From Stropharia rugosoannulata (Eukaryota > Basidiomycota > Agaricomycetes > Agaricales > Strophariaceae): a stretch of DNA of 64,000 bases. This document shows positions 1 to 64,000 of this stretch, piece after piece. Numbering within the stretch: the first letter of the stretch is position 1; every line of letters starts with the position of its first letter. The notes beneath the pieces are model-generated. The model was given only the letters and a program-made list of their open reading frames with translations. It was not told the DNA's origin and did no database searches. Where the stretch lies: NCBI GenBank assembly GCA_028532985.1, contig JANCIK010000003.1, positions 3,606,001 through 3,670,000 of the forward strand. The letters are read 5' to 3'. A program made the translations under genes and the position numbers.

Positions 1-2092
1 ACCCATATGAGATAGCGAAGGTCGTCCTAAGGAAAGGAAAAGATTAATGGTTAACTTGGAGGACGGAGCGAAGCTATCTCACGAGAGGAATAGGGGACTG
101 TACGCGTGGTACGCCTCTAGATCAATGGTCGACTCGGGCGTTAAAATCCTAGTAACATTGTAGGTGTTGAAGGTGTTGTCGTAAGATATACGCGACGAGA
201 TTCTACGTTAACTGGTTGATTAAAGCCCAGCTTCAAATTCCGACGGCACTTACGGCATGAACTTGGCGAACCAAGTGTTTGTGAACTGATTATCTGTCGG
301 TCAACTGTTCAATGCAATATAAGAAATCCATGTACGCACGTAGAGGACGGGAGTCAAGAACCCTAACAACATAACATAAAGATCTATTCAGCTGAAGCAA
401 AGGTTCTGGACTTACAGAAGAAAAAGACAAATCCTCCAAAGATGTTTGCTTCTGCCCACCCTATCAGACAGTTATATCAGTAATCAGTAGCTATATCATG
501 GCTATATCTGCCATACATGGAGTAGCGAGGGGGTTCCCGATGTATCTGAGGCATTTTGTTAGATTATTAAGAGTACATGTCATTTGAACTGATCGCAACA
601 TACGTGATCTGACTCCAGTCAAAAGTAATAACAGACATTCCCTAAATGCCAAGTCACCATTATTATAGGCTAGAGATTGATGAGATGGGACACGCACCAT
701 TCCGTGGACATAACTTTATAGGCGTAAATAGGTCAGTTACACATCTCACAACAGCAGCTAAATTCGTACCCGAAGAGCTGGGCAATGGCTAAAATTATAA
801 TCATTAATATCCGCTGAAAGAAAAGAGGTCTTTACCACATACTTGTGTTCTGTGGAGCAATCCATGTCACCCAGGAGAAGTAGGACAGCGCTTGGACTGG
901 AACCAGTCAGTGTCACGCAGTAGCTAAATATAGACTCCACCTACATAGATAACCAGGGAAGAAATCTAAAAATAGACGTCGGGATTTCAGTACAGAGTCG
1001 AGGAGCTGTATTAGATGTACTTACACCAGAAGAATGACCCAAGGAACCAATAGACAAAGAACCTCTCACGGCTTATACCGCCACGGGTCCCAATTCCTGC
1101 GTACTGCTGAGAATGGAGAGTGTTGAAAAGGGCGCAATTGACCAAGTTCACAGGCCAAATCATGGAAGGAGGAGCGACGAGGAAACGGCGAGCCACTCCA
1201 CCGATGGAGAATCCGATAAGCTGCGTCGACATAACCACGAACCATTGGTCTAAATATGGAAGGTTATTGCAAGCCCCCTAGAGCCAACGCTGCCGGACTG
1301 AACTTACAGCTGAAGTTGTAATGCTGGTTGTAGTACACCCTCTGCACGGCAATGATGTCCGTGGCATAAGCAGACCCCGCACCCACAGTTGCCTATATCA
1401 GCGGGATAAACAAAAACTCAATTGATATGTGACAGATGTGACAGACCATGATCTACATTAATAGAAACCTTCAGCGTGGTCAGCGGTGATATCAAGGCGA
1501 ATAGACACACTGTTACGAGCACATGCTCCTTGACTGTGAATGGTCCAGGATTGAGTTTTGCTCCGAATATCGTGATGTTGGGCAGCCAGGCAGCAGCAGC
1601 CCTACCCATTGGGAAGGACAGCAACTGTGCCACAATTCCAGTGATACTGACTGAAGGGAACCGGAAGAAGAAGAATTGATTCAGGCCTGGGATGACAATG
1701 GCCCAAATGAGACCAAGAACCCAGGTCCGAAGAGTGGTGACGGGCATGTCGAAGTCATCGGTGTTGGCCACTGCAGATCTGACCTCAGGGTAGGGACTTT
1801 CGTCATCGAAGCCCACGAAGTGTTCTTTGTCCAGGTTGGGATCGTCGAATTGCGCACCGGTTAGCTCCTGTAATTAATGAGTTGAGTACAAGAAATCTGG
1901 GTCGTTGTACTTCACTTACAGCGATGGCATTGGCTGAGATGATTCTGGGTTTAGCTTGCGTGTTGTAGGCGTGAGTAAACACTACTCACAGTCAAGGTCC
2001 AGCGGGCTGTGGTCGCTTGCCTTCTCCATGTCTTTAACATCGTCGAGATGCTCTCCCGGCGTATACTGGGGAACTTCTGCGAGGTCGGCCAT
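1..2092 (-). CDS. OPT-family oligopeptide transporter, 3' end beyond window
   Basis: Proton-coupled plasma-membrane importer of small peptides (OPT family). Translation starts at 2092 with MADLAEVPQY, a short acidic cytosolic N-terminus. The family block NPGPF-x-x-KEH is encoded near 1525–1555, followed by VGAGSAYATD, the STQLIGFSIGG helix and the FDWSQI / SPLATPWW-type region. I could join about sixteen exons in frame from 2092 to position 1, all with GT–AG borders; apparent stops all fall in introns. Three exons are only 16–22 nt. The last visible exon reads TTFAISYG and runs off the left edge, so roughly the C-terminal half is missing from the window, not from the gene. Family identity is secure; exact exon edges are inferred by eye. 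Confidence 0.88.
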
Positions 2093-3670
2093 GGTGAGCG
2101 CCTGGTGGTGGGTAGACAAGAGTCGAAATAGCTCTTAAGGAATCTTATATACATGAAAAGGTAATTACTTGCGACGCATGTGGAACTGCTTCCACGATAA
2201 GACGTCGAATGCACATGCTCATTCTCCAGAGCTGGAATAGAAGTCCGTATAGGTGAGACTAAAAATATGTACTCTAAGCGGCATCCGTAGGAATCTAAAC
2301 CCATAACACAACTCTCCAAAACGCCGCCCTATCTCTCTCCCCGAGCCAGTGGGTATGAATATTTAGCTATGCTCTCGCTCCAGTCTCATTTAATCTAAGC
2401 GATGGCCACTATTTTTAACTGATTTCTAATTGCACAGGCCGCCTATGAGATGCGATCTATGCGATCTTTTAAGTGATCTTGTGAGCAATTATTGGAAGAC
2501 CTGAAGTGTATATGACATTGGCAAGTACATATTTGTGTTGACGCGCTGTTTGCATCCGGTCACTTTCGCAACATCATATGGAAAGTCTACAATTCACTGT
2601 CATGAACTCCCATGAGCGACATGCCAAGATAGGTGCCACCATGAGCCGTGAGATATACTCGGAAGCTTCTCAAAAGGCTCGTCACATTTCACTAAGATAC
2701 TAGTCTAAACTACTCATACTGGAGTAGACCGCATCAATCCATGAAATGAATGTACTTAACATTCGTAAAGCAGGTATAGATTCGTACTTCTTTATAGGGT
2801 CTGCAGAAGCGTTAATTACGTATATACCCACTATTATTACTCAATAGAACCTTGAAGATATATATATAAAGGGTAAGCGGGATTCCGCAGTTCGCGACAT
2901 GTGGCCCACCAACTTCGGGTTGAAGGTTGTTTTGAGGGCGTGAATCTTTTCATAACCCCTATAGATCATCCACATCCTAGTTTGGTAATGGATTCATTAA
3001 CACACAGAGACATGATGATAAGGCCATCTTTTGAACAAAGTCCCTCCAGCATCTCTTCTTCATACTTGCTGTGAATTACCCTACTTCCAACAGGTGAACT
3101 CAGTACGATTACGATCGATTTTTATAGATATATATAGAATACATATATACTATATATATATCTGGCCGGGATGCACTTATAAGAAAGGCAGAATTTGTGC
3201 AAGTCCAAAGCTTTTTCCTCATGGAGATTACCGTATCTTTCGGTGAATGCAAATGTACGTGGTATCAGTTTCAACGCTACTTTTTGACACCCCAGTATTA
3301 ACACCTTATTCATTGTGCGTTTCAAGTGGGTGGTAAATAGTATATAGAGTGAGTAATCTCCTTGACACCCAAATATTCCCGTATAGCGGAAGTTACTGTC
3401 AGTCTGTTCGTGTCACTCTGTCTTTATGCCAAAAGATAAGTAAAGCCGTGGCAGAGGTTTGAGTCTTTGATCGGCCTTTCGGCGCTCGCAATATCACTAA
3501 GTGCTGAAGTCACGTATTCGTTCTTTCAATTAATAGCCTCTACTGGATTTTACCGAAACTAGTACTCTCAGCAAATTGGAAAACGTCAATTTTGGGCGAG
3601 CCCACCTGCCTTAATCGTACCTGTTCACCGTCGGCAAGTGTCGGCAGCCGGCAACGGAGATCACCGGGAC
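2093..3670. other. intergenic region, 1.6 kb
   Basis: Upstream region shared by the OPT gene (minus) and the GT25 gene (plus). It is AT-rich, with runs of TA repeats near 2855–2870 and 3125–3165. I see no open frame with a recognisable protein and no RNA gene. Confidence 0.5.
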
Positions 3671-4949
3671 ATGCCGTGTGAAAGCTACACAGGTCCCACC
3701 TTCTCTCTCACCACCGCTGAAGCTGAAGCTTGTAGCGCTTCGGTAACTCCTTCGATCCGACATATGCTGGCCGTCAAGCTTCTCTGCTCCTCCAATGCAT
3801 GGTGCTTCAAGGTCTTCTGCTTCCGGTGTCTAGTAGGCTCCGTGGCGGGGTTGATTCTCTTCATGACTGTTTTCATGCTCGGGATGAAGCAGAACTCGTC
3901 ATCTAATGTAAAAATACCCTTGCAGATCTTTCGCATGCACTCGAGCCAAACGGTGGTTATCTCTCTTCCGAAACGTCAGGACCGCCGCCGAGATATGGAA
4001 AAGCTGCGCATGGAACTAGGACTTCAATGGAGTTACGTTGACGCCCTTTCATCAGACAGCCCTTTGGTGGCAGTCATTATGGCGCGGATCGTAGAGACTC
4101 GGGCCACACTACCGTTTTCAGCTGCAGACACTGGTTCCACCAACTTCTCTTGGCCTGATAACTTGGAGAATGTAGCCAACTCTTTTGAGGAAATCAGTAT
4201 GTGGACTGATGGCTACAATCCTTGGGATTTATTAACTACCGGCTTCCCGCATTCCACTCCCTATCGGCGTATCGTCTGCGCAATAAAGAATTGCACAATC
4301 CCTACTGGCTTCCTTCTGGAGCATATGATTCTCACACCATCTCGAGTAGCGTGTTGGCACTCGCATCTGGCTGTCATTCACAAATTTGCCAACAGCTTAG
4401 GACCACATGGACCTGGTGTAGCTTTGGTATTGGAGGATGATGTCGATATGGAGAAGGATATCGGTCAGCAGACCCGTGCCCTCTGGAACGCCTTACCCAG
4501 CGACTGGGATATCGTATTTTTAGGTAAGGGGCAGTTTTCCCGTATATCGAATGACATAAATATTCCTAGGTCATTGTTGGTCGGACGAAAGGCGCGGTGC
4601 TCTTGTGCCATCGCTTATGCCATCAGGGACTGGGTATCCTGAACCATCTCACTTCCGATTGCATGTCTCAACTAGCCCCAAGTGCACCCATGCATATGCT
4701 CTTTCTCGTACCGGTGCTCGGCGACTTTTACTTCACCTGCGGTATCCCCCATTCGCTTACTCGAGAGCCATTGATCAGGCACTTGCTTGGCTTGTGGAGA
4801 GTGGGCGCCTGAAAAGCTTCTCAGTGGTCCCGAGCCTGGTGGTGCAACGCAAAGTTTCCACGAGCGATGTGATAACTGGCAATAGCACTGGGAGTAAATG
4901 GAAAGATACTCTTAGAGATGGAGTGTTCCAGACTGGAGTAGAGACTTGA
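3671..4949 (+). CDS. GT25-like glycosyltransferase, type II membrane protein
   Basis: Predicted Golgi/ER glycosyltransferase of family 25 (LPS/procollagen galactosyltransferase-like). Two exons, 3671–4523 and 4570–4949, join in phase to 410 residues. An uncleaved hydrophobic segment (about residues 55–75) would anchor it as a type II protein. Landmarks are VISLPKRQDRR (start of the nucleotide-sugar fold), the acidic metal-binding LEDDVD, DWDIVFLG followed after the intron by HCW, and CTHAYALSRTGARRLL. The order and spacing match fungal GT25 proteins. An in-frame GTG lies 33 nt upstream, but the first ATG at 3671 was taken as the start. The sugar donor and acceptor cannot be told from sequence. 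Confidence 0.85.
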
Positions 4950-7027
4950 ATAACATTTCCATCGGCCGCTGTTTAGTATCTTCGGGCTATCTTTATTGAT
5001 GAATGTCTTTCGAGCGACGGCTGCGGAGGTTTCTTGTTATCGTGATAGCACTTAGCAAAAAATTATCAGAATGGTGCCTATCTTAGAACAGGAATGAACT
5101 CTATACATTGGATCAACCAGGAATCTCCGCTTTTCTTTGCTATTTAATGAAGCTTCTCACAGTGATACGCACCTTGGGCTCCTAGGTCCTGTAGTGCTAC
5201 GGTGCTTACCAAATTGCTCTCTATCCAATGTAGACTCCCGGTGAAACTTCCTTCAAAGGATACTAGTGCAAGCGAAAATGTGGCTTCACTAATGCAAGGA
5301 GCGTGTTCTGTTATCGTACTCGTATGCGATCGCGTCTTGGGTATGGTATTTCTGGGTTTTGATGACATAGATTGTATCGGTGGACCCCCTATGCAGATCA
5401 ATCGTACCACGTCAAAGTTCAAAGACCCAAGTCCGAATTGCCCTCCTTTGCATTCCTGTCTTCATTTATTTCCGAAGGAATGCCACGCGCATACCAAACC
5501 GAACTTTCTGACTCATTAAACCCTCCAAAGAATACATTTTTTAAATAGGTAACCCCGTCGTTACGTATCGCGGATACTATGCATTTCAGATAATTAGCTA
5601 CTGGATGGAAGTTCACAGGCAGGTATATATACTTTCACAAGCGCTGTTAAGAGTTTCGCGAACTGAGAACAACCACAAGGAAAAAGTGTGATTTCCCCGG
5701 GGTAGTACACGGTGGACACCGTTGTGACCAAGTTTAACCTTCTGTGAGACAGTGAAACGGTATCTGAAGTTTTTGAATTGCCACCTTTCTTTGTGTACTA
5801 CTTAGGGACTCTCTTTAACTGGTGCAGGTACGTTACGTCTGTCTGTATCTACAGACAGAGGACGAGGATGTCGCATATAAACGAAGTTTTGGTACTATGT
5901 ATGATACGGATGCTCGGTACCTACAACTAATTCTAGGCCTCTGTGAGAAGCTGTCAGAGTCGGTCTGCGGATGTCAATCAGTGCAGCACATGTACAAGCA
6001 ATTAAAATGGTAATTACCTACCTTCGAACTTTGAAGTAACTGGTAAGTTTCGAAGAATTGTCTTGCAATACCCGTGTTGAGCGCAGTGAGCACTGATGCG
6101 ATTATAAATAGCCTGGATTCACGAAGTGTGGGGGTAACAGGGTCTAAATTTGAATATCTTCAATCCCGACCCGTGTGGGACAAAAAACATGGTGTTCGAA
6201 TGTTCAAACTCACGGTTACAGCTTGATGGATGAAAGCCTACTCACTGGGCTGATATCAAGCACGTGTTGCATTAGCTGTATTAGCTGTACTTATTGTTTT
6301 GCTAGGCAAAGTTGTGACGTGCGGCATGTTCTAGTTGGCGTCGGCTTGAAGTTGCTGGACATAAACGAAAAGAAGGTCGCTGTTATGTAAGTACAGCACA
6401 AGGGACCGCTGATCGACACGAAGCAGACATAATTGAAGCTACAGCGAGTTAAGCGTTATATAAATTCCTGACTTACGCTTTAAATTTTGTCGACACAATG
6501 GTTAAGGTATAAGGCCTTAAGGGCTGTATTGTAGTTTTCATGAATAAAGCTGAATAGCGCCGGGCAGTGTTACGTTGGACATTGTCAAACCTATTTATAG
6601 GACTCGGAGTACATTTGCCATCTGCTGGTTGCACCGTTCACGTAAAACATAGGCTCAACGTGGCGTGATCCTCGAAAGCAGCCTTGCCTTTGTTAACTCA
6701 GGTATAAGACAGTTCCAGGATCCAAGCAGTGTATAAAATTAATAGGGCGGCTATCCGGAACACTGCTAGTATCACCAAGACGATGCGGATTCTCGTACGT
6801 CAGAAGACTTTACCTCTTCTGAGAGCGAGTCAAGACTTGGTTATTGTTCTTTTACTCTATTCGGATAACTTGTGGACATTGATGAAATTGCATACAGCAA
6901 TTGATTGCTGAACCTTGTAGTGGTATAAATACAGGAGTAGTAGTCGTAGTTGGGTCATATTCGAGTCAGCTTGGTATATCTGATAGTCCCACCCCGAACC
7001 TTCCACTTCTCCACCCTACTACAGACA
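4950..7027. other. intergenic region, 2.1 kb
   Basis: No gene recognised. Several open frames of 60–105 codons exist on both strands (for example around 5144–5520), but none shows a domain, a signal peptide with a matching exon, or plausible splice continuation. A small direct repeat of ATTAGCTGT lies near 6272–6290. Confidence 0.45.
6924..6931 (+). promoter_or_regulatory. TATA-box-like element
   Basis: TATAAATA lies about 100 nt upstream of the ATG at 7028, a plausible core promoter for the small gene that follows. Seen directly; function inferred. Confidence 0.4.
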
Positions 7028-7975
7028 ATGAGCTCTTCCCAAGCGTCATCACAAACTACTACATCAAAGGAATCCAAGGGTTCTAGGAGTCATGATTCAA
7101 AAGTCGACTGCGCTTTAGCCATCTCAGAGACATTGCTTTCAGCATTCAAAGAGATCGCTCGAGCGTGTCCTGTGCCATACCTAAAAGATGCCGCTGGACT
7201 GATGTGCACAGTTATAGAAATGATTGACGTACGCTCAAAGATTGTTGTAACACTTTGTGCCGATGCTGATACTGTATTCAGGATACTCGATCGAACTCAT
7301 TTGGGTACTCAGATGTCATACAGGATATTGCCGTCCACACACACGACGCAATTCAAGCGATGATGACAATGAAGGAGGACGATACAACATACATAAATCT
7401 TCAGCGAGTTATCGGGTGAGCGCTTGCCAGTACTTTTCCTTCTTTATACGTTTTACAATTTGCTTATTGTCAAAATTTAGACAGATGACAGATATCAGAG
7501 TTATATGCGAAACTGCTAACAAGAGAAATGCTGTAACAAAGTTTCTGATGTCCAAGAGAGACGGAAAGAAGCTTGAGGATGTCCGAAGGCAATTTGCTTC
7601 CAATATGACCAGATTTCAGGTAAGAATATTTGGCGCAAACACAAAGCTCAAACTCTACGCTGACATGAGTGACTGAACAAAATTATGTAGTTCCAATCGA
7701 CACTACAACTACTTCAAGCCGCGCGTAAGAACGGAGACACTGAAGCTGCGAAGAAAGAGCTCGAGCATATTCTAGAGAAATCCCGGCTTGCACAAGCTCA
7801 ATCAAATCCTGGCTTCCAAAGGTACATAGGACGTACTGCGTTTGGAGGGGATGTTTTTACAATAAATGACGTCCAAAGTCCAAGCCAGTATACTCCTCAA
7901 CCAATGCAGGTCTTCTCTGGCGACACAGTGTTTCTTGGAAAGGTGATTACAGAAAATAAGATCAGAGTGCATTAG
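7028..7975 (+). CDS. small protein resembling the N-terminal helical domain of fungal NLRs
   Basis: Four exons (7028–7228, 7282–7415, 7481–7619, 7691–7975) join in frame to 252 residues. After a Ser/Thr-rich leader of about 25 residues come amphipathic helices with the pattern LSAFKEIARACPVPYLK, VIEMID, VIQDIAVHTHDAI, FLMSKRDGKKLEDVRRQF and FQSTLQLLQ. This layout resembles the MLKL/HeLo-like bundle that basidiomycete NACHT and WD40/TPR NLRs carry at their N-termini. Here it stops after a short C-terminal tail with no NACHT, P-loop or repeat domain downstream. It could be a stand-alone partner of an NLR or a truncated remnant. Resemblance is by pattern only, so identity is moderate. Confidence 0.6.
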
Positions 7976-9174
7976 TTAGTATGGTGCTATTGCAGATCAT
8001 AATAATCGTACTTAGACGCTATAAAATGAACAGAGAATCCGCGGGTCCTTGTACTACTGACTAACTACTAATTATACTTGAAGAAATGATCTACAATCTA
8101 TATACCCTAAACTTGCTTGAAGTGTAAAACTTGTGGGTGCCGGCGCTGAGTGGTTACGAAGAAGCAAATTAGAAAAGGAACTCTTTCAGCTTTCCATTGA
8201 GCCTTGCATAATGTGTTGAATGCGCTGAGCCATTACTTTATTTTCATACAGGAAAATAAGCGCCGAGCGATGACCGTGAGAAATGACAAATGGAGGCGAG
8301 CGAAAACAAGGATAATAGCTGCATTTGGTAATAAAAGTCGGAGAAGGTGAAGTTGTAATGTATACACTAGGTTTCTATGTCACATCACTTCCCCATAGAG
8401 TACAATTAGGCTGACAATGTACTTATACATATGTAGTCATGTAACTGGACCGATGTTATGTAAAAATAGGACTCAGCGCTCAGCTTTAAATTCTATCACT
8501 ACACGAGGCACTCCCTGGCACTCCTTCTTGCGTGTCCGACTCGGATTTAGTTAATTTTAGCTCGTAACTACATTATGCCGGACTTGCTTACACTGGGCAA
8601 CATACTGGGCCATAACTGCTAACCGCGTCAACGATAATTAATAGTAGACCTTCAAGGTCTCGATCAGTCGTTGACCGCGTTGGCCCTCCTCCTTATAGTG
8701 GAAATTAAAGCAGTAGCGTCCTTACAAACAGTTACTTTGAGCAAGGCTCTAAACGTGAATATCATGGCGTATCCACTACAGTGACTCAGTAGATCGTGCA
8801 TTTGAATAAGTACTAGTACTACCGTGACTTGTATCGGACATTACATATTTTTTCCAATTCTTAAAAGATTTATGTTACAAACCAAATACATAAATGATCA
8901 TCGATCATCACGTACCTTTTTATTTTTTATGTATCAATACTGAGTGTGCCTTTGAACCTCTTTGAACCAGCTTCCGATCGCGACGATTGGGCCGTCTTCG
9001 CAAAAGTACATACATATAACAGACCCTTACACTGATAATTTGATCCGTTGATATGTGCATTGTGCATTTGATGCATTGATGGGTCACATGATATGAGCCG
9101 TTGCATCCGAGAACATTGCGAGAACATCTTGTTCGCAACCCGCTACGACATCGCTCTACATTCGTACCGCATCT
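7976..9174. other. intergenic region, 1.2 kb
   Basis: AT-rich spacer between the small NLR-domain-like gene and LCL2. No coding frame with recognisable content; no continuation of the preceding gene into ATPase or repeat domains. Confidence 0.5.
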
Positions 9175-9581
9175 ATGCACAATATGTATCTACTTTCGTT
9201 CATAACCATCACTACTCTTTTCCAACTTTCATTTGCTCAATTTGACTTCTTCGGAAACATGTTTGCCCAACAGCGGCAGCAGCAGCATCAACAGCCGGAC
9301 TCTGGCATCTCACAATGGGAGACTTACGCCGAGAGGGGTATGCATTTGGTCAATAGTGTCATACTCTGGCCACTCACCTCGTCTGTCCAGTTGCATGCGC
9401 GGAGTATCTATGTCCAGGAACGCTTACTTGTGTCGCGCGCCCGAGCGACTGTCCCTGCCCGAGCCCAGAAGATATCAAGTGCACCATACCTGACGGGGAC
9501 AACTTAGAAGACGCCACTGTTGTATGTACGAGGGGTCAGGAAGAGTGCATAACGGTGGTCAGGTTAATGAAAAAGCTATAG
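9175..9581 (+). CDS. LCL2: Long chronological lifespan protein 2 (LCL2), secretory
   Basis: Small secreted or ER protein of the fungal LCL2 family; yeast LCL2 mutants have altered lifespan, and the molecular role is not settled. Exons 9175–9337 and 9391–9581 join to 117 residues. A signal peptide ([18 protein letters not shown]) is followed by QFDFFGNMF and a Gln-rich stretch typical of the family. Exon 2 has the cysteine pattern [34 protein letters not shown] and EEC. The length matches the family (about 110–130 residues). A second in-frame ATG three codons later (9184) is an equally good start. Confidence 0.9.
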
Positions 9582-9819
9582 AGGCATTACGTCCGGATCA
9601 ATCGTATGTTGTGAAGCCATCACCTTTCGCATTTCACCGTCATCTATATTTCCAACCTCCTATCCTTTAGAATGTCACATAGATGGGCAATCCATACCCA
9701 CCCCTTCACAAAGAAGATTATAATGTATCCGAAGGCTTTTTGGATTGTTAAATACTTTGTAGCTTACAAGTCGTATGTATTTCCCCGTCAGTGCAAGGTC
9801 GCTATACCTATGAAGTACA

Positions 9820-11021
9820 CTAATCGACCTTTACTCCCTCAAGAAAGTCAATCACCACTTTGAAATACCTAAATAGGACGGTATCAGTCAGTTTACCATA
9901 ATCCAATCCAGTTTAAACGTCTTTGAACGCACTTCTCCGGTTCCTCGAATTGGGCTAGATGTGTACTGTTCTGCAGCTCCACCCATTTGACCTTTGGAAT
10001 TTTAAGGAAGAAAGGCCGCACGGCTATTTCTTGTGTCTGGTCCAGCGGCGCAGAGATTAGTAACGTCGGACAAGCTATGTTGTGTATTATATCGGTGATG
10101 TCCCAGTCCTTCAAATTTCCTGAAGTCGTGAAATCCGAAGGACCAAACCTGCGGGAGAGTTACAGTCAGTCGACCATTCTAGAAGTTAATACATCTCAAA
10201 TCACATGGCGCGCGACACTGTTCTATCCTCCTCGAACACTTCGAATGTTCGCAGGAGCTCTTGTGGCCATGGGTCTACCGTGCAAGAATGTTTCTTGTAG
10301 AATGCTGTCGACAATTCTTGATACTCTTTGGAATCCAAAGTACCTTCGGCCTCGTGCTTGCGAATCTTAGCGAGATAATCCCCAGGAAACTTCTCCAGTA
10401 ACGCGTCCGTACCCTTTGTCATTAGATCAATTGAGGCAGGAGAATTGGCAATGATCAGACGCTTCAATCCCTTGGGTGCACGCGAAGCGGCATATTGGGC
10501 GGCAAGCATTCCTACGATACAAACGTTACTAGAGCAAAGATGAGAGGTCAAGTAACAACGCACCACCCCAGGACTGGCCAAGTATGTCAAAGTCATCATG
10601 TACTCCAAGGGCTTTTGTTAGGTTATCCAATTCGTCCATGAACAGCTCGGGCACCCAGAACTCCTGAGGTGCATCTGGGATGTGCGTAGAGGAGCCGCCT
10701 CCGATTTGGTCGTACAAAATCACCGGAATGCTGGATGAAGTTCCAGTACATGACATGCAATTTGATCGGGCAGAAAGAAAACATACCCAACCCTATGGTA
10801 TAACTCCTGATTTGGGCTGCCAAAAAATGCACATAGTAAGAATGGCACTTGATCTAGGGCAATGGAGCTCACAGCAAATAGTAATGCGACATTCCAGGAC
10901 CACCGTGGATGGCGATGATGGGCCGCTTTGTGCTCGTTTTCAGGTCGCCGAAAACCTTGTACCATGTGTAGTACGTCTCTCCTTGGACCGTGAATGGAAC
11001 TTTGCCTTCTGTGACCGACAT
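9820..11021 (-). CDS. proline-iminopeptidase-like alpha/beta hydrolase, copy A
   Basis: Serine hydrolase of peptidase family S33 (proline iminopeptidase / L-amino-acid amidase type), probably cytosolic because no signal peptide is present. Six exons (11021–10873, 10816–10787, 10730–10564, 10511–10205, 10148–9933, 9868–9820) give 305 residues. Visible are the oxyanion-hole HGGPGMSH, the nucleophile elbow GQSWGG, the acid candidate in SAPLD and the catalytic histidine in NSTHLAQFEEPEK. It lies head-to-tail with copy B, with identical intron phases and identical lengths for exons 2 to 6, so the two are tandem duplicates. It converges with LCL2. The substrate (N-terminal proline, amide or other) cannot be fixed from sequence. 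Confidence 0.9.
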
Positions 11022-11459
11022 TTATAATAGAGTGCCAGTGATGTCCGGTGGTATTTATCCTATGAGATATTTCAAGTTCAATCAAGTTGAGCCCCTTGGT
11101 TTATATGGATATACGGCTATATGAATCGAATACTTACCCAGAGCCGTCGAGTCAGTGTCCCTGAGAGAAGGCGACATTTTTGTGGTGCAGCACATGGTCA
11201 CAGAATTCATAGCTCCCATCTCACTGCAACTACATTGCGGCACAGTCAGCTGAGACTCACGGCGGCGGCACCGCTGAATACCTCCGCAGTAGGCTTATCG
11301 GGTCCGTTTTTACATCTGAGTCGAGAGGTCGTATCCATCGGGAGTGAATTTTGCACGTTAACCGCTTACAAACTCAAATATTAACTCGTAGCAATACACG
11401 GTGAGAGAGACCATTCCAAGATAATTCATTCTGCTGAAATAAGTCCGTAGCTTGTCGTT
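11022..11459. other. spacer between hydrolase copies
   Basis: The 438-nt spacer holds the promoter of copy A and the 3' flank of copy B. On the minus strand an ATAAATA-like element lies about 35 nt upstream of the copy A start. Nothing else recognised. Confidence 0.4.
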
Positions 11460-12666
11460 CTAGTCCACCACAACACCTTCCAGAAAGTCAGTCACTAGTT
11501 TGAAGAATCTGAATGTATAGGTCAATGCTCCACGAGTCTTCTTGATCAACATGTGCAACATACTTCTCTGGCTCTTCGAATTGCGCAAGGTGTGTACTGT
11601 TTTGCAGCTCTACCCACTTAACATTGGGAATTTTGAGGAAGAACGGCAGAACAGCCACTTCCTGAATTTCGTCTAATGGGGCTGAAATGAGTAAGGTTGG
11701 ACACGATATGTTGTGTATAATGTCAGAGATATCCCAGCCCAGCAGATTGCCCGTCGTCGTAAACTCGGATGGACCCAGCCTATGGTTCGTTCCTTCAGTT
11801 TAAACACTATAACAGTGATATTAGAGAATGCATTAACCTACATTGTATGATAGACTGTCGGATCCTTCGCGAACTCTTCGAACGATTGTAGCAATTCCTG
11901 TGGCCATGGATCGGTAGTACAGGTATGCTTTTTATAGAACGCCATGGCGAGGTCTTGGTACTCCTGCGAGCTAGTTGTGCCCTCGGCTTCGTGCTTGCGA
12001 ATGCTCTTGACGAATTCTTCTGGGAATGTGGATAGAAGGGCGGTCATCCCCTGCGTGCATAGTTCTATCGACACTGGAGAGTTTGCTATAATCAAGCGCT
12101 TAAGTCCCTTTGGCGTGCGCGAGGCCGCATATTGCGCAGCTAGCATTCCTGTAGGTGTCACAGACAAGGCATGCCTTAGAGGGAAATAATGACACGTAAA
12201 AAAGACGCATACCACCCCAGGACTGTCCGATAATATCAAAGTTATCATGGATTCCGAGTGCTTTAGTCAAGTTGTCGATCTCATCCATGAACAGCTCTGG
12301 AACCCAGAATTCCTTTGGCGCATCAGGGCGATGGGATGATGCGCCGTTCCCAATTTGATCATACAGTATCACCGGAATCCTAAATCAAAGGTATAGATTT
12401 TCCATGAGTGGTAATGAAGACCAGATACATACCCCGCTTTGTGATACAGGACTTGATTAGGGCTGAGAGGGTGATGCGGCTCAGTAGCTCTTTAATACCA
12501 ATGAAATATGCTCGTCTTACAGCATGTAGTGGTGGGACATTCCAGGTCCACCGTGGATGGCAATGATGGGCCGCTTGGTGCTCGTCTTCAGATCCCCAAA
12601 GACCTTGTACCATGTGTAGTAAGTCTCCCCGGCAACCTCAAAGGGCACCTTTCCTTCTGTCGACAT
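11460..12666 (-). CDS. proline-iminopeptidase-like alpha/beta hydrolase, copy B
   Basis: Paralogue of copy A with the same predicted S33 hydrolase role. Six exons (12666–12521, 12462–12433, 12379–12213, 12148–11842, 11779–11564, 11508–11460) give 304 residues; only exon 1 differs in length, by one codon. It retains HGGPGMSHHY, GQSWGG, SAPLDEIQE and NSTHLAQFEEPEKF. The C-terminus reads FFKLVTDFLEGVVVD. All catalytic residues are kept, so both copies look functional. A TATAAA element lies on the minus strand near 12746–12753, about 80 nt upstream of the start. An upstream in-frame ATG at 12699 would add eleven residues, but the start at 12666 aligns with copy A. Confidence 0.9.
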
Positions 12667-13481
12667 GATATCTGAGAACGAAGTCGTTGGGTGCAGCAAA
12701 CGAAGTGAAATGTGAAGCTAACGACCACCTGATCTACACAAGGCGTTTATAAAGACGATCATCTCATCTTCAGATATACATACCGCTTGACAATTTCTCC
12801 ATTTCTCACAGCAATCTAGTGAAGAACATGGTTCCAGCTGCAAACCACATGGTCATAACTGAAGTACTGAAGAAGGAGCCCGATTGGGAAAGTCTCTGAG
12901 CCCGTGTCCTCAACAATGTGAGATAGAAACCGATACAGCGTGAGTTAACTTTGCGTTCATATTCGTCAACGCCACACATTTGCAATAAGAATAGTGATTC
13001 TATTTATGAGTTAGAAAGCTTTTAAGAGACATTATAAGCAATATCATACATCACACCTTTTAGAGAAATCTATTAGTGTTCAGCGAGTCGATTCATGCAA
13101 GATTCATGTTTCTCTTACACACCGCGTCACATGCCCTCTTCCTCGTTCTGAGGCAGGGTCCAGCAAGACCCGGTCGCTAAAATGAATTATTTCTGTTAAA
13201 AGAGCTAGTTAGTAAACTGTTGCTCGAAGCAAGCTCGAAGAAACATGCGAGGTCGGAGGCATATGCGAGGTCAAGTAAAAGTTCAACGCACTAAGTCTGA
13301 GCAACCTCTGAATGCTTCCAAATCGTAAGTATTTTTTTTCGTCTCCGATTTCGAAGTGAGCGCCGACTGCAGGGAAGTATGGTGGAAGAGCATAGCAGGC
13401 TGCAGGTCGAGGTCAAGTTGAGGTCAAGTCTAGAATAGCTCACGTCAACTGCACAGCCACCTATGATGCAGGCCCGAGCCA
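12667..13481. other. intergenic region between hydrolase B and GluRS
   Basis: Divergent promoter region of 0.8 kb between hydrolase copy B (minus) and the tRNA synthetase (plus). No recognisable gene; short open frames near 13291–13533 are out of frame with, or antisense to, the synthetase start. Confidence 0.4.
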
Positions 13482-15728
<2,247 letters not shown>

Positions 15729-15844
15729 GTCTATAGTAGATGATATAGTCTTATTGGGTCATATGTCTACGAGTCGTGGGTCAGCCACGCAGGTAGTAGT
15801 TCGTTATGTGCTTTAATGAATCAAACTTGGGACTATTTCTAGCT

Positions 15845-18195
15845 CTAGCGGTGGAAGACTTCAGGATTCGAATTGATGAAGGACATCTGCGACGCCCTGA
15901 AGTTATCTGTCACTAAGGTAACATTCCCTCCTTCAAGCTGAAGGAGTTTCTAGCCAAGTGTTTCGTCACCTCGTATGCAAGGTAGAAAGCGGATCAACGA
16001 CATACCGGTTCAGAAGCAGTATAAGTTGGCCAGATAGGGCCTAACCACGAAGAAGATTGGTAAGGTCTCGTCGTTACTAACTGGTAGTGGTAGTACTTAC
16101 GTTTATACCCTTTCCCGTCATTAGGATTCAAGGACGCAGCAAACGAGATCCAGTAGTCTTGCATGATCTCTCCCAGGGCAATAGCAGGTGGTGTTGTGTT
16201 CAATGGTTGATTCAGAACGTAAAAAATTTCGCTCCCATGGGTAACTAGATGGTTGAGCAGAATTGTTATTGGACGATTAGCTAAATGAATTAGATGTCGT
16301 CGAAAGGATAAGGCTACCTCCCAGCGAGCCAGGTGCTATTGCACTGAAATTACGAACGAGTGGTGAAATGGCACTTGGGTCCGTAAAGTGATAACCAAAA
16401 ACAGGAATTTTTTGGTTACTCATGGTGGTCGACAACGAGCGCCGTGGTGCTTCAAAGATAAAATCTCCAACTGAAGAGGCACGTCAGCTATGTCACTGCT
16501 ATTTGCCTGGTTGAAGACCAAGATTACTCACATATTGCAGCAGCACGCTTGAACTGGCTACTTAATCCAAACGTATTGTTTCCTGTGCCGAAAGGAGCTC
16601 CGATTGCGGTAATGTCTGGGTACAGGCGAAGAATCTCGTTCAATGCGTCGGCCAGAGCATGCGGGCCTAGCGCAGACGGAGCGCACTCGCTAGTGAGCAA
16701 CTGTGTCATTTGGCTCGAAGAGTTCAGATGTTGATCTATGAAGAAGGTCCCTTGATGCAGGTTCTCAGACGTTAGACCAAAGAAATGGGGGTGGCCCAGT
16801 ATGTACTAAATACCTTCATCCAGATTTGTGCCTATCATGATTGGCAAACGCTCCTTGTTTGTTAACTTAGATGGAACATCAGGCAGGACGCCTCCGGGAC
16901 CATCAATGTTTGGGAAATATGTTAAATCAGTAAATAGAGGGGACACTGAAACAGAGAATCCCTGTAGCAAGGACTCCGCGCTCACGTTCCCGCGGAGGCA
17001 ATCAAATGTACTGCTGGTGTTCGCCAGAGACGCACATTCGGGAACACCGGACACAAAACGCAACCAGGCCGCTTGGTTCCGGGAAGGCTCAAAGGCAGGT
17101 GTAATGGCTGGAGATTGGGCAATCTACATCAAAGGGAGTAGATCAGCTAAGGTTTGGAATGACATACTAAAGTACTCACCGCAGCTCTGGCCAATCCCTT
17201 TATATGCGTCCCTAGGAAGTGGATGGCGACCGACGTCCCCCCTGCGCTTTCGCCAAATATGGTTACCTAGGCACAACGATGTCATTCATCTAAAAATAGA
17301 AATTAGGCGCCGGCACCTACCTTGTCTTTATCTCCACCGAAAGCAGCGATATTGGCTTGGACCCACTGCAAGCCAGCAAGCTGGTCCTTTATGCCGAGGT
17401 TGAGAGCTTTTCTTGTCCCTGCTTCTGCACCTTGAGGGAATCCAAGCGGACCAACCCGGTAGTTCACGCTGACGAACATGACTGGAGTTCCCTAATTTAC
17501 AGGTTTAGGTTATGCAGAAGACCAGAGGGAGCATGCATACCCGCGCTACACCTCGTAATACAAGTCCAGTCGCATTATAGCTTGATGTGTCTCCCACTAC
17601 AGTTTTCATTGTACTAAGTGGATATTTGCACACCAACAATATGAAGCACGTACATGTGAAGGCACCTAAAGGTCACAGATCGGCGATTAGCAACTCTTCG
17701 CAGTAAGACAGATGGAAACACATACCTCCAAATATCCAGAACAAAACGGGGAGCTTTTCGTTTTCCGAGACGTTTGCAGGACGGAACACATTCAAATGTA
17801 AGCAATCCTCCGAAACCAGAGATGGAGGGAGGTCCTAATGCACTGCTTAGCCAACGCCTACAAGATAACAAGGCATAAACTTACAACTTGAAGACATGCA
17901 GTTCCAAACTTCGTTGCGTTGAAAGTCAAGGTGTTGAGTTTGGTGAGCAGAACGGGGGGCTGAAGGCGCAATGGTCCGACAGGTGGCTCCGCAAATGGTA
18001 TGCCTATGAAGATATGAAAACAAAAATCCAAGTTGACTAATGAGATGCACAAAAATGGTTAGGCCTCATACCTCCAAAAAATTCGACGCCGGACGAGCTG
18101 GCACCGGTCACGACGGTATGTCCTAAAAGAACGCTTGGTACAGCCGATCCTAGGAGAGCTTGCCCCACAAGTAATGCAGTAAGTAGCAGCCTCAT
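15845..18195 (-). CDS. secreted type-B carboxylesterase/lipase, copy C
   Basis: Extracellular serine esterase of the type-B carboxylesterase/fungal lipase family. A signal peptide ([18 protein letters not shown]) is followed by [52 protein letters not shown], the nucleophile elbow FGESAGG near 17,250, the acidic triad block TNLDEG near 16,815 and the histidine block VTHGSE. The C-terminus has NPNDGKG and ends VFHR. More than ten short exons join in frame without a lesion. The minus-strand TATAAAG at 18,228–18,234 is about 35 nt upstream of the ATG. It is one half of a tandem duplication with copy D. The natural ester substrate is unknown. Confidence 0.9.
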
Positions 18196-19018
18196 ATTAT
18201 AGTGAGATATGATTGTCTAACATCTTGCTTTATAGAGCTACGTGTAGTATGATACACATCCAGGGTTTCCCGGGTGCCAACTTGTGGGCGTTGCCCGGAG
18301 ACGTTTCCCGCTTTATTTTTGTATACACTGGTATATTCTTCTCCCAGGCGGACACCGTTTTGAGAAGTGTGAAATTATATTGATTCTAATGTCGTGCCAT
18401 TTTTTGCCTTCAAGTATGTATAGCCTTACTAATTTGTTCAACATAGTACACTGCCATTAAATTCATATGATGTTTTCTCCTACCAGTGCTCCACGAGAGG
18501 CCTTTGCGCGGAGACTGATCAAATTATAAAGCAATCTGGCAATATCCTTCAGTGAAATATGAAGGCAATCATTACGCATAATGAAGATACAATATGATTT
18601 AGTTTTCAGTCACGGCGGTGCCATAGGCCGAAGACGCTCAGGCTCACCGTCCATGGCCGTATCAATCAATTTGGAGCTTGATTCAAGATGTCATGGCAGG
18701 CGTGGCATTCAGGACAACCGGTGATATTTCTGACATACCTCCTCAAGTTCACGCTAACCGGAAGCCGGTTTTTTGACAATGAATGGTATCAATTAAACCT
18801 TGGTAGATTCATAGGTCTCGAACTAATTTATACTTAGCCATGTCATAGTGCACTGCCTGAAGGCGGCCAATGTGATGTTTCATGATCAGATTGACAGTTT
18901 CCAGATATGTATACGAGGAGTAAGGGTAGAGGTTCAATGTAATTACAGTGTCTTTGCTGATATGTTAAAGGTGCTGGTAATATGAGTTTTGTACTGGTGT
19001 GACAGCGATATCCTACTT
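18196..19018. repeat. duplicated upstream region of carboxylesterase C
   Basis: About 0.6 kb upstream of copy C (18,196–18,790) resembles the DNA upstream of copy D (21,334–21,905). Shared blocks include the TATA-containing stretch just before the ATG, a GTCGTGCCATTTT block followed by a TGTATAGCCT block near 18,395–18,430, an ACTGCCATTAA block, and a block with GGAAGCCG near 18,760. No convincing protein is encoded. It is most simply the promoter carried along in the tandem duplication. Confidence 0.65.
18228..18234 (-). promoter_or_regulatory. TATA-like element of carboxylesterase C
   Basis: TATAAAG on the minus strand about 35 nt upstream of the ATG at 18,195. The same element at the same spacing precedes copy D, which supports a functional core promoter. 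Confidence 0.5.
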
Positions 19019-21333
19019 CTAGCGATGGAAGACTCTGGTATTCGAATTGATGAACGACATTTGCGACGCTCGGAAATTATCCGGCACTAGTGTAACATTT
19101 CCTCCTTCAAGTTGTAGGAGTTTCTAGGAGAGGGTTTTGTCAGTTTGAGTGCAATGGGCAGAAATCAACTACACAACATACCGGCTCAGGGCCAGTATAT
19201 GTTGGCCAGATAGGGCCTGACCATGAAGAAGATCAATACAGTTTCATTATCTAAACTGGCAGTGCTTACGGGCATGTCCTTTCCCGTCATTAGGATTCAA
19301 AGTGGTAGCAAACGAGATCCAGTAGTCCTGCATGAACTCTCCAAGAGCGACAGCAGGTGGCGTGGCGTTCAACGGTCGGTTCAGAACATAGAATACTTCA
19401 CTACCATGGGTGACTAAATGATTACATACATGGGATAGTGAGTAAGTAAATGCAATAAGTTTCTGTGTAATGTCCTGCTTACCTCCCAGTGACCCGGGTG
19501 CTACTGGGCTAAAAACAAACGGTGAAATAGCACTTGGGTCCGCAAAATGGTAGCCAAACACAGGAATTCCGTTATTGCTCATGCATGTCGACAACGAGCG
19601 CCGGGGGGCTTCAAATATGTAATCCCCAACTTATAACAGGCCAATAATGTTAGTGTAGCTCTGTTGTCAAACACAATTGCTCACATATTGCAGCAGCCCG
19701 CTTGAACTGACTGCTCAAACCAAATGTGTTATTTCCAGTCCCGAAAGGAGCGCCCAAAGCGGGGATGTCTGGGTAGAGGTGGAGAATTTGTTTTAATACA
19801 TTTGCCAGAGAATTGGGACCCGGTATTGATGGAGCACATTCACTGGTGAGCAACTGCGTTATTTGACTTGAAGAATTCAGTTGTTGGTTTATGAAGAAGG
19901 TCCCTATATGCAGGCATTGATACGTCATGCTTTAGATAAAACGAATGTACTACGTACCGTCATCTAGATTGGTGCCTATCATGAGAGGTAGGTTTTCCTT
20001 GTTTGTTAAATTGGACGGTACATTAGGAAGGACACCTCCAGGACCATCGAGATTCGGAAAGTATGTCAAATCAGTAAAGAAGGGTGATACCGAGCCAGAG
20101 AATCCTTGTAGCAGGGATGCCGTGCTCACGTTCCCGCGCAAACAGTCGAATGTGCTGCTGGTGTTCGACAGAGACGCGCATTCAGCAACGCCGGAAACAA
20201 AACGCGACCAGGCATCTTGGTTCCGGGAGGGCTCAAAGACGGGTGTAATGGCTGGAGATTGGGCAATCTAAATGAAAAGTAGGTCGAGCAAGAGCTTTGA
20301 AAGAAGTAGAATGCTTACAGCAGCTCTTGCCAGACCCCTGATATGCGTCCCGAGCAAGTGGATGGTAACCGACGTCCCCCCTGCGCTTTCACCAAAAATG
20401 GTTACCTGGACACAGACACCGGAGTCAGTAATCTAAAAATAGAAATTAAGCGCCGGTGCCTACTTTTTCTTTATCTCCACCAAAAGCAGCGATGTTAGCC
20501 TGAACCCACTCCAATGCAGCGAGCTGATCCTTTATTCCAAGGTTGAGTGCATTTTGTGTCCCAGATTCTGCACCTTGTGGGAACCCTAGCGGACCGACCC
20601 TGTAATTTGCGCTAACGAATATGACCGGAGTACCCTGATTTGCACTATTAGATTACTTTCGTTGAAAGACAGGAGCATATTTACCCTAGATATGCTCTGC
20701 AAAACAAGACCTGTCGCATTATAGCTTGATGTATCTCCCACTGCATTGTCAAATCGATTCAGTGAGTATCTGTATACCTCGGACGACGTCAATTACATAC
20801 ATGTGAAGGCGCCTAAAACCGGGTGATGGTCAGCATTCAGCGGCTCTTTAAATTCAAGCAGCCTGAGACTCATACCTCCATATATCCAAAACATTACGGG
20901 AAGCTTTGCGTTCTCTGATACATTGGCAGGGCGGAATACATTCAAGTGTAAGCAGTCCTCCGAGACCAGAGATGGAGGTAAGTCCTAGTGCCGTGCTTTA
21001 GTCAACGTCTAGATAATAAGACGAGTCTTACTAGCTGAAGGCATGCAGATCCAAAATTTGTTGCGTTGAAAGTCGTCGCGTTGAGTTTGGTAAGTAGAAC
21101 AGGAGGCTGAAGACGTAGTGGTCCAATAGGCGCTTCTGCAAATGGCATCCCTTAAAATCATGAAGGTAGCATATTAGGATAGCTGATAAAATTCAGCAAT
21201 AGATTTCCATACCGCCAAAAAATTCGACGCCAGATGAACTGGCTCCCATCACGACGGTACTCCCTAGAAGGACGTTGGGTGCAGCCGATCCCAAGACAGC
21301 TTGAATAATGAGCAGTGTAAAATGTAGCAACAT
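19019..21333 (-). CDS. secreted type-B carboxylesterase/lipase, copy D
   Basis: Paralogue of copy C with the same exon layout. A signal peptide ([17 protein letters not shown]) precedes [22 protein letters not shown] near 20,380 gives the nucleophile serine and [12 protein letters not shown] the histidine. The acidic block reads TNLDDG (codon 19,959–19,961 GAC) where copy C and most of the family have DEG, so the usual triad glutamate is an aspartate here. No frameshift or stop is evident across the joined exons, which end VFHR like copy C. The TATA element is at 21,368–21,374 on the minus strand. The enzyme may still be active, since aspartate serves as triad acid in many hydrolases, but its activity could differ from copy C. 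Confidence 0.87.
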
Positions 21334-22346
21334 CTGTTATGGTTAATTAGGCGCATTCTGCATCTCGCTTTATAGAGATGCGCCTCGTATGATACGCATC
21401 TACGCTTTTGTATTCGTGGGCGCCTCCCGTGAGTCACATAGTACTCACAGTGCTAAGAGTCCGGAACACCCGTTTCACGATCGTATTTTTGTACACGCAA
21501 TACTCTTTTCCGAACTCGACACAGTTGTTTTACACAGTACAACTGCATTCGTGATTATGAAGTCGTGCCATTTTGTTCTTGAAGCTGTGTATAGCCTCGC
21601 CAGATTGTTCGACATAATATCCTCTACACTGCCATTAACACTAATTCAAGTCCCGATAATGTTATACGCAGCAGCAGCCCGGGTGAGAGCTCGACATTTG
21701 TATAGTCGTCGGTCAAGTCCAAATTCAATGTGGCTTTGTCCCTATGTAAACCTAAGAGTTGTTTTCGTTCAGAGCAGCATCCACAGACTTGGAATTCGAG
21801 TCAGAATATGACAAGCGTGGCACTTGGAAAACGGCCTGTACTGAATATTCCTGACATGCTCCTCCAAGTCCGTGTTAGACGGAAGCCGACTTTAGTCAAT
21901 GAAATAGCGTAATTGAAGGAATCCTGGAACACTTTGTAGCGACATTTCAATTTGTCGTTCGACATGTTATATTGGTATCTTTGATATGGTCAACGATGAC
22001 CTACTAATTTAAGTAGCTCGATACATAGTAGTCACCGCCTAGTATCGGCATCATAGGACGGTAGTGCACTGGAGGTCCAATAGTCCAGCTATAAAATATC
22101 TACACTGATGCGCTTACTGCTAAAAACTAGCCAGAAGAGGAGAAAGTAGGACATACTCCTCGAGGATATACCTCTGGTAAGATTTGTGTTGAATTTGCGG
22201 ATGAGTTATATCCGGGACGTTACGTCAAGGATGTATATGTTCAGATGTTCAAATTTTACACGTTATTTCTGAATCTGCATTGGTTTGTCTGTACTAGGTC
22301 TGCAGTTGTCTTCGCGTTAGTATATACATATGTTATGAAATCGGAC
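21334..22346. repeat. duplicated upstream region of carboxylesterase D plus spacer
   Basis: The first 0.57 kb (21,334–21,905) is the counterpart of the region upstream of copy C. A 140-codon open frame on the plus strand (21,389–21,811) lies inside it, but the matching stretch in the other copy has no equivalent frame, so I do not call it a gene. The remainder up to 22,346 is the 3' flank of the beta-lactamase-like gene. Confidence 0.6.
21368..21374 (-). promoter_or_regulatory. TATA-like element of carboxylesterase D
   Basis: TATAAAG on the minus strand about 35 nt upstream of the ATG at 21,333, matching the position of the element before copy C. Confidence 0.5.
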
Positions 22347-24446
22347 TCATGAGTCAGCAGAAAACCACACTTCGGCAGAATCCTTTCCTTTCCCCTCTGG
22401 TGACCTCGAATCAGGGCCCTCTTTACCCCAGAAATTGCCCTTGAACGCCAGCCCTTCCTCTTCCGCCTCATTCACCCACTCGGCCTCAAACTGCGCATGA
22501 AATATGACCACATCCCCACCCGTCCCATGCCCCTCTTGTTCCCGTACGGCGCTGTTCGTCCAGAAGACCGTGCCGTTGAAAATGTTGTCCGAGAAGTGTG
22601 TAAGGCGGATGTGCGTCGCAAAGAGGCGCTTCCAGGGGATGATGTATGTTGGAATGGACGTGTTGGACACGGAGAGGATTCGCTGGACTGGGTGGGATTG
22701 GAGGAGAGATCGGCAGTGTGTATGAGAATGGGAAGAGTTGGGGAGGTCGGCGGCGGCGTGGCCCGGGACCAGACAAGGTTGGAGTGTACCGTATGTCGGG
22801 TGGTTGAAGGTCCCTTGAGCGAGAGCTGAGAATGGTGCTGTCGGAAGAGTGGGCGACGAAGGACGTGGCTTAGCGGCCTGCTGAATTTTTTCCACCTCCG
22901 TTCTCGCGAGCTTCTCATATCTATATAAAATAAAAGACAGTAATCAGCACTCAGAAAAAATTGCAGATGGTCTAGATTATGTGTACTCACCTATCACTCC
23001 AATCCAGTTCTTCGAGACCTAATATTTCATCTGCAATGCGGAATTTAACAGCCTCAATGACAAAGCCGCCACCAGTCCCGTCATTGCATAATGTGATAAT
23101 CCCTAAGTTATTGTTAGGGAAACGGGCAACTTGACTTTTGTATCCTGGATTGTTTCCCCCGTGTTCGATAATATCCAGGCCTTGATATGAGTAGCGCCAT
23201 TGGCCTGCGCCATACACTTTCACGCTCTGATGTCAAAGTATTAACACATAACGAGGTAATGGAAGCAAAATATGACCTACAAGTTCTGGGAATTCGGGTT
23301 TCCCGTGAGAGACCGATCTTCCATGGGCAACGTGCTCAATGACTTCCTCGGGCACAATGGTTTCGTTTGTGTGTGGATGGCGGCCATTGTTGAGGAGCAT
23401 AGATACCCATGTGGCCTACCGAGTAATTACAGAATAAGAACACGCTAATCAAACAAGCTAATAAGGAACTTACTAGATCTCGTGCAGAGGTGAGGAGGCC
23501 TCCAGCGCCGGCCCACGTTCGTTCCTCTCCTGGACGGGCAAAGTACGGATGCACTGCTGTCCGATTTCCTTTCTTCCCCTGGGTGAAGTCTTCCATGTCC
23601 CACAAAAAGCCGTTCGCAAGGGTTCTGCGCTCTTCAGCGACGGAGACGGAAAATGTCGACGCCGTCATGTTCAGTGGCTCAAGCAAGTGCTGCGCGACAT
23701 ATGATTCGTACGTCTGGTTAAGGAGAACTTGAGGGAGGTACGACAGGGTCTCGTACATCAGGTTGTTGTATTGAAAGGTTTCACGGAGTTCTGCTGACGG
23801 TCGCAGATAGCGAAGAGTGGATATCTGTTACTCCCCTGTGAGCGAGCTGAGCTCTGTAAGATTATTATGAAGTTTCCCATACCATTTCAGAAACACTGCC
23901 TTTTGCATGCGAAAAGTCGTGTCGTGGCATACCAGTCCGGTGAGATAGCATGTCCTGCAGAGTGACTCCTCCACTCATGTCGTCGTCCATTAACGCCCAC
24001 TCAGGAATCAGGTCCTGGATTTTAGTAGACCACTTGATCTCTTCTCCTCGCTGCTGAGCCAAAGTCTTGTTTGAAATCAACAGGCCCACCGAGATTGAGA
24101 GGAAGAGCTTCGAGTTCGACGCGACCGCGAACACAGAGTCCGCACTCATGGGAGAGCCTTTCCCGTCTGCGATCCCATAGCCACCGAATTCATAGCGCCA
24201 GCCACCGGGCGCTTGATGGTCCTTGCGCACCACTGCGACCGACAGGCCGGGGACATCCCATTTGTCCATGACGGTGCGGATGTACGCCTCCGTTCGGTTT
24301 GATATCAGCGCGTCATTGCCTGCCTGCACACTCGAAGAGCTGAGCACGAGCTGAGGGGATACAGATTGGTCGTAAAGCAAGGGAATCCCGGCGCCATGAG
24401 AGCCGATCGCGACACTGCAGAGAACGAATGGTAGTAGTGACTTCAT
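22347..24446 (-). CDS. secreted class-C beta-lactamase-related serine hydrolase
   Basis: Penicillin-binding-protein/beta-lactamase fold hydrolase of the fungal secreted type. In fungi these act as esterases, transacylases or peptidases rather than in antibiotic resistance. Five exons join to about 620 residues. A signal peptide (MKSLLPFVLCSVAIGSHG) leads into the N-terminal domain. Active-site motifs are all present: SNSK (SxxK) in VFAVASNSKLF, YNN (YxN) in FQYNNLMYETL, and HGG in the third motif (IIEHGGNNPGY). A C-terminal beta-rich domain of about 200 residues, typical of the fungal members, ends near 22,347. Many N-glycosylation sequons fit secretion. The natural substrate is unknown. No lesion seen. 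Confidence 0.9.
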
Positions 24447-25639
24447 GTTGTACAGGGGAGTCCACGCTGGCGCCTGATACTCGAGACGACGAAGGCAGCT
24501 ATAGCGCTGTGGTCGAACGTTATCAACAAGCAGCTTGCGCCATTGTCACCATCCTTATATGATTTAAATATCTGCTGCAGATTTTGATGAGCCGGTTTGT
24601 CTTTTAAGCATTCTGAGCACTAGCGACGCGCGTGTGTGTGAAATTCAAATGTGGTAGCCTACCATATCAACATCGAACTACTTACCGCAGCAATTTCCGT
24701 ACTATCTACGTCTTTAAGAGACCACTTGTAAAATAAATACGAGTTTGTGCAGTGAAGGCCTTCATCCTCGTTTGGGAAAGTGTTTTTGCAGGATCAAGAG
24801 GAGAGAACAAAAACATTCTGACATCGATGGGATTTGAAAGTTAACCATTGACCAAAACTCGATGGCTGAGTGGTTTACATTCTGGTATCAAGGGCCCTTC
24901 CAGAGCTCTAATTATCGTTGTCTGCTGTGGATAAGGAGATCGTCACATAGAGTGTGAATGACAAGGCACAAGACTCGACAGTGGCTTCAGCCAGAGTGTG
25001 TGACCATGAGTCTAAATGCCGAACTTTGGTCCCAATTGGGTACCAATCAGTTATATTTCTCTGCTGCACTGTGTAAATGTTCCCGAGCTTGCATCAGCCT
25101 TCTTCACCAAGTCTATATTCTCAAGTCGCAGTAGATACATGCTGAAACAGTTGCTACTAGGTTGGACCTGTCGGCAACTGTTGCACTCAAGTTACTAACA
25201 TCCCCTTGCACTCTCTAGTATTTAGGCCGAATCCGGCTACATTTGCATAACTTCTGCGCTGATTCATGCCCATTTCGGCTTGGCTTTGATGAGCGTTCAT
25301 GACGCTCGTGAATGCGCAGCTTGCTCTGCACCAACCGACGGCACTTGAAGCACGACAACATGGCGGCTGCAGGCTAACCTTCGTGCTATGCAATGGAGCA
25401 CTCATTCACCACCAGATACAACTTATTTTTAACATGCCGAATCAATCCGTCAGCGCATTCCGCATACATTCTGCAGATTCAACGCATTCGCGTATTTTTT
25501 GAATTGTTTCGAAGACGATGCCTACCCATTTTCAAATCGGATAGAAGGCTTGTGGCGATTCTCTGGACTGCTGGACACGTATAAAAACCCGCAGAACACT
25601 CGGGGCGTTGTAGGAAATCCGTAAACGCCAGAAATCGCA
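24447..25639. other. intergenic region, 1.2 kb
   Basis: Divergent promoter region between the beta-lactamase-like gene (minus) and UDP-glycosyltransferase 1 (plus). A tRNA A-box-like string near 24,864 has no matching B-box or acceptor stem. No gene recognised. Confidence 0.5.
25580..25587 (+). promoter_or_regulatory. TATA box of UDP-glycosyltransferase 1
   Basis: TATAAAAA lies 60 nt upstream of the ATG at 25,640, suitable spacing for a fungal core promoter. Confidence 0.5.
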
Positions 25640-27755
25640 ATGCCCGCCACTGTCTCTCACTATCTTATGGTTCCAGTTCCCAGTTGGGGTGAGTGCTGCT
25701 TCTCTACAAAGATTTATAGAAGTCTGACCGCATTTATGCAGGTCATGTTAGACCTATGTGCCAGTTAGCACTGCGCCTCCTGGATGCGAGCGACAAGGCC
25801 GTAGTCACCATCTTGTCAGTTCCGCACCTCTTCGCTAAGACTCAAGCAGAGGTCGCCGACCGCGTTACAGGGCAAGAAGAGCATCCCAAGATTAGGTATG
25901 CCCTACTATTTCCAGAGTGAATTACATCTAAAAGAAATTACCTGGTTGGCAGAGTTGTGTCAACCCCGCAAAGCGCAAGCTCCAATCCAGTTGAACTCAT
26001 AGGAGCATATATTGCCTCGTATTCGGACGTATACAAGACTTTGCACGAAGAGAGAGGCATCATATGCGCGGCAACGGGCGTCACTTATGATCCTACTAGC
26101 TCTCCGATTGCCGTAATAATAGATGTGCGAATTCATCCCTTTCCCGTGAAATCCTTCTTGTATGCTGACTGTCTGCCAGTCGTTTCTCTCCCCGGCGTTA
26201 CATGCAACTCGGGCCTTGACAGGAACATCCGTCCCAGTTTTTGTCTTCGCGACTGGTTCTGCGCTACACATCATCCGGTCGTGGGGGCCAGAGCGTCTGG
26301 GTGGCAGGGGAAACTTTATTCCCGGAGTTGAAGCCCAGGCAGAGAGTACGGGAGAGGATAAGAACGTTCTCGGGACTAAGGTCAGCTTTTCTGTTACCCG
26401 TATCCTGGCATATTTCCTTAAATTTAAACTCCATAGACCTATAGGACTACGACCGGAGCAGTGGTTAGCCTCCCGGGGGTTCCCTTTATGTATGATCATG
26501 AATTTTTCCCTCAAGAAGTGAGTTCCATGAACCTGTAACAAGAATTGCTCAAGTCAGCTCAATCTCACTTCTCTTTTTAGATGCCCTTGATGCCGCACGT
26601 CTTCGTCGTCATGAAAAGTGGCCACGAGTAAGTCTGTTTTCATAGTGCTATATTTAAAGACCTTCATTTATCTTTTCTATCAGCTTCTTTGCCAACTGCG
26701 ACGGAGTTCTTCTGTCGTCAGCATATGCTATTGAAACCAAAGCAATCGACGGAATTAAGTCATGGTTCGCGGAGACCAACCGAAACGTGTATACTGTTGG
26801 TCCTCTCCTCCCCGGCAGTTACTGGGCTGCCACGCAAAGCGACCAGGGCTCTGTCGATGTACCCGCATTTCTGAATGCCATGCAGGCCAAGCACGGGGAG
26901 AAGTCAGTCATACTGGTATGTGTCTCTGTGTTTAGTGCGCCAGCTATACCCTAAACCCGAGCGCCTTCAGGTCTCCTTCGGCAGCCAGTTCTGGCCCCCT
27001 GTCCATGAGTACGTCGAAGAACTCATCGACATTCTCATAGAGAAACAATTCCCATTCGTATGTATTTCCCAACCCAGCTGTATTTTCCCTCACCCTGATA
27101 TTCCTTACTTGAATTTAAAGATACTGTGCCACCCTTCGACCTCTGCGAAAATTACGCCGGAGATCATAGACAAAGTTTCTCGTTCGGGGATTGGCATGCT
27201 CTCCCCATGGGTCCCGCAGCACTACGTGCTTACCCATCCCGTACGTCCTTCACCATCTGCCACTGATGTTCATCTTTCTTACAAATAGTAAATTGAACAG
27301 GCGACAGGCTGGTTCCTTACCCATGGCGGTCAAGGCAGTGTTACAGAGTCGCTTGGACGCGGTATACCACTGTAAGCACATATCACCAACATTAACCAAC
27401 TTTATGTACTGACTGGCGCACTTAATTCCCTAGGATCTGCTGGCCAATTGATGCAGACCAGCCAGTGACGTCGGTAGACCTGGCTCACAACCTCCGCGTC
27501 GCGTTCGAGCTTGTCGAGGTGCGGAGCGGCCAGGGCCTGAAGCCGATCCATAGGCTCGGCGGCCGTGCGCCTGAGGGCACGCGCGCCGCTGTGGGGCGGG
27601 AGATTCGCGCGGTCGTCGATGCTGCACGCGGCGAGCGCGGGAGGGAGATTAGGAAGAACGCAGAGGCGTTTAAAGATGCGCTGAAGAGCTCCTGGGACGA
27701 CGAGGGTTTCGCGGCGAGGGACTTGAAGGCATTCATCGAGAAAACACAGGTGTAA
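25640..27755 (+). CDS. UDP-glycosyltransferase 1 (GT1 family)
   Basis: Cytosolic GT1-family UDP-sugar glycosyltransferase acting on small lipophilic acceptors. About nine exons join in frame from MPATVSHYLMVPVPSWG to IEKTQV. The N-terminal domain has GHVRPMCQLALRLL, with the catalytic His of the GH motif directly after the first intron. The C-terminal donor-binding region is canonical: WVPQHYVLTHP, then after an intron ATGWFLTHGGQGSVTE and CWPIDADQ. Other blocks are TYKTL/YKTLHEERG, SLPGVPFMYDHEF and YTVGPLLPGSYW. No lesions. The final exon (27,434–27,755) is GC-rich, like the last exons of the other two copies. Acceptor unknown; neighbours suggest a shared pathway or local family expansion. 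Confidence 0.9.
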
Positions 27756-27964
27756 AAATACTAATCGACGCTAGTCCGAGCAGAGTCCTCTGTTCACGCT
27801 TCCGACTCCCAAAGCTTACTGGATACTCATGAATCAATGACAATGTTAATGACTGACGTTGAAGGCCACTGAACATATGTCCTTGGGCGGTTATTTGTGT
27901 GAGTCCCTTGCTCCCTTTGCTCTCCACTCCAATGCTTGCTGCCTGGCAGCTGTCCTTATGGCTG

Positions 27965-29700
27965 CTACTTCTTCAACTGCAACATCTCTTCCGCGAATAG
28001 TCGGAGCTCAGTCATGGCATCACTGCCCTTGTCCCAGGACTTCCTCATTTCCTCTCTGATAGCTTCAGCATTTCTCCGCATCTCCTGACGTGTCTACTAT
28101 GACCTGCCGCACCTCTCTACCCACATCTGCACGCGACCCTTCTGGTTTACGCCCGCCTAACCTGTATAAAGGCCCCATCCCCGGACCGGTCCTGACTTCA
28201 ACCAGTTCGAAAGCTACGCGGAGGATATGTGATGCGTTAACAGACGCCATGGGCTGGTCACCTTCAAGCGGCCAGCATATCCTGCAGTTTCGGGTGTTGG
28301 CCGCGGAACGGTATCTAGGCTGGGCTTCGGTACTTACATGGGAATACCGCTTCCAAGTGCCTCGGTCATGCTGCTTTGCCCCCCATGCGTAAGGAACCAT
28401 CCCGTCGCCTGTTAAATGTTAAGCTTTCGCGTCAGTGAACACTTTTTTGTGATGATTACCGGTCGCACGAAAACGTACCGGATGTGCGAGCACGTACCGC
28501 TGTGGGACCCATTTGGAAAGCATGGCTATATGCGACGAGTTGACCTTCGTCAACAGTTCATCCGAAAGATGGGCCATGGGGGATGATTGGGATAATATCT
28601 GACTTGGGTTAATTAATTGTGTGCTGAAGACCGATTCCGCAGACTCACAAATGGAACTTCTTTCTCTAACAACGCTTCTACAACCTCCTCGACGTATTCC
28701 TGTGTGCCTGACCAGTATAATGTGCCGAAGGATACCTACAATTCCGACGTTTCAATACTGCTAGCTCCTGGAGTGAAGAAGTTCATATGCTCACCAGATA
28801 AACTGACTTGGGTCCATACTTCTTCTGCATCGCATCCAGGAATGCCTGGACATCAGAGGTGTCTCCGTCTTTCGGTGCCTCACACATACCTCATCGCCGA
28901 TATCTGCTGCGTTTACACCGAGTCTCTGGGCTTGTGCGTCGACGCATTGGTAGAATGAGTCGCCTAGGCCACCCATGGACGCCGGACCCCAGAAGCGGAT
29001 GAGCGCATGAGGAGCGCCTGTCGCCCATGCGAGTATGGGAACGAGGGGTCCGGTTAGCGCCCGTGTTGCGTGTATCAGAGGGGTTAAGAAGAACTGCATA
29101 GTTCAACCGCGATTATTTATCTGTCAGAAAGACTGGCGAGTATTTCAAAAATGTGGCTTTAACTCACATCCATAAGAACTGCCAGCGGCGCACCGACAGG
29201 ATCGTACTGCGTATTCGTCTTTGCGCAGGTGACGGGTCGTTCCTCTACAAACGCCTTGTAGGTCCCTGGATAGCTCTCTATGAAGAGCCCGATCGTCTGG
29301 AATATGTCCTTGTGCGTGTACGCGAAGGTTGTCAATATTCTACGCACACTGTTAATGCTATAGTGAAAATCACCTGTGCGACCGACGCACCTCATCCGCG
29401 CGCCCGGGCCCCTCTGGGACTGCGCTGCGCCGCCGGACAAGTCCAAGTGCTCCGCGACCTCGGGCTGGAGCATCTCCAGCATATTCGGGATGGTGAGGAA
29501 GGTGACTGTGATGCGCTCATCGTAGTTTAGGAGACGCAGCGCGAGATGGAAGGCGGGTCGGACGTGGCCTAGTAGTAGTAGCAATGTAGAGTAATGCGAA
29601 AGGAAAAGCCTAAAGGTGAATCAGTGCTCGAGAACGCGACATCGTACTACATACCCCAAGCGGGAAGGGGGACGAGAAGGAGATGGTGAGAGGTGGTCAT
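27965..29700 (-). pseudogene. UDP-glycosyltransferase 2, decayed copy
   Basis: Third member of the local GT1 cluster. The start MTTSHHLLLVPLPAWG at 29,700 and exons GHVRPAFHLALRLL, YPGTYKAFVEER and FFLTPLIHATRAL are intact. Two lesions follow. First, after NAADIGDE (near 28,895) the sequence jumps to DGDTSDVQAFLDAM; roughly 95–100 residues present in the neighbours (the GAVV-x-x-PGLPPMYDHEF to VGPLLP segment) are gone, with the introns that would lie there. Second, near 28,087–28,102 in the last exon one base is out of phase, so the frame stops at 28,065 while the ancestral C-terminus (AEEMLQLKK) continues in another frame to 27,965. WVPQRYVLAHP and the THGGQSS region survive. Assembly error is the only alternative I see. 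Confidence 0.85.
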
Positions 29701-30364
29701 CCGGGGTGCGTTCGGGGAGGAGGTAGATATAGTATACGAGTCTCTGTCGCGGATATACAGAAGTATCGAGCAATGTTAATGAGGGATTCCTAACACCCCC
29801 TGGACCGAGAAGGACGAAATAAATTCGAAACGGTTACAGTATTACATACGAATACGACTTGTGGATCCCACTCCGAGTATCCGTTTGTTGTTGTGATAAC
29901 GGTGCCAAGTGGGACGCTTGGAACATTAAGAAATGCAAAAGAAATGGCTCCGAAAGTTCATATACATACATACATAGTAGATTCGAAATACAGGCCTACA
30001 CAGGCCCAGTGGTCCTGCTCGCCAACCGTATTAGGTAGGTACGTACATAGGCAGGTAGGCAAATAAATTACAAACAAATAAATTGCAAATAAATACAGAT
30101 GACAGAGATACGCGGTACCATAACAGCATACAAAGTTGAAAGACAGCAAAGACATTCAGAGTCAGTTATTGAACCGCAACTTGACCGCAACCTTGCTCGT
30201 GGTTATAGCTGTGGTCCACAATGTTGAGGCCTAAGGACACCCTAACATGTACGCTTCTTACCACGCACCAGCTCCAACCTCGCTGACGCCTCCCATCTCA
30301 AACGCCAGCTTCCGTCCTCCCCCTAATCGTATTCCCGACGCTCATTGCACTAGGCGCAAAGTTC
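29701..30364. other. intergenic region with possible 5' coding sequence
   Basis: Spacer between the decayed glycosyltransferase (minus) and the membrane protein gene (plus). A CAAATAAAT-type A-rich repeat lies near 30,060–30,095. The last 75 nt can be read as a hydrophobic extension (LPLIVFPTLIALGAKF) in frame with the next gene, suggesting the annotated start is not the true one. Confidence 0.4.
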
Positions 30365-31426
30365 ATGTTCGCCGACCACCTCGCCGCCGGCCTGAGCATA
30401 CACATCGACGCCCTCTGCACGCATGCTAAACCCGGACCCAGTGCAGAGAAGGCATACCGCATAAAGTACACCGGGCTCCGCATGATAGACGACAGCGTGC
30501 CGGGGCCCTGCGCTCTCGTCGCGTTCTTCCACCTCCTGCTCGACGCGCCTGCCGCCGCCGCCGCGCCGCGCACGTTCATGGCATACCTCCTCGGCACTGC
30601 GCTCCCATGTGTGCTGGCCGTCCTCGTCGAGCCGTACCGTGGCCCTCGAAGGCGGCACGTGTTCCCCCTCGCGTGGCTCATGCTCGCGCAGGGCATTACA
30701 ATCGCGCTGGCCCTCCCTGCATACTTCCTGTTCCTCTCCCTCTCACACTCGAGTGGGACAGGGACTGCAGGGGGGCGCGTCATTATACCAGCGGCAGACG
30801 TGACCGCGCTGATTTGGGGCATCGTCCTCGGGTCCGGGCTTCCCTCCGCCGCCTTGGTTCTGCTGAACAGCGCACGCGCGACGTGGGCATGGCAGTTCTA
30901 CCCTATATACATCGCACTCGTGCGCGGTGCCTATAATTACATCTGCGCCTCCCCCACCAGCTCCTCAGCAGCATCAGAACCACCACTAGCAACACCCACA
31001 TACTTCAAAGAAAAGGAACTCGACGACTCACTGGCACTCACAAAGAAATCGCACCGGTGCCTGAGCACGCTCTATACCCTCGCTTTCGCACTCACAGTCG
31101 GTACGCACGCATATACAACCTGGCCGCTTCTCTTCTCGGGGCGCCTCTCCGAGCTGCGCGAGCTCGTACTGCCCCAAGTTCTCACCACCACCACCTTCTC
31201 CACCTCCACCACCACCACTCTGAGCCCCAGCCCCAGCGCACTAGCCCACAACTTCCTCAAATGGGACAACGCACTCGGCATGTCGAGCGTCATGCTCGCA
31301 TTACTTCTACGCACCGCGCGCCATTGGTTGCAGGGGCTGGGTATGCTGTTATGGTACACCATATCTCTGCCGCTTCTCGGCGCGGGCGGGGCGATCATGG
31401 GCGTGCTTATGTGGAGGGACTTGTGA
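30365..31426 (+). CDS. multi-pass membrane protein, possible AscI-type terpene cyclase relative
   Basis: Single uninterrupted frame of 353 codons ending at 31,426, GC-rich and intronless, unlike every neighbour. It has about seven or eight hydrophobic segments. The arrangement VPGPCALVAFFHLLLD, a membrane span, LVEPYRGPRRR, then a long segment QGITIALALPAYFLFLSL recalls fungal membrane proteins of the AscI type found in meroterpenoid and sesquiterpenoid clusters. This is a pattern impression, not a family assignment. The frame remains open and hydrophobic for about 75 nt upstream of the first ATG, back to a stop near 30,280, so an upstream exon or a frameshift from ATG 30,247 is likely. Flanked by glycosyltransferase genes. 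Confidence 0.55.
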   Translation: MFADHLAAGLSIHIDALCTHAKPGPSAEKAYRIKYTGLRMIDDSVPGPCALVAFFHLLLDAPAAAAAPRTFMAYLLGTALPCVLAVLVEPYRGPRRRHVFPLAWLMLAQGITIALALPAYFLFLSLSHSSGTGTAGGRVIIPAADVTALIWGIVLGSGLPSAALVLLNSARATWAWQFYPIYIALVRGAYNYICASPTSSSAASEPPLATPTYFKEKELDDSLALTKKSHRCLSTLYTLAFALTVGTHAYTTWPLLFSGRLSELRELVLPQVLTTTTFSTSTTTTLSPSPSALAHNFLKWDNALGMSSVMLALLLRTARHWLQGLGMLLWYTISLPLLGAGGAIMGVLMWRDL

Positions 31427-31617
31427 TTTATTTGCCTGTGATACTAGCTGATACTAGCTTCCCTGCCTACATACCTGCCTACCATGGAGCAGGACCACTG
31501 GGCCTATATAGGCCTATATATACAGGGCAGATTGAAATATAAGTTTCAGCGAACCTTCTAAACAGAGCAAAGACAGAATAAAGTTGATCAGTCTCGGTAC
31601 TACCTCCATTGTACCTA

Positions 31618-33899
31618 CTACGCCCTCATCTCAGCAACCTTCTTCACAAACTCCCCCAAGTCCTTCTTCGCAGCACCACCATCGCTCCACGAGTCTCTAA
31701 GCCGGGTTCTAATCTCCAACACAGCCCTCCGCATCTGCCTCCCAGCCTCCCCGCGCGCCGCATCGATGACCTCGCGGATCTCGCGCCCAACAGCTTCCCG
31801 CGTCCCGTGCGGCTTCTTCCCGCCCAACCTGTAAACACCCCCCTGAAGACCCGGCCCAGTCCTGACCTCGACGAGCTCAAACGCAGCACGCAGGTTCTGG
31901 GAGACGTTCGCTGCTATCCCGGGCTGGTCGGCTTCGATTGGCCAGAAGATCCTATTGTAGTATGTATAGGTAAGTCCTCGGTACGGTTTGGCAGAATTGA
32001 TAAAGCACGCGGCTGCTCACAATGGGATACCGCTCCCTAAGGCCTCCGTAACACTGCCTTGGCCGCCGTGGGTGAGGAACCAGCCTGTAGCCTTTAAGTC
32101 AAGTTAAGTAAGAGCGTCAGACCATGCATCAGCCGACAAACGTAGTAAGTATCAAGAAACACACATACCGGATGCGAGAGCACGTATTGCTGCGGGACCC
32201 AGCTGGAGCACATCCCAAGCCCGGAGGATTTGATCTTCTCCGAAAGCTCGTCGGGTATCGCAGCAAAAGACGACGGGTGGGCCAGGATCTGTGATTATGA
32301 TATGTGTAGAGAACATTCAGTGAGAAGTATCCGCCGATAAATAATAGGTTTGGGGCTCACGAACGGGACGCCCTTCTCGATGAACGCCGTAATAACTTCC
32401 TCGATATATTCTTGCCTCGGAGGCCAGAAGAAGGTGCCGAACGACACCTGGACAAGTAAGTAAAATTGAGAAATCAATCAGACTCGGATCGCAGACGCGG
32501 AATCGTGTTTTACAGTGGACTCACCAAGACCACCGAGCGCTCTCCGTATTTATCCAGTGCATACGATAAGAATTTCGCCGTGTCGTCAGAATCAACCCCA
32601 TCTCCATCTCTTTTCACCTGATCCCAGTACGAGCGCGGCAGAAGCGGTCCTACGCTATACACCGGTTTACCGCCCAACCACGTTTTGAGACCCTCAATGG
32701 CTCCCGCGTCAACTACAGAACACGCAGACAGTACAACCCCATCACAGGTTTTGAACACCCTGTGGCACAACAATATCAGAAATGGTTAACTCTTAGACGG
32801 CGTTCTTTGAACGCACTCGTTAGCGGCTTTGAGAAGTCTGTATGTCGGCATGGACCACTAGGAATATATACAAAGTTAGTATAAAATAAAGTGAGATTAT
32901 AGGATTTATGCTCTTACCTCCTGGGGGAGAAACTCGTGATCGTACATCGGTGGGAGGCCAGGGACGTTGACGACAGCGCCCGTAGTCTCTTTATACATCT
33001 ACGTATCACAAAACCCATGAATTAGAAAAGATTTCAACAACACAAAACGCGTACCACAATATACACACCTTAGTCCCAACATCGTCCTCGTCGCCCCCGG
33101 TCCGCCTGACCTCCTCTGAGACGCGGTCGAACAGGCTAGCCTGCCCGCCTAAAGATTCTGGCGCCCAATTGCGGAGCATACCGTGCGGGGACCCAGTTGC
33201 CCAGTTGAACACAGGCACAGACGTTCCCGTCGCTGCTCTCGTCATCTGAATCAACGGCGCTAAGAAGAACTGCATGACAGCGAGTGTCGTTCGCACTTAA
33301 GTCAGGGTTGCAAAATAAAGAATTTAACTGTTCATGCGTACATCGATAATAGCAGCAGTAGGCGCAGGCGCGGCGTCGTAGACTGTCCCCGTCGTAGCGC
33401 ACGTAATCGGTTTTTCTTCGAGCAGAGTCTTGTACGTTCCAGGGTAGCTTTCTACGAGCGGAGCGATAATCTTAAACACGTCCTTCTCCGCAGAGTCGAA
33501 CCGAGTGAGCACCCTTCCAAGTGTAAAAGCAAAAGCAAAATGTCATTCATTTATTTCAGAAAAACACTGATGCACCATGGTTAAACTCACCTAACCCGAG
33601 AGCTTTTATCTACAGTTCCACCAGCGATATGGTCTGCAATCTCAGACCTGGCACGAGCGAGTAGGGACGGGACCGCGATGATGGTCACTATGATATTTTC
33701 ATCATGCTCCAGGAGACGCAGTGCCAACTGGCACGCGGGCTTGGTATGGCCTGTTCGTTCAAAAGAAGTACCATAACACAAGTAGTGGTTAGTGGTTAGT
33801 GTCAGTATAAAGCCCATCTACCAACTCTCAATATCGAGGAGATAACGCACCCCAAGCGCACACGGGGACAATAAGGAAGTGAGGGCCGCTGGAAGGCAT
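31618..33899 (-). CDS. UDP-glycosyltransferase 3 (GT1 family)
   Basis: Intact GT1 paralogue. MPSSGPHFLIVPVCAWG at 33,899 is followed by GHTKPACQLALRLL, YPGTYKTLLEEKP, QFFLAPLIQMTRA, then MYKETTGAVVNVPG (the segment missing from copy 2), WSMPTYRLLKAANE, VFKTCDGVVLSAC and YSVGPLLPRSYW. The donor site reads WVPQQYVLSHP / ATGWFLTHGGQGSVTEALG / FWPIEADQPG. The last exon ends KKVAEMRA at 31,618. All exons join in frame with GT–AG borders. Same architecture as copy 1, so it derives from local duplication. Acceptor unknown. Confidence 0.9.
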
Positions 33900-34366
33900 A
33901 GTAGGCTGGTAGGGATGCATCCATTCGTTGAGGATGTCCTGCGTACTTATACTTTTCGAGGAGACAAGCACGAGGTAAATATAGACACTCCCTTCTCTCG
34001 TTTCAGCATCTTGGGGGTAGAGGAGACGGGCGCTACTTTGAAGGATGGTGTGATGTTAGGTTGCCGAGTAGCGATTTATGTAATGCATATAGTAAAGCAC
34101 GCCGTCGAAAGTGGTCGAAGGACAGCGAAGGGCCTGGAAAAACACATCCGGTTCGCCAGTGTAAACCGGTTCGCCAGTGTAAATCATTGTGTACAGCATA
34201 CTTACTAGTATACTACTGGCGAAAGGGTCCGCTCATGTGGCTTTGTATTGGCGCTGTGAGAATTCTGTCATTTCATATAACGCATTTCACGTTCGAGCTG
34301 AATCTCAGTACTGTCGTATTTGTAAATGGGTATGATTTGCTACAAAAGTGATTACGCAAATCTTAC
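33900..34366. other. intergenic region with 18-nt tandem repeat
   Basis: Upstream of UDP-glycosyltransferase 3 and downstream of the mannosidase gene. Contains a perfect two-copy tandem repeat at 34,148–34,183. No gene recognised. Confidence 0.5.
34148..34183. repeat. two-copy 18-nt direct repeat
   Basis: The unit CCGGTTCGCCAGTGTAAA occurs twice in perfect tandem. It lies about 250 nt upstream of the glycosyltransferase 3 start. Could be a slippage product or a duplicated regulatory site. Confidence 0.8.
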
Positions 34367-36959
34367 TCAATGATTTGAGGGGCTAAATATAGGAAGAGGG
34401 TGAGCCTAAACATATACATTAATTGCGTAAGTGGCCGGCACGGTACTCATTTGAATACACACACCTCAGTATTGAACACGTACGCTTTATGTGGTAACAG
34501 AGTCAGCTTTGCTAATAAGTCACACACACAGAAAGGTAACGTACTATTAAGGGGCAGCTTATCTTCCTCCGAGAACAAGAGATATAAGTACTTCAACGTT
34601 TCACTCTGCGCAAAACGTATTAGACTATTATAAGTATGCAGAGAAAGAATATAAATTCAAACCATAAAGAAAGTCTCCATCTTGTCCAATTGCGCACTCT
34701 TTACATTATCGACGTTTAACAGAGAAGCGTAGCCACCGCCCTCTAAGCGGCAGTATTTTTCAATTGCTTGGAAGATGTCCCATCCGTACGATCGATATTT
34801 CGGATCGCCAGTTAACCTATAGGCGATGAACAGCGACTCAATTGTTTCCGGTCTATGTACGTTATTACATAGAATGAAGACAACGGAGTCCTGAATGAAA
34901 GAGAATCATACCTCAAGATATAGCGCGCATCGTATGAGCTTTTACCGGGGGAGCTAGCACGATGTGTAAGAGTCAAGACTTGGCAACCGCGACGGGTTAA
35001 AAACGTACTTGCTTGACTTGATATACCAGTCTCTCGTTTTATATCGCAAGTCGCCATCCGCTTCAGTCCAAAAATGGATGATTTCCGGAGAGAGGCCTCT
35101 ACCACCGTATATTAGCAATTAGCAAATGGTTCGCGAAGAGTAGACATACGTGGCGCTAGAGGTATAGGTGTCGACACACGTCTCCACAAGTTCTTCCCCA
35201 AGTTCCCAATCATCCAGTGCTTCCTTCGACAGTTCGCCTGGTCCAGGCGGGACAGACACACTGCTGCTTGTCCCGGTCGTGGTTGCGCCCAACATTAATG
35301 CACCACCCAAGAAGCACACGAGATGATCTTGTTTCGCCGTCATACGCCATGCGCTGGGATGGAAAGGATGGATATGTATGAGCAGTATATAAAACTGAGG
35401 AGGAAGGCATACATACAGTTTATTATTTCGTAGTAATTCGGGGTGAAGCTCGTGGGTGTATATATGACCGCTGACTGAGCCTTTCGTAGTCAGACGCTCG
35501 TGCAGGGCTTTCATCGTCTTTATGTACACCTTAAGAAAACGTTAGTCGTTATGATTGTCGTGAAGTGTGAATATATCAAGCCGTTTACCTCGCGATATAC
35601 CAGTTCTGTTTTGTTCTTTCGTCAGACAAGCTCAGTCTCTATCATAGGTTGTATTTGAGAGGATTTACCGTTTGCAAGTATTGCTTTCTGCAAATGGGTT
35701 CAGTCAAGAATCTCTACGCAGAAAATCGCCGATCACTTGACGTACAGTAGATACTCATAATATGAGTCGCCTCTCGAGCCAAGACGAATATCTGATACCA
35801 TGAAATCGCCGTTTAATGTTCTAAAGTGCGGCATTCATTGTGAGTTTTATGAACCCCGGAAAGCAAATCAAGCCACGAACGAAATGAAGATGGGAACTAA
35901 AACGGTAGTGTTTGCTGCCTTGATAACTACATTCATGGCCTATTCAATAGTCAGAACACGTACAGCAAGATGAGGGTAAATCTCATTAATTACCTCCTCT
36001 GCCTTCTTCCAATATGTGTCGTCTTTTGTCAAGTGACTCAAGTACTTGAACTCCAACTGCAACGTAGAGGCTTCGGCGGTACTAATGAGGTGTGGGTTGT
36101 CGGGATCTTCGATACCCCTACGCTCATGCAAATTCACCAACGGCAAAGGAAGACCACTCGGCGTGTCGAAGGCAGCCAGCAATCGATCTGCAAGGTCTAT
36201 GGCCTTCTCTAGGAAGAGGGAATCTCCATCCGAGAGATGATATGCTGACAGGAGTCCACCCAATACGCGAATTGTCAACTGCAAATGGGTGTAAGCTTGT
36301 ATGGACCCGTTTAAGAGTGCAGACGTACTTCGAAAGTGCTGTAATCTCCATCACGGTCGAATGACATCGTTGACGCGATCCATTTCCTAGCACGATGGTA
36401 TTCATCGTGGAGACCCATGATTTGCATTGTATCCAGAGAGTCTACGACTGTATAACCCACACCGCCCGCGTCCGTCAGGTTGAACCCTTGCTTGGTCAGG
36501 GGCTTAAACTCGTCGCATCCCATGGCGTCCCTCTCTTCAGAAAATCAGTTACACGCCGAACGACAGTGATATCCTCACTGACCATAGGCCCCCCATGCAT
36601 GCTGACACAAAGTCATAGGTAGGTAAAGGCCACGCATGAAATATTAGAAGTCGAAGACATACCCTGAATGCCTCGACAATCTTATCCCTCTTCTCAAGAT
36701 CGGCACTTATATGGCGCGTCTCAGGGCCCGGGACAGCAACACCTACATTATAACCTGACCAAAGCTGGAAAAGGTTTGCCTAAATGGCGGTGAGAGTGAT
36801 TTCTACCAGTGCGAAACAAATATAGAGTACCTGGTACGCATAAATAGCTAGAGCTACCACAAGCATACATAGCGAGGACCAGCCAAATGTTGACGTCGCA
36901 TTACTTCCTATGCTCTTTCGTTTCGCTGTTGGGCTATGGCCTGAGTTTCCTGCCTCCAT
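34367..36959 (-). CDS. MNS1: ER mannosyl-oligosaccharide alpha-1,2-mannosidase (GH47)
   Basis: Calcium-dependent class I alpha-mannosidase that trims Man9 to Man8 N-glycans in the ER and helps time glycoprotein degradation. Type II topology: a basic leader (MEAGNSGHSPTAKRKS) precedes a membrane span (LCMLVVALAIYAY). GH47 landmarks appear in order: DKIVEAFRHAW, RDAMGCDEFKPLTK, VDSLDTM, IRVLGGLLSAY, EASTLQLEF, SDIRLGSRGDSYYEYLLKQY, RYILRPETIESLFIAYR, KMETFFMSETLKYLYLLF and the terminal FNTEAHP with the calcium-binding threonine. More than a dozen exons join in frame; one (35,669–35,687) is 19 nt and the next 27 nt. The stop is at 34,367–34,369. No lesion. Confidence 0.92.
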
Positions 36960-37561
36960 TTGACGAGGTTATTAAGGGCGACGCCAGACGTGCCAACTCA
37001 AGGTCAACGCGTCATGAAAGAATGGTCACGCTGTCGCGTAAGCGCCAGACAAATATTTTGACAAGAAACACGCTCCGCATTTGGTCTTTGCAGGGACATT
37101 GAAGTCCTTGTCAATCTGCCATTATATGGACGCACATTTGCATTGGTTGTAGGGGAAGGAAGAATGATTGGCAGGCAGCCACCCGTGTATTGGCCGCCGG
37201 CGGATACACTTCGACGTTTTTAAGACCAGCAGTTTCAGCACACACCGAATCATTTCCACTTCAATATCGGATGCTTAGATCAAAGTAACCAAGAGCAGGC
37301 CAAGACAAAGTATACTTCAAAGGAAGATGAGCAACGGCGTTTTCTCAACTTTTGGCGTTTGTTCACTGCTCTATAAACGAAATGTAAAGATAGAAAGCAA
37401 GCCAAGAGTCTCTGAGAATTATCTGAGGCATCATTGAAGACTATAAATCGCCACTTATGTACTCGATAAAAATCCCATAAGTATAGGCTAGGAACAGCCT
37501 GAGAATTAGACAACATTATGATAGAGGCTACCTCGAGAAAATCGGACAGGTTAAGGTATTT
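36960..37561. other. spacer between MNS1 and MED21
   Basis: About 600 nt holding the MNS1 promoter and MED21 3' flank. No gene recognised. Confidence 0.5.
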
Positions 37562-38168
37562 CTATACTTCTGATTTACCTGCTTCCAGGAGATCAACATC
37601 GGTTTCGACTAACATCATCTTCAAAACATCTGAAATCTGGGAATGCAAGTCCTCTAAGTCAAGCATTATGATTTAGACCCAGAGAGAGGAAATTGAACAG
37701 GCGCACTAGCTCGATGGACTGCACGTATATATTCTGCATTTGCAACCTGCAACTCATCTTCAAGCTCCTGTAGTCGGCGAGCCTAGTACCACATTAAGCC
37801 TAGGAAAGAGCCAAGCAGGTCATTCTCTAACCTGTTCCTCCTCTGGTTCTGGAGCTGGTAGCGAGTTGATTAAATATTCAATCTGTTTCGCTTTGACAAT
37901 AAGATCCGTTACAAGTTCTTTCTGGTTAGCTGTACTCGCATTAGTCGATGAGCCACCAGATATTGACCAAAGGCATGCCTGCGAAAACCTCCGGCGGGTC
38001 GAATTTCTCAGGATTTCTCTGCTTCGTTACAGGCACCTCCGGGCTCACTTGCAGGAAGTTGGTGCGCGTCGTGAGATACACGATTGTGCTGGACATGATG
38101 GTGAGAAGTTGTTGAATTTCATCCTGCAGCTGGGTAATCCTGTCCATATGCGATAGTTCCTGCAGCAT
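37562..38168 (-). CDS. MED21: Mediator complex subunit 21 (Srb7)
   Basis: Small coiled-coil subunit of the middle module of Mediator, needed for RNA polymerase II activation. It starts MLQELSHMDRITQLQDEIQQ at 38,168, the hallmark MED21 N-terminus, then TIMSSTIVYLTTRTNF, FDPPEVFAANQKELVTDL, KAKQIEYLINSLP and RRLQELEDELQVANAEY. The C-terminal exon reads ISDVLKMMLVETD. The intron after VFA has to begin with GC (GCATGC donor) for the frame to continue; no GT donor works. The last intron's donor is ambiguous, with two in-phase choices. Divergently arranged with RTF2, 196 nt apart. Confidence 0.9.
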
Positions 38169-38364
38169 TGCGCTGCGGCAAACGTGAGTGTTCAATACAA
38201 CATAGGAAAGCCAAGATTAAAACAGTTTCTTTGAAAACGTAGTCTTGGAATTATCGACTAAAAGCGGAGTTTTAATACTGCTGAGTCAGCACATTTGGAA
38301 ATAGGGTCAATGTGACTAGTCACCTTCCAGCCTTCACGGTTCACCACACTTGCCTTGTGATACC
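38169..38364. promoter_or_regulatory. shared divergent promoter MED21/RTF2
   Basis: Only 196 nt separate the two start codons, which face away from each other, so the promoters must overlap. No clear TATA box; inferred from gene layout. Confidence 0.5.
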
Positions 38365-39457
38365 ATGGGTAATGACGGTGGAAGTATCCCTGATCGTCGG
38401 GACCTGGTGAAAAACAAGCCCAAGGTACGTCTGGCTGCACCATGTTACTTGGTCCTCAAAACTTACTGTATAATCCAGGCTGAACAAGCAGATAAAGCCA
38501 ACCAGACAAAGGCTAGATGGTTTTACTGCGCTCTGTCAAAGGTGAGTTCCATCATGCATGATTTTGGTAAGTAATTTCTGACGCGATACTCAATAGCGCA
38601 AGCTTCAGGAACCAGTCGTATCTTGTGCGCTGGGCAAACTGTACAATAAGGACGCTATAATAGAGTATCTGTTAGACAAGACAGCCTACGGCGACGGGGA
38701 GAAGATATGTGGTCATATACGTTCACTAAAGGTGCGTATATCATCTTTTACTCCGGATTCCTGAATTTAATGATTCTTGCAGGACGTGAAGAAGCTCACT
38801 CTTGCGCCAAATCCCGCTCCTCCCTCAGCGGACCAGTCCAAAGACTCGGATCGTCCACAGTTTGTCTGCCCATTGACACAGAAGGAAATGAACGGTGTTC
38901 AGCCTTTCGTCTACTTGTCAACGTGCGGCTGCGTCTTCTCTCAAGCAGGCTTGAAAGCTGTCGCGACAGGTTCGCCGAAGGAGAAAGATAAGGACGAGGA
39001 CGGAGGCGACAAGAGTCTAGAACTGTGTCCACAGTGCGGGAAGAAGTACTCGGCTGCCGAAGACGTCATTTCTCTAAATCCTTCCGTTGAAGAGGAACAG
39101 GACCGACGCTTTGAGCTCGAGCGCAAACGTCTATTAGAGCCACCTAAGAAGAAGTCGAAGAAAAGGAAGAATGAAGAAGCGGCGGAGGACCAACCTCCCG
39201 CGAAGAAGCTCGCGGAACAGCTGAAACCTAGTTTGAACCCTGCAATCGCTGGTGCGAGTCGGGCGGTTGTTCAGGAACTAGCCAAGGAGGAGGCGAAACG
39301 TAAAGCTGGGATGAGCGATGCTGTGAAGAGTCTCTACGGAGACGGGACGAAGAAGAAGGAGACGTTCATGACTATGGGGACGTTCACGAGAGTGAGTAAT
39401 AATTCTATTATGCCTATATTATCATTAACTTTATTATTATTACACTAGTATGCATAA
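38365..39457 (+). CDS. RTF2: Replication termination factor 2 (Rtf2)
   Basis: Nuclear protein with a C2HC2-type RING-like domain. In fission yeast it stabilises paused replication forks; human RTFDC1 is its orthologue. It starts MGNDGGSIPDRRDLVK at 38,365, matching the family start MGxDGGxIPxRxELV. The first zinc half reads WFYCALSK then PVVSCALGKLYNKDA; the second is FVCPLTQKEMNG, YLSTCGCVFSQ and LCPQCGKKYS. A basic nuclear-localisation-like tail (PPKKKSKKRKNEE) follows. After FMTMGTFTR an intron leads to a last exon of TYR-Ala and stop at 39,455–39,457, the usual TRY ending. Complete length, no lesions. Confidence 0.92.
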
Positions 39458-42400
39458 CTGCTCCTTTGTATTTTTGTTTTCGGTATGGTACCATGTATGT
39501 ACTTATAACATCTGTATAATCTCCTCTTGTATCACGACACTCTTAACTTATCGTATCACCTTCAGTTAAGCTGGAACCCTCCGACGGCATGATATCCTCC
39601 TGTAAACGATATAGGCAGAGAGGCCTAGAAACTCCTTATCAGTCAGACTGTTCGGAGATTATCCTCAATGAGCCATATAGTGGATTGCTTCAATGTGATC
39701 GTTCAGTGAGCTGGGACCATGGTCTTATTCAACTTTCTGTTGATGAAAGTGCGGAACGGCACCCACAGTCCTAAAATGGGCACTTCCATACCTCCGTAAA
39801 ATAGGATGAAGTTGATCAACAATTTGACACAACATGCTCTTTTGAGCGTCCTGTTGATATATGTCCTTTTTTTCCATGCATATTGTAGGCAAAAACTCAA
39901 ACTTTCTATACCTAATCCCTGACCCGTAATATAATTATTCATAATACGCGTTACGCTGACCATAGTTACCGTACAAATAATTCAGTCATGACTTAAGTGT
40001 GTTCAGACACATGATTAGTAATTGTATTACTTCACTCTTCCTCTGGAGGCCTTCGCCAGTGTGAAAATATGCATTCTTGATTTGATTTGTAGGCTCAATC
40101 GTCAGAGTAGCATCGTCATCCCGTTCCCAGCCTGGGTCAAAGCTATAAATAAACCCTTCAATCTATTTTTATCGATCGATTCAACCTTTTCAATCCCATT
40201 TCCAGGAAACTATGTAGACAACAGGCGGCTTTATAATGTAAATGTAGCTGCGCATTTAGCTCTTCGTAAGAGAGCAGCTGTAATAGATTATACCGAATAA
40301 GAAAGGTGAGCTGAAATTAGCTTCACTTCAAGTTTCGCTTGTCTTCGAATAGCTTAGTTTAGTAAGGTCGGTGTATACTTACATGGCACTGTAAGCTACT
40401 ATAAGATGCCATCGTAAAATTTTCAAGAATAGCAAGACTTGCGTAGTAGATTACTACTCTCACAGCTAATAGCGGTTAAGTATGGGGCTTCTAAAATTTA
40501 CCACGCATTGAAAAACTAACAAATCTTTCGTTCTCCCTAGTACAATACTCTCATACGGCTTGCCACGGCCGTAAAATGCGTGCCAGTAGAATAAAACGGG
40601 ACTTACGCAGTGAGTACATCGTACATAGGATGCAGTCATTTCACAGTTTACTACTATTATCCGGTTCTGTTCCCCACCGTAGGCCTTATTTTTGCTATCC
40701 TCATTCGATTTTTTTTGGCACAAGTCGGTAAGGCCATCATCTACAGGAATTTCCAATCAGAAAAGCAAAATTGGTCCAAAAAATAGTCCTGGCACACCGG
40801 CCGAAGCTAATGGCAAGGTTGGGCCCAAGATCGTCTTAGTCAAATCCCAGGATTTAGCATTGAGCAGTCGTCTTGTTAAAATATCTACAAGCTACTGTCT
40901 AAAACAAGGGCTACTGCACCTTCCGAAGAATGCGGATGGAAGGCCTGTATACCTTGCTGCGTGATCCAAGGCTTGATCTGTTGGGTCAACTCAAAAGCAT
41001 GTCCACCATCAGTAATGCTGGTACACATTCACATGTAACCGTGGCAAGGAGTTTGAAGCTTTGTCAGGATTAGTCCTATAATGAAGAGCATTGAAGAATG
41101 TCATCTATTAAAGAAAAATCTCCCAGCAGTGCAGTCAAAATTTGTTACTGGATACGGCACTACAGATGACTGACAGTCGTAGCAGAGTATCAAGTCTTCA
41201 CAGAAACTCCGTACGCCTGGACAAAGCTGTCTACAGTCTAGACTTAATATGCAGACAGAATGATCATCATAAATTTCAAAAAGATTTACAGTCTAAGATT
41301 CCAGAATTTCTCACCGCATGACTATGAGCTATAAGTTCGCACACAGCAAAAAAGGGGCCACGGGTAATGCTCAGTGAATTACTAGCGTAGGTTTTGAACA
41401 TGATTGAGTTGTAGTAATTACTTCAACCTCTACCCCACATAAACAGGAGGCCGGGCGTAGCGTCTGCCGTTCCCCGAGCAGCTCTGCTGCAGCTAGACGG
41501 TATTAATAAGATAAATTCTCAAACTCTGTATCCCGGGATCGTTGCGTCTAGATGCCCGAGTTTTGAGTTTGATGAACATAAAGGGGATCAATGCACATGC
41601 TTGCTCAGTCGAGAAGCCAGAACATCACAGATTCTTAAATTATCTATGACTTGTCTCTGACCAGCGGAGACAGCAGAAAAAAAAAGTACAAGAAAGACTA
41701 CTCGCAAAAGCTAACCGAAAGTGCTATATTTGCTTGAACATCAAAATGGTTCTAACTTCTTCTGAATTTCTGCCATCTGAACACGGCGTATCATACTATA
41801 TACCATGCCTAATCCCGGGCGCCCCGATAGCACAGCGACAGTGAAAACAGCACGGCGGCAGCAGATCAATCACAACTCTGCTATGCCAGCCTTCAGGAGT
41901 CAGCAGTGCAGCTATCAGTTTGAATGTGCACGTTCACACTGGCAGCCTACGTATGCACCTACATCAGTAAAATTTCCCAAATGGTACAACCAATTGGATC
42001 CAACCCAATTGGTTGTATCCAATTTTACCTAGTTTATAAGGAGCACGCATAATTGGTTCACATTACTTTGTCCACCAGTTATTGTGTTTATGCTTCCAAC
42101 TATTGATAATAATTTGTTGTGAATACACTCTAGGTATAATTCATGGATTATGCTATATGTATCATACAAATAATTTGAAAGGGATGTAACTTAATTGTAT
42201 CATAACTCTAAGATTTGTATGGATTGCTCAATTCACTTACTATTTTTCACTCTTATTTACTGTCCTAAAAATTAAAGTTACAGGTCGGTATATTCACGCT
42301 CATCCAAGTCCAAGTCTCTCTCACAACTCTCTTATCTCACCATGTACAGGGTACACCGGACCTAATGGAGGATTCCATCAAATACATTGTTCTGGATGTC

Positions 42401-45362
42401 CAAGTTATTGGTAATTTCTCTGTTTCCGAAACTCTCTGAACTCAGAGCTACTTGCAGAATCAATGTGTGTCGCTTGCGAATATCTTCGTCTACGGATCTG
42501 GGACCAGAGCTATATATAGCAATTCTCAGGCATATATGTCTGCGGCGTGCAGATTTTCTATTAGAAGTTAGAACACCGCGGGAATTTTCCAAGGTCCGAT
42601 GATCTGCCGTGCACGGCAAATCACGCTCCGGGGCCGCGCGTCTTGAACTTTGAAGGCCTGTCCTCTCCCGGTAATGCATCTCTCTCCTTCCGCCACCATC
42701 ACCATTCCTACAATGGCTATCCAAGGTCATTCCAAACTCACTCTACTGGCCAATAATGTACTAAATGGTGCCCTAGCTCACTCTGCAATGGCAAGAACTT
42801 AAGCAGTGAGCACTCCGCTTCAGCAGTGCTTCAGGAACATTCAGGAACATCATGATGTCTTCCTTCTGTCCCGTCCGAGTCCCCTCTTACCTTATCCCCC
42901 AGTTGCCCTTCTTGTCTTTCATCCACAAGTTCGTCCTTCTACATCTATTTTGACAATGGTAAGCAGCCTCGTTCTGCTCTAATGAGAGTGGTTCCTGTAT
43001 TGATTTTCTCCACTGTCCCGCATATAGTGAGTTATGACTATGTCTATCAATAAACAGGCATTGATTAGCCCGAATGAATACAAATAGTAAGCATTATACT
43101 CATCCCCTCTGTTGCTGATTCCATTAACGACCCAATGACTGCTAGTGTTACTGAACGGGTGAGTAAATAGGCGCATATAGTAAGTATTTGGGTTAAATTC
43201 GCGCATATAAATCACTTATGCACATTTAAGCATGGTGTACGACATCGTAGCAGATACAGTGTCCATCCTCTGGGCTGGTGAAACCCTAACCTGCTCGAAA
43301 GGTTGTCATCGATGATTGACTTAAGGTATGTATAGCTGATCTATGTGTCAGGCTTGTAGTTATATATCCCATGTAGTTTATCTCCTTGTACTAATACAAA
43401 TACAATATATTTCTGGTCCTAATGGCATTCCTCGAAAGAACGTATAAGGCTTATAAATGCACAGTCTTGTATTGAATTGTAAGGTCTGGCCAAATTGCAA
43501 CAGGCTTGTAATCTCGGTAATTATTGGTTTATACCAATTATTAAGAACCTTATATTCGAAAACGCTTTCATGTATTCTACGAACTAAGAATTGTGCTTAT
43601 ATAACCAGTTTGACGGGTATGTAAGTAATTGGGCCACATTACATGATTTTGGTATTTTTACTGATGTAGTCAACGATCAAAAAAAGCTGGGAAGCAGCGC
43701 TATTTATAGTCGCCCGTCCACAAGCCACAAGACGGCTTCGCTGTAGGATCCCGACGTCCACCAGTCAGTCCACCTGGCACCAACCCAGCAAGGAAAAACT
43801 AATACACCAGAAACAAGGGTCCGGGTCAGGGACTCCAGGACTTAAGCTGAAGATCAAATCCTGGGATTTCTCTGTCCGCCAGGGGAAGCCCGACCCACTT
43901 CCGTTACGTTCACCCGCCCGGGTCCCGGGTCCGACACAACGCCAAAATGAAAAAAGGGAGGAGTATTCTTTTGCTAACCTGACTCCGGGACGCTCCAAGT
44001 TCTCGCTGCCCGCCAGCAGTCTATCACACGTACACATAAGGAATAATTCCGCGAGGTACATTACTTCCACAACAAGCGCAGTACACGGGGTATTGTAAGT
44101 ACATGAAGCAATACAAAAACAACAAGTCATGAACGGAAAAACGAAGAGGAAGCGGGCAGCGCGCGCGCACGGACGAAAAAGCCAAAAAAGCCAAGCCAAG
44201 CCCAAAGCCAATGACGTTGCAAGTCAGAGCACATTAGGCTAAGTGGGGCACGGGATAAACAAGCCGCCTTTACGAATTGATCAACGCGTGCGCGTTGCGC
44301 GACAACGACAGAAGCAGAGAAAAATAAAAACAGAAAAACAGAAATGCGAAAAAGAAGTCCTGCGCCTGCAGCCAAGGCGACGACGAATAGGAGGGGTACT
44401 ACGGTGCGCAGCGCACCTGGGGGGCCTGCGCTGGCGTGCGGAGGTTAGGTTGCAGGCGTATGGCGGTGACTGTTGATGGTGGTATTACGGGTTGAACGTT
44501 GATGGCAGAGCATACATAGAAGTTGTGTTGTGTTGCATGTGCAGGGTCCATTGCAGGGGCGGGTAACAAAACAGGTCGGGCGGGATAAATGATAGCGGCA
44601 TGGAATCCAAATAACGAATCTGCATCGTCGCTGTCAGCTCAACGGCAGTGGAAGCCACGATTCCTCGATCGAGAACGCACCGGAGGGTATGATAAATAGT
44701 CTCGGAACGTAAAACATAGACAACAAGCCGAGGCGGCTTCCTAGTTCCGCGGCTCCGGATTCAGAAAGAAGGGAGAGATTTCAGAGCATAATATTCCGGA
44801 TCTAAAAAGGAAGGCCGTCATGCATGGAGAAATGGGGACAATGATGGAAATACGTTAGTCTAGTTTTGGGCTGATTGGGCGGGCGGGAGATGCAATAGCC
44901 ACTCACGTTTTTGCTCACGATTGCACTAGGGGCGGTTGAGATACATTTTGGGAATAGCGTAGCGGTCGGGGTGGGATTTGTTTGTGGTCCCCCGGAGGCA
45001 TTAGGTGAGGTTTCAGTTCAGAAGACATTCCGTCAGAAATCCCAATTAAGTCAGGTGATAGGGTTTTGCGTTCATTGATTTTGCATGTTGGAGAATATGG
45101 AGCAAAAAAAGGGGGAAAAATAAGATGAGCTTTAGATGCCACTCGCGTATTAGGAAATAAGAAAGAGCATTAAAAAGGAGGATTTTTGGAAAAGGACGCG
45201 AAAACCGCGACCGGAAGATGGTGGTACTGTATAAATGGCAGCGTGTGTGTTATGATACAACTGTCCGCCGAGGCAAGCAAAGTGCGGGAGTGGATGTACA
45301 ACAATGCAAGGTTTTAGGGCAAATAGAATAAATAGCCAAAGCAAGGCAAAAGAAAAGGAAGA
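39458..45362. other. gene-poor region, 5.9 kb
   Basis: No protein gene, tRNA or rRNA recognised on either strand. Open frames of up to about 150 codons (for example 43,765–44,211 minus) show no family features. The left part is AT-rich; the right part (about 43,700–45,300) is purine-rich on the plus strand and lies 3' of the G-alpha gene, so some may be its untranslated region. One clear inverted repeat is present at 41,967–42,028. No LTRs, target-site duplications or transposase fragments were seen. Confidence 0.45.
41967..42028. repeat. inverted repeat with outer and inner stems
   Basis: A perfect 13-nt inner stem (TACAACCAATTGG / CCAATTGGTTGTA, 41,985–41,997 and 42,005–42,017) encloses a 7-nt loop. 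An outer 8-nt stem (GTAAAATT / AATTTTAC) flanks it with unequal internal loops. It could be a tiny non-autonomous element end or an RNA hairpin. Confidence 0.75.
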
Positions 45363-47197
45363 CTAGATCATAGCGGCAGTTTCAAGATTTGAACGGAGGG
45401 CGATGCTGTAGAGTAAAGAAAGGAACAAAGAAGATGAGCGTACGGACGAATATGGAATTTGAATCCAACCCCCGAGGGAGGGGTTGTTGAAAAAAGTGAT
45501 CCAATCATTCGGGGATCACAGTGGGAGAGAAGAAGTTCAAAAAGATGGGCACTCACTCTGCGCAATCAACCAGTTAGCTAAAGTAGCTTTATTAGGAAAT
45601 AAGGTGTTGCAGAGACGTACCTTCAACCGCAGCCATCACCACCCGGAGCATTGCAGTGTCTGTCGCCGTCGTCACGCTGGTATAGCCGACAAGAAGGCCG
45701 GTCATTTCAGGAAGGGAAAAAGGAGTGGGACAATTGCATGGTTAGCAAGTGAACTGGGCAATGCAAGATGCGGGGGAGGTGAGAACGGCTATTACTCACT
45801 GAATGTAGATTTCCCGCTCTTTGGATCTTCCTGCCTTTGCAGCTAAGCGGCCAAATCGGCGTTTGAAGTAATCTCGGCCAGCTTTCGAATCGTGTGGTGG
45901 GCCGTCAAAGTCCTGTGCAATGAGGCGTTCAGAACCGACGTCGATATAAAAAGGGTCTCGAGGAAGATCACGTACGGGGAAGAAGTTCTTGATATCAGAC
46001 GATTGGACTTTTCTTACGAACAAGTCGTCCTTGTTAAGGAAAAGAATCTGTAGTTGATCAGTCATGGGACATCAATGACTGCATTCGAAAGGCTTACTAT
46101 TGATGTTTGCTTGAACCACTGGGAGTGGCAGATTGAATCCCATATCGTCATAGCGTCTTGCATTTGATTCTGAGTCAAGAGTTCAGCAAACAGGCCGGCG
46201 ATAATGCGAAAATATAACGACTTACGGCGTCCTTGTCCTCCACCAGACACTGGTCGTACCCGCTTAAACTGACCAAAAACAAGATACTAGTCACATCTTG
46301 GAAACAATGAATCCACTTCCGCCGCTCGCTCTTCTGTCCACCGACGTCCACCATCGTCATTTCATGGTCCCGTAAATAGAACGTTGTCTCAGTAATACCG
46401 ATTGTCCGTGCTCTGCAGTGTACAATATCTTGCTCCGTAGGTTGATAATCCTCTTGAAATAGTCGATCCAGGTCGGAATAGAAATAAGTTAGACTGCAGG
46501 CAGACAGGAGTCAGCGACAAGAAAAATGAATAAGAAAATCGCACTTCTCCGGTAGCGCGGCCTCGTTACCGCGCTCGTAAGCTTTTTGTACGTTGGTGTC
46601 CTCCCATAGCGATTTTAGCGGCGCGTAGTACTCCCGGGGGAAGACTTCGCCATCACCCAAGTCCTTCACGCCGTCGATCAGTTCTAGATACTGTTCGTTC
46701 TCCTCCGAGACCTGCAGCTCCATATCCTCCATCGCATCCAAAACATAGCGCAGCCCGCGCGTGAGGTTGTCGAACACCAGCTGCCGGTAGTGCTCTATCT
46801 CGGACGCCGTGAACGGCATCTTGTGGATCAGCCGCATTTGCTGTACACGCCGCCGCCCGCCAACGTAAGTGCGCCTGATTGAAGGGTACAACGATAACAA
46901 AACGCACCTTGAGGACGGTCGATTTGCCGGAATCGCCGGAGCCTAGAAGCAGGACCTAGCATGCGACAGCAGTGAGCGGCCTGCGCCCACCAGCGCAGAG
47001 TCGTCGTGAATATCACTCACCTTGACCTGCGCCGCCATTTTCGCTTTCGCCTGCAGAAATAGAGGTGAGGGGGATATGGGTGGGCGCCGGAGTGGGCGAA
47101 TACGCACCTCCTTGAGCTGCTTCTCAGCCTCTCTGTGCATCAGCTTGTCCTCCTCGGTGACCTCGAAGCCCGCCGGGGCTGACATGCACGAGCCCAT
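45363..47197 (-). CDS. heterotrimeric G-protein alpha subunit, divergent basidiomycete type
   Basis: GTP-binding signal transducer of the inner plasma membrane. The N-terminus MGSCMS carries Gly2 for myristoylation and Cys4 for palmitoylation. G1 reads GSGDSGKST (usually GAGESGKST), switch I RARTIGITET keeps the arginine finger, switch II reads DVGGQKSERRKW, G4 reads FLNKDDLF and G5 reads TTATDT. Exons join in frame from 47,197 to the exon ending MAAVE-G at 45,621. The conserved C-terminal helix IALRSNLETAAMI is at 45,363–45,405. To reach it in frame at the invariant length, a 1-nt exon (45,557) must be inserted between two consensus introns. Divergent motifs place it among the expanded, non-canonical basidiomycete G-alphas. 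Confidence 0.88.
45557..45557 (-). other. putative 1-nt micro-exon of the G-alpha gene
   Basis: On the minus strand GCGCAG (acceptor) is followed by a single A and then GTGAGT (consensus donor). The upstream intron (45,620–45,558) starts GTACGT and has a CTAAC branch site 17 nt before its acceptor. The downstream intron is 45,556–45,406. G + A + C makes the Asp codon found at this place in canonical G-alpha proteins. Confidence 0.55.
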
Positions 47198-50007
47198 GGT
47201 GATATGGTCGGAGACAGTGGTGGTGGTTGGATGTCAGAGCAAAGGAGCGAGCGAGGTACAAATCAAGATCAAGTCGCACGCGGGAAGGTCGGATAGATAC
47301 CAATTACTGATGGGCCTGCTGGGCTTCGTGATGGACGCTCCGCAAGCGAAAAGCAGAAAATAGAACGTCAATCTGGCTGAGACTCTGCACGTGGCACCGC
47401 CGCCAGCGACTCTCCTCCACAGGACACTGAGAACAGCGCTTTTGTGGCTGTTTGTAATCTCTCGCAGCGCCCAGGTCGTGCGGGCGCACTGGCTGGGCTG
47501 TCCGCAGAATGGTTGGCGAATGTCATGGCAGCAACGCATGCATAATTAGTCATTCTAGCTCTGGCCCGCCATTCCCTGGGACCATGCGAAATCTTCTTTC
47601 CCCATCTCCAACTAGCACCCGTGTGTACATCCTAAAACCGAATAACTGTTCGCTGTGTTTCGTTGGCTTTCACACCAAAGGGTGTCGCACTCAACAGTGT
47701 CAAGTTTTCTTAGAAAAGCGCACACCACATATTGATATAGAGTCTAGACTACGACAAGACAAGGACAAGACAACAATTTGTCCGACAATTAATAAAATTA
47801 ATATCTACAAGACGGAACTCGGAGCCTGCAGCCAGCAGCTCGCACGTATCGGCGATATCTGTGGAGCGCCCCGGACATTCTCAGACGCCTGTGCTACTTT
47901 TGACGCTGAGAACTCTCGCTGCCTATTGGCGGGCCTATGGAGTACGCGTCGGTGTCGGTCGACTTCTTCCCATGCGCAGAGGCGTCTACTGACATAGGAA
48001 AGAGTGGCGCAATTCATAAAGCTCAGGGCTTCGCGAGCGCGAGTAGACGCGTCTATGTGCGTGCGAGCGCACGGCGCGCGCGCTACACATATCCATGTCC
48101 CATCCACCTCCATGGAGCTGTGCGGCTTTGAAAGGAACGACGGCCGCATCAAATTTTGACTGGCCAGTTGTCGACCTACTTATGTGCAGTGGTTGACAGT
48201 TGCGCGTGGTTATCAAGTGGTTATTCTGACGAATTGGATGGACATCGTCGGGCAAGAGGACCGGTCAGGAAAGTTTATGCATATGCTCAGACTTTTACCC
48301 TTCTAGCTCACCCCAGGGCTCGTAAAGTATCGTCTGACAGAAGCTAAACCATATCATATAATTTTCCCTACATGAATCATAGTAACAACCCCTCGCAGAT
48401 ACCTGATTCTGATGCGTCCGTCCAGAATTCCATGCGTAGCTCAACTTCCACGTATGTACCCACCTAATGCATCATACACATAAGCATAAGCATAACGCCA
48501 GATCCCGGTAGATCCCATACTACCTTGTCGCATCGTTGTTCCAATCAAACTTAAGCAGCGTAGCGTAGATGCCTACTCTCTTTCTTCCACGCCTCAGACG
48601 CCCAAAAAGCTTCCTACAAGCCGGCACACGCACGTACGTACGAAGAGGCTAATTAAAATAGCCTGTGTTTTATGGCATGCGATTTTTGGGGCCGACGTAG
48701 ACTTTCCATCCATCTAGGATATGTATGTCTATCAGCATAGTTACTCCGTTCTCTATGATAGTCTGACGACGCCAATCAGCGCACACGCGGGCGGGCGGTG
48801 ACATGTCCATGTCAGCGGCCCACGGCCCCACTTGGACTATGTATATATGTCCTTAAATTTACCCTAAACGCGATAGCGCATGGGTTCCATGCCTGTCAAT
48901 GATCACGTTTGCGTCGTTCGTTTGATGCTCTACTACAACAACACACTAATACCCACCTAACTCAAGCGCAAAGCTAAAAAGAGCTCAAACGTTGGTCTGT
49001 GATGCTCACAGGTGATTTCGGGGGCTAAAGAAGTTTACATCTGCCTAAGATGTGGACTCGGGTAATAAGAAGTCGTTTCTGATGGATGGCATAGGAGAAG
49101 ATGCAATGGAGGCAAGTTGGTGTGAGTTTTTGCCGACGGAAATATCCTACCTACCACGGTACTACTCATTTCTGCCGCCTTCTTTATTGACTCTGTAGGG
49201 TGAGGTATTGGCTATAAACACAGTAAGATAAAGCTTATCTGTCAGCGGTGACAAGTTGCATAGAAATTTGCTAGAAGAAATAAGCGCCCGTGCCACAACT
49301 GGTTCCAAGAGCGTGGTTATGGAAATATCATAGACTGAATCCAATAGACACTCCATATCAAAGTACTTGTCTTCCGTGAGTGTGTACTGGAGTGACACGA
49401 ACAAACGTCGTATCTTAATTTCTTGTCGTAATAATTCCTTTAACAAGCTTAGTAAATATCCGTCCAAATATATAAAGCCTTATACCCAACTTGCATAAGG
49501 GTAAGATATATAGAGTAGGCTTCAACTCAATACGTATAAGTGGCTTGCTTGTCCCAGGTCTGCGATAGTTCTGATCATGACGGTAAGGGCCGAATAAGCG
49601 CCCAACGCTCTTGCGTGATCTTCACGTGAATATAATGATTGTTAGGGGACTCTGGCAAGAGTCTGGAGGGACCTGCGATGTTTACTTACCACTGGGATAG
49701 CAGTAACTGTAAATGAATAAAAACGAATGAAAAGAATATAATCGAGAGCAAGGCGATGCTTATACGCGTGTACCCGTAAGTACCTCCCGCTGCACATGGC
49801 ATATATCACCGCAGACGACACTTATCGGAAGTCGATGGATATCACCAACCTCCTTGGGCACAGTGAAGTGGTGGCGTTCATATAGATCATGTAGTTCCAA
49901 TTCTATTTCCAACACACGAGTCAAAATCCACAGGATGAAATGCATATAAAACCCACCTTCGACTGCGAGGTGTATACTCGACCTACCACTTAAATTTCTA
50001 ACGAACG
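47198..50007. other. intergenic region, 2.8 kb
   Basis: Long divergent upstream region between the G-alpha gene (minus) and the RlpA-like gene (plus). Open frames such as 47,509–47,997 show no recognisable domain. A GC-rich patch with CGCG runs lies near 48,035–48,085. No RNA gene found. Confidence 0.45.
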
Positions 50008-50626
50008 ATGCTATCCCTACTACCTCACAAAAACATCATAACCGCTCCCATCCTCGGTAGCATCCTACTACTCGCCAACGCCGCCAATGCGTTCACAGGG
50101 AACGGTAAGCACGTTGGCTTCTGCTCGTTATTAAATATTTCTAGGACGAACGCTAACACCTCACGAACAGCGACCTGGTACGACGTCCAAGGCTTGGGAG
50201 TGCGTACCATTCTTTCCTTTCTAGCGAATACTAATCAACCATACATAACACATCGCAGCTGCCCGGCTCATGCGGACAGTTCAAGCAAAACTCCGACTTC
50301 GTCGTAGCGCTGTCCATAGCCGAGGCGGCCAACAACGCGCACTGCGGGCAGAATATAATCGTCAGCTGTAAGCTTTTTTTTTCTTGCCACAAGTCGAGGC
50401 GAAACGTGGTTACTGATATACACTATTTTTTCTTTTTTCTTTTCCTACTTCTGCACTGACGGGGGATCGGGATTGGGTAGTCCAAGGGAAGAGCACACAG
50501 GTGACCGTATTCGATACGTGCGTCACTTGCGGAGGACAATTCGACATCGACCTGTCCCCTGGTGTGTTCGAGTTTTTTGCACCTCTGTCGAAAGGTCTCA
50601 TCCAAGTTGAGTGGGAGTTCGCGTAA
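50008..50626 (+). CDS. secreted RlpA-like double-psi beta-barrel protein
   Basis: Small secreted protein with an RlpA-like/barwin-like DPBB fold, related to the fungal expansin-like proteins that act at cell walls. Four exons join in frame from ATG 50,008 to the stop at 50,624–50,626. A signal peptide (IITAPILGSILLLANAANA) is followed by NATWYDVQGLG, LPGSCGQFKQNSD, VVALSIAEAANNAHCGQ, VTVFDTCVTCGG and FDIDLSPGVFE. The DPBB aspartate in VFDTCVTC and the cysteine pairs are in place, and about 130 residues is normal. There is no carbohydrate-binding module. Role in wall loosening or plant interaction is inference from the family. Confidence 0.85.
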
Positions 50627-50878
50627 GGGGTCGGTAGCTTTGAGTCAAAGCAGGTTGGAAACAAGAGCGTTGTTAAGTATTATAGCGACTGTAAATGCTC
50701 GAACCGGGAAAAATAAATGTAGGCTTCACTGGTAGTTGCAAATCCTGACTCGCAAGTGTCGGTATGTTGAGAAGTGCTAGCTATAGATGAGACACCAGGG
50801 TTCGAGAGAAATAATATTCAGCACTTTAAACGCCCGAGTCAAAGATGATAAATTCAAATGACAAACCCTAAAGGAATA

Positions 50879-52100
50879 TCACAAAAAGCCTCCCCCTTTT
50901 CCACTCCCAAACCGGTCTCCTAGCCCCTTCGCCTCCTTCAGCATTTTGTTCCGCTTATCATCGTCCATAAGCCGCCCACCCAGCCCCATGTCGCGTGCAT
51001 GGTCCCAGATGCCAGGCACCTCCGACTCGCTCGACTTCTTCGACGACTCGGAGTGCTGGTCGACGAGCGCCGTACCCCGCGTTTTTCGCTGTAATAAAGT
51101 ACAATAAGTAGGAGTCGACATGATCAAGGTAGCGAAAACGTACCGTATGCTCGTCAACACCCCGCCTGATAGCTTCCTCCTCGCGCTTCCGTCGTTTCTT
51201 CTTCGCTGCCTCGTCCGGGTCTTCAGGCGGCGCGTCTGCCACGCGCCGTTTCTTGCCTGAAACTTCATCTGCGAGTCGCTGCTGCCTCTCGGCGGGCGTC
51301 TCTGTCCAGAGCGACATGTCGCTCTTCGAGTTGACCGGCGCTGCGGTGCCGCGGGAGAATTGGCGCCCTTTCAACTTTGTAGGGTCCAGATCTGCACATA
51401 GGAACAGTGAGTAAGGAGTACGGGTGAAATGAGCGTGTATACATACTCCCGAGCAGACTTGACGACGTCGGGGGCACCAGCATCCACTCATCGCGCTTCG
51501 CCGCCTTAGGCTTCGCTGCCTCCTACAGAACAGAAACACAAAATGCTCATCAGCATCTCACTCATACATATCCAAGCACCGCATACGCACCTCAGCAGCC
51601 TTGCGCATCTTCTCCTCGCGCTCCATGAACTCGCGCACGGGGTCTCTATCGTCCGCCTGCTGCATGCCCGGAGGGAGCGGCTTCGGGCCTACATCGTCGT
51701 CGTCACTATCACTGTCATCCGCGTATCCAGAATGTCGGGCATACGTCGGCGTGTGTGGGCCCCCGCTCCCGGGCGGCAGCGTCGGGCCCAGCGTGCGCTT
51801 CGCCGGGGGCATCGATGGGCCTGCCACTGCAGACGCAGGTGGCCGGTGCGCAGCGGGCGGGGGCATCGTGGGGCCTATGCTCGGACCTACAGACGGACCC
51901 TGTCCATCGTCGTCGTCGTCGTCGTCGTCGTCGAAGACCTGCGTTTTGGACTCTTGCGATTTATTGCTCAGCAGATGGGTAGGTATTTGAGGCCCTATGG
52001 ATGCGGGCGCGGACTGGGGCTGGGGACCGTCATCTTCATCGTCGCTCTCGGTATTATTGGAGGGGTTCAGCAGGTGAGCAGGTATCTCTGGGCCTATCAT
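50879..52100 (-). CDS. GPALPP-motif (DUF3752) protein
   Basis: Nuclear-type disordered protein of the GPALPP1/DUF3752 family, whose role is poorly known. It starts MIGPEIPAHLL at 52,100 and repeats the GP-x-(I/L/M)P motif: IGPQIPTHLL, IGPTMPPP, AGPSMPPAK, LGPTLPPG. The conserved DUF3752 region follows: KRDEWMLVPP, LDPTKLKGRQFSRG, SLWTETPAERQQRLADEV and the terminal WDHARDMGLGGRLMDDDKR. Four exons join in frame, ending at 50,879. An acidic run of nine Asp, encoded by tandem GAC/GTC repeats near 51,909–51,935, suggests a length-variable microsatellite. The long plus-strand frame across this gene is a codon-bias shadow. Confidence 0.88.
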
Positions 52101-52586
52101 TACGAGCTTGGTTCAGAAACGGAGCAGCCGCTCTTAGAAGTACTTAAGCAGTTAAGCAATCAATATAGAGTACGTGGGAAAGCGTAGTGGCACAAAAGTT
52201 CATTGCCGAGGTGCATGCCGAGGGTCGATTTGGACTTCGTAAACTGGAAGGCATCAGAAGACGATAAAATGCGCTCTCATTGACTGCAAAATAGTGTAGG
52301 TGCTTTCTGGGGAACATAGAGTAATCTTTGGTATTGCATTGAGTTATGTTAGTCTAGAAGACATTATCCTTTGGAGTGAATCGAAAACATCGTGCTAATG
52401 CGACAGCCTCAGAAACGAATAGAAAAAATAGTGAACATGCTAGAGTGTATTAATGAGTTTTACTACGTATACCTGAGCTCTCGACAGTTGTTAATACGAT
52501 GTTAATGCTACAAAATGAATGCAGTACGAATACTTCACAAATGATGACGTAGAAAGGGCAAAAAAAAACGAATATTTGAATCTAAA
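52101..52586. other. spacer between GPALPP gene and UBR1
   Basis: About 490 nt with the GPALPP-gene promoter and UBR1 3' flank. No gene recognised. Confidence 0.5.
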
Positions 52587-55500
52587 TTACAGTGTTTCCC
52601 AACCTCCAGAGTCCATGGTGCTCTCCAGTTTTCTGGCGACCATGCTCGGAATGCCATGTGATAGCCAAGTTTTGCGAATTACCTCCCATCTAGCGTGATG
52701 TAAGAATTGGCGCCGACCGCGTCGGCTGTTCACGCTGAAGAATCAGCTTAAGACGTTAACGACAACGATATGTGAAAGCGACTCACCTCATCGAAATATC
52801 CACCTCTCCGTGTGCATCCAAATAGGGTGACGCAGTGAAGGTGCCGTTCCCAGAGTTCAAATACAGCACTGAACACCGTTTTACACAGTAGTATATCCCT
52901 ATTGTCCCACCACAGCTAAATCCAATTACATGTCAGCTAATTCTTCAGGGATGCAGATATCACTCACTCTCTAGTATGCATATTGCATTCGCCGCGAGAA
53001 TAGTCTTCGTCCTGGCAGCAGCTGCTCTGTAAACAAACGGTTGTACCACAGATCAAGCAGATCGCAGCGTCCGTTGGGAAAGTCAAGCAGTTCTGACAAA
53101 AAAGAGCTTTATCCTGCCTATTAAATAGACTATCCAGGACGAGTGGAAGCCTAGCAAGACGGTAAATTCCAGGATAATCAAGTAGGACCCCACAATTTAA
53201 TTGCGATGCAGCATGTGAATGCCCATAATGTGCGCACCAGCCCGATAGCGCATTTTGTAGTGTGTCCTGACGGGGAAGGTCTGAGAGGGGAGGTATCGCG
53301 AGAATCGCAAGCAAGCGGTTGTATTCACATACATTACGACTGGCACCAAATTCTGGAGTAGGGAAACCATGAGGAAGAACAGCACGGCAAAGGATCGCAG
53401 CGCGGCGGAGGAAAGGAAGGGTGAATGTGTAGAGCAGTTTCTCAATGCGGGCCTCGCCAAATGTTTCAAAAGCAAGAGTAGCGGTGTGTTCGAAGACGGG
53501 GGAATGTCGAACAACTGACATGAAGAACATGCGGACGTCACCGAAAATATCTTCATGCGCCCGTCGCTGGATCGGTGCTGTATTATGACTGCGCGATTTG
53601 TTTAGAATATAAACCAGTCCTATGACAGCTCGTGCTAAACAAGCATAGTAGGTCAGTATCAAAACATGCTGCAGCATTTCGGGCGCTACAGCGGCGGTCT
53701 CGACCAGGATTGTAAATGGATCTCTCAAAAGAAGGGGATATGAGAAGGAAGTCAACGAGGATCTTGTCCATTCTGGCAAAAGCCGTTTGATGATCGCTTG
53801 TCGAACTGCATCGCGTCCTTCGTCTGGGCGGTTTTTGAACTGTAATGCAACAAGCCGGGTAAGGCAGGTGAGGAGGCCTCTGATCATCCGTGTCTGGGAC
53901 TCAGAAAGCGCATCCACCATCATGGTATTCGAGCTGGTACCGGAGCTCGACGAATCAGCGCCTATGCCTCGCTGGCCGATTTCCATGGCTGCAATAGTAT
54001 ATCCAACAAGTTCCTCAGGAAGGTAGATCCCCGCCCCACGCTCTGATGGTTCAGGTTCCATCCTGTCCCTCAGATGCCTGCTCTGTTGCGAAATAGATTT
54101 AGATATTACCATTAGGGTATCCAGCATCTTTCCGCCGTCGACGTCTTTTTCTTCGCTCTTCTTCGCAGCGGTAGAGTACCCTGGATCCTGCGCGGCCCAA
54201 AATACAAACTCTCCGGTTCCGTTCCTTGCTTGCAAGGAAACCAGAAGGGGATCCGGCTTGCTTTTAAGTATATGAATACCTGCGGCTCGGATCCAGTCCG
54301 GGAAGGCAACTGGGTTTAGGGTCACCCTTGGATCAGGTTGAGTTACAGGTAAAATGACATTGCCCAAACTTTTGCAGAGCGGGCAGATAAACTCTTTCCG
54401 AGGAATGCATTCTGGGTGGTTTCGTGTTGCTTGGGTGCGGTGGCGCTGCCGGATGGAAACGCTGTAGACCTGGAAGCAGTCGAGATGCATCAGGTGGCTG
54501 CAAACCGACCCATACATCCCAAAACGAGTGTAGTTGGCGGGGAATCCTTCAAAATTGGATGAGGTAGAACGAGCATCAAGGAGATCGGCCTGAGGGGGAG
54601 GGAAAGTCGGGTGGCTATTTGAAGCGCCGTTGGTAGCGGCGAGAGGGTTGATGTTTTGAGGACGGTCCATTGATAGCGGAGAAACTAAAACCTCATTCAA
54701 ATATGCGCTTTGCATATCAGGATGTCTCCTAATCAACCTACTTGGCTGAAGCAGCCCCAGAGCACCAAAGTGCTTCCCCGCAGCAGCTCCCGCACTTGTC
54801 AGATCCTCCTGACAAACAATGCATGTACCATACGATATGATCTCCTCTTCGTCGGCAGATCCGTTGACATCCGCCATGCTAGCATCGCCGTCGTCTCCAT
54901 CGACGTCCTCTTCAGAGTCGGTGTCTGCGCCCTGGGCAAACATACTGGCAAAGCTTGCCTGCTGCGCTTTCATCTGCTGCATGATGGCTTCCTGTCTCCT
55001 CTTCGCCGCCTTTTTCCTTTCCTGCTCCTTGTTCATACCTGGCGTCCGCGGGTCAGATCCATTTAAGCCACCGTTCTGAGTTGCTGTCGATCCACGGATC
55101 CTCTGAGTTTCCCTAGGTACCTGAGAGTCAAACTTGTCAAATATCCAGTCCACCCTTGCCTTGTATAGCTTGGCGTATTTTTCATGTTGCCCGAGCTGCC
55201 ATAGGACCTCAAGGAGAGAGTGGTCTTTCGTTCCCCTGTTAAAGCGTTTTCGAACTGCGAGGGAGCTAAATCCTCTGGGACGTTCGATAATGGCAAGCAT
55301 AACGAGGTGCAGAGCCTGATCAAGAATCGCTTCGGCGGAAGGAGGTGCTGAACCAGCGGGTCCGGAGGACGATCCATAGTCTGTTATAGCAATCACATTC
55401 CAAACAGCATAGAACATGATTTGCAGGATGATCTCGCGTTCCCAGATATCACTGATTCCCTTGAACGGACCCTCGGTGACTCCAAAAGGCTTCGGAATCA

Positions 55501-58500
55501 GAACAACCTCCCATTCTTTCTTGCCTGTTTGCTTCTCTATCCTCTTCCGTAGAACGGTATCGACCTCTTCTCTCCGATTGCGGGTGTAGTGGTAAAAGAA
55601 TGGATTTACTTCGTCATAAGCCTCGTCCTTCAGCTCGTAGAGGCCGGTCTCGGTTGGTCCTTCTGGTGGACGGAAGTTGGCAACCTCGCGGAGCATCTTC
55701 TCAAATGAAGGATCATCAACGAGACGCTCGGCCACGCGCTTGACGAGATCAGAAAAGCTGCAGGGTCCCATAGCTAGCGCATGCACTATTTCTCGCCTAA
55801 TTGCAAGGGCCATCGGCATTTTGCTCGCATTCGCGTTCTCGCTGAGTATCGTGATAAATACGTAGAAGACTTCCTCGACCATACTGCCTAGCTGTGGCAG
55901 TTCATAGCTTGAATGTACGTAGGAGCCAGAGAAGTAGCCCAGTAAACCGAATCGATCGAGGATTGAGACAATAACGAGGTCTGGTGGTAAGATAACGAGT
56001 GCTGTCTGCAGAATAAATAAGTCCTGATCATAACAAAGTTCACGTAGCATGTAGTCCCGATAGTGCAAAAGCTGCCCCCTGATTGCGAATCCATTACGGA
56101 CCCAAAGACCTGTGCGAATCTGCGCAATCATAGCCAGAACTTTTGAGGCAGTGTTACAATTAATGTACCAGTGATTAAGTTCAAGCCCAACGCACCTCTG
56201 AGTGGGAAGTCTATGATTGTCAAAATGGCCTGCTCGCTGGCACCACGCTCAAAAACCCCTCGCAGACCATCCGCTATTCCCACAGTCCTAATAGATTCAT
56301 CGCTCAATAGGTCAACGTGCTTCAGCAGTTCGGCAAGGAGCCAGTGAAGAGAGTGGTGAAAGCTAACCCATCCTTCTGAAACGTTGAAGTCCAACGTATT
56401 GTAACGCCCTCCTCCGAAATCGACACAATGGAAGGTTGGTACAGAGAATTTCGTTCTATCCAAGCGGTCTTCTGCCAGCGTGCACACCATCAAGATGTGA
56501 TGGACGACAGTGCCAATAGCTGTTATGAGCTCGGTGGTTGTGGATCGTGCAAAGGCTTCTCCAAAAACCTTGATCACCCGACTGAGGCTTAGCGTCACAT
56601 TGAAGACGCTTATCCAGGCATCGGTTTCGTATTCGACGTGGGTCTCAACCGCCCGTTTATTGGGGTTTAGGCACATGAATAAACGGCAGGTGGAGGCGAA
56701 GGCCCCCAGGTAGGAGGGGTCATGGGCGATCAAGTCTTGAACTTGTGAAGTATGCGCCAGATATCGCAAATCACTGAAAACTGGCATGAACCGCTTGGAC
56801 TTGAAGGGAAACGAGTCGACATCTATCGTTCCTGTTGCGCTCCCCGAAGCTGTAGAAGACGATACCATCGCACTGGTTGTCGCACTTGTAGCTCCTTGAC
56901 TAGATTGACCAGATGATCCGGAATAAACGATCCGCCTGTCCGCAATTCGGTTGGTGAAGAAACTGGTGATGATGGCTAGCAGGCGCTGGACCAATCGATG
57001 ATTTCTTGAAATGTGACCAGAAACAGATGGGACGGTGAAGAGCTGCAATGCAAAATACTTAATGCTGGTCTCAGCTTCACGATCGACAAGAAGGTAGGCG
57101 TCGATGATTCGGTGGTAGATGTTGGCGAAATGTCCAGCTATGATCAAACGTCAAGATGGGTGACGTATGCATATATAGAGAAAAACACACCAACGACGAG
57201 CTTGTGCGCCCTACTGACGGAAATGACAGAGGCGTAGACTTCTTTCAAGCTGAGTCTTGGCTTTTTCCAGAGCCTTGGATGATACAGCAACAGCGTGTCA
57301 AGTCTAGTTGGATTTGCGATCTCCCCGTCTAGTGATAGTGCACATGGAGGAGTCAGATGCTTTGTAAATGCATCCTTCCTCCTTGGACTGAGGAGCTCAG
57401 CCGCCAGTGCTTCCCTGATGACTATTGTGTCAGTCCCCAGTCGACTTCGCGTTAAGTCCAGGAGCCACTCTATGATCACGCCAATGACCTGTTCACAGAA
57501 AGTATCGTAAGCACGACGAATTGTGACGCCCAATTCGATTTGCGTAATGGCCTGAGCTGTTTCCAGAAGACGATTCACATTGGAGTTCATGTCGACTATT
57601 TCGCGTCCTTGCTCGTCTACTACCCTGACGATTGCGGCCGCTTCGAGTGCGTTCCGATTCGTCAGGTCCATGAGTAACTTTGTTACTTCTTCGAAAGAGT
57701 GTTTATCGTCATTCCATAGGACTATGCAATACTGATCTTTCATCATAGGATCTGCAGAAGGCTGCAAACGGAGGTCAGCTTCATTACTAGGGACGACTGT
57801 GTCTTCTGGAGAATAGTCCAGTGTATCTAACACAAAGTCTAGAGCAAATCCGATCGTTTTCCTCATGCATTCCTTGAGGTCAGGTGGCGTTACGACACGA
57901 AATGCATAATTCGGAGCAGGGGGGAGGTCATTGGACAGAGGTTTTAATATTATCCGAGGGGTCGTATCTTGAGGGTCATCAGGGCCGGCAGGCGGATGGT
58001 GAGGACAGCGAGTGGGCACCCGCCAGGCTTCTTCGTCACCGCAATCACAGCACCCTCCAGATTGCTGAGCAATGAAGAAACTGGCGTTGTGGCTCGAGTG
58101 ATCAGTGGCATGAAAACATCGCGAGCACAGAACACAACTGTCGTCCAGTGAGCAGTCCCTTCAGCAGATATGAGATCGTGTGCAATGGACCGCCTTAGTC
58201 ATGACGTACTTGCATCGGTAACAGCTCTCCCCCTTCTTAAATATGTGGCTACACGGCCGCCCAGGAGTCAGCGGATCCTCCTTCCCTGCCCCCGCGAACC
58301 CAATCGACGCCTGATATTCGCTCAGGAGCACATTTGGAGCCAGCTGAGAGAGGCCGCCCGGAACGAATAAGTGCGCATATTGGCCCATAAACGCGGTGTA
58401 CAGCTTCGTAATAATCTCCGCGCGTGCAGCGGGAGTGAAGACATATTTGCGCGATCCGGGCATGATTTCCAGAGCGAACCTGAGGTCAGACAGAAGATCA

Positions 58501-58553
58501 ACTTGGTTCGAGGGCGGCCGCCTCGAGGGGAAAAATGCCGCCAGAGCTGACAT
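52587..58553 (-). CDS. UBR1: E3 ubiquitin ligase UBR1 (N-recognin)
   Basis: Large RING E3 ligase of the N-degron pathway. It binds destabilising N-terminal residues and ubiquitinates them with a Rad6-type E2. From the start MSALAAFFPSRRPPSN at 58,553, the UBR box follows with CSHIFKKGESCYRC, CVLCSRCFHATDHSSHN and GCCDCGDEEAW. A ClpS-type domain (type-2 N-degron pocket) is seen as CIVLWNDDKHSFEEVTKLL near 57,700. A RING-H2 is formed by CIVCQEDL (about 54,800), HLMHLDCFQVY and FICPLCKSLGN (about 54,370). The C-terminal UBR domain reads LICGTTVCLQSSCCQ, DCGGTIGIYY, YLDAHGEVD and ends GGWETL at 52,587. Intact, roughly 1,850–1,900 residues. An upstream in-frame ATG at 58,601 is possible but less likely. 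Confidence 0.93.
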
Positions 58554-58628
58554 CGTGGCTGTTGTAGAGAGAGAAATGAGTAGCGTTACGGTCGCGATCA
58601 CACGAATGCTCCTTGAACCCTATTTATC
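58554..58628. promoter_or_regulatory. very short divergent promoter UBR1/TRAPPC6
   Basis: The start codons of UBR1 (58,553) and TRAPPC6 (58,629) face away from each other only 75 nt apart. Any core promoter elements must be shared or lie inside coding sequence. Confidence 0.55.
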
Positions 58629-59553
58629 ATGACCTCACCCCAGCCACCGCCCTCGACGTCTCTCGCGGCTCTGGCAGACCCGCCGTTGCGCCATATAGAT
58701 GGCGCTGCGATGGACTACTTTCTAATTGAGATGGTGGCAACTCTACGTGAATCGGCAGCGGTAGCAACAGCACGCGCCAAAAAGATCGAACAGGAAATGG
58801 TTGAAGCAGGGCTAATACCAGCTCCACTCCCTGTGCCTTCGTCTCTCAAGAAAGACAACTCTGCTCGCGACTCGGTGACTAGTCTAGCCTCACGGACAGG
58901 GAGCGCGACTGGCAAGGGCACTCTGGACGAGGAGGAAGAGCCAGTGAGGCAACGGCTGGAAGCAATTGGGATGCATGTGGGGTCGAATTTCTCCGAACGG
59001 TATGAAATGCATCCTATAATGACTTTACTGGAAGCCACCGTACTTATAAGAAGGTGGCAGACTTTGTCGTGATAGAACTCTGTTTGCAGAAACTCTTGAT
59101 GCTATAAAATTCATCTGTAAGGACGTATGGGCTGCATGCTGGGATAAGCAGGTAGACAACCTGCGTACAAATCACAGAGTAGGTCCAGGAGATTTGTACA
59201 ATCTCGCTACTAATAGCAGCCATTAGGGTGTATATGTTCTGCAGGATAATGCTTTCAAGCCAATAACGCGCCTGTCATCTTGGGAATCCCGTGCAGATGC
59301 AATGAAGCGAGCTCGCCTGGTGAGCGCTTGATTCAGGCATCTGTGACAGATTTGGGCTTATTTTCTCCTCGTTAGTATGCTGCGATGCCCGCTGGTATCA
59401 TCCGCGGTGCTCTTGCAAGGTTAGGCTACGTCGGAACTGTTGTTCCAGAGATAACGTCCATGCCTCAATGTAAGTCCATCCAGTATCGTCCCCGCTAGTC
59501 TAACATCATGTCCGCCAGGTACTTTCCAAGTCAAGCTACCTAAAGGAACATAA
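58629..59553 (+). CDS. TRAPPC6: TRAPP complex subunit 6 (Trs33)
   Basis: Bet3-family subunit of the TRAPP tethering complexes, which act as Rab guanine-nucleotide exchange factors in ER–Golgi and Golgi traffic. It starts MTSPQPPPSTSLAALA. After AMDYFLIEMVATL an insert of about 70 low-complexity residues, common in fungal orthologues, precedes RQRLEAIGMHVGSNFSER. Further exons: LCRDRTLFAETLDAIKFICKD (joined across an intron), WAACWDKQVDNLRTNHR, GVYVLQDNAFKPITRLSSW and YAAMPAGIIRGALARLGY, ending QVKLPKGT. Exons join in frame by GT–AG introns; stop at 59,551–59,553. Complete. Confidence 0.92.
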
Positions 59554-60042
59554 ATCTATGCCATCCCTGATATCTTCCTTGTGCATTCCTGACTCCGTTA
59601 TCTTGCCGTTACCCTATTCATCTGTCAATTGCGAAGGATCTGATTTTCTCAACCAGGCTTTGCACCTTACAGCAATCATCATTCCAGTAAACAAGCGCTA
59701 CAGGATATGGGGATAATTCACACTTTTATAGACAAAACAAATGAAAATCAGCTTAATCTGACTAGGTCATGGTCTCCGTATTAAGTTCCTGTGGCCCTCT
59801 TCGTATAACCTGAATGGGCCAACCTGCCAATCCTTTCAATCAAGCAAAAGCTTGTGTTGTCCTTACGTTCGCAAAATTCGTAGAAATCGATAGTACTGCA
59901 TCGGAACAAAGGTCTCTTGTTTAATCAGACGGGCATCCAAGGAGTACCTTGTTGACATAGCCCTACAATGCCATACTGAATCTTAACCCAACGGGAATTG
60001 TTTTGAAGCGATGAAATTCCTAATTGAAAGGCGGCTATCAGG
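59554..60042. other. convergent spacer TRAPPC6/UTP18
   Basis: About 490 nt between converging genes; no gene recognised, presumably 3' untranslated sequence of both. Confidence 0.5.
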
Positions 60043-62316
60043 TCAGAACCCATTCAAACTAACACCACCACCAGCTCCATAATCCTTCAAATGATAGAGC
60101 AACACCTTGCCACGGGTATTACCGATGGCGACGTATTCACTGCGCGCTGAGAAGTCGACCGCGGTGACATGCCCGAGAGGAGTACTCGAAGTGGGCCAGT
60201 TGCCAAAGGCGGTCAATGAAGGCAAGTGTACCTAAAAAGATGGGCGTCAGTGACAATATATCAAGCGCAGTACAAGCGATGGACGTACCAAACGCATCGC
60301 GTCCTTCTTGTCCTTACTCGCCATGGCAAGAATCTGCGCATCGTGATTGAAACGCAGCGTCGATACAGGGGTTGTCAGATGCCCAAGGGCTTTGGCCAGC
60401 TTAGGCTGCCCCATTCCTGAATACGACAATGTGTTTTCCTCCGCATCGCGAGGAACGGCGAATGAATCAGATCCGTAGACGTTGACGAATCCGCTACTTG
60501 ATCTGCACAGCAACACCAGGTTAGCACTTGGCCGCCCGAAAGGGAGCGAAAATCATACCCAACAGCCATATACCCATTTGCGCCGCCCCCACCCGTGAAG
60601 ACACGCCCGCCGCTGCGGAAGCCGCCCTCGTCTTTCCAGCGTCGTACACATCTCCTCTGACCAACATCCCAAATATACACCTCTGCTTCACCAGTAAGTA
60701 CCGCGAGGTGCTTCTCATCATTGGCAGTGCCAGCTTCTCCGCCGAGGACACCGTCCACTCCTGTGGAGGGCACCCACCATAGCCCTTGGATACCGCCACC
60801 ACCCCCTCCACCACTCGAGGCGCACTTCATAGATCCAATAACCTGCCCTGCGCCGCTCTTCCAGTCGACAAGGTGCACGCTTCCACCGCGGCCTGCAACT
60901 GCAAGAATCGACCCGGTAGACGGAGAGAAGGCAGTGTGTAATATGCTTTCAGTATTTCCGCCACCACCCTTTCCGCCTGCACCTGTAGTACCATCAGCAC
61001 CTTTTCGGCGGCGTTTCGCGTTCGTGTTTTGTGAGAAGTTAGAAAGGGTTGCAGAGTCATCGTAGCCTGTCCCCCAGAGACCGCGACGGTGTAGTGTGCT
61101 GGTGCCTTGTTGCAGATCGTACGTATAGAAGAAAGGCCGAGGACCAGATAGTAGTATGCTGTTACCCAGCGGATGGAAAAGAACGCTTGAGTTAGAGAGA
61201 AGAGGCAGAGTGGGGACGTGTAGTGTGGTAAGGAGGGGCGAAAGGTGGCCATCGATCTAGGGTAGAGAGTAGTAATGAGCGCTAATTAATAAGAGAGATG
61301 CATAAGATATCTTACGTTGAAAAGTCTAACTCTGCGATCTGCTGTAGCGACACAGAGGACAGGAACAGAAGGTTTGGGGTGGAAGGTTAAGACTTTGACT
61401 TCGCCGCTGCCAGACCCCTGCACAGATTGGTTCGCGTCGCGCACTCGCTCGATGTTTAGTGTGCCTTGGGGTATTACGACGCGCTTCCGGCCTTTGGGTG
61501 GTTTCTCGAGAAGAATTCCAGTCGTCGACGCGAGCAGGCTTTCGACGTTATCACCCTCATCACCCTCTTCTCCGTCTTTACCTTTGCCCTTCTTCCGGCA
61601 TTTCTTGGCCCATGCTGGTTCAGGATTGATACGTTCGAACTGCTCGCGCAATCGCGTCTCGTATTCGCGCCCGGTAATTTCGTCCTCGTCGACGGCCTGT
61701 CTGAGTTTTCGTAGCCGCGTAGGCCCCGCAAGCAGTGAGACCTTAGCAGTAGGTTGTACATCGGACGGATCAGTCCATGCTGGTGGTTTTGAGCGTGAAG
61801 ATGTCAATGATTTTGGAAGAGATTTATTCACGAACGGCCGTTGGGAAGACGTTGACGATGAAGAGGATTGAGAATCAGAATCGGAATCGTCCTCGGAGCC
61901 CTCTTCCGCCTCTGATTCAGATCCGGAAAGACCAGAACTCGAACCGCTAGCCTCAGGATTTCCAGGACCATTGTCTACGAAGAATAACTAAGAGTTGTTT
62001 AGCAATTGTATTTTAAGTCATACGAAATAATACACACATCTTGGTCCAGCAAATGCTGCATTCCCCTCGGGCCTTCTTCGCCGTCTTCATCCTTATCCTC
62101 ATCTCCTTCCGTATCGCTACCAACATCCATCTTTTCCTTTCCCTTCTCTTTAGGAACATATTTGACGCCGAATAACAGACTTTCAAGTCTTCTTTCTTCG
62201 TCGTCCTTGCTCTCCTCGTCCATCAGCATTTCAAGCCGCGCGGCTTTTTTTGATTTTCCAGGTGCGAATTCATCCTGCCCCCCGGTCTTCTGGCGTTTTC
62301 GTGGGTGTTTGGCCAT
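60043..62316 (-). CDS. UTP18: U3 snoRNP-associated WD40 protein UTP18
   Basis: Nucleolar WD-repeat component of the small-subunit processome, needed for early 18S pre-rRNA cleavage. It starts MAKHPRKRQKTGGQ at 62,316. A basic and acidic disordered region of about 170 residues follows, then LRKLRQAVDEDEITGREYE, a block typical of UTP18, and INPEPAWAKK. WD40 repeats are seen in VKVLTFHPKPSVPVLCVATADRRVRLFN, ILLSGPRPFFYTYDL, ILAVAGRGGSVHLVDW, EVYIWDVGQRRCVRRW, GYMAVGSSSGFVNVY and YVAIGNTRGKVLLY. It ends at 60,043 (VSLNGF). Five exons, no lesion, roughly 680 residues. Confidence 0.92.
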
Positions 62317-64000
62317 AGTCACAGTTAATTAGAAGTCGACAATATCGACTAGAGAAACTTGGAAGCGGGAAAACTTTTCGGGCATCGTTGCACGTGATCA
62401 GTTATATTTGTGACGCGTCGCGGAAGTGTAACTCGAGTTGAACTCGACGCCAATCTTCGCGTTCCAACGCTTCGCAGCTTCATCTTACCTAGAAGATACA
62501 GGAACAAAACCCGCCCATCTGGGCTCAGGGTTTATCCTACAAGTATCCTCCCATACTATCATCTTATCACTCAATTGCAGATAACATCGGAAATAAGTCA
62601 ACTTGAGTCTACTGGAAGGCACCTGTCCCTTGCCTGTACCTATGCACAGCGGCTTATCTGGGTAAGTGCAATGTCCAGAGTCATTAATCGACTTTCTCAT
62701 AGTAGCCTTGCTGCGGGACGGCCGCAGTACGGACCCTGTGTTCAGAGCCTGGGGAAGCAAACACTCCTTATGTGCTTTGCAAAATGGGAAGGCTGCCACA
62801 CTCATCTATATTTGTTTCTCACCCGAGGTGTCGAAATCGTAGCGGACCGCGCAATTCACAGATTATTTCAAGCACTCGCCATTCCATCGAGACTGCCTTC
62901 TTGAATGCTGTGCGATGCCATACTCTATGCCCCAACGTTGGCGAGATACACGGCTAATGAGCCGGTAATTGCCTCTTCATGCGTCGTGCTAAGAGCGCTT
63001 ACTCTGTTCATACTACTCGTATATGTTCATTCTTTCCCTCAACAGAGCGCCACCACGCCGTCATCTACACGGTCTGTGAATTAATGCCTGCGCCCAGCAT
63101 GACTGGTGGCTTCTCTGGTCCTTGGCTGAACCTATGACACGGATACAATCTAACGACATGAAGTAGGTGTTCTGATACATTCATTGATCGCTGCTCTCGT
63201 CCCATGCACACGATTTTTTCAGGCCGCGCTATTGACCAAGCTTTTCGTACCCTCTATGATTCTGATTTTTATCTTCTGTCGATGCAGGTTGCACCCGGTG
63301 TCGGACTCCCGAGCATCACGCTGTTTCCGGTCCTTTTTGGTGCAGCGACTCCCATCATTCATCTAAAGTGTCTACTTTGCTCACATCCAGCTCCTGAGAT
63401 GGCGGGACCCCTTCTCGTTAGCTCCATGGCCGGTCTGACGTGAGCACTGAGACGCCTTCTTTCTCTGTAACGCCTGCCAGGTACTCTAGGACGTCCGCAG
63501 ACACGGGTCACTCCGAATGTGCAATGCAATTCACAAAGGTTCTCAGAATTACATCGTGCTGTCAAGTTTCCTACTGTTATAATTGCCCAGCAAACAACGT
63601 CAACCCAACCAGCTGTTCAGACCGCTCCACTCCAGTGCCTGTTCCGCCGAAATGCCTGCTACACATTCTATTCGCGAAAGGCCATGTTAACACCATGCAT
63701 ACACCTCGGATATTCCCTGCGTCCAAGACTCCGGTAGGGCAACGTCTCGCGCTGCCTCCCGCGTGCACGACACTCGTTATGGAGCGGCTACCCCGCTGGT
63801 ACCTGGGACACCTCGTCATCACGTATCAAACCATGGAAGAGGAATATAATGACGCTATCTACATATGTAGGCGATGGGAGATTAGAGAGGCGGTTTTCCC
63901 ATTTACGCAAGCACCTGCTAATGCACCCAAAATGGGTCTAGGACTCACTCCAAGTTCCAATGCCGGCCCAGGCCTGCGGAACTAAAGACGACTAAATACG
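62317..64000. other. right-end region without recognised gene
   Basis: The first part is the UTP18 promoter. Open frames at 62,410–62,904 (164 codons), 63,204–63,443 and 63,440–63,985 (181 codons), all plus, show no family motifs and no convincing splice joining. A gene with its main body beyond the right edge cannot be excluded. Confidence 0.4.

Follow-up and report, generated by a model that had tools for sequence, protein, structure and literature searches.

A probable single-nucleotide exon leads to two predicted C-terminal tails in a G-alpha gene of Stropharia rugosoannulata

The G-alpha gene in the window, the 64,000-nucleotide stretch of Stropharia rugosoannulata DNA analyzed here, very probably contains a constitutive exon of a single nucleotide, an A at position 45557, that joins exon 9 to either of two sets of terminal exons. 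Sequence comparison suggests, as the best reading, that a G-alpha gene with this one-base exon and two tails is widely conserved in the Agaricomycetes. An exon of one nucleotide is at the limit of what splicing can physically achieve, and the seeming conservation of this one over several mushroom-forming orders makes comparative and genetic study possible. The exon is placed where one G-alpha gene would pick between two predicted receptor-contacting tails. Exons of one nucleotide are themselves already known; the novelty here would be a basidiomycete example at a junction with two tails.

The gene model is listed in Table 1. Introns 1-8 have GT-AG boundaries throughout and are 50-123 nt long. 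Both predicted products match the G-alpha family profile (Pfam PF00503, cut-off 48.8 bits), isoform a with 395.1 bits over profile positions 4-332 of 333 and isoform b with 395.2 bits over positions 4-333. Homologues carry the names GPA2-like or "heterotrimeric G protein alpha subunit 4", and the closest match among those listed is a protein of Hypholoma sublateritium (90% over 97% of the query). The isoform a product has 362 residues, 13 of them after the Asp that exon 10 would complete. Both isoforms have an alpha5 of canonical length, with 25 residues after TDT in isoform a and 24 in isoform b; by alignment, the G-alpha-o chain 6oik_A (354 residues) has 25 after TDT and 13 after the Asp. 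For both tails, the alignment to alpha5 of G-alpha-o extends to query residue 358, and the Asp matches.

Table 1. Predicted features of the G-alpha gene in the window and other G-alpha regions of the genome.
Feature	Position	Strand	Remarks
G-alpha gene, whole	47197..44781	minus	ATG to distal stop codon; gene model and translation
Exons 1-4	47197-47108, 47050-47021, 46955-46908, 46840-46545	minus	part of G-alpha body
Exons 5-8	46493-46226, 46169-46098, 46047-45976, 45912-45800	minus	rest of G-alpha body, up to EIYIH
Exon 9	45676-45621	minus	encodes (H)VTTATDTAMLRVVMAAVE + G; phase 1 end
Intron 9, 63 nt	45620-45558	minus	GTACGT...CTAAC...GCGCAG
Exon 10, putative single nucleotide A	45557	minus	middle base of Asp codon GA[C/T]
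Intron 10 of isoform a, 151 nt	45556-45406	minus	GTGAGT...CTACAG
Exon 11a, proximal terminal exon	45405-45363	minus	C + IALRSNLETAAMI + TAG; tail a
Intron 10 of isoform b, 631 nt	45556-44926	minus	shared GTGAGT donor to CCCTAG, exon 11a skipped
Exon 11b, 19-nt micro-exon	44925-44907	minus	T + AIVSKN
Intron 11b, 105 nt	44906-44802	minus	GTGAGT...TTTTAG
Exon 12b	44801-44781	minus	IRNIML + TGA; end of tail b
Other G-alpha regions (L009-L026)	contigs C1, C3, C4, C5, C7, C10, C12, C13		profile match

The original prediction held that a one-base exon is needed to build the C-terminal helix, and the frame conflict from which it started is present in the letters. Exon 9 ends in phase 1 at 45621 (...GTT GAA G), followed by a GTACGT donor from 45620, and tail a restarts in phase 2 at 45405 (C ATC GCC ... 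TAG, 45405-45363). A direct join of exon 9 to exon 11a is a frameshift, read as VEASPSVQILKLPL*. The predicted intron can likewise be followed from GTACGT through CTAAC to GCGCAG (last base 45558), with the A at 45557 next and a second donor, GTGAGT, from 45556. Insertion of the A yields the canonical Asp and 13 further residues, as in G-alpha-o by alignment. The arrangement GCGCAG/A/GTGAGT is that of a single-nucleotide exon with consensus sites, flanked by introns of 63 and 151 nt.

Exons 9 and 11a are separated by 215 nt, longer than any of introns 1-8, and CTACAG, ending at 45406, is the sole later AG ahead of coding tail a. GT-AG combinations in this interval were enumerated with the last acceptor fixed at 45406, introns of at least 40 nt, a micro-exon shorter than 40 nt, and a first donor within 40 nt (one intron) or 20 nt (two introns); the first donors covered were those outside exon 9, at or after 45620. 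Five in-frame solutions resulted, and strong sites throughout were found only in the solution with a 1-nt exon (donor 7.9, acceptor 4.6 and donor 9.1 bits, on a small scoring matrix derived from nine introns of this gene, 1-8 and 11b, of which 11b belongs to the reading under test). Longer micro-exons of 7, 25 and 3 nt were rejected for their poor donors. Of 20000 shuffles of the interval that preserved its dinucleotides, 13 contained the pattern YAG N GTRNGT and 92 contained some frame-restoring micro-exon of at most 31 nt with sites of this kind. Genome-wide (48 Mb), YAGNGTRAGT occurs 1310 times, below the 2132 occurrences of the reversed control, with an expectation of about 0.003 per 215 nt on one strand. 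By itself the motif is common in the genome and proves nothing.

While the one-base exon stood up to analysis, the account of a single C-terminus given with it was incomplete, as the gene appears to have two, both reached through 45557. A distal pair of terminal exons, overlooked earlier, encodes (D)AIVSKNIRNIML; it starts 437 nt downstream of the stop codon of tail a, its splice sites fit the consensus and its phases match. Its letters are TAG/T GCA ATC GTG AGC AAA AAC/GTGAGT ... TTTTAG/ATC CGG AAT ATT ATG CTC TGA. Exon 11b is in phase 2 and likewise needs the A at 45557, giving GAA GAT GCA ATC ..., that is, VEDAIVSKNIRNIML. One locus thus holds alternative terminal exons, 11a and 11b/12b, in the same phase and each with its own stop. 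The donor after the A would have two targets, a 151-nt intron leading to tail a and a 631-nt intron leading to tail b. Tail b of homologous proteins suggests that the 44926 junction is used in S. rugosoannulata, and both isoforms are probably made there. Exon 11b is a further micro-exon, which the annotation of Lactarius tabidus P0138 appears to skip; the letters of P0138 after VE run nearly straight into IRDIML, and they would fit an intron before IR, as in the window gene.

Homologous proteins were gathered by three protein searches, whose queries were the spliced protein, the C-terminal portion of isoform b and a divergent homologue. The best 120 of 1423, 229 and 7968 hits, respectively, gave 167 distinct proteins, each representing a cluster at 90% identity. 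By source tags and contig size, record titles being left aside, 71 were classed as transcript-type (tags jgi/lgn/ena; contigs of 1.1-3.2 kb) and 96 as genome-derived (ncbi/uniref/nr), the latter including P0032, which has the tag nr alone and is without a contig size. At least 340 aa are present in 67 of the 71 transcript-type proteins, and 58 of these 67 lie on contigs under 1835 nt, the genomic length of the window gene as far as its proximal stop codon, such that these contigs can hardly hold its introns. Among the proteins listed, all 71 of transcript type have VVMAAVE or a close variant (e.g., MTAVE), then D, then a tail, in lists that favour full-length, correctly ended proteins because the queries carried D and a tail. 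Tail length after D is 13 or 12 residues, and 11 in one protein. Tail a (D + 13 aa, like IVLRSNLEVAALI) is found in 41 of the 71, and tail b (D + 12 aa, like AIISKNIREIML) in 30, one of them shorter by one residue; these counts are 39 and 28 plus P0139 and P0160 (tail a) and P0130 and P0043 (tail b). The A at 45557 is needed for both the frame and the conserved protein, since its omission is a frameshift and the Asp is present in every transcript-type homologue.

None of the 96 genome-derived models listed has the D followed by a recognizable tail, and work built on these models would therefore use a truncated or altered end. The public annotations examined thus appear, from sequence comparison, to get the ending of this G-alpha gene wrong. 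The largest group (29/96) begins VEG and has an unrelated ending, a pattern as if the exon 9 donor had been read through. Another 27 end VEE*, as happens when intron 9 is spliced and A-GTGAGT or A-GTAAGT is then translated; named models of this kind include Agaricus, Pleurotus, Coprinopsis, Grifola, Irpex, Russula, Bondarzewia and Punctularia, genera that span several orders of Agaricomycetes. Exact tail length with Gly replacing the Asp is seen in 15 models, in which the missing base was presumably spread over the junction by the aligner or annotator. Wrong tail lengths (14/96), other endings (4/96) and absence of the motif (2/96) make up further groups, and one genome model, P0093, has the Asp followed by an unrelated run-on. 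The remaining five models begin VEA, and all five decode as tail a in a shifted frame (11/11, 10/11, 11/11, 8/8 and 11/11 residues; 0/500 shuffles each), as a direct join of exon 9 to exon 11a predicts. Two further models were included in the shifted-frame test; P0081 fits at 11/11 (1/500 shuffles), and P0162 does not fit (6/13; 340/500 shuffles). Failures of these kinds are what one would expect of a 1-nt exon that is conserved but overlooked by annotation. The proteins and the patterns of mis-annotation, taken together, suggest that the homologues have the 1-nt exon at the DNA level.

The same proteins bear on two other ways of removing the interval. In the first, a single intron runs from an in-frame GTCTCT donor (45616) to 45406, and Gly-Thr replaces the Asp (VEGTIALRS...). 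Such an intron is GT-AG and in frame, and some genome models have an additional residue here, with VEGN, VEGS, VEGA or VEGY before the tail (P0053, P0061, P0060, P0085, P0077). However, the donor, already considered poor in the original prediction, scores -2.35 bits, compared to the 5.8 to 9.1 of nine further donors in the gene, and the extra residue is absent from all 71 transcript-type homologues listed, making this single intron highly improbable. The second is a nested [D1,2] stwintron, in which the internal intron ends gcgcagAG and the last exonic G together with TGAGT forms the external donor. The letters permit it (GAA/G[gtacgt...gcgcagag]TGAGT), and stwintrons are known in fungi, according to the portions of that literature available to us. 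It would, however, join GAA to C ATC or T GCA, in a frame that yields neither tail, and it predicts loss of the Asp that the transcript-type homologues retain; there is next to no chance that it is correct.

Alternatively, the two tails could come from two paralogous genes elsewhere, the distal exons in the window being a decayed relic. The G-alpha family of S. rugosoannulata is large. At least 18 other genome regions match the G-alpha profile, some within open frames of more than 500 aa. The 18 regions fetched are 22-48% identical to the window protein per aligned piece, three of them being without a match to it at 1e-3, and no close paralogue of the window gene was found among them. In the nearest paralogue (L009), an intron seems, by eye, to lie just past TDTQQIK, elsewhere than the site in the window. 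Moreover, both exon sets lie at one locus with sites and frame intact, and a search of the genome allowing 3 mismatches found exon 11b with its donor (25 nt) once.

Bodies that are nearly identical but differ in their tails also argue against two paralogues. P0024 (tail a) and P0138 of L. tabidus (tail b end) are 100% identical at their 337 ungapped columns and differ by a single gap of 10 residues, and P0077 of Suillus fuscotomentosus (a) and P0096 (b) are 99.1% identical over 348 columns. A tree of the bodies with 92 labelled rows (51 a, 41 b) has 25 tail changes, although it is a quick tree with 37 of 90 inner branches below the support limit. A complete split into two gene lineages would need about 1 change. 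Shuffled labels gave a median of 30 changes, with 25 or fewer in 9 of 500 shuffles, indicating that the labels clump somewhat, as paralogues would have them do. The tree omits bodies under 300 aa (P0133, P0136, P0143, P0150), rows without an [MI]AAVE motif (P0036, P0104, P0130, P0139, P0154), rows without a recognizable tail (including P0043) and the proteins found by the divergent-homologue search only (P0158-P0167); the label b of P0138 was assigned by hand from its tail, IRDIML after a short join. Both the near-identical bodies and the tree changes are comparisons across database proteins rather than within one named strain. P0067 and P0090, both named Armillaria solidipes, share 92% of body columns, and one has tail b, the other tail a. 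Two copies of the gene may exist in Armillaria, as P0044 stands apart from P0067 and P0090 on the tree, and this too would suit an origin of the tails in paralogues. On balance, such an origin is distinctly unlikely for the gene in the window.

If a constitutive one-base exon serves both tails, the A at 45557 would complete the conserved Asp of alpha5, as GAA G/A/C for tail a or GAA G/A/T for tail b. Introns 9 and 10 would be removed consecutively, by intron definition, since the spliceosome can hardly grip both sides of a 1-nt exon. The context of the second donor, AGA/GTGAGT, is identical before (cagA) and after (GAAGA) removal of intron 9, such that this donor would be recognizable at either stage. 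It seems more likely that intron 9 is removed first, given its shortness and its complete sites. Which acceptor is then used, the proximal (45406) or the distal (44926), would set the predicted receptor-contacting tail; the last residues of a G-alpha govern receptor choice. Failure of the second step would leave GAA GAG TGA and a G-alpha cut just before its tail (VEE*), the product of intron 10 retention being exon 9 and the A followed by GTGAGTGCC.

It could be argued that this truncated protein is the normal one, given that 27 of the 96 genome models end in VEE*. None of the 71 transcript-type proteins does so, in searches that rank full-length proteins higher, and the truncation would cost alpha5 its final 13 residues, the main receptor contact of a G-alpha. 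The truncated form is thus very unlikely to be the normal product, and a minor VEE* isoform may occur alongside the full-length protein. A doubtful but possible extension of the one-base exon reading is that the exon forms the conserved centre of a switch with three outcomes (tail a, tail b, or a stop at GAG TGA), by which mushrooms retarget or silence this G-alpha. The A would stand at the donor re-formed once intron 9 is gone, and the unspliced form would be a predicted receptor-uncoupled G-alpha. Should this be true, the G-alpha would be redirected between receptor classes or silenced in mushroom development, and the 1-nt exon may be kept across Agaricomycetes for that purpose.

Parallels exist for each part of this arrangement. 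C-terminal splice variants from one G-alpha gene are reportedly produced by GNAO1 (Go1/Go2) and by Drosophila G-alpha-q. Like the window gene, these acquire different alpha5 ends by alternative splicing of one gene, but their exon arrangement and lineage are unrelated, and to our knowledge none involves a 1-nt exon. Fungal stwintrons, as described in the accounts available to us, resemble the window gene in having adjacent introns that are removed consecutively; unlike stwintrons, the window gene has donors and acceptors that are all complete, with one exonic base between the introns. Arabidopsis APC11 has a constitutive 1-nt exon flanked by two introns, for which the authors, in the available text, consider intron definition and stepwise (recursive) removal, with the introns leaving in turn (PMC4674806). 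A potato micro-exon cited there loses its second intron before the first (PMC4674806, text as available). APC11 is thus like the window gene in its constitutive 1-nt exon between two introns, but it is a plant gene, and alternative tails are not described in the available part of that text (PMC4674806).

A closer parallel, in the text available, is provided by CYP621A P450 genes of Fusarium, in which a 1-nt exon, G, supplies the second position of a codon belonging to a conserved motif (PMC12940212). The accessible part of that report gives 18 SRA reads in support of the exon and 20 orthologues within Fusarium (PMC12940212, 2026), and its authors describe the exon as the second reported of one nucleotide and the first from a fungus (PMC12940212). 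CYP621A and the window gene are both fungal, and in both the exon was found via a conflict between phase 1 and phase 2, supplies a middle codon base and is accompanied by faulty gene models. CYP621A differs in that its base is G, its reported orthologues are from Fusarium and alternative terminal exons are not described in the accessible text, whereas the window gene is a basidiomycete signalling gene with the base A and a predicted choice of two tails. The homologues of the window gene belong to several orders, in contrast to orthologues within Fusarium. A catalogue of plant micro-exons also exists, as far as the available text goes (PMC8831610). Among titles and abstract openings, from a body of literature that most subscription journals lie outside, there was no 1-nt exon in a G-alpha gene, no alternative C-termini of a fungal G-alpha and no 1-nt exon at an alternative-tail junction. 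In the main text, as available, of a Schizophyllum commune splicing survey, the terms "G protein", "GPA" and "heterotrimeric" are absent (PMC5034255), and words starting with "splic" are absent from that of a Flammulina filiformis G-alpha paper (PMC9030616).

Some further features of the protein and the window were observed. Scans of the window for tRNA and Rfam families gave no matches, and a scan for bacterial promoters and terminators gave nothing exceeding shuffles. AlphaFold models were built from an alignment of tail a proteins (34 rows, first row P0003; mean pLDDT 70.0) and one of tail b proteins (33 rows, first row P0010; mean pLDDT 74.3); at both tails the pLDDT is about 35-48, and the models are uninformative about them. 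Tail b ends in NIRxIML. This resembles the IML(Q) end of animal G12/13, and in a chain search with the tail piece (60 listed of 198 matched), only the G-alpha-i/12 chimera 1zca reached the last residue of the query. The likeness to the G12/13 end may serve as a lead only. At the other end of the protein, the N-terminus is MGSCMS (47197-47180), which fits the N-myristoylation (G2, S6) and palmitoylation (C4) expected for a membrane-bound G-alpha. The P-loop, GSGDSGKST (46943-46917), has Asp at the position of Glu in G-alpha-o (GAGESGKST). This Asp is invariant in both homologue alignments, indicating that it is probably a trait of this G-alpha subfamily.
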